Virus record (IMG/VR): IMGVR_UViG_3300008216_001513
Coordinates: 1 to 26,757 of that record
Source of the DNA: a virus
Reading direction: 5' to 3' (one strand)
Length of the DNA stretch: 26,757 bases
Shown here piece after piece: positions 1 through 26,757 of this stretch. The notes beneath the pieces are model-generated. The model saw only the letters and a program-made list of their open reading frames with translations, had not been told where the DNA came from and searched no databases. A program made the translations under genes and the position numbers. Positions within the stretch are counted from its first letter, which is position 1. The number at the start of each line of letters is the position of its first letter.

Positions 1-41
1 GGCCAAATGCTAGGTATTTTTTTACCAATTCGACACGGTTT

Positions 42-70
42 TTGACTTGGCCTGATAAAAATGTCATGAT
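42..70 (+). promoter_or_regulatory. Possible sigma-70 promoter for the left-hand small-gene module
   Basis: TTGACT at 42-47 is followed by a 17-nt spacer and CATGAT at 65-70 (5/6 and 4/6 matches to consensus). Transcription would start near 77, giving a leader of about 65 nt before the first gene. The match is much weaker than the other promoters in the window, so this is tentative. Confidence 0.3.
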
Positions 71-143
71 AAGGGCATTCAATCGGAGGGAGATATACCG
101 AGCTTGTCTACATTTATCAACTAGCCAAATAAGGAAAAATACA

Positions 144-353
144 TTGGCAACTAAAAAAGAAACAGAAGACATGATACCTACCAAAATAACCGACTCGTCC
201 GTGACTCTCAAGGCGGACGACTGGCGCGCGCCAGTCAAGACGGTATATGTACCTACACAACTGATACTTCAATGGACTGGGGGTAAGACTAAGGAAGATA
301 TTGACCTAAACCAAAGGTATGAATTAACCATTGGTTTAAAGGGGGGCAACTAA
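144..353 (+). CDS. Hypothetical protein, 69 aa
   Basis: I do not recognise this protein. I place the start at TTG 144 because AAGGAA at 131-136 lies 7 nt upstream, the same arrangement as the AAGGAAAAACA-ATG start at 1181. A start at 171 (ATG) would lack a clear ribosome-binding site, and upstream starts reach into the putative promoter. The product begins MATKKETED and is short, mixed in charge and soluble-looking, with a predicted beta-rich C-terminal half (VKTVYVPTQLILQW). It ends in a TAATG overlap with the next gene, so the two are probably translationally coupled. It sits among small phage genes, which suggests an accessory role, but nothing in the sequence shows a function. Confidence 0.6.
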   Translation: MATKKETEDMIPTKITDSSVTLKADDWRAPVKTVYVPTQLILQWTGGKTKEDIDLNQRYELTIGLKGGN

Positions 354-1057
354 TGGTCAAGATGCGCGAGAGATTCGACAGCTTAATAGACGTGCTAGAA
401 AAAAAGGCATGGCTAAAACGCACATGGGGCGGTGCGGGGGTTGCCCCGTACGAGGATACAGCCAGAACTGGCGCGTACACCTACAGAACAAGGCCCATCA
501 CCTATGCTGACTGCGAGGGTCTCTGCGCGTTGGGAGTGATAGACGAGTTTCTGGGCGCGCTCTACTGTAACCAGTCTATAACCTACTTTGACGAGGAAGA
601 ACTAGACGCGCTATCAAAACCAGTAGATGAACGCTTGCTAGACTGGTGGGATTCTATTCTCGTAAATGTGGGTCAAGAGTTTGCCCACCAAATATTTATG
701 AAGTGGAAATTTCCATACTTCAAGCAGGCGATTGACGATGGTCGAGTACACTATCTAACAGTCAAGAGTTGGACAACTATTTCAGCGTGTAACGATGCGG
801 AGTCAACTGTTAAAGCAGATATGCTTGACTTGCTCGGTGTTATTGACTTATACCCCCCATTTCAAGAAGTAAAGAACCTTACAAGAATGCCTACTTCCAA
901 AAAACTAGCACTAGCAAAACCTTATTATAAAAAGCAATGTAAACCAGAAACTAGAAAACTGGGTTACTATGCTCCTGAGATGGGCTATCTACATGAAGTT
1001 AACTTGTTGGAGATAGAAACACACATTAGGCTCCTGCGCGAGGCTAACATCCTCTAA
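353..1057 (+). CDS. Hypothetical phage protein, 234 aa
   Basis: The gene is preceded by AAAGGGG and starts at an ATG overlapping the previous stop (TAATG at 351-355). The protein looks soluble and globular, with several Trp/Tyr-rich acidic segments such as RLLDWWDSI and a basic Tyr/Lys-rich stretch in the last third. No catalytic motif, signal peptide or membrane segment is visible, and I do not recognise a family. It overlaps the next micro-gene by the same TAATG junction, so 144-1140 reads as one coupled operon. Confidence in coding is high because of length, ribosome-binding site and coupling; the function is unknown. Confidence 0.8.
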   Translation: MVKMRERFDSLIDVLEKKAWLKRTWGGAGVAPYEDTARTGAYTYRTRPITYADCEGLCALGVIDEFLGALYCNQSITYFDEEELDALSKPVDERLLDWWDSILVNVGQEFAHQIFMKWKFPYFKQAIDDGRVHYLTVKSWTTISACNDAESTVKADMLDLLGVIDLYPPFQEVKNLTRMPTSKKLALAKPYYKKQCKPETRKLGYYAPEMGYLHEVNLLEIETHIRLLREANIL

Positions 1058-1140
1058 TGCAACAGTTTGATGATTTTATTGCCTACATGGGCGCATTAAT
1101 TCTCGCGCTCTGCCTATGGTTAGGTAGGCGGAAAAGATAA
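1057..1140 (+). CDS. Small membrane peptide, 27 aa
   Basis: A micro-ORF starts at an ATG that overlaps the stop of the upstream gene (TAATG at 1055-1059). The peptide starts MQQFDDFIAYMGALIL and ends WLGRRKR. Residues about 8-22 are a continuous hydrophobic stretch (roughly one membrane span). The C-terminal RRKR would place that end in the cytoplasm by the positive-inside rule. Its size and form suit a phage single-span membrane effector, but holin, toxin and accessory roles cannot be separated from sequence alone. It ends just before the hairpin at 1144-1169. Coupling and the well-formed amphipathic architecture argue for a real gene; the small size keeps confidence moderate. Confidence 0.5.
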   Translation: MQQFDDFIAYMGALILALCLWLGRRKR

Positions 1141-1143
1141 AAA

Positions 1144-1169
1144 TTGGGGTAGTCTAACCACTACCCCAA
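1144..1169. terminator. Perfect 10-bp hairpin; terminator polarity on the minus strand
   Basis: TTGGGGTAGT (1144-1153) pairs perfectly with ACTACCCCAA (1160-1169) around a 6-nt loop. On the plus strand the stem is followed by AAGGAAAAACA and the ATG at 1181, so there is no U-tract. Read leftward, it is followed by TTTTTATCTTTT, which is intrinsic-terminator form. On the rightward mRNA it could instead be a processing or stabilising hairpin just upstream of the ribosome-binding site. Confidence 0.6.
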
Positions 1170-1180
1170 AAGGAAAAACA

Positions 1181-1717
1181 ATGGATTATAAGAGACAAAT
1201 TGAAGAGATTGTCCACGCTATAGCAGATTCGCCACTATACGAAACTATTGGCCAACTTGCGCGATTTGGACGGCTCAGAGCCGGTGTATTTGACCAACCC
1301 TTCCCAACGCAAGAAGATGTATTGAAGGGATGCGATGCGTTGGCGCATTCCCAACACTTGCAAGAAATTTTAGAACTACCAATAGCCAATGTGACATTGA
1401 CCGGTTACGAGTGTGGCTGCGTGTTGGGGTTTGTTGGATTTCACGAACTAGCAGGCGCGGTATGTGACGAGCATATTAAGAAGTTTACAGGTGTAAAATC
1501 CCCACTAGATTTTAGTCTTCAAACATTGAGAGACGCGCGCCACGAGATACGCAAGAGGTGGTTAGACTTGTTCGACCGGCACCATAGAGACAGGCACGAG
1601 TGGATAAAGGACGTCATAGAAAAAGAGGAATCTTGGCACACGCTAAGGGGCTGGGTCTCGGAGGATGATGAACAAACAAAACACGACACGATAGCGAGGA
1701 AATTACTTGATGACTAA
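1181..1717 (+). CDS. Hypothetical phage protein, 178 aa
   Basis: The gene starts at ATG 1181 with AAGGAAAAACA immediately upstream, directly after the perfect hairpin at 1144-1169. The product is soluble and mostly helical by composition. It has a short Cys/Gly segment in the middle (YECGCVLGFVGF) and a strongly charged C-terminal third rich in Arg, His, Asp and Glu (for example DRHHRDRHEW), which could bind metal or nucleic acid. No known motif is complete and I do not recognise the family. It overlaps the next gene by 8 bp. Coding confidence is high from its length, ribosome-binding site and neighbours; function is unknown. Confidence 0.8.
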   Translation: MDYKRQIEEIVHAIADSPLYETIGQLARFGRLRAGVFDQPFPTQEDVLKGCDALAHSQHLQEILELPIANVTLTGYECGCVLGFVGFHELAGAVCDEHIKKFTGVKSPLDFSLQTLRDARHEIRKRWLDLFDRHHRDRHEWIKDVIEKEESWHTLRGWVSEDDEQTKHDTIARKLLDD

Positions 1718-2024
1718 ATTCAATGGGTTCTCACGAGGTAATACATTAAACGAACAGCGTATGGTACGCACTTCAAAAAATGCTGAACCGTCAAAAATGC
1801 TAAGGGAAAAAGCAGAGAAACATAACATCTGTAACCCTAGTAATTTAGTGCGCGTAACCACTACCATAGAAGAGTTAGCAAGAGGAATGTCAATTAAGAC
1901 TTGTTGGGAATGCGGAATAGATACATTCGAGCTGGAAGAAGTAAGGAAATATAATGCTAAGAATCAATCTAAAACACTTGAACCCATACAGCGAGAAATT
2001 CTGGCAACGCTGGAAAATATATGA
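1710..2024 (+). CDS. Hypothetical protein with a CxxC motif, 104 aa
   Basis: I choose ATG 1710 over the adjacent in-frame TTG 1707 because GAGGA at 1696-1700 is correctly spaced from it. The protein begins MTKFNGFSRGNTLNEQ and is basic in its first half. The centre carries TCWECG, a single CxxC pair, plus one earlier Cys (NIC), so a full four-ligand zinc site is not obvious from one chain. The C-terminal tail is polar and probably helical. It overlaps the end of the upstream gene by 8 bp and so belongs to the same transcription unit. The function is unknown; a small DNA- or RNA-associated phage protein is possible but unproven. Confidence 0.7.
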   Translation: MTKFNGFSRGNTLNEQRMVRTSKNAEPSKMLREKAEKHNICNPSNLVRVTTTIEELARGMSIKTCWECGIDTFELEEVRKYNAKNQSKTLEPIQREILATLENI

Positions 2025-2075
2025 GATTCGCTCTCTGACTTGGGTTGTGGTGTACACATACAGGGAGAATAGCTA

Positions 2076-2348
2076 ATGGCTACACTATATAGGGCAAATG
2101 GGATAACGAGAGAAGTACATCCAGCAAATGGCGAGTATTTCACACTAAACGAGTTGCAAGACCACGTTGGCGGCACGGTAGAGAACATGCCAATTACTTA
2201 TCCAGAACGTGTAGAAAAAGGAATTGACTACCTATGTAATGAAAATGGTCTCGCCGAAATGCTACAACCTAATCAGTATATAACCGTTGTATTAGGTTAT
2301 ATCTGCTTAGGTGACATTCTAGAAGTTAAACACGAGGAGTGGTCATGA
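2076..2348 (+). CDS. DUF3846-like phage protein, 90 aa
   Basis: The gene starts at ATG 2076 with AGGGAG at 2061-2066. The sequence layout matches what I know of the DUF3846 family of small phage and plasmid proteins. A short N-terminal strand with a hydrophilic turn (YRANGITREVHPANG) is followed by FTLNELQDHVGG, then a NENGL segment near residue 52, then an ILGDI-type C-terminal strand (here LGYICLGDILEV). That family has no established biochemical role. The gene overlaps the next by ATGA (2345-2348). The family assignment is from remembered consensus, not a search; a profile search should hit DUF3846 across most of the length. Confidence 0.7.
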   Translation: MATLYRANGITREVHPANGEYFTLNELQDHVGGTVENMPITYPERVEKGIDYLCNENGLAEMLQPNQYITVVLGYICLGDILEVKHEEWS

Positions 2349-2536
2349 TTTGCCAATACTGCTATAAAAATAAGGTGGGAACTAGAACCAACCCTCGCGG
2401 CTATCACATAAGGAATAATCGTAGAAAAAATGCTCGTTTTATTACTGTCTGTACACCTTGCGAAGAAATCGTGGGCGGTGCTAACATGTCCCTCGCTGGA
2501 TATAAACAAACCAAACGAGGAGAATGGACAAAATGA
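2345..2536 (+). CDS. Small zinc-finger-like protein (two CxxC pairs), 63 aa
   Basis: I choose ATG 2345, which overlaps the upstream stop (ATGA) and has GAGGAG at 2334-2339 five bases upstream; an in-frame GTG at 2339 lies inside that site. The protein opens with MICQYCYKNK and has VCTPCEE about 30 residues later, giving a C-x2-C...C-x2-C zinc-ribbon ligand set. The linker is strongly basic with Arg, Asn and Lys (NNRRKNAR), which suits nucleic-acid contact. This is the typical build of tiny phage zinc-finger proteins that bind DNA, RNA or host proteins. The target cannot be read from sequence. Two more small CxxC proteins lie nearby (1710 and, leftward, 3283). Confidence 0.75.
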   Translation: MICQYCYKNKVGTRTNPRGYHIRNNRRKNARFITVCTPCEEIVGGANMSLAGYKQTKRGEWTK

Positions 2537-2880
2537 CAACGATACGCAAAGACAGCTACACATTTACACCTGATGACTTTCCGAAAGGCTACACGGTTAA
2601 ACAGCAATTCGACCACTACGAGGAACAGCGATATCTATTCATTATTGAGGCACTCTTCACACCATATGAGCGCGTGACCGAAAGACTCAAGACTAGATGG
2701 CACGGTCAAGGACTCAGGATGCCGTCACCATATACAGGCATTGGTCGTAGTATGCAGGACGATTTCAAGGCCTATCGGGCTAGATATGAAGAGGCAAACA
2801 AGGCGCGCCAACTCAATGAGACGGTGCGCTCGTGGTGGGGGAGTACCACAACATTTATTAAGACTGTGATGCGGGTCTGA
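2533..2880 (+). CDS. Hypothetical phage protein, 115 aa
   Basis: I start this gene at ATG 2533. It overlaps the previous stop in the ATGA arrangement used by the upstream pair, and its AGGAG (2518-2522) is 10 nt away. The earlier ATG at 2524 is only 1 nt from that site. The product starts MTTIRKDSYTF and is polar and helical in the middle (QFDHYEEQRYLF). It then has a basic, Tyr/Arg-rich C-terminal half (for example DDFKAYRARYEE). No family or motif is recognised and there are no membrane segments. It is the last gene before the strong terminator at 2914-2947, so it ends the left-hand operon. Confidence 0.75.
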   Translation: MTTIRKDSYTFTPDDFPKGYTVKQQFDHYEEQRYLFIIEALFTPYERVTERLKTRWHGQGLRMPSPYTGIGRSMQDDFKAYRARYEEANKARQLNETVRSWWGSTTTFIKTVMRV

Positions 2881-2913
2881 GTTTAAAGATAGGGTAAACC
2901 CTCACCACACTTG

Positions 2914-2947
2914 AAACCTCGGTAAAAATGCCGGGGTTTTCTTTTTG
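2914..2947 (+). terminator. Intrinsic terminator ending the left-hand operon
   Basis: AAACCTCGG (2914-2922) pairs with CCGGGGTTT (2931-2939) over 9 positions with one G-U pair, with an 8-nt A-rich loop, followed by TTTTCTTTTTG. It lies 33 bp past the last stop codon of the module and separates it from the terminase region. Confidence 0.9.
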
Positions 2948-3154
2948 CCTGCTATGCCGTTCATCTATTGGTGTTGTGTAGTTGCTATAGGCCAATTTAA
3001 CTAGGAAATATTTTTCCAACCACCAGTCGACCCTTTCCGTCTTTCCGCCTCACATTACGCAATACCGTTCCTCACACAAAATGTTGAAAAACTGGTCTTT
3101 TCCCCCCGAAAAATGTCCGTGTTTAGCTACAAAATGGCTCTTGAAAATTTTGAA
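2948..3154. other. Non-coding or weakly coding stretch between the convergent units
   Basis: No rightward gene with a ribosome-binding site is visible here. A rightward 60-codon frame at 3113-3295 lacks one and is antisense to a better leftward gene. Leftward, the frame of the 42-aa zinc-ribbon gene stays open for 34 further codons after its stop, to 3050. A 21-codon TTG frame (2997-3062) follows with a GAGGAA site. Because terminase genes begin just to the right, a packaging initiation site (pac or cos) could lie here, but I see no repeat array that shows one. Confidence 0.3.
2997..3062 (-). CDS. Possible cationic micro-peptide, 21 aa
   Basis: Read leftward, a TTG start at 3062-3060 is preceded by GAGGAA with a 5-nt spacer. 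It opens a 21-codon frame beginning MRNVRRKDGKGRL and ending GKIFPS. The peptide has seven Lys/Arg residues and one Asp. It lies downstream of the leftward promoter and zinc-ribbon gene, so it would be co-transcribed. It could also be the tail of a frame-broken longer gene. At this length chance is a serious alternative. Confidence 0.25.
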   Translation of the reverse strand: MRNVRRKDGKGRLVVGKIFPS

Positions 3155-3283
3155 TTAAATAACTGGCACGGTTGCGTCCGCGCGGCGAGCCGGGTCAGAG
3201 CAATCTACTGTGAATCCGCACGCCGGGCAGAAGATTTTGCACTTAATTACTATTACTTTCGCGCGGCAAAGGAAGCAAGTCAT
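3155..3283 (-). CDS. Leftward zinc-ribbon-like micro-protein, 42 aa
   Basis: This is the only well-supported minus-strand gene. ATG (3283-3281) is preceded by AAAGG with a 5-nt spacer. The peptide begins MTCFLCRAKVIVIKC, continues IFCPACGF and ends in a polar tail. Cysteines fall at residues 3, 6, 15, 19, 22 and 28, giving CxxC and CPxCG knuckles typical of a zinc ribbon. The start lies a few bases beyond the U-tract of the leftward terminator at 3295-3331. Expression would therefore need read-through of that terminator from the leftward promoter at 3431-3460. The family is unknown; small phage zinc ribbons often bind nucleic acid or host proteins. No other frame here has a comparable ribosome-binding site or motif. 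Confidence 0.65.
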   Translation of the reverse strand: MTCFLCRAKVIVIKCKIFCPACGFTVDCSDPARRADATVPVI

Positions 3284-3294
3284 AATTACCTTTG

Positions 3295-3331
3295 AAAAAG
3301 GAAGGAAACCTCGTGAGAGAGGCTCCCTTCC
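3295..3331 (-). terminator. Leftward intrinsic terminator / attenuator
   Basis: On the leftward transcript GGAAGGGAGCCUC (3331-3319) pairs with GAGGUUUCCUUCC (3312-3300) over 13 continuous positions including two G-U pairs, with loop UCUCAC, followed by UUUUU (3299-3295). On the plus strand the G-U positions become mismatches, so the structure belongs to the leftward RNA. It stands between the leftward promoter and the 42-aa zinc-ribbon gene, so it is either the 3' end of a small RNA or an attenuator. Confidence 0.85.
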
Positions 3332-3424
3332 CCTTGGTTGTGGGCGAAAACAGAGGGCCAGTTGCCTGACCCCCTGCCGAGGAGGAGTGGTGCGTTAGCA
3401 CCAGAGGGTGTCCAGTAAGGACAC
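3295..3424 (-). ncRNA. Novel structured phage small RNA or leader, about 130 nt
   Basis: A leftward promoter (TTGACA-18-TATAAT) should start transcription near 3424, exactly at the first hairpin. Four hairpins follow. P1 is GUGUCC/GGACAC (3424-3408). P2 is UGGUGC/GCACCA with loop UAAC (3403-3388). P3 is an 11-bp stem with two G-U pairs capped by a GCAA tetraloop (3376-3351). P4 is the 13-bp terminator stem with U-tract. All wobble pairs in P3 and P4 are G-U only when read leftward, which sets the strand. The linker between P2 and P3 reads CUCCUCCUCGG and is complementary to Shine-Dalgarno sequences. I do not recognise a known RNA class. It could be a free small RNA or a cis-acting leader of the zinc-ribbon gene. 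Confidence 0.8.
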
Positions 3425-3430
3425 ACATAC

Positions 3431-3460
3431 ATTATACCACGAGACTTGACCGCTTGTCAA
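3431..3460 (-). promoter_or_regulatory. Leftward consensus sigma-70 promoter
   Basis: Read leftward: TTGACA (3460-3455, 6/6), an 18-nt spacer, then TATAAT (3436-3431, 6/6). The predicted start, about 3424, coincides with the first base of hairpin P1 of the small RNA. The -35 overlaps that of the rightward promoter. Confidence 0.88.
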
Positions 3461-3474
3461 TGGTATGGTATAAT
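3446..3474 (+). promoter_or_regulatory. Rightward sigma-70 promoter for terminase genes
   Basis: TTGACC (3446-3451, 5/6), a 17-nt spacer, then TATAAT (3469-3474, 6/6). The predicted start is about 3481, the A of the TerS ATG. It shares TGGTATAAT with the leftward promoter and with the capsid-operon promoter at 19011-19039. Confidence 0.88.
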
Positions 3475-3480
3475 GTATGC

Positions 3481-3849
3481 ATGAATACACACGGAGGGGC
3501 GAGGCTCGGAGCCGGGCGTCCCAAGAAATCACAAAGCGTTGCAGTTGTAAATAAAAAATTACAGGCTGCTTTTACAGATGGCTTGGAAACAGTAGCCGAG
3601 AACTTCATCGACCTGTTGAACAAGTGCGCGGCTAATGCGATGAGTGAATCGAAGGATGCTGGCGCCGATAGGCGGTTTCTGGTCAAGCTACTTACTGATA
3701 CCGTGAAGATACCAGAAGATGAGAAAACACCTTACTACAAAATGATGCAGCAATGGGTAGCCCCTACACAGGTGAATATCAATGTGGACGGAGAAAGCAA
3801 GGGATATATTGAGGGAGTTGAAACTCGAGTTATCCCCGGAACAGAGTGA
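3481..3849 (+). CDS. terS: Putative terminase small subunit, 122 aa, leaderless mRNA
   Basis: Small terminase subunits recognise the phage DNA packaging site and hand it to the large subunit. The product begins MNTHGGARLGAGRPKKS, the basic GARxGAGRPKK opening common among phage TerS proteins. It has a helical body and a charged C-terminus, and its gene overlaps TerL by 68 bp. I choose ATG 3481. It is the only nearby ATG, and upstream in-frame starts such as TTG 3454 fall inside the promoter. The predicted transcription start is at 3481 itself, so the mRNA has no Shine-Dalgarno leader. The assignment rests on position, size and the N-terminal motif; no structure-level motif proves it. Confidence 0.75.
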   Translation: MNTHGGARLGAGRPKKSQSVAVVNKKLQAAFTDGLETVAENFIDLLNKCAANAMSESKDAGADRRFLVKLLTDTVKIPEDEKTPYYKMMQQWVAPTQVNINVDGESKGYIEGVETRVIPGTE

Positions 3850-5215
3850 CGTATTATTCCAAGGTAGCCGCCTTAAAATAATTGGTGGCGGCGAGGGCGC
3901 AGGAAAATCCTTTCTTGGCGCTCTTACTGGTGTCATACGTGCAATATCTGATGCACACGAGAATAACTACGACGAGAACCTATTATACTGGGTTGTTGGC
4001 GCGGACTTCGAGGACGCCAGAAAAGAACTAGAGTACATACACGAATGGTTAGACGACTTAGGACTGGTGAACAATGCTAAGACTTCCGTATCGACCCATA
4101 GAGACCAGAAGTGCATCCTCACCACCACCATTGGTGTTGTCTTCGAGACTGTATCAGGCTATGACCCAAAGAAGATTGGACGAGAGCAGCCCCAAGGAAT
4201 TATCGGATGCGAGATTAGCCGATGGACTAAGGAAGTCTGGGACAGATGTTATGGACGACTTGCTCGTCGATATCACCGAGGCTCTTGGGGATTCTTTAGT
4301 GGCTCATTTGAAACAAGCGAAGGCTGGTTTCCAGAGATGTGGGAGACAGGCCAATCAGGAAACGAACTAGATGTTACGAGCTTTTCACTTCCTGCATGGG
4401 CTAACCTATCAATATATCCGGGCGGCGAGAATGACGCTGCTATAAATCAGCTTCGGGCGCAGACAACAGAACCGCGCTTCCTAGCCCGGTACGGTGGTCA
4501 GCCGCATCCTCCAATAGACAGCGTGTTTCCAGAGTTCAAGCATGTTGTACATGTCGATTCTGCTGTAGAGTTTGACCCTAACGAGTCAACATACATATTC
4601 ATCGACCCCGGTGACCTAGTATATGCCTGCGAGTTTATACAGTTCATAGGTGATGAAGTCTGGGTAGTAGATGAGCTATACGTATCACACTGGACACATG
4701 AACAGGTAATGCAGGGTGTACAGAACAAGCCAGCATGGAATAACATCAAAGACGGAGTAATGGATATTGCAGGAACACAACATCATATGGGCCTTGGCAG
4801 CGCTTTTGAGGCATGGCACCGAGACACAGGTATCCAGATGTTCGTTAATAAATGGCCTGTTGATGCGGAGCTTGAAAGGCTTCGCTCGGTACTCTCCCTC
4901 AACCCTTCTACTGGACGCCCTAGACTCCGCATTAGCCCAAAGGCTCAAGGATTGATTACAGAGATGGGCGGTGGCGTCGCGCCGGTTGCAGGTATCAACA
5001 GATGGAAGATACGCAACGGCAAGCCCGAACCGCGCAATGACCATGCATGTAAAGCCTTATCCTATGGGTTGTTAGAGAAGTTTGGTACTACAAGAATAGA
5101 CGATAGAACAAGTATGGAATCAACATCCTACTTACGACCCAATAGCGGCGATAGTGTATATGATAGTGTGCTATGGCACAATCGTAAAGGAGTGAATCCG
5201 TGGCAGCCAAGCTAG
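3782..5215 (+). CDS. terL: Terminase large subunit (packaging ATPase-nuclease), 477 aa
   Basis: This is the motor that pumps DNA into the procapsid and cuts the concatemer. The N-terminal ATPase domain has the Walker A loop GGEGAGKS at residues 36-43. A Walker-B-like strand GIIGCEISRW lies at 139-148 with the probable catalytic Glu at 144; the usual Asp before it is Cys here. The C-terminal RNase-H-like nuclease domain shows YIFIDPGD (Asp275), VVDELY (Asp297/Glu298), MDIAG (Asp328) and NDHACKALSYGL (Asp420), the expected acidic set. The length is normal for the family. The gene starts inside the TerS gene with CAGGTG upstream and overlaps the portal gene by 16 bp. Confidence 0.93.
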   Translation: MWTEKARDILRELKLELSPEQSDVLFQGSRLKIIGGGEGAGKSFLGALTGVIRAISDAHENNYDENLLYWVVGADFEDARKELEYIHEWLDDLGLVNNAKTSVSTHRDQKCILTTTIGVVFETVSGYDPKKIGREQPQGIIGCEISRWTKEVWDRCYGRLARRYHRGSWGFFSGSFETSEGWFPEMWETGQSGNELDVTSFSLPAWANLSIYPGGENDAAINQLRAQTTEPRFLARYGGQPHPPIDSVFPEFKHVVHVDSAVEFDPNESTYIFIDPGDLVYACEFIQFIGDEVWVVDELYVSHWTHEQVMQGVQNKPAWNNIKDGVMDIAGTQHHMGLGSAFEAWHRDTGIQMFVNKWPVDAELERLRSVLSLNPSTGRPRLRISPKAQGLITEMGGGVAPVAGINRWKIRNGKPEPRNDHACKALSYGLLEKFGTTRIDDRTSMESTSYLRPNSGDSVYDSVLWHNRKGVNPWQPS

Positions 5216-6921
5216 ACGATATAATATCAGCAAGTGAGCATTTTTACAGTGCGGCGCATCAGCAGATGACTGATTCGGATAATCTGTATAACCAAGACCA
5301 CGGTCTTAATATTGACTTGCCCGAAAACATAAGCATACATAAGTCTTCTAAGGCTACACAAATCGTAGACAACCTTAGAGACCAGATACGTGTGGACGAG
5401 CCTGTTGTGGTTTATCGAGAGCGCAGTCCCAAACAGAAAGACCAAGAGCATAAAGCTCTTATGGAAACATGGGGACAGAATATACTAATGCAGATTAGTC
5501 AGGCTGGGATGATTGACCCTCTAGGGCAGGCACCCCATGACCTAATACTACGTGGTGCGGCATGTGTAAAGATTACAGTTTGCGAACAGATGCTTGAAGA
5601 GAAGCCACCGAAAGTTAGTAAGCGTGCGTGGGAAGCTGAGATGTCTCACAAACCACACTTTATGATGAAACCTATTGACCCTTTGAACTGCTTTCCCTCA
5701 CCGGGTAATGAACTTACCTACATGGTAGAGAAGCAGACGAGGCGTGTCATAGATATCCGAGAGTCCTATCCGCACTGGAAAGACCCCAAGGCTAAGAAAC
5801 TTGGACGCAACCTTACAGACAATCCATTACGAGAAGTTAACTGGGTTGAGTATTGGACTCGTGAAGAATATATAGTTGAAGTCGATGGTGACAGAATAAT
5901 TGACAAACCCAATCCATACGGCATTATTCCGTATGTCTATCGGTACAGTGGTCTGGGTCGTAACAATGCTGACGGAAATCCTAAACATTTAGCGGTGGGG
6001 ATTCTCCATAGTATTCAAGGCGAGCTAGAAGCTGAAATTGAAGTGAAGACTGCAATGCGTGCAGCGTGGCAGTATCATGTATTTCCTAGACTACTAACTA
6101 CTGATGACCCTTCCCAAGTAGCCCAACAATTCCAAAAGGGGCCGGGTGCCGTAATCAAACATGCCCCAGAGCGCCCTCCGCAATGGTTAGACTCCCCACC
6201 GCCCAATCAGCATATGATGGAATTTCTCAACTCTATAGACGAATCAATACGCAGGACTATACCAGCCGCTCTCATGGAGAGGCAGGCTGATGCAGGTATT
6301 CATCAAGCCATGCTCATTGGGCAGGCGCTAAAGATAATCAGCCCTGTTAAGAAGTCATTGAACTCTATGGGTACCGAGGTATTAAATAAGCTCAGCCATT
6401 TAATGAACTGGTTCGAGCTTCCAATGTCTGTTCAAGGCCCGAGAGAAGGCGATTCTGATAGAATGATACGAGGTAAAGACTTTACCCATCACCAATTCGA
6501 GGTGACCTTTGAAGCTACTGACCCAAGTGAAGATGATAGGCGGATGCTTAGTGCATTGGCTGTTAAGCGTGAGCCGGGACTTATATCACGCGCCACCTAC
6601 AGAGAGAAGTTCCTCAAAGGTGTTATACCAAATGGTGAAGAAGAAGAGGAAAAGATAATGGCAGAGGCTGTTGTAGACCAGCTTGTACAGAGCGGAATGC
6701 TTGTACAGGAGGTTATGATGCAGTTGCAGGCGCAGGCTCAACAGGAAGCTGCGGCATCAGCATCACAAGGAATGGCTGGCAGAATGCAAGAGCGCATGGG
6801 CGGCGCGGCTGACGTGATTGGGGGCTTGGAGAGAAACATAGAAGGTATCATGGGCGGCGGTGAGGGTGGTAGAGTACCAGTAGGCTTAGAAAACGAAGGC
6901 GCGGCTAACGCAGGGGTATAA
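5200..6921 (+). CDS. Portal protein, 573 aa
   Basis: The portal is a dodecameric ring at one capsid vertex through which DNA enters and leaves, and it seats the terminase. The call rests on position directly after TerL, on length, and on overall layout. A polar N-terminal region is followed by a mixed alpha/beta core with WVEYW-type strands and FHxP-like Pro-rich turns. Long helices precede a Gln/Ala/Gly/Met-rich C-terminal tail (from about residue 500) like the barrel or crown tail of portal proteins. The start is GTG 5200, with AAAGGAG at 5186-5192; the frame overlaps the end of TerL. No alternative start has a comparable ribosome-binding site. Confidence 0.82.
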   Translation: MAAKLDDIISASEHFYSAAHQQMTDSDNLYNQDHGLNIDLPENISIHKSSKATQIVDNLRDQIRVDEPVVVYRERSPKQKDQEHKALMETWGQNILMQISQAGMIDPLGQAPHDLILRGAACVKITVCEQMLEEKPPKVSKRAWEAEMSHKPHFMMKPIDPLNCFPSPGNELTYMVEKQTRRVIDIRESYPHWKDPKAKKLGRNLTDNPLREVNWVEYWTREEYIVEVDGDRIIDKPNPYGIIPYVYRYSGLGRNNADGNPKHLAVGILHSIQGELEAEIEVKTAMRAAWQYHVFPRLLTTDDPSQVAQQFQKGPGAVIKHAPERPPQWLDSPPPNQHMMEFLNSIDESIRRTIPAALMERQADAGIHQAMLIGQALKIISPVKKSLNSMGTEVLNKLSHLMNWFELPMSVQGPREGDSDRMIRGKDFTHHQFEVTFEATDPSEDDRRMLSALAVKREPGLISRATYREKFLKGVIPNGEEEEEKIMAEAVVDQLVQSGMLVQEVMMQLQAQAQQEAAASASQGMAGRMQERMGGAADVIGGLERNIEGIMGGGEGGRVPVGLENEGAANAGV

Positions 6922-7143
6922 ATGGAAAGAGATATAACAGGACGAGCAGTTCAACAGAGTGCTAAGATTGTAGCTCGTGTTATGGAGCGAGTAACAGAAA
7001 AGGTACCTCTAGGGCCGGGGCAGGTAAAAATGACCCCAGAAGAGTTAAAGAAAGAGGTAGCACGAATGCGCGGTGAGCCATTACTTAGAATGGCTGAGGT
7101 ACTGGGTAATGACGAAATACTAGAAGCACTAAGGAATAGATAA
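6922..7143 (+). CDS. Small helical structural-module protein, 73 aa
   Basis: The gene begins directly after the portal stop (TAA-ATG) and ends in a TAATG overlap with the next gene. The protein starts MERDITGRAVQQSAK and is almost entirely predicted helix, with basic and acidic residues alternating and a central Pro/Gly break (PLGPGQVKM). A helix with the pattern LLRMAEVLGNDEILEAL ends it. I do not recognise a family. Its place between portal and the 1307-aa protein suggests a role in head or ejection-complex assembly, but that is inference. Confidence 0.75.
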   Translation: MERDITGRAVQQSAKIVARVMERVTEKVPLGPGQVKMTPEELKKEVARMRGEPLLRMAEVLGNDEILEALRNR

Positions 7144-10100
7144 TGTTTCATAACTACGAACATCTAAATATACTAGGTAAGGTAGCTTATCATACAGGGC
7201 CGGGCGCAACACATCCGGGGGAACCGGGTGCTTGGACATTCCATGAACCTCATGATTACCAATCTAATCTTGTAAGAGAAGAAGCAATGGCAGGTTGGGA
7301 ACAGCCATTTGCGGTACATCCTGTTACAGGAATGAAACATATGGTAGGCGCGCAAGGTGTATGGAATCCAGAAACTGAACAAGTAGAAACTCAGGCAGGG
7401 CCGTGGACAGTAGCGCGAAAAGACCCAAACAGAATATTCTGGACTCCAGACGAAGGTGTAAATCCAGAATATGAGCAGCAAAATATAGGTGGGCTACCTT
7501 TTGAGGTTGGAGATATATATAGCCAGAACATTCTTCAAGGTGTTGGCACTCCTACATCACAGTCAGCAGCTTATAGGCAGGGACTAATAGAGAATCCATT
7601 ATATGCAGCAGCATTAGAGCTTGGTATTGCAGGTGGTCTGGGCCATAATCCGTGGATTGATATAAGGTCTCTTCCCCAAGCCGCTGCACAAGCAAAGGAC
7701 TTACAAACTAGAGTACAGAATGACCCAAACTTAATAGCAGCACTTAATGCTAAAGCTGCTGCACCCGGAACTACAGGTGGGGCTACAGGCGGTGCTGGCG
7801 TACCTCCTATGCCTACTGGTAGCTCGCCGCAGGCTGATGGTATTATTGGAGGCATGACGCAAGGTGTAGGACAGGGTAGTGATGGCACTGCTGGAAGCTG
7901 GTTGCAGAACTTAGGTATTGCTGCTCCCGGTGCAAACTTAGTTTCGCCTATTACAACTGGTGCTGGATATACAGCGCCTCCTACCAAGACGTCTACCCAG
8001 CCAACAACGGCAGTAGGCGATTGGGAAAGTTTGGGCCTCGGATTTGAAAGTACTCAAGGGGATTTAGGAGGCTTTCAAGACCAATCTTCTACAGACTATC
8101 TACAAAAACTATTTGGAGGGACGATAGCTCCTGACGCTACTGGTACAGAGCAGGCAACTGTGGCACCTGTCCCGAGTGAGGGAGGTACACTAGCCCCTTC
8201 AGATTTAGGAACTCTAGAGCCGTATGCTGCTCCAGTGGCAGGCGTTCCGCCAGTTGCCCATAAACCATTTGAGATAACTGACTATACAAGTACATTAACT
8301 GATGATACTACAGTATCTAGTATGGGTTTTAAGTCAGACGTTGCGGATAAGATATTTAAGTCAAGTACGTGGCAGTACCAAGCACCAACAGCAGGTAAGG
8401 ATTTGGTAGCGCATCCTGATGTTCCGGGCGCTCCTGCTACCCCCGAAGAGATGCGTCTATTCTATGATGAGCTTGGGCAGAGGTCAGATATTAGTAGTAG
8501 TCAGATTGCCATAGCTCTAAAAGATTTTAAGTATAATCCTCAATTATCAAGAGAAGTACAGATAGGAGAAATAGCTGAAAAGTTAGTAGGGGCTGATTGG
8601 TCTTGGGGAATTGAAGGTGCCTATAAGCTTGTTCCCAGACGTACACGAGCGCTTGAAGGTAGTGCTGAGGAAACTGCTGTAGATGTAGCCACAGAGATAC
8701 TAAATCAGATGGCTCCTTCGGGAGCCGCAACAGTCACAGTCACAGGTGCTGGCGCAACCCAATCAATGTCTGCTAGTGGGTCGGCAGATAATTATGGCCC
8801 CAATGAACAAATAGTGAGCGGCCCCAATACTGCTACAGTAGCATCTTCTGACTTGAACTGGGGCCAAATAATGCGAACTCTAGGGACTGAAACCCAGAAT
8901 TTTGCTGACCTGTCTCACAAGATAGGAGGCTTTCCAACTAGCGTAGGGGCATTCCACGGCGGCGCGAATATGGATGCCGCACAGTACAGAGATGTATTAC
9001 ATTTTATGGCTCAGGCATCTATTACATTACCTGCTGGAACAACATGGGAACCTGCCGAATATGGTAAGGATGGTAATATAACAAAGCACACTGTACTAAC
9101 TGTTACTGATGATTTGAAAAAGAATCTAACTCCAGAAGCCCTTCAACAAATTTCGACAGCTCTGGATATGCAGGGGCAGGCAAAAGAAGCCCTACTAAGA
9201 TATGAAGAGGGCGCAGTACAATTTCATAAAGATTTGGCAACTATGACTTGGAAAGAGAAAGAGTTAATAGAAACAAATAACTTTTCAGCATGGGCAAAAG
9301 AGCAAGATGCCTTTTTAAGTAATGCACAGCTTGCTGCCGGGTTTAGCCATCAAAAAGAATTACTCGTAGCGCAAGCTGAAATTGACTACAATGTGTTAGA
9401 GAATGAGCAAGCATTTGATGAGTGGAAGACTGGACAGATAATTTCTTCTGATGAGAGGATAGCAAATCTTAACGCCGCGACCAGTTATAGTACTGCCGCT
9501 ATGGGTGCTACAAGTGACAAGGAGATTGCCGCGCTTCAAGCTGACTCAGCATATTCTATTGCCGAAATGACAACTGGAACGCAAGCTGGAATTGCCGAAA
9601 TGCAGTCTGGAGTTGACGTATGGGCAGCCAAGTTATCTAGCGATACTCAGTGGGCTATCGCGCAATTAAATAGTTCTACTAAAATAGGACTCGAAGGTAC
9701 TTTTGGTCAGAAAGTGTCGCATGATATCGATTTGCTAAATAGGGGACATGACCAGAAAATCTATGAGTTAACGCATTCAAGTAGATTAGAAATGGGGTTA
9801 GAAACTCATAAAGGCAATATTGACCTAGTAAAGATTGAAGCTAATAAATATGCCGAGCTAGAACTAATAGGTAAAAAATATGAGTTAGAAGGGGCGCTCC
9901 AAGTACTCCGTGACTCTGGTGAAATGGATAGGCTTGTTAAGGAAATAGTAAGTAACGAGCTTATTGCAGGGCATACGATAAGTGGTGAAAATGCACGAGC
10001 CGCTGCCGAGATAGCGTCTAAGGCCGCACTTCAAGAAGCGCAGTTATCCGCTATGGCAGCTAACCTATCTACTGAAGCGTTGAATGCGCTTAATCAAATT

Positions 10101-11066
10101 GAAGCCGCAGGATTCCAAGATAGGTTAACTCAGGAAGCCAAGATACTTGCAGACCAGTTATTGGAGACCCAGCGAGGCGAACATGCCCTAGCAGCTATAG
10201 GCGCTACAGGTGTGCAAGACCGGGCGACAATGGTAAAGAAGTTTGAGCTAGAAGACGAACAACTGAGACTGCGTGAAGAACTTCGCGCCCTTCCAACACT
10301 TGATACCGGCTCTTCTATTGAACTTACTCGTCAGGTATCACAGAACTATACTACAACACTAAATAACGCTATAAGCCAAGCAGCTACATCAGGAAATTAT
10401 GATGTAGTTAATGAGGCACTTGCACATGAACTTCCTCCTATGCCTGTAGGAATACAGTGGAGTCGCGATGAGGGCGGATTTAGGATGAGACCGGGTTACG
10501 AAGGCAGGCAGATGGATGCTGATACGAGAGAATGGATATCTACTGCTACCACTGCCTATAAAGCTCGTGACAGAGTTGAGCAGGCTGTGCAGCAGGCTAA
10601 CCTGATTAACATAGAATTACAGGCTAAACGGTTGGACGAAAGCAAGGCGGCAGAGCAGTTTAGAGAGCATATGATGACAGCAGATATAGATAGCGCTGAA
10701 GAGGCTGCCGCCAGACATAAGATGGCAGAGACAGCAGCCCTAGCATCACAGACAAAACTGGAACATTTGCAGATGCTCTTTGGGCTGTTACAAAATCCAA
10801 TACAGCTTGGTATGGCTAAGAGGCATGGACTCTTAGGGCAGATAGAAGCTGTACTAGGCTTTACTATAAATAATGTGCCTTCTGGCCCAGTAGGTGGTGC
10901 CGGTACAGTTCCAACAGTTAATGAATGGCAGACAATGGATTCCGAGGAACAAACATTCAGTCTTGCACTATTTGTAGAACAGGGTGGCTCTCCAGATGAG
11001 TTCTTAAGACTCATTGCAGCAGCAGCTCCAGCACAAATGCAGCAACTTCAGTACGGAGTATTATAA
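7143..11066 (+). CDS. Giant virion protein with hendecad-repeat helix, 1307 aa (putative ejection protein)
   Basis: The N-terminal roughly 130 residues are Trp/Gly/Pro-rich (for example GAWTFHEP). Residues about 195-390 are low-complexity Gly/Ala/Thr/Pro. A folded section follows, and then about 375 residues (675-1050) of nearly unbroken, Ala/Glu/Gln-rich helix. Within that helix, residues 773-849 are seven exact-length 11-residue repeats. The C-terminal part is again helical with a Gly/Pro hinge. No enzyme motif or signal peptide is visible. The position after the portal and before a 2647-aa partner, and the long helices, fit an internal virion protein that is ejected with DNA and lines an envelope-spanning conduit. 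A tape-measure role is an alternative, but no tail-tube genes accompany it. AAGGA at 7130-7134 supports the ATG. Confidence 0.7.
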   Translation: MFHNYEHLNILGKVAYHTGPGATHPGEPGAWTFHEPHDYQSNLVREEAMAGWEQPFAVHPVTGMKHMVGAQGVWNPETEQVETQAGPWTVARKDPNRIFWTPDEGVNPEYEQQNIGGLPFEVGDIYSQNILQGVGTPTSQSAAYRQGLIENPLYAAALELGIAGGLGHNPWIDIRSLPQAAAQAKDLQTRVQNDPNLIAALNAKAAAPGTTGGATGGAGVPPMPTGSSPQADGIIGGMTQGVGQGSDGTAGSWLQNLGIAAPGANLVSPITTGAGYTAPPTKTSTQPTTAVGDWESLGLGFESTQGDLGGFQDQSSTDYLQKLFGGTIAPDATGTEQATVAPVPSEGGTLAPSDLGTLEPYAAPVAGVPPVAHKPFEITDYTSTLTDDTTVSSMGFKSDVADKIFKSSTWQYQAPTAGKDLVAHPDVPGAPATPEEMRLFYDELGQRSDISSSQIAIALKDFKYNPQLSREVQIGEIAEKLVGADWSWGIEGAYKLVPRRTRALEGSAEETAVDVATEILNQMAPSGAATVTVTGAGATQSMSASGSADNYGPNEQIVSGPNTATVASSDLNWGQIMRTLGTETQNFADLSHKIGGFPTSVGAFHGGANMDAAQYRDVLHFMAQASITLPAGTTWEPAEYGKDGNITKHTVLTVTDDLKKNLTPEALQQISTALDMQGQAKEALLRYEEGAVQFHKDLATMTWKEKELIETNNFSAWAKEQDAFLSNAQLAAGFSHQKELLVAQAEIDYNVLENEQAFDEWKTGQIISSDERIANLNAATSYSTAAMGATSDKEIAALQADSAYSIAEMTTGTQAGIAEMQSGVDVWAAKLSSDTQWAIAQLNSSTKIGLEGTFGQKVSHDIDLLNRGHDQKIYELTHSSRLEMGLETHKGNIDLVKIEANKYAELELIGKKYELEGALQVLRDSGEMDRLVKEIVSNELIAGHTISGENARAAAEIASKAALQEAQLSAMAANLSTEALNALNQIEAAGFQDRLTQEAKILADQLLETQRGEHALAAIGATGVQDRATMVKKFELEDEQLRLREELRALPTLDTGSSIELTRQVSQNYTTTLNNAISQAATSGNYDVVNEALAHELPPMPVGIQWSRDEGGFRMRPGYEGRQMDADTREWISTATTAYKARDRVEQAVQQANLINIELQAKRLDESKAAEQFREHMMTADIDSAEEAAARHKMAETAALASQTKLEHLQMLFGLLQNPIQLGMAKRHGLLGQIEAVLGFTINNVPSGPVGGAGTVPTVNEWQTMDSEEQTFSLALFVEQGGSPDEFLRLIAAAAPAQMQQLQYGVL
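9459..9689 (+). repeat. Seven tandem 11-codon repeats in the 1307-aa protein
   Basis: Residues 773-849 divide into seven units of 11 residues with no insertion. The unit-start anchors are IANL, TAAM, IAAL, IAEM, IAEM, AAKL and IAQL: small or branched residue, Ala, polar or Ala, Leu/Met. Small residues (Ser, Thr, Gly, Val) recur at the middle of each unit. An 11-residue period is the hendecad of right-handed coiled coils, and also of lipid-binding 11/3 helices. Confidence 0.85.
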
Positions 11067-14000
11067 ATGGCTCTAATTTCGCAGAGAACAACATTCTCAA
11101 ATAGGTACATGCCTCCGATGCTTCAGACAAAGGAAGAAGAAGACGAAGAGGATATAATAGTAAAGCAGGTAGATTTAGATGCCGGGCGCTTAATGTACGA
11201 ATCTACCAAGGCTGAAAACTTTGCGAGGATGAATACTTCTCAGCCAACACAGTTTAATTTTAATTCAATAAGTTCTGCTAATAGAGGAGTAGCTACTGAG
11301 TTAGGCGACCCAAATATTGAAAAAGATGCTGCTTGGTATGATAAAGTCTTAAAGGTATTAGAGCCTCTTAAGTATCTAGAGATACCTGCTGAACTCGGTA
11401 TGGAACTTGTAGAATGGAAAGCAAAGAAGCTGATTGGTGGTATACCGGGAGTTGATGCTGACGGCGCATGGTGGGGTGAGGGTACTGCACCGCGAGAGAG
11501 TATGCAAGGATGGAAGGCGCTTCTTAAAGATGACCCTAATAGGTCGGGGTGGGATGAGGTTAAGGGGCGTTTAGATGGCTCATTCGAGGCTTTTGATAAT
11601 CGGCCTCTAATGATGCAGTTGGGTCTTGGAGCAGTACAGATAGCAGCTACTATGGGTGCTGGAGCTATTGCAAAAGGTGCAGCCGTTGCAGGAGCTAAAG
11701 GTGGCGCACTTGCAGCAGCAAGGGCAGCACGCGCAGGGGCATATGTTATCGACCCTTGGGAGCTTGTTTACAAGGGTGTAAAAGCTACTAGAATATTCCA
11801 GTATAGCTGGAAGGGAACTAAGGCTGGTATTAAATTAACTAGGTCTCTCTGGGATAATGGACGGTCTACGGTGGATGAGGTATTAGAAGCTGCTAACGTA
11901 CAGATAGACCCAGCTTTACGAGCAGCCTCTCCAACAGAAACCTTGGCAGAGGTAGTGGCTGATGGTGCCGGTATGTGGTCAATAAATACCTTGGAAGATG
12001 CGCTTAGTGCCGCAAGTAAAATCTTAGGTACTAAAGAGGGTATAACTAAAGAAGACCCACAGCTAGTATATGATGTTATAACTGGCTTTGTAAAAGAACA
12101 TGCAGCAAGATTTGAGGAGCATGGCCTACGAGGGATTGCTATTTCAAAGAGGTTCACAGAAAAATTTCATATAGATGTAGATACTACGCTATTTGACCCA
12201 GTAAATGTAAATATACACGAATGGCTAATTAAGGACGTAAACGTATATGGACTAGGCCCGAGGATGTCTAGGGTTCCTAATGTTTTGGATGATAAGGTTG
12301 AAAAGGCATATACTACTCCCGACCCTACCCGGTCTTTTAAGGATGTATCAGAAACAAGAGTCAAACTTCAACAAGAGACTCATGGCGCGCCTATAGAAGG
12401 AGTAGAAGGGGCGGCAATACAGCATAACTATCTATCGCCTGCATTAGAATCTCGTAATACAATACAGAAATTTATAAGAGCTAGATATCTTGCCTCTACA
12501 GATAATTCCTTAGAAATTTCTGAGCGTGTAGCAGCTATTAGAGATGCTACTATACTACAGACTCAAATGTCTATTGGCGCTCGTAAGAATCACTCATTCC
12601 GTGCAGATAAGAAAGCTCTACTTGGAAGTCCCCATGACCCCGATTTAGTTGACCTAAAAAATCATAATAGGCTGCTACATTGGGAAAAAGAAATAACGCC
12701 TAAGACCAAAGCTGAAAAAGCAATGACTCCAGAAGAGTTTGCAAATTATATTACTGAGAGGAAATTTGGGCGCAGAAGTGCTGGACTGGTATTAGCAGAT
12801 GGGGGTGTAACTCAATATCTTGTACAGAAATATGAAGCATCACTTATACAATGGTCTAAGCAAAATAAAGACCTTATACTAAGAAAACTTGAAGAAGCTA
12901 ATAGAACTCTAGATATAACTGACCCTCAACTAGCGGCTCGTGGTGATATGAGTGAGGCTTTCGATGCTGACCCATTATCTTGGATAAGAGATTCTGACCA
13001 GCTATTCACCTTTGATATCACTAAAATGGATAGTAGTATAAATACTTGGTTTAGAAATGATGAAGTGATAGAAGCCTTTACTGATATGGGTAAGGAGGTA
13101 GGTGAAAAAGGTGCTAAGAAAGCTAATAATGCTAGTGCAGAAAGACTTCTAGCGGCAGCCAGAGAAGAATTAGGCCCGGATGGTAAAAAGCTATACAATA
13201 ATCTTCCAACAGATAGCTCGCTTATCAGAAATATATTTGTTGCAAGCGAACTGGCAGCAGGCAAATCACATGTTAATATAGAAAGACAGTTAAAGCATGG
13301 AAATCCTATGACTACGGCAGGATACGATATAGCTATCATGGACTATAATCCAGCAGGTAGTAACTTACATGCTTCAGTAGAATTAGCTAAAGAAGCAGGC
13401 GGCCTACTCCGAAGAGTATACGATGATGTTGAAGAGGGTACTAATATAGATTTTGCCAGACTGATTGATAGACTTGTCAAAGAGTCAGCTAAAACTCCTC
13501 ATGGCGGCTCACAAAGACAGGCTTTTGCTAAAGGACAGGAGCTAGGTGGTGCTGAATATGCATCCTATGTAACTAGGCTCGGACTATCAATGTCCAATAG
13601 TGCCGCAGGTAGAAAAATACTGGAACGCTACTATGATGATAATTTAACAAGTCTTCTAACAGAACTAAGAGGCGGAGTAGATTATCACGACGTTGCAAAA
13701 CTAGACCGTACAAGCGCTTCATGGGACTTTCTTAAAAAGGGAGGCATGGCAGAGAATCTTATAGCACTAGATGCTGTTGTTAAATATGCTCAAGATTTGC
13801 AGCTACAGAAACAGCATCTTAATTTTAAGAAAGGAACGCTGTATAAAAATATAGGTAGTCGCAAAGCAGGTGAATTTGCTGATAAGCCAAATCTCTATAT
13901 AGAAGCTGGCGAGGGCAGTAAGAAAGCTAGAGAAACACTTAGAGGCGCTAGTCCGGGTATACTGAATCGTGCAGGATTCTTTACTGCAAGAGTTAGTGAT

Positions 14001-17000
14001 GAAACAGGGCAAATTGCAAAAGCAGGTGAGACAGGAAGAGTGACAGAGAAAATGGTATGGGCTGGAGACCACGCTAAGACTGCCAAAGGAAAGATATACT
14101 GGGAGGGTAGGCTAGATGTAATCAAGCAGCGACTTATCATGGATAATGATAACTTTGCAGATTGGGATATATCTAGATGGAAAGAATGGGCTGCTGAAAT
14201 ATTTGACCAGCGCGGTCATATAGAAACTGTAGAAGATATGTTTAGGTCTATGGTTAGAAAGAAAGACGGTAGCTGGACATCAAGAGCAGTAGCCCCCTTA
14301 GATGAGGCTCTCCTCAGTTTCGCAGATGACCAGTCATACCACTTACTCGGTCAGTGGGATATGATGTGGGATGGGGTTAAAAACTTTGAGGGAGTAGATG
14401 CTTTCCGAAAGGTTATGCAAATGCAGGCTATGAATCCTCTTTCTAGGGAAGGCAAACAGGGTGGTTGGTCACCGTTTAGGCATACCAAGAGTAATGCTCT
14501 AAAAGAGTTCCAGAAGAATATAAAAACCAGCCATGTGATGAATGGTCTCTGGAGAACTCAAAAGAGAATACCAATGCTGGTTGAAGATGTAACTGGGCAG
14601 GCTCATTACGAAGAGGGTATAGCATACACTAAGCTGGGCCGAAATGAACAGGTTGCTGACCATATAAATAGATTGCCTACGGATAAACTCAGAGAATGGG
14701 CAGCAGAGCCAGATGTATTAACTGTACTAAGAGAAAAAGGCTTACATTCTAATATCTCTCTTGATAAGGCTAAAGAGATTATATTTGGTATTGCACAAGA
14801 TTATCCTAGATTACTAGGTGATGACTTTGCAGGTGAATATGCTAAGCTAGATTTTGCTAGAGGTAAAATGTCACATCCTCTTAACCAGTGGCTGAGGCTA
14901 TTATCTGAAAGAGTATATAATCATAGAAATACTTTTGAAGCTACAATACAGCAGATTGATGGTCATAGACTAAGTGATGATATGCTTCTGCCTCCAAGAC
15001 TGAAGAGCGCACGCGATAAGTCTTTCTACCACGACATAGCCACTGATATGTATGGGAATGGGGCTAAAACAATTGCAGGTAATGAAGCGCCGGGCCGCTT
15101 AGGGGCTATAATATCTACGATGGGTGAGGGGCCGTGGGGTAAGCGTCTTAGTGAATGGGCTAAGAAAGACGTATGGTATGCTAAAACAGCAAAAAATCTT
15201 ATTATGGCACCTGTTAATGTGGCTTTTTATGGCGGTCAGGGTGGACTAGCTCATGCAGCCGTAAAAGCAATATCTGCTAGAGCAGGTGAGTATGATAGAA
15301 TTACTGGTGCCAGTGATAGAGGCAGAAGCACACTCCAAGACCACGGTGAAAGTGCATTAGGCTTAGTAGTTGATGCGCCTAATGCTGCTCACTTAGAAGC
15401 AGCACGGCGTTTAGAAGATGTTCGTGATATCCAAGGTATGGAGCATTTTACTAAACTTGAACTACAGGATACTCCCGAAGGATTAAAAAGAATCAGGGAA
15501 CTTGAGGAATCTGAAGAAGGTATCAGGATGAGCCAGTTATTTGTGACAGGCGCGGCGAAGGGCGGCGGTAAGGGTAAGCCGGCAATATCAACAAAAGCTA
15601 CTCCACTTAAATATGCAGAAGCAAAGTGGAAACAAGAGATGGAACCAACTGGCACAGGAATAGCATCAGATATTAGAAAGCTCTTCCAGACACCAGATAT
15701 GCCGCTTGACCGTATACCCGAAAAGTTCTGGCATATTTACTACAAAGATATGGGTACAACAATATATGTAAATGGACAAGCAAAATTTGTACCGTCAAAG
15801 CTATATAAAGACCTTGTTCTTTACAGGGCTACAATAGATGAGATTGAATATCAGCAGCGCCTTAATGGTATTGACCCTGCTAAAGAATCTGCTGATAGAG
15901 GTGGCAGATATAATCCAGAAGCACATGCCCCTAGAATTTATCAGATGCTGGGGGAGGCAGGAGAAACGTCAAGAGACTACTTAGAAAGCGGTCATACTAA
16001 ACACTTTAGGCCAAGGATTGAAGAGGATATAATTGATATTTACCATGCGTATACGGTGGGAGGCGGTACAGACGCACTTAGAGGTATAGCTGACCGTATA
16101 GCGATATACAGCGACTCAGGACGAAAGTCTATTATTGATAAGCAGGCACAGCAATGGATTAGAGGACAGGCTTACACAAAAGAAGCCTATAGTATATTCG
16201 CTAAGAGAGCGGCTACTAGAGCAGGTCTAAAAGGGCTAAGGGAACTTGTGAATGAGCGCAAAGGTATGCGTACCCCAGATGGGAGTTATATACAGACCGA
16301 GGGCAGTGGTTCTTCTATAGAGGCGCTAAACAAATGGGCTAAGCAAGACCCAGACCTTGATATGTTCGGGCTTAAAATAAATGACTTTCTAGATGGCAGC
16401 TATAGGTCAAATGAGTTCTGGCATACTAATGCAGACAAGTTATTAGACCAAATAGATTCTAAATTAGGCCAGCTTGATACGTCTCTTGCAGGTAGGCATA
16501 GCTTATTAGGGCAGCTTAACATTGATTGGATAAGAGGTACACACCTATCTTCGTTAAGTAATCGTGAGCAGAAAATGGTCAAGCAGTATCTGGTAAAGAC
16601 TACAAATATCTTTACAGCAGTGCCAAAGATAGCTGCTGATACGTTTAGTACGCCTAACCGTCTTATGAGATACTTTAAGTCTGGAATAGATATTGGCGCC
16701 CCAATGATTCATGGATGGAACGCGCTCATAAGAACTACTACAGGTGATAAGAAGGCTGCACAGGCTTGGTACAAAGGAACTAAGATGATGGGCCAGATGT
16801 GGCTAGACCCTAAAATGTATCATAAATATCAAGCAGAAAACATAGGAGTACTTAATGAGGCTTCTGGCCTTGGTGGGGTTAGGCTATCACAGCCTGAGCC
16901 GTTATGGGCCGCGGATGACAAGGCAGTTCTATTCTTAAAACAAAATTCAAAAAAAATAGCAAAGACATTAGGTATTCCAGAGACCGCAGTTCTTGGTAGG

Positions 17001-19010
17001 TTTGAGGACAGCTTCTCTGGTTTTCTAGATGTTCTAAGGTCTGAACTCTGGCAGTCTATGAAAATGTCTGTAGATGATGAGATTTTAACGCTGCGTACTG
17101 CTGCTGGTAAAGCTGGTAAGAATTTTGATGCTGCGGATATAACAAATAAGAAGTATCGTGAGTTAGGTTCAGTTATAAATAAGATGACTGGAGCCTTTGA
17201 CCCACACATGGTAAGGCAAACACCGTTACAGGCACACTTAGAAAGTACACTAATATTCTTTGCCCCAATGTACAGGCGTGCTACTTACAGTATCATGGGA
17301 GACCTATTCAGATTCAAGTCTAAGGACGGTTCTGGCGGCATGACCAGCATGAGACAGAGGGCTGCCTTTAGGCAGATGACAGCCTTGGTAACGGCTGGAG
17401 CTATGATGCAGCAGTTAGCTGTATGGACAGGTAACGGTCGGGGGGATATGTTTGAAGACGGTGAGATTACCGGGGCAGACGATGCACTTGACCTTACATC
17501 TAGATTTGGTAAGATGCATATTGCAGGAGCGCAAATAGGCTTTGGTGGTGCATGGTTCTCGGCATTTAGACTAGCCAGTGATTTAGCGATGAACTTAACA
17601 CATAGTGATAAGAACCAAGCTGAGGATAAACACTGGTCTGAGAGTTGGGTATTTGACCTTCTTCAGAGAAGAGGTAGGTCGCAATCGGCTCCTATAATGG
17701 GGCTTTTTACTGACGTTATTGCAGGACGTACATTCTTAGGAGAACCGCTACGAGATGATGACGGCTGGGATACAAGTAAGATTCTACTACATGGTGGGAG
17801 GAATATGGTTCCTTTCTGGCTAGATGGCGCCTTTGCCGGGCCATTTAAGGCAGCACCAGTAATGATGGCTGGAGAGTTTATGGGGCTGTCATCTTATGAG
17901 ATTAGCTTATACGATAGACTATCGGCTGCTAGACAGGGAGCCTTAGCAAATTCTGACCTTGGGCCTGTAAAACAGTACCGAGATGAAGTACGCAAGGCTG
18001 GCGGAAAGTTATACTTTCGGACGGCACCATCTACACTTCAAAAATATATTAACAATAGTGTTCCAGAAGTTCACCTACTGGCAGAAGAGTTTGATAAGGA
18101 GTATGGAATTACAGTCTCTGGTGACGCTAGAGAAATGCGTGAATACTACAAAGAGAAACATGCCTTTGACCTTATACAGGTACAGGAGTTAGCTCTTGTT
18201 TCACAGGGGTATGAAGAGGGCAGGATGGATATGGATGGTGTAGGAAAAGCATATTCTTTCGCTGCAAAAGCTAGAAGGCAGCGAAATCAGGAACTGCTAG
18301 AGAAATATACAGGCGTAGAAGCGCACTTTAGCGACTTGCGTAATGCACAGAATGATGAAGACTGGCATGGATTTCAAGGAGACCTATACTACTATCAATT
18401 GCAGGCTACCAAAAATGATAAGATATTTGAGAGGGATGATGGGACTTGGGACTTTGAACGGTCTAATTGGGCTGAACAGGGATGGTGGCAAGCTAATCCA
18501 GAAGCAGCACCTTTTAGAGACTATATAACAAATAAAGAAAGGAATTGGTTTAAGTCGCTACCAGTAATACAGCGATATGTAGAAGGCATAACGGCAATAC
18601 AGGACTCTCAGTACTTTGATATGCATGAGGTAATATATAAGCAGGGAAGCAAAGAACGAATTATGGCTATAGAAATGAAAGATATATCTTCAGATTATAA
18701 AGATACACTAGTACAGGCATATCCTGATACATATGGGAAAGTTTGGAAAGAATTAAAAGAAGCAAGGGAAGAGATGTTAAAAAGAAATCCGATACTAGAT
18801 GCGTGGATAGTAGAGATTTTAGGTAACAACCCCAAGAATATTGTTAACATAAGAGCTAATCTAAAAGAGAGACTACTATTCAATAGAAGGTATGGACTTG
18901 CTAACACGCCCCATAAAGATAGATTTACAATAAGCGCTACAGGAGACATACTAGTAGCAAGTAGAGAAGGTAATGAAAATCCATATGTACCTACACGCCC
19001 TTCCTACTAA
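11067..19010 (+). CDS. Giant phage protein, 2647 aa (large internal virion / polyvalent-type protein)
   Basis: This is the largest gene, taking about 30 percent of the window. It opens with an acidic tail (KEEEDEED near residue 22). A hydrophobic Ala/Gly stretch follows at about 180-215 (LGAVQIAATMGAGAIAKGAA), possibly membrane-interacting. A very long, mostly helical, charged middle section has no motif I recognise. From about residue 2035 the pattern resembles the conserved C-terminal part of giant phage polyvalent or internal proteins: INKMTGAF, then LIFFAPMYRRA, a hydrophobic helix, SRFGKMHIAGAQIG, and VIAGRTFLGEPL near 2215. That resemblance is from memory. I looked for single-subunit RNA polymerase motifs and did not find a set. 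The likely role is as an ejected virion protein carrying unknown activities. GGAG precedes the ATG. Confidence 0.75.
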   Translation: MALISQRTTFSNRYMPPMLQTKEEEDEEDIIVKQVDLDAGRLMYESTKAENFARMNTSQPTQFNFNSISSANRGVATELGDPNIEKDAAWYDKVLKVLEPLKYLEIPAELGMELVEWKAKKLIGGIPGVDADGAWWGEGTAPRESMQGWKALLKDDPNRSGWDEVKGRLDGSFEAFDNRPLMMQLGLGAVQIAATMGAGAIAKGAAVAGAKGGALAAARAARAGAYVIDPWELVYKGVKATRIFQYSWKGTKAGIKLTRSLWDNGRSTVDEVLEAANVQIDPALRAASPTETLAEVVADGAGMWSINTLEDALSAASKILGTKEGITKEDPQLVYDVITGFVKEHAARFEEHGLRGIAISKRFTEKFHIDVDTTLFDPVNVNIHEWLIKDVNVYGLGPRMSRVPNVLDDKVEKAYTTPDPTRSFKDVSETRVKLQQETHGAPIEGVEGAAIQHNYLSPALESRNTIQKFIRARYLASTDNSLEISERVAAIRDATILQTQMSIGARKNHSFRADKKALLGSPHDPDLVDLKNHNRLLHWEKEITPKTKAEKAMTPEEFANYITERKFGRRSAGLVLADGGVTQYLVQKYEASLIQWSKQNKDLILRKLEEANRTLDITDPQLAARGDMSEAFDADPLSWIRDSDQLFTFDITKMDSSINTWFRNDEVIEAFTDMGKEVGEKGAKKANNASAERLLAAAREELGPDGKKLYNNLPTDSSLIRNIFVASELAAGKSHVNIERQLKHGNPMTTAGYDIAIMDYNPAGSNLHASVELAKEAGGLLRRVYDDVEEGTNIDFARLIDRLVKESAKTPHGGSQRQAFAKGQELGGAEYASYVTRLGLSMSNSAAGRKILERYYDDNLTSLLTELRGGVDYHDVAKLDRTSASWDFLKKGGMAENLIALDAVVKYAQDLQLQKQHLNFKKGTLYKNIGSRKAGEFADKPNLYIEAGEGSKKARETLRGASPGILNRAGFFTARVSDETGQIAKAGETGRVTEKMVWAGDHAKTAKGKIYWEGRLDVIKQRLIMDNDNFADWDISRWKEWAAEIFDQRGHIETVEDMFRSMVRKKDGSWTSRAVAPLDEALLSFADDQSYHLLGQWDMMWDGVKNFEGVDAFRKVMQMQAMNPLSREGKQGGWSPFRHTKSNALKEFQKNIKTSHVMNGLWRTQKRIPMLVEDVTGQAHYEEGIAYTKLGRNEQVADHINRLPTDKLREWAAEPDVLTVLREKGLHSNISLDKAKEIIFGIAQDYPRLLGDDFAGEYAKLDFARGKMSHPLNQWLRLLSERVYNHRNTFEATIQQIDGHRLSDDMLLPPRLKSARDKSFYHDIATDMYGNGAKTIAGNEAPGRLGAIISTMGEGPWGKRLSEWAKKDVWYAKTAKNLIMAPVNVAFYGGQGGLAHAAVKAISARAGEYDRITGASDRGRSTLQDHGESALGLVVDAPNAAHLEAARRLEDVRDIQGMEHFTKLELQDTPEGLKRIRELEESEEGIRMSQLFVTGAAKGGGKGKPAISTKATPLKYAEAKWKQEMEPTGTGIASDIRKLFQTPDMPLDRIPEKFWHIYYKDMGTTIYVNGQAKFVPSKLYKDLVLYRATIDEIEYQQRLNGIDPAKESADRGGRYNPEAHAPRIYQMLGEAGETSRDYLESGHTKHFRPRIEEDIIDIYHAYTVGGGTDALRGIADRIAIYSDSGRKSIIDKQAQQWIRGQAYTKEAYSIFAKRAATRAGLKGLRELVNERKGMRTPDGSYIQTEGSGSSIEALNKWAKQDPDLDMFGLKINDFLDGSYRSNEFWHTNADKLLDQIDSKLGQLDTSLAGRHSLLGQLNIDWIRGTHLSSLSNREQKMVKQYLVKTTNIFTAVPKIAADTFSTPNRLMRYFKSGIDIGAPMIHGWNALIRTTTGDKKAAQAWYKGTKMMGQMWLDPKMYHKYQAENIGVLNEASGLGGVRLSQPEPLWAADDKAVLFLKQNSKKIAKTLGIPETAVLGRFEDSFSGFLDVLRSELWQSMKMSVDDEILTLRTAAGKAGKNFDAADITNKKYRELGSVINKMTGAFDPHMVRQTPLQAHLESTLIFFAPMYRRATYSIMGDLFRFKSKDGSGGMTSMRQRAAFRQMTALVTAGAMMQQLAVWTGNGRGDMFEDGEITGADDALDLTSRFGKMHIAGAQIGFGGAWFSAFRLASDLAMNLTHSDKNQAEDKHWSESWVFDLLQRRGRSQSAPIMGLFTDVIAGRTFLGEPLRDDDGWDTSKILLHGGRNMVPFWLDGAFAGPFKAAPVMMAGEFMGLSSYEISLYDRLSAARQGALANSDLGPVKQYRDEVRKAGGKLYFRTAPSTLQKYINNSVPEVHLLAEEFDKEYGITVSGDAREMREYYKEKHAFDLIQVQELALVSQGYEEGRMDMDGVGKAYSFAAKARRQRNQELLEKYTGVEAHFSDLRNAQNDEDWHGFQGDLYYYQLQATKNDKIFERDDGTWDFERSNWAEQGWWQANPEAAPFRDYITNKERNWFKSLPVIQRYVEGITAIQDSQYFDMHEVIYKQGSKERIMAIEMKDISSDYKDTLVQAYPDTYGKVWKELKEAREEMLKRNPILDAWIVEILGNNPKNIVNIRANLKERLLFNRRYGLANTPHKDRFTISATGDILVASREGNENPYVPTRPSY

Positions 19011-19039
19011 TTGACACAATACAAATAATGTGGTATAAT
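19011..19039 (+). promoter_or_regulatory. Perfect sigma-70 promoter of the capsid operon
   Basis: TTGACA (19011-19016), a 17-nt spacer, then TATAAT (19034-19039): 6/6 and 6/6 at the optimal spacing, directly after the stop of the 2647-aa gene. The predicted start is about 19046. AATGTGG occurs on both sides of the -10 (19027-19033 and 19041-19047), a 14-bp-spaced direct repeat that could be an operator. Confidence 0.9.
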
Positions 19040-19082
19040 AAATGTGGAGTACCAGCGTGGGACATCCAAGGAGGCACTAACC

Positions 19083-19736
19083 GTGGCTGAGTATAACGAG
19101 ATTCAGAACAGTAATAGTACTAACGCAGAAGCGGACATCTATGACGGAGTATCTGATGAACAAAAGAACTGGCAACGACAACTGAACCGGGCCAGAGAGC
19201 AAAACAAGGAACTCTTAAAAGGGTATCTGGAGTTAGGTGAAACTAAAGCGGCCTTATCGCGCGTAGAGGGCGCAGTAGAATCACTCATTGACCACTTTGC
19301 GCAAAGTAGTTATGAGGATTCTCCTATCACAGGAGTGAAGGATAGCATGGCTCAGCAAAGGCAATCGGACACTTCGATGCTAATGCACAGGACTCAAATT
19401 GCCGATATATTACACGACAATGACAGTACTTGGGACTCTGAACAAATAGAAGAAGCAAGGACTAAGTGGACACAAGGAGACTACGCTGGCGCGTTGGCTT
19501 CTGTCCAGTCCTCGTTTTCACAAGAAGTAACAGATATTGACGCAGAAGTTGAGCGTCGTGTCGCTGACAGGCTACGAGAGGGTGGCAGAGGAGTCGATGC
19601 AGGCTCCTCTACCGCCGCAGGCCAAAGGCGCATGACACTCGCTGATGCAGAAGCTGTTACACCGGGTATGAGTGACGACCAAATGGCCGCTCATGCCGAT
19701 ACGGTTTTAGACCAATTCTTTAATAGGAGAAATTAA
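19083..19736 (+). CDS. Probable capsid scaffolding protein, 217 aa
   Basis: Scaffolding proteins template procapsid assembly and leave before DNA packaging. This product lies directly before the coat gene. It is acidic, highly polar and Gln/Ser/Asp/Glu-rich, with a central helix likely to form coiled coil (REQNKELLKGYLELGETKAA). A Gly-rich linker (LREGGRGVDAGSS) precedes a helical C-terminus ending DQFFNRRN, the usual coat-binding layout. I set the start at GTG 19083 because AAGGAGG (19068-19074) sits 8 nt upstream. The in-frame GTG at 19044 lies before the predicted transcription start. The stop overlaps the coat ATG (TAATG). Confidence 0.75.
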   Translation: MAEYNEIQNSNSTNAEADIYDGVSDEQKNWQRQLNRAREQNKELLKGYLELGETKAALSRVEGAVESLIDHFAQSSYEDSPITGVKDSMAQQRQSDTSMLMHRTQIADILHDNDSTWDSEQIEEARTKWTQGDYAGALASVQSSFSQEVTDIDAEVERRVADRLREGGRGVDAGSSTAAGQRRMTLADAEAVTPGMSDDQMAAHADTVLDQFFNRRN

Positions 19737-20596
19737 TGGCAACAGGGCAATACGAGTTTATTGATAACACTACTGCTGATGTCTTTATACCTGAGATTTG
19801 GTCACCCTTGGCAATTGTCGCACGAGAACAGCAATTAGTCTTTGCTAAGTTAGTTGACCGAAGATTTGAAGATGGCTTATCCGCAGGGGACACAATACAC
19901 GTTCCCGGCGTGAGTGATATGGCGGCACGAACAAAGTCCACCAACACGGCTATCACGTATGAGACAGTCACAGAATCTAATACGGACATAACAATTGGTA
20001 CGCACAAATATGCGGCTATTGCTGTGGAGAGTATAACGAAAGTCCAGAACAACAGAGACCAGCTAGCACTGTATGCTGGAAAATTGGGATATGCCCTCGG
20101 CCTAGATGTAGATGACACACTAGCCGGGCTACCTGATAACTTCAGTCAGACAGTCGGAACACTGGCGGCGGAGAATACATTCCACGACTACCTACGAGCT
20201 ATACAGTATCTTGATGATGCTAATGCCCCGGCAGAAAGTCGCTACTTTGTTATTTCCCCAGCCGCTGAGGTTGGACTCATGAAGCAGGATATATATACAA
20301 ATAATGACTACGCTATGTTACACGGTGAAGGCCGCAATACAGCGTTGGAGTTTGCGTATGTAAGTTCTTTCCTTAATATCCCAGTCTACAAAACTACCAA
20401 CGTGGAGGGTTCTAACTCCGCAGGCCACGACAACACACTCTTCCAGAAAGAGTCTATTGCCTTGGTTATGCAGATGGCACCTACCATGCACAGCATGTTT
20501 GACATCGACTACTTTGCAGATAAAGTAGCTATCGAGCAGTTGTATGGTACGCAAGAGATGAGGGACGACCACGGCGTATGGATTAAAGGAGCTTAA
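19736..20596 (+). CDS. Major capsid protein, 286 aa
   Basis: This is the coat subunit of the icosahedral head, by position after the scaffold and by sequence character. The N-terminal segment FIPEIWSPLAIVAREQQLVFAKL matches the N-arm and spine-helix opening seen in short HK97-fold coats that form a capsid without a long delta domain. GDTIHVPG and related strands follow, as in the E-loop or P-domain. The second half alternates hydrophobic strands with loops (for example YFVISPAAEVGLM) and ends in a YGTQEMRDDHGVWIKGA tail. The length is normal for coats of this class. AGGAG at 19725-19729 and a TAATG overlap support the start. Fold assignment is by pattern, not by alignment. Confidence 0.85.
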   Translation: MATGQYEFIDNTTADVFIPEIWSPLAIVAREQQLVFAKLVDRRFEDGLSAGDTIHVPGVSDMAARTKSTNTAITYETVTESNTDITIGTHKYAAIAVESITKVQNNRDQLALYAGKLGYALGLDVDDTLAGLPDNFSQTVGTLAAENTFHDYLRAIQYLDDANAPAESRYFVISPAAEVGLMKQDIYTNNDYAMLHGEGRNTALEFAYVSSFLNIPVYKTTNVEGSNSAGHDNTLFQKESIALVMQMAPTMHSMFDIDYFADKVAIEQLYGTQEMRDDHGVWIKGA

Positions 20597-21040
20597 ATGG
20601 CTACTACGAAGAAGAGTGAAGCAGACCCATTAGAGGCTATTCTAGAGAAGCTGGGGGCGATGGAGCAGAGAATCTCCACTATGGAGACTAAGGCTACTGA
20701 GCCTCCAGCTCTACGAGTAACACCAGAACCGGGCAACCCATACAAAGATAAGAAGGTCGTACAAGACCATCTCTTTGCATCGGCGCCCAACCTGCTCAGC
20801 GAGGGGGATGTAATAAAATTGAAAGATACTACCGAGAAAGCTCAGACTATAATGGCTAACATGGAGAAACTTAGACCAGAAATCCAAGCTAACATTAAAG
20901 AGAAGGGTATTCTCGGCGTAGTTGAAGACTACAAATTAACAAACGCAAGAACCGCTGACCCCAAGTTTAGGGTTAACTTTCCCGGCATTGGGTCAGATGG
21001 GATTTGCATGTCGGAGTTAGAGATAATTGAGCGAGTCTAA
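20597..21040 (+). CDS. Hypothetical structural-module protein, 147 aa
   Basis: The ATG follows the coat stop with AAAGGAG at 20585-20591. The N-terminal 35 residues form a probable coiled coil (LEAILEKLGAMEQRISTMET). A Pro-rich linker and then a Lys-rich globular section with GILGVVEDYKLTNARTADP follow. I do not recognise the family. Being immediately downstream of the coat gene and co-transcribed suggests a head decoration, head-completion or adaptor protein. The sequence does not choose among these. Confidence 0.75.
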   Translation: MATTKKSEADPLEAILEKLGAMEQRISTMETKATEPPALRVTPEPGNPYKDKKVVQDHLFASAPNLLSEGDVIKLKDTTEKAQTIMANMEKLRPEIQANIKEKGILGVVEDYKLTNARTADPKFRVNFPGIGSDGICMSELEIIERV

Positions 21041-21425
21041 GACTGGCGAAGAAGTACTGATTGATACGGCAGCCGTACAGGAAAGGCTGGACAAACGTAA
21101 GGATAACCCTTACTCCAGACTGGAAGGTAGTTGCCATGTACCAGTAGACGCCAGCAGTGGGCTGAAGAAGTCCCACTTAAAGAAGACCGCAGATACATTT
21201 CTAACCGAGATGGATAAACGTGGATATATGCTATCCTCTCGACTGAGCCTGCTAGGGCCATTCGAGGCGGTAGAGTTGGATACCAGTAAGCCGCTCCCAG
21301 AGATGGAAGAGTGGCGTATACGTGGAGTATTCAAGAAAGATAAACCAGAGTTTCAGCGGATATATGTTGACCCGGATTTGGTGAAGCAGGACGCTGGACA
21401 CTCTTTAACAGCAGATAAGCTATAG
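21027..21425 (+). CDS. Hypothetical structural-module protein, 132 aa
   Basis: I accept a TTG start at 21027, overlapping the upstream gene by 14 bp, since no in-frame ATG or GTG lies nearer than residue 58 and GGAG lies about 12 nt upstream. The protein begins MSESKTGEEVLID, is rich in Lys, Asp and Pro, and looks soluble and mixed alpha/beta. A beta-rich middle is followed by FQRIYVDPDLV near the end. I see no membrane segment or known motif. Its gene is packed between a coat-adjacent protein and a beta-sandwich structural protein, so a virion role is likely but unproven. Confidence 0.65.
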   Translation: MSESKTGEEVLIDTAAVQERLDKRKDNPYSRLEGSCHVPVDASSGLKKSHLKKTADTFLTEMDKRGYMLSSRLSLLGPFEAVELDTSKPLPEMEEWRIRGVFKKDKPEFQRIYVDPDLVKQDAGHSLTADKL

Positions 21426-21434
21426 GAGAAGATA

Positions 21435-22196
21435 ATGGCTAGAAACCCGGTACAACATGTCCCAAGCCGTCAGAACCTTAGAAATACACTGGGGCTGGCT
21501 AGGGAATTTGGATTCATAGAATTCAATACAATCGACCAAGTAGAGTGGTGGGATGACTTCATAGGTGATACCATCCACGGTGGCTATTTCACTGCTACCA
21601 ATGGTACAGGCGCAGATGCGCTGGCTATTTCCGCGACAGGAATTAGTGGTGAGGCAACGATTAAGAATGGTACGGCAGATGATGCCTACTCAGGATTTGG
21701 TACAGGACTAGAGTGGTACGGTCAGTTGAACTGTGCTATGGCGGTCAGGCTGAAGACTGATGACATTGCAGCGACCAAGATTGAGGTAGGGTTTACGGAT
21801 GCTACTGATGATGGTGGTGCATGTAATGACCTTGACGGTGCCACGTTCACAGCTACAGACTGCGCGGTGTGGGCATTTGATACAGACGATAGTACAGATA
21901 ACTGGAAGCTGGCATCAACCCCAGACGGTGGTACTACAGATACAGTAACTGATACAAGTATTGCACCTGTAGCAGATACATACGAAACTTTGATTGTGGC
22001 GCTGGAAGATACGGCGGCACACTTTTATCGACTGGACTCTAATGGATATCAAACTTATAGGGCTTCCCACACTACAGGGCCATCTAAAGATGTAGCGCTG
22101 ACACCTTGGGTGTTTACGCAGACAAGAGAAGGCTCCGATGAGAAGACAGTTACAGTAGACTTCATCAGGGTTTGGCAGAGGAGAACCGTGAGCTAA
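21435..22196 (+). CDS. Beta-sandwich (concanavalin-like) structural protein, 253 aa
   Basis: The gene has AGGAGA before its ATG and a TAATG junction with the next. Early residues FGFIEFNTIDQVEWWDDFIGD and a final DFIRVWQRR bracket an all-beta chain rich in Asp, Thr, Gly and Ala. That is the pattern of phage structural proteins with a concanavalin A/lectin-type jelly-roll, as I recall it. Internal strands such as KIEVGFTDATDDGG and YRLDSNGYQTYRA fit the same fold. Such proteins often sit on head surfaces or tail fibres and may bind glycans. There is no catalytic-acid pair I can point to, so I call it structural and not enzymatic. Confidence 0.7.
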   Translation: MARNPVQHVPSRQNLRNTLGLAREFGFIEFNTIDQVEWWDDFIGDTIHGGYFTATNGTGADALAISATGISGEATIKNGTADDAYSGFGTGLEWYGQLNCAMAVRLKTDDIAATKIEVGFTDATDDGGACNDLDGATFTATDCAVWAFDTDDSTDNWKLASTPDGGTTDTVTDTSIAPVADTYETLIVALEDTAAHFYRLDSNGYQTYRASHTTGPSKDVALTPWVFTQTREGSDEKTVTVDFIRVWQRRTVS

Positions 22197-22603
22197 TGGG
22201 AAATATGTCACAGACTATGTTCTCCAGTTCCTTGAGAGGGGCTGACACTTACACGAGTACCGCCATAACTAACCATAGTGCGCGAGGTGGAATATTCTTC
22301 CTTGACATTACGGCTGAAGGCGGTACCGCAACTCTTGATATTAAGATACAGGGGCTTGACCAGATAAGTGGTGATTGGTTTGACTTAGGTAATAACGTGA
22401 TGGGTACAGGGGCTTACGCCTTTGCACAGGCATCCGGTGTAACTACCGGGCCTACAGTACTAACTGTTTATCCCGGCCTGACAGCGAGCGGCAACGCGGT
22501 CTGCTCAGGAATACTGCCTGCTATATTCAGAGCGCACGCCACAGTAGCTGGGTCTTCAACCCCTACATTTACTTTCTCATTAGGTGTTGACTTAATAGAA
22601 TAA
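22196..22603 (+). CDS. Small beta-rich structural protein, 135 aa
   Basis: ATG 22196 overlaps the upstream stop (TAATG) with GAGGAG at 22178-22183; a TTG at 22172 is in frame but poorly placed. The product is beta-rich with little charge. Its segments include RGGIFFLDITAEGGTATLDI, IQGLDQISGDWFDLG and LTVYPGL, ending in a strand plus FTFSLGVDLIE. I have seen this layout in small phage virion proteins encoded near coat or fibre genes, probably decoration or fibre-base proteins, but cannot name a family. The next gene starts 9 nt after this stop, behind a strong AAGGAGG. Confidence 0.65.
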   Translation: MGNMSQTMFSSSLRGADTYTSTAITNHSARGGIFFLDITAEGGTATLDIKIQGLDQISGDWFDLGNNVMGTGAYAFAQASGVTTGPTVLTVYPGLTASGNAVCSGILPAIFRAHATVAGSSTPTFTFSLGVDLIE

Positions 22604-22612
22604 GGAGGCCAC

Positions 22613-25600
22613 ATGGCTAATGAACTACGCCATGCTGATGTAGGTACTGCTCTGTCCAAGACAGAGTGGGAATCTACTACTGGGCATATATTTAATAGTC
22701 AAGCTGCTGGTGATATTATGTACGCCAGCAGCACAAGCCAACTCTCACGATTGGCTATTGGCTCAGCCGCAACATTACTAGCGACAAATAGCGGAGCAAC
22801 TGCCCCGGAATGGATTGCGCAGTCTGCTATTACAGCGCTTACAGGGCTGGTTACTATAGGTGCCGCTGGCGCCACTACAAACATCGTCGCAGGCGATGTT
22901 ACTATGTACAATGCTGTAAATGATGGAAATCCAAGCATTAGTATAGGTTCCAGTTCTGCTGAAAGATTTGTAATTACACCCACTTATACGTCAGGCGCAC
23001 AGCTACTTGACTATGTAAAATTCTCAACGGTTGAAGCAAGCAGTACAGCTAACAGAGGTAAGTATATCTTTGATGTTGATGGTACTGATATTGTCACGAT
23101 TGATGATGGCGGTATTGACTTGGCATCAGGTAAGACGTTTGCCATCAATGGCACGGATATCGTGTCCAGCCCAATCACAGCACTCAACAGCGCTACAGCA
23201 AACGAGCTTGTTACTGTAGGAAGTACAACAACAGAACTCGATGCAGAAGCTAACCTCACATATAGCAGTGATGTATTAGCAACAACTTCTTCATCAGCCA
23301 GCTTACCCAGAATAGATATTACAAATACTCATGCTGGGGCAACTGCTGGTGAAATAAGATTTAATAAAGATAGTGCGTCTGGTGATGATAGTGACGTTAT
23401 GGGTACTATATCATGGTATGGTACTGATGCTGCCGAGAATACTCACCAACAACTAGCATACGTGGATTCAATTATTACAGACTCTGCTCACGGTTCTGAA
23501 GCGGCGTCTTTAAGATTCTATGTAGCAGAAAATGATGGTACAAATACTCTAGGTTTACAGCTTGCTGGACAAGCTGATGCTGATGGTGAGATTGATGTAA
23601 CGATAGGAGCTGGCGCGGCCTCAACTACTACAATAGCTGGCACACTTACTATGGGCAGCACGGCAGCATTGACAAATGCTGGATTGGTTGCGGTTACAAA
23701 CCAGTCTAATATTGCTGGTGTTGGCACAATTACGTCAGGTACGTGGCAAGGGACTGCTATAGCTCAAGCCTATATTGCTGATAATTCTATTAGCCTTGCT
23801 AAGATGGCACACGGTACTGACGGTAATCTAATAACATATGATGCTAGTGGCGCTCCAGCGGCTGTAGCGACAGGCAATGATGGGCAGGTACTAACAAGCG
23901 CAGGGGCAGGGCAGCCTCCAGCGTTTGAAAACGCTGCTAGTGGTGGAACAGTAACTCTTACCGCATTTGAAGATTTAGCAGAAGGAATGCCAGTAGCTTA
24001 CTATAATGATAGCGGTACTATTAAGGCTTCTTCTATATACGGATTTTCTGAGTCAACTGAGACTGAGACTAGTTCTTACTTTGCATCAAAAAATAATGAT
24101 GCGAGAACTCAGGGAATAACGTACTGTGAAGGAATACAAAGGTTTGTAGAAATTAGCAACTTTGGTGGTACTAGTGCTGCGACTTATGGAAGAGTTGGGG
24201 TTTGGGATAATACTACTCAGCAGATAACATGGCACGCATTTGTACAGCTTATCTCTGATACTGCTGGCCCTAGGCACGTTCACTGGGATGAAACAAATGA
24301 TAGGGTAATTGTTTTGGGTGGAGCAGGTAGCTATGAAACCCAAGGCTGGGTATTTACTGTAGATACGACCAATAATGTTTTTTACACTTCTGGAACCTAT
24401 GCTGCTGGTACTCCTGTAACAATTCAGGGTTCCACACATCCATATCCTACTTCTGGAATACAAGGATGGCACGATACCGCTACTAATACATCAATAGTAA
24501 TGATGACAGGGTATCAAGGTGGTAGCACCCTTAGCCAAAGATTATTTATGGGGTTGCTTGTTGTAGGCGGTACTAACAATACTACTCTATCAGTTCAAAG
24601 TGCCTTACAGGAAGTACATCAGGATACTCAAGGTGGTAGCACGCATACTGTCACTAATAATCAATTTGTGTGGTATAACCCGACTAGCGGTACTGCATAT
24701 GGACTAATATATTTCAACGATGGAAGTGATAGTGAGGAACTGAAAGTAAGGGCATTTACTCATGATGATGGTACTGATGGGGCTGCCATTATTTTGGGAA
24801 GTTACTATGAACCGTTTGGTGCGGATTCTGGACACTCTACTCTTGGTGCAGGAGCTATGAGTACCGCTTCTCCACAAACATCCGTAGGATGTAATACTAA
24901 AACTATATCTGTAGATACAAGTAATGGTAATTTTGTAATAGCTGCTGCTTGGTATAATAATACGGCGAGTATGTATATACCGGTACTTGTAGCCTTAAAA
25001 GTGGATGCTAGTGACAGAACTATTACTGGAGCAGGAGCAGGTATTAGTACACCCAGAGGTACTGATAATTTAGGTGTTAGAGATTATAAAATAAAGGGTG
25101 CAGATTGGGTACAGGTCTACCCTACTGTGACCAGTGCAAATTACCATTATGATGATGCAACAGCAAGCAATACTAATTATGGCTATTATTTCATTATAAA
25201 CTATGACCCTGACCTAGACTGCCATGTAATGATAGCTAGTGTTAATCCACGAGCAATGGTAAGTAAAGCACATGGTGGTAAAAGATTTCCCAGTGCTCAA
25301 GACAGTAGGGGTATTGGAGTTTCTACATATACTCTTGGTGGCACTGATGACCTAGTAATTACAGAAGGCAGCAACCCATCACTAATACGTTCTCCGTATA
25401 GGTGGGGTGCAGATGGGGCAAACGAATTTACTGATACCATTGCGTATGGGACTGGAGGATGGGCATTACCATACGATACTACTAATAATATAATGCACTT
25501 TATGCCAGCGGACACTTCTAGTGGGCGGATGGTTGATGGTGTATCTTTTGAGAACTCAGGATATTTCTGCTTTAGAAAACCAAACCAGACAACACAGACT

Positions 25601-25870
25601 ATTGCTAATACATATACAGATAGTAATGCTGAGAAGTTTATAGGATTTAATACCGCAGAGGTAAGCGCAGGAGCCTCAGCTACGATTACAGTGAAAGGTG
25701 GGTTAAATGAAAATCAGAGTAGTCTTACTGTAGGACAAGAATATTGGATTGGAGATAGTGGTAAGTTAAGAGCAGTAAAACCTGCGGCTACTGGTTCTTT
25801 GTATAGAGCAGGACTAGCTGTCACGGCTTCCAATCTATTTGTTTTCAATGATAGAGGAGAAGGACAATAA
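22613..25870 (+). CDS. Tail fibre / receptor-binding protein, 1085 aa
   Basis: This is probably the host-recognition fibre. Near the N-terminus it has GDIMYASSTSQLSRLAIG followed by SGATAPEW. A second copy-like segment at about 420-455 reads NDGQVLTSAGAGQPPAFENA. Both are the Gly-Asp-x-hydrophobic-Tyr and Gln-Val-Leu-x-x phrases frequent in phage fibre shafts. Residues 480-900 repeat strands of the form WDETNDRVIVLGG and RVGVWDNTTQQITWHAF, suggesting a beta-propeller-like or repeated-blade head. The C-terminal 90 residues carry GASATITVKGG and LTVGQEYWIGDSGKLRA, the common fibre-tip module. It is Thr/Ser/Gly/Asn-rich with few charges. AAGGAGG precedes the ATG. Confidence 0.85.
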   Translation: MANELRHADVGTALSKTEWESTTGHIFNSQAAGDIMYASSTSQLSRLAIGSAATLLATNSGATAPEWIAQSAITALTGLVTIGAAGATTNIVAGDVTMYNAVNDGNPSISIGSSSAERFVITPTYTSGAQLLDYVKFSTVEASSTANRGKYIFDVDGTDIVTIDDGGIDLASGKTFAINGTDIVSSPITALNSATANELVTVGSTTTELDAEANLTYSSDVLATTSSSASLPRIDITNTHAGATAGEIRFNKDSASGDDSDVMGTISWYGTDAAENTHQQLAYVDSIITDSAHGSEAASLRFYVAENDGTNTLGLQLAGQADADGEIDVTIGAGAASTTTIAGTLTMGSTAALTNAGLVAVTNQSNIAGVGTITSGTWQGTAIAQAYIADNSISLAKMAHGTDGNLITYDASGAPAAVATGNDGQVLTSAGAGQPPAFENAASGGTVTLTAFEDLAEGMPVAYYNDSGTIKASSIYGFSESTETETSSYFASKNNDARTQGITYCEGIQRFVEISNFGGTSAATYGRVGVWDNTTQQITWHAFVQLISDTAGPRHVHWDETNDRVIVLGGAGSYETQGWVFTVDTTNNVFYTSGTYAAGTPVTIQGSTHPYPTSGIQGWHDTATNTSIVMMTGYQGGSTLSQRLFMGLLVVGGTNNTTLSVQSALQEVHQDTQGGSTHTVTNNQFVWYNPTSGTAYGLIYFNDGSDSEELKVRAFTHDDGTDGAAIILGSYYEPFGADSGHSTLGAGAMSTASPQTSVGCNTKTISVDTSNGNFVIAAAWYNNTASMYIPVLVALKVDASDRTITGAGAGISTPRGTDNLGVRDYKIKGADWVQVYPTVTSANYHYDDATASNTNYGYYFIINYDPDLDCHVMIASVNPRAMVSKAHGGKRFPSAQDSRGIGVSTYTLGGTDDLVITEGSNPSLIRSPYRWGADGANEFTDTIAYGTGGWALPYDTTNNIMHFMPADTSSGRMVDGVSFENSGYFCFRKPNQTTQTIANTYTDSNAEKFIGFNTAEVSAGASATITVKGGLNENQSSLTVGQEYWIGDSGKLRAVKPAATGSLYRAGLAVTASNLFVFNDRGEGQ

Positions 25871-26148
25871 TGAAGACTTTAGTATCAACCGGCGCAAATC
25901 TTGGAGTAAATGTTTCATATTTTTTAGAAGCCGACAGTTTGAACATAGATATAAGCGGCCCTGAGATTGTTGTGGGTGACATGAAAATTATGGCAGGTGG
26001 AAACTGGCCCCCAGCAGAAGCTGTTGTTCATGAGAATGTTACAACAATTACTGATGAGATTATGTATTTAAAAGGAACCTCTATTAAGGTGGCGGACTGG
26101 GAACCTAGTAAATATACATATAATGGTTCTGTCTGGGCTGCTAGATAG
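25870..26148 (+). CDS. Hypothetical protein coupled to tail fibre, 92 aa
   Basis: It starts at an ATG overlapping the fibre stop (TAATG), with GAGGAGAAGGA just upstream. The chain starts MKTLVSTGANLGVNVSYF, is beta-rich, and has a Pro/Trp turn (GGNWPPAEAVVH) and a terminal WEPSKYTYNGSVWAAR. It is acidic and has no signal peptide or membrane span. Genes directly behind tail fibres are often fibre chaperones or small tip proteins, and translational coupling agrees with that; the sequence itself shows no family. Confidence 0.7.
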   Translation: MKTLVSTGANLGVNVSYFLEADSLNIDISGPEIVVGDMKIMAGGNWPPAEAVVHENVTTITDEIMYLKGTSIKVADWEPSKYTYNGSVWAAR

Positions 26149-26152
26149 CGGA

Positions 26153-26260
26153 ATGAAAGTCTTCTCAGCATCACTCAGGTTAAAACCTAACATCGAATTA
26201 GATATATACTTTATGTATATAAATATTACATTGAACATATATGCAAGGGGCCGTAGGTAG
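26153..26260 (+). CDS. Possible micro-protein, 35 aa
   Basis: An ATG 5 nt after the previous stop opens 35 codons: MKVFSASLRLKPNIELD, then a strictly alternating polar/hydrophobic strand (for example YFMYINITLNIYA) and a basic RGRR end. The alternation is beta-strand-like and ordered enough to suggest selection. The ribosome-binding site is weak (GCGGA). The frame lies in an AT-rich stretch with TATATAC/GTATATA symmetry, so chance cannot be excluded. Confidence 0.4.
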   Translation: MKVFSASLRLKPNIELDIYFMYINITLNIYARGRR

Positions 26261-26317
26261 GAAGCGTGTAAAGATACATGTAAGCAATTGTGCCTACAAA
26301 GGTAACAAAGGTGTAAA

Positions 26318-26757
26318 ATGTTTGTACCCAAAATCAGAGTTCCTAAAATTAAGATTCCGCGACCTACTTTGCCGACGATTAGAATACCTAATCCATTCCC
26401 CAAGATACTGGCAATGATAATGTCCGTTGTAAGGTCTCCTGTCGCCGCGTACAGACGCGTAACGGTCTGGCGCAACTGGATACTAGCAAAGATACAATAT
26501 CTCAACGAGGAGAGCGCCAAGTGGAAGACGGCATTTAATATAGTTAAGTCTCCGTACTCGCTACTCCGGGCGCTAGGGTTCAGTCCGCAAATGGCAATAG
26601 GGTTGCTGGCTATCGGTGGTACGGCTGGTGGAGGTGTCGTGGTTAACGAGACCCTGCTGGCTGAGCGCTCATTCTCTGGCGGTGACAGTGGTATATATGC
26701 CGCACCCCATGACATGCCCAGCACTACGCTGGAGGCGACTATGGCGTGGCGCGAGGA
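26318..26757 (+). CDS. Partial gene running off the right edge, at least 146 aa
   Basis: ATG 26318 has AAAGGTG 4 nt upstream and the frame is open to the window end, so only the N-terminus is visible. The first 30 residues are a Pro/Lys/Ile repeat (VPKIRVPKIKIPRPTLP). A basic helix (MSVVRSPVAAYRRVTVW) follows, then a Gly/Ala-rich hydrophobic stretch (MAIGLLAIGGTAGGGVVV, about residues 94-111) that may cross or touch a membrane, then a polar section with SFSGGDSGIYAAP. I do not recognise a family. It follows the fibre cassette and may be another virion or adsorption protein; a leftward 218-codon frame opposite it is a shadow. Confidence 0.7.
   Translation, partial: MFVPKIRVPKIKIPRPTLPTIRIPNPFPKILAMIMSVVRSPVAAYRRVTVWRNWILAKIQYLNEESAKWKTAFNIVKSPYSLLRALGFSPQMAIGLLAIGGTAGGGVVVNETLLAERSFSGGDSGIYAAPHDMPSTTLEATMAWRE

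Follow-up and report, generated by a model that had tools for sequence, protein, structure and literature searches.

A conserved structured RNA with an unpaired anti-Shine-Dalgarno segment beside the terminase genes of an uncultured phage group

Introduction

Comparative structural evidence is rare among phage RNAs. The small RNAs (sRNAs) described in phages come mostly from temperate phages of laboratory enterobacteria, which is in line with a review of the subject (PMC12197685).

Two groups of bacterial sRNAs and two phage RNAs are the described systems closest to the RNA reported here. Yfr1 of the cyanobacteria is an RNA of 54–69 nt with two hairpins and an unpaired, ultraconserved ACUCCUCACAC, found mostly upstream of guaB; its stem-loops flank an unpaired stretch of 16–20 nt, and the 3′ stem-loop is the terminator (PMC2190773, PMC6778093). 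The alpha-r14/NfeR1/‘cuckoo’ sRNAs carry the ultraconserved anti-Shine-Dalgarno (anti-SD) motif CCUCCUCCC unpaired in each of three hairpins (PMC10746234). The c4 antisense RNA of phages P1 and P7 targets the ant mRNA, with the complementary sequences probably located in RNA loops (PMC12197685), and the prohead RNA (pRNA) of phi29 is characterized by a three-way junction, interlocking complementary loops and self-assembly (PMC5340915).

The RNA described here lies in an IMG/VR virus fragment of 26,757 nt, the whole of which is called the window below. The original prediction, made from the letters of the window, had proposed a leftward RNA of four hairpins beside the terminase genes, with a promoter and a terminator of its own.

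Relatives and Distribution

With the large terminase subunit (TerL) of the window as the query, 15 relatives were found. The region upstream of the small terminase gene (terS) is covered in 12 distinct loci, the window included, which amount to 10 distinct RNA sequences. The sRNA promoter and three hairpins are kept in all of these loci, and the RNA always adjoins terS/terL. Three more distant phages, whose TerL is 38–45% identical, have retained the terS promoter in at least two cases; the sRNA promoter is absent from them, and the covariance model of the RNA, R1, finds no RNA upstream of their terS. Because the RNA is present in 12/12 loci and missing from these distant TerL relatives, it seems to belong to the core of a single genus-like group of uncultured phages.

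Searches beyond TerL gave the same distribution. When 2.9 million viral contigs were scanned for the exact pattern of the second hairpin and the invariant segment behind it (the seed), the matches were confined to this phage group; neither a wider profile search nor a portal search brought up a new group, and the phage records contained no nucleotide match to the region. Among genome contigs the exact pattern had a single match, in an Acidimicrobiales MAG, which we regard as chance since it lies inside a reading frame and scores only 11 bits with R1. A relaxed pattern of the seed and the third hairpin gave extra matches in viral contigs, which lack the second hairpin, are mostly coding and also look like chance. 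As to the host, the similarities of TerL, DNA polymerase and MCP are all distant and divide between actinophages, phages of filamentous cyanobacteria and pseudomonad phages.

Table 1. Features of the RNA locus in the window (positions are those of the window).
Feature	Position	Strand	Remark
Conserved core RNA (H1, H2, single-stranded seed, H3, U-rich tail)	3345..3424	-	R1 match, 77 bits
Hairpin H1, at the predicted +1	3408..3424	-	inner pairs covary
Hairpin H2, GGUGC-NNNN-GCACC	3389..3402	-	stem invariant
Invariant 13-nt segment ACUCCUCCUCGGC, seed of anti-SD type	3376..3388	-	identical in 12/12
Hairpin H3, 11 bp, GCAA loop	3351..3376	-	compensatory AU/GC, GC/UA, GC/CG
Hairpin H4 with U-run, terminator-like, accessory	3296..3335	-	absent in 6/12 loci
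Small ORF behind H4 (42 aa; zinc-ribbon type, CxxC...CPxCG)	3155..3283	-	optional, in some relatives
-35 element TTGACA of the sRNA promoter	3455..3460	-	present in 12/12 loci
-10 element TATAAT of the sRNA promoter, extended TG (TGG)	3431..3436	-	12/12 consensus with the -35
Terminase operon promoter TTGACC-17-TATAAT, divergent	3446..3474	+	overlaps the sRNA promoter
Probable small terminase subunit	3481..3849	+	by position; relatives 52–56% identical
Large terminase subunit	3782..5215	+	phrog_2, E = 8e-18

Structure and Strand of the RNA

The conserved RNA is about 80–90 nt long and consists of H1, H2, ACUCCUCCUCGGC and H3, followed by GUUU. The 130 nt of the window that include H4 fold on the leftward strand at -67 kcal/mol (z = -7.3), with 0 of 200 shuffles as stable, and on the + strand at -52.6 kcal/mol (z = -2.6). 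The original prediction had named, among other checks, a covariance model built from homologues and compensatory changes in the homologous stems, and both of these speak for the RNA. All 12 loci score 77–109 bits with the three-hairpin model; across the 10 distinct sequences, standard pairs are formed in 210 of the 210 cells, and six pairs have compensatory changes in which both sides are altered. The covariation score of 0.352 is reached by 0 of 500 shuffles (0.200 ± 0.020), and in a partner-sliding control the pairing falls to 36–51%. One pair of H1 is seen as U-A, C-G, A-U and G-C among the homologues, although a model-guided alignment, which is biased towards the structure, served for counting the covariation of H1 because MAFFT misaligned this hairpin; the covariation of H3 is visible in the unguided MAFFT alignment too.

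The same cells settle the strand. G-U pairs had been proposed to mark the leftward strand as the transcribed one, and the homologues bear this out with 23 G-U pairs and 0 A-C among the 210 cells, all 23 of which become mismatches in the rightward reading. With every pair formed, six pairs compensated and 23 G-U against 0 A-C, both the structure and its strand are real, and the sequence comparison makes a conserved structured RNA on the leftward strand nearly certain. Nor does it fall into a recognized class, as had been claimed: no family of Rfam 15 matches at the gathering score, the best sub-threshold match (E = 0.046; 22.9 bits versus a cut-off of 47) covers only the terminator-like stem of H4, and a tRNA or tmRNA identity was looked for and not found. 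Covariation thus backs the central claim, that this is an unrecognized structured RNA which has a promoter and a terminator of its own.

The predicted parts of this RNA are not equally conserved. H3 is present as described, an 11-bp stem capped by GCAA. All four proposed hairpins are found in the window, but only H1–H3 belong to the conserved RNA; H4 is shared with L002, L005, L007, L010 and L011 and missing in the other six loci. The 13-bp stem and the U5 attributed to H4 are there as well, although RNAfold also pairs the U-run and so extends the stem to 17 bp. The tail of H3 reads UUUCUU or UUUAUU in the loci without H4, and UUUUCG or UUUCUG in those with it. In view of the better U-tract where H4 is missing and the weaker one where it is present, the simplest reading is that H3 may be the ancestral terminator, and that H4 would have replaced it in this role as the RNA acquired a small gene behind it. 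A simple terminator scan flagged neither H3 nor H4; the terminator reading comes from inspection of the sequence and from comparing the relatives.

Behind the RNA, the six loci with H4 carry a small CxxC ORF with an SD (peptide of 34–42 aa, CxxC...CxxCG), L004 has a membrane-like ORF of 59 aa instead, L013 has only a very short ORF, and L006, L008, L009 and L012 have kept the RNA with no downstream ORF. This slot, in other words, holds differing small ORFs or nothing among the relatives. The core RNA stands alone, since it persists in phages without an ORF behind it. Further to the left, at about 3065–3155 of the window, there is a conserved block, TTCAAAATTT...GGGGAAAAG...TTCAANATTTTGTGTGAGG, a candidate cos/pac site or origin. 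The distant relative L054 has a TTCAAAATTTGACGGGAGG version of this block upstream of terS, and L052 has a partial version. Positions 1–1700 of L054, also upstream of terS, contain many short, closely spaced inverted repeats, such as CCCTAAAGGG-type hairpins, and L052 contains many GGCCTTGTGAGGCC-like repeats.

Two Overlapping Promoters

The leftward promoter, TTGACA-18-TGGTATAAT, is of the sigma-70 type, agrees 12/12 with the consensus and outranks all others in the first 7 kb. Its conservation in 12/12 loci supports the claim that the RNA has a promoter of its own. Since the -10 element ends at 3431, the predicted start (+7 from the -10) is 3424, the first G of H1, so that the leftward RNA would begin exactly on its first hairpin, just as had been proposed.

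The divergent promoter serves the terminase operon. The TerS-like protein has no Pfam or PHROG match and owes its name to its position. In the window, the ATG of terS lies 6 nt past the -10, and it is close behind the -10 in the relatives too; the terS mRNA is therefore predicted to be leaderless. At other late promoters (window 19034, G001 15210) the start codons are about 4–6 nt past the -10. Between the portal and capsid genes lie two giant late ORFs, 7143–11066 (1307 aa), for which a Pfam search gave no match, and 11067–19010 (2647 aa). The -35 elements of the sRNA and terS promoters share five bases (TTGTCA/TTGACA) in nine of the 12 loci, and in the group of the window, where the -10s are 33 apart versus 40–41 elsewhere, the promoters still interlock. 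Two polymerases should not fit on overlapping promoters together, and this geometry suggests that the sRNA and the late operon are expressed reciprocally.

The Anti-SD Seed and Its Candidate Targets

The first ten bases of the invariant segment, ACUCCUCCUC, are predicted to be unpaired in every member (P = 0.91–1.0), and the 13 nt have remained unchanged in 12/12 loci while the neighboring TerS-like protein is only 52–56% identical to most relatives. SD sequences of the GAGGAGGAG type are complementary to this segment. In the four longer relatives that were searched, perfect 10-nt matches, CGAGGAGGAG, are located at the SD of a RepA-like ATPase gene (G001, G004), and the SD of a second ATPase gene has CGAGGAGGA in three of the four (G001, G002, G004); both gene names come from reading the translations, not from a family search. 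None of the target sites is kept perfectly in all of the phages.

A post hoc comparison of 36 ortholog clusters gave seed-binding energies of -11.6 kcal/mol for the replication-arm SDs versus -9.1 kcal/mol for the late SDs (p = 0.011). Among 300 flank-shuffled seeds, nine were as low on the replication-arm energy and 16 reached the gap between the two arms. It is worth noting that the complementarity follows any good SD: the early/late difference recurs, in nearly equal but weaker form, with the 16S anti-SD (p = 0.05), so the data support pairing with SDs and only hint at a preference for early genes; a better fit of the seed to replication-arm than to late SDs has modest support.

Comparison with Known RNAs

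In its architecture the RNA resembles Yfr1, where hairpins at the two ends, the 3′ one a terminator, likewise expose an unpaired, C/U-rich, ultraconserved motif that pairs with mRNAs, and the first 7 nt of the two motifs, ACUCCUC, are identical. The agreement, however, is limited to these 7 nt, as the phage segment is ACUCCUCCUCGGC in 12/12 loci; the phage RNA has three stem-loops in about 80–90 nt and about 9–12 nt unpaired between H2 and H3, and it is found on phage contigs beside terS. With the alpha-r14 sRNAs, which are antisense to many mRNAs, it shares an ultraconserved, unpaired anti-SD motif, but it has one copy of CUCCUCCUC, which lies between hairpins, and is carried by a phage rather than a rhizobium. 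The c4 RNA is also a structured phage RNA, one that blocks the ribosome-binding site of a phage gene; here, the seed sits between the hairpins, and Rfam provides no match. The best explanation of these likenesses and differences is an RNA that would work like Yfr1 and alpha-r14 and is a member of neither.

Proposed Function and Alternatives

The RNA has the general traits of a trans-acting antisense sRNA: a stand-alone gene with its own promoter and terminator, a structured product and an unpaired, conserved seed. Of the roles that the original prediction had offered, this one is favored, both by the RNA being kept where no ORF follows and by the invariant unpaired anti-SD segment, and we lean towards a phage RNA that would act in trans as an anti-SD antisense RNA. 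It thus probably serves the virus in regulating protein production rather than in the packaging motor. The latter role, by analogy with phi29 pRNA, would have the RNA working in the motor and hence encoded beside the terminase, and a small phage RNA next to packaging genes in 12/12 loci is indeed what it predicts. However, the consensus hairpins stand in a linear row with no three-way junction, the loops of H1, H2 and H3 (e.g., UUACU, UAAC, GCAA; UUAAUU, GAAA, GAGA) have no conserved mutual complementarity, a conventional TerL (phrog_2) and a TerS-like gene take the place of a gp16-type motor, and the distant TerL relatives have no such RNA upstream of terS, which together make the packaging role extremely improbable. 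It is also very unlikely that the inverted repeats act purely as promoter or operator DNA, the RNA being a by-product of a divergent promoter that interferes with terS: the overlap of the promoters has been retained despite the shift in spacing from 40–41 to 33, yet the G-U pairs and compensatory changes past +1 are constraints at the level of RNA.

More has to be said for a leader or attenuator acting in cis, through which the RNA would govern read-through past H3/H4 into the small zinc-ribbon or membrane-protein gene. The ORFs behind the RNA in six loci and in L004 are as this idea would have them, and the U-tract of H3 is weakened in 6/6 loci with H4 (TTTTCG or TTTCTG versus TTTCTT/TTTATT). 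A pure leader is nevertheless disfavored, since no ORF follows the RNA in at least four relatives and only a very short one does in L013; moreover, the invariant segment precedes H3, and the SDs downstream offer it no conserved partner. We consider the leader improbable. Binding of a phage or host protein by the segment, or by the H2 stem together with it, as a decoy or a scaffold, is rather unlikely as well. The invariant segment would suit a protein equally well, and the H2 stem and the seed are unchanged in the 12 loci even though the structure of H2 would permit covariation; but a plain complement of the SD accounts for the segment with no protein involved, and no Rfam family was matched.

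For the trans-acting antisense RNA, the following mechanism may be proposed. The host sigma-70 RNA polymerase would start the RNA at 3424 and release it at H4 in the phages that have this hairpin and otherwise at the U-rich tail of H3. The terminal hairpins would stabilize the RNA and keep ACUCCUCCUCGGC single-stranded, so that it could pair with purine-rich SDs of the GAGGAGG type in replication-arm phage mRNAs, host mRNAs or both, and the paired SDs would be blocked for ribosome loading. Through the overlapping terS promoter, the output of the sRNA would fall upon transcription of the late operon, or the reverse. A bolder version, in which the RNA would be a global translation switch, is distinctly doubtful: masking of early phage and host SDs would silence translation that depends on them, while mRNAs from terS and some other late promoters, predicted to be leaderless, would need no SD and escape. 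In that case, the two states would be linked through the overlap of the promoters.

Significance

Our verdict is that the RNA is real and represents a new family whose functional kind is known and whose setting is new: an anti-SD seed of the type best known from bacterial regulators occurs here in a phage RNA that has no Rfam family. The covariance model R1 makes this RNA directly searchable in metatranscriptomes. If the proposed mechanism is true, a single phage sRNA, wired by its promoter to the late operon, would steer translation in the course of infection.
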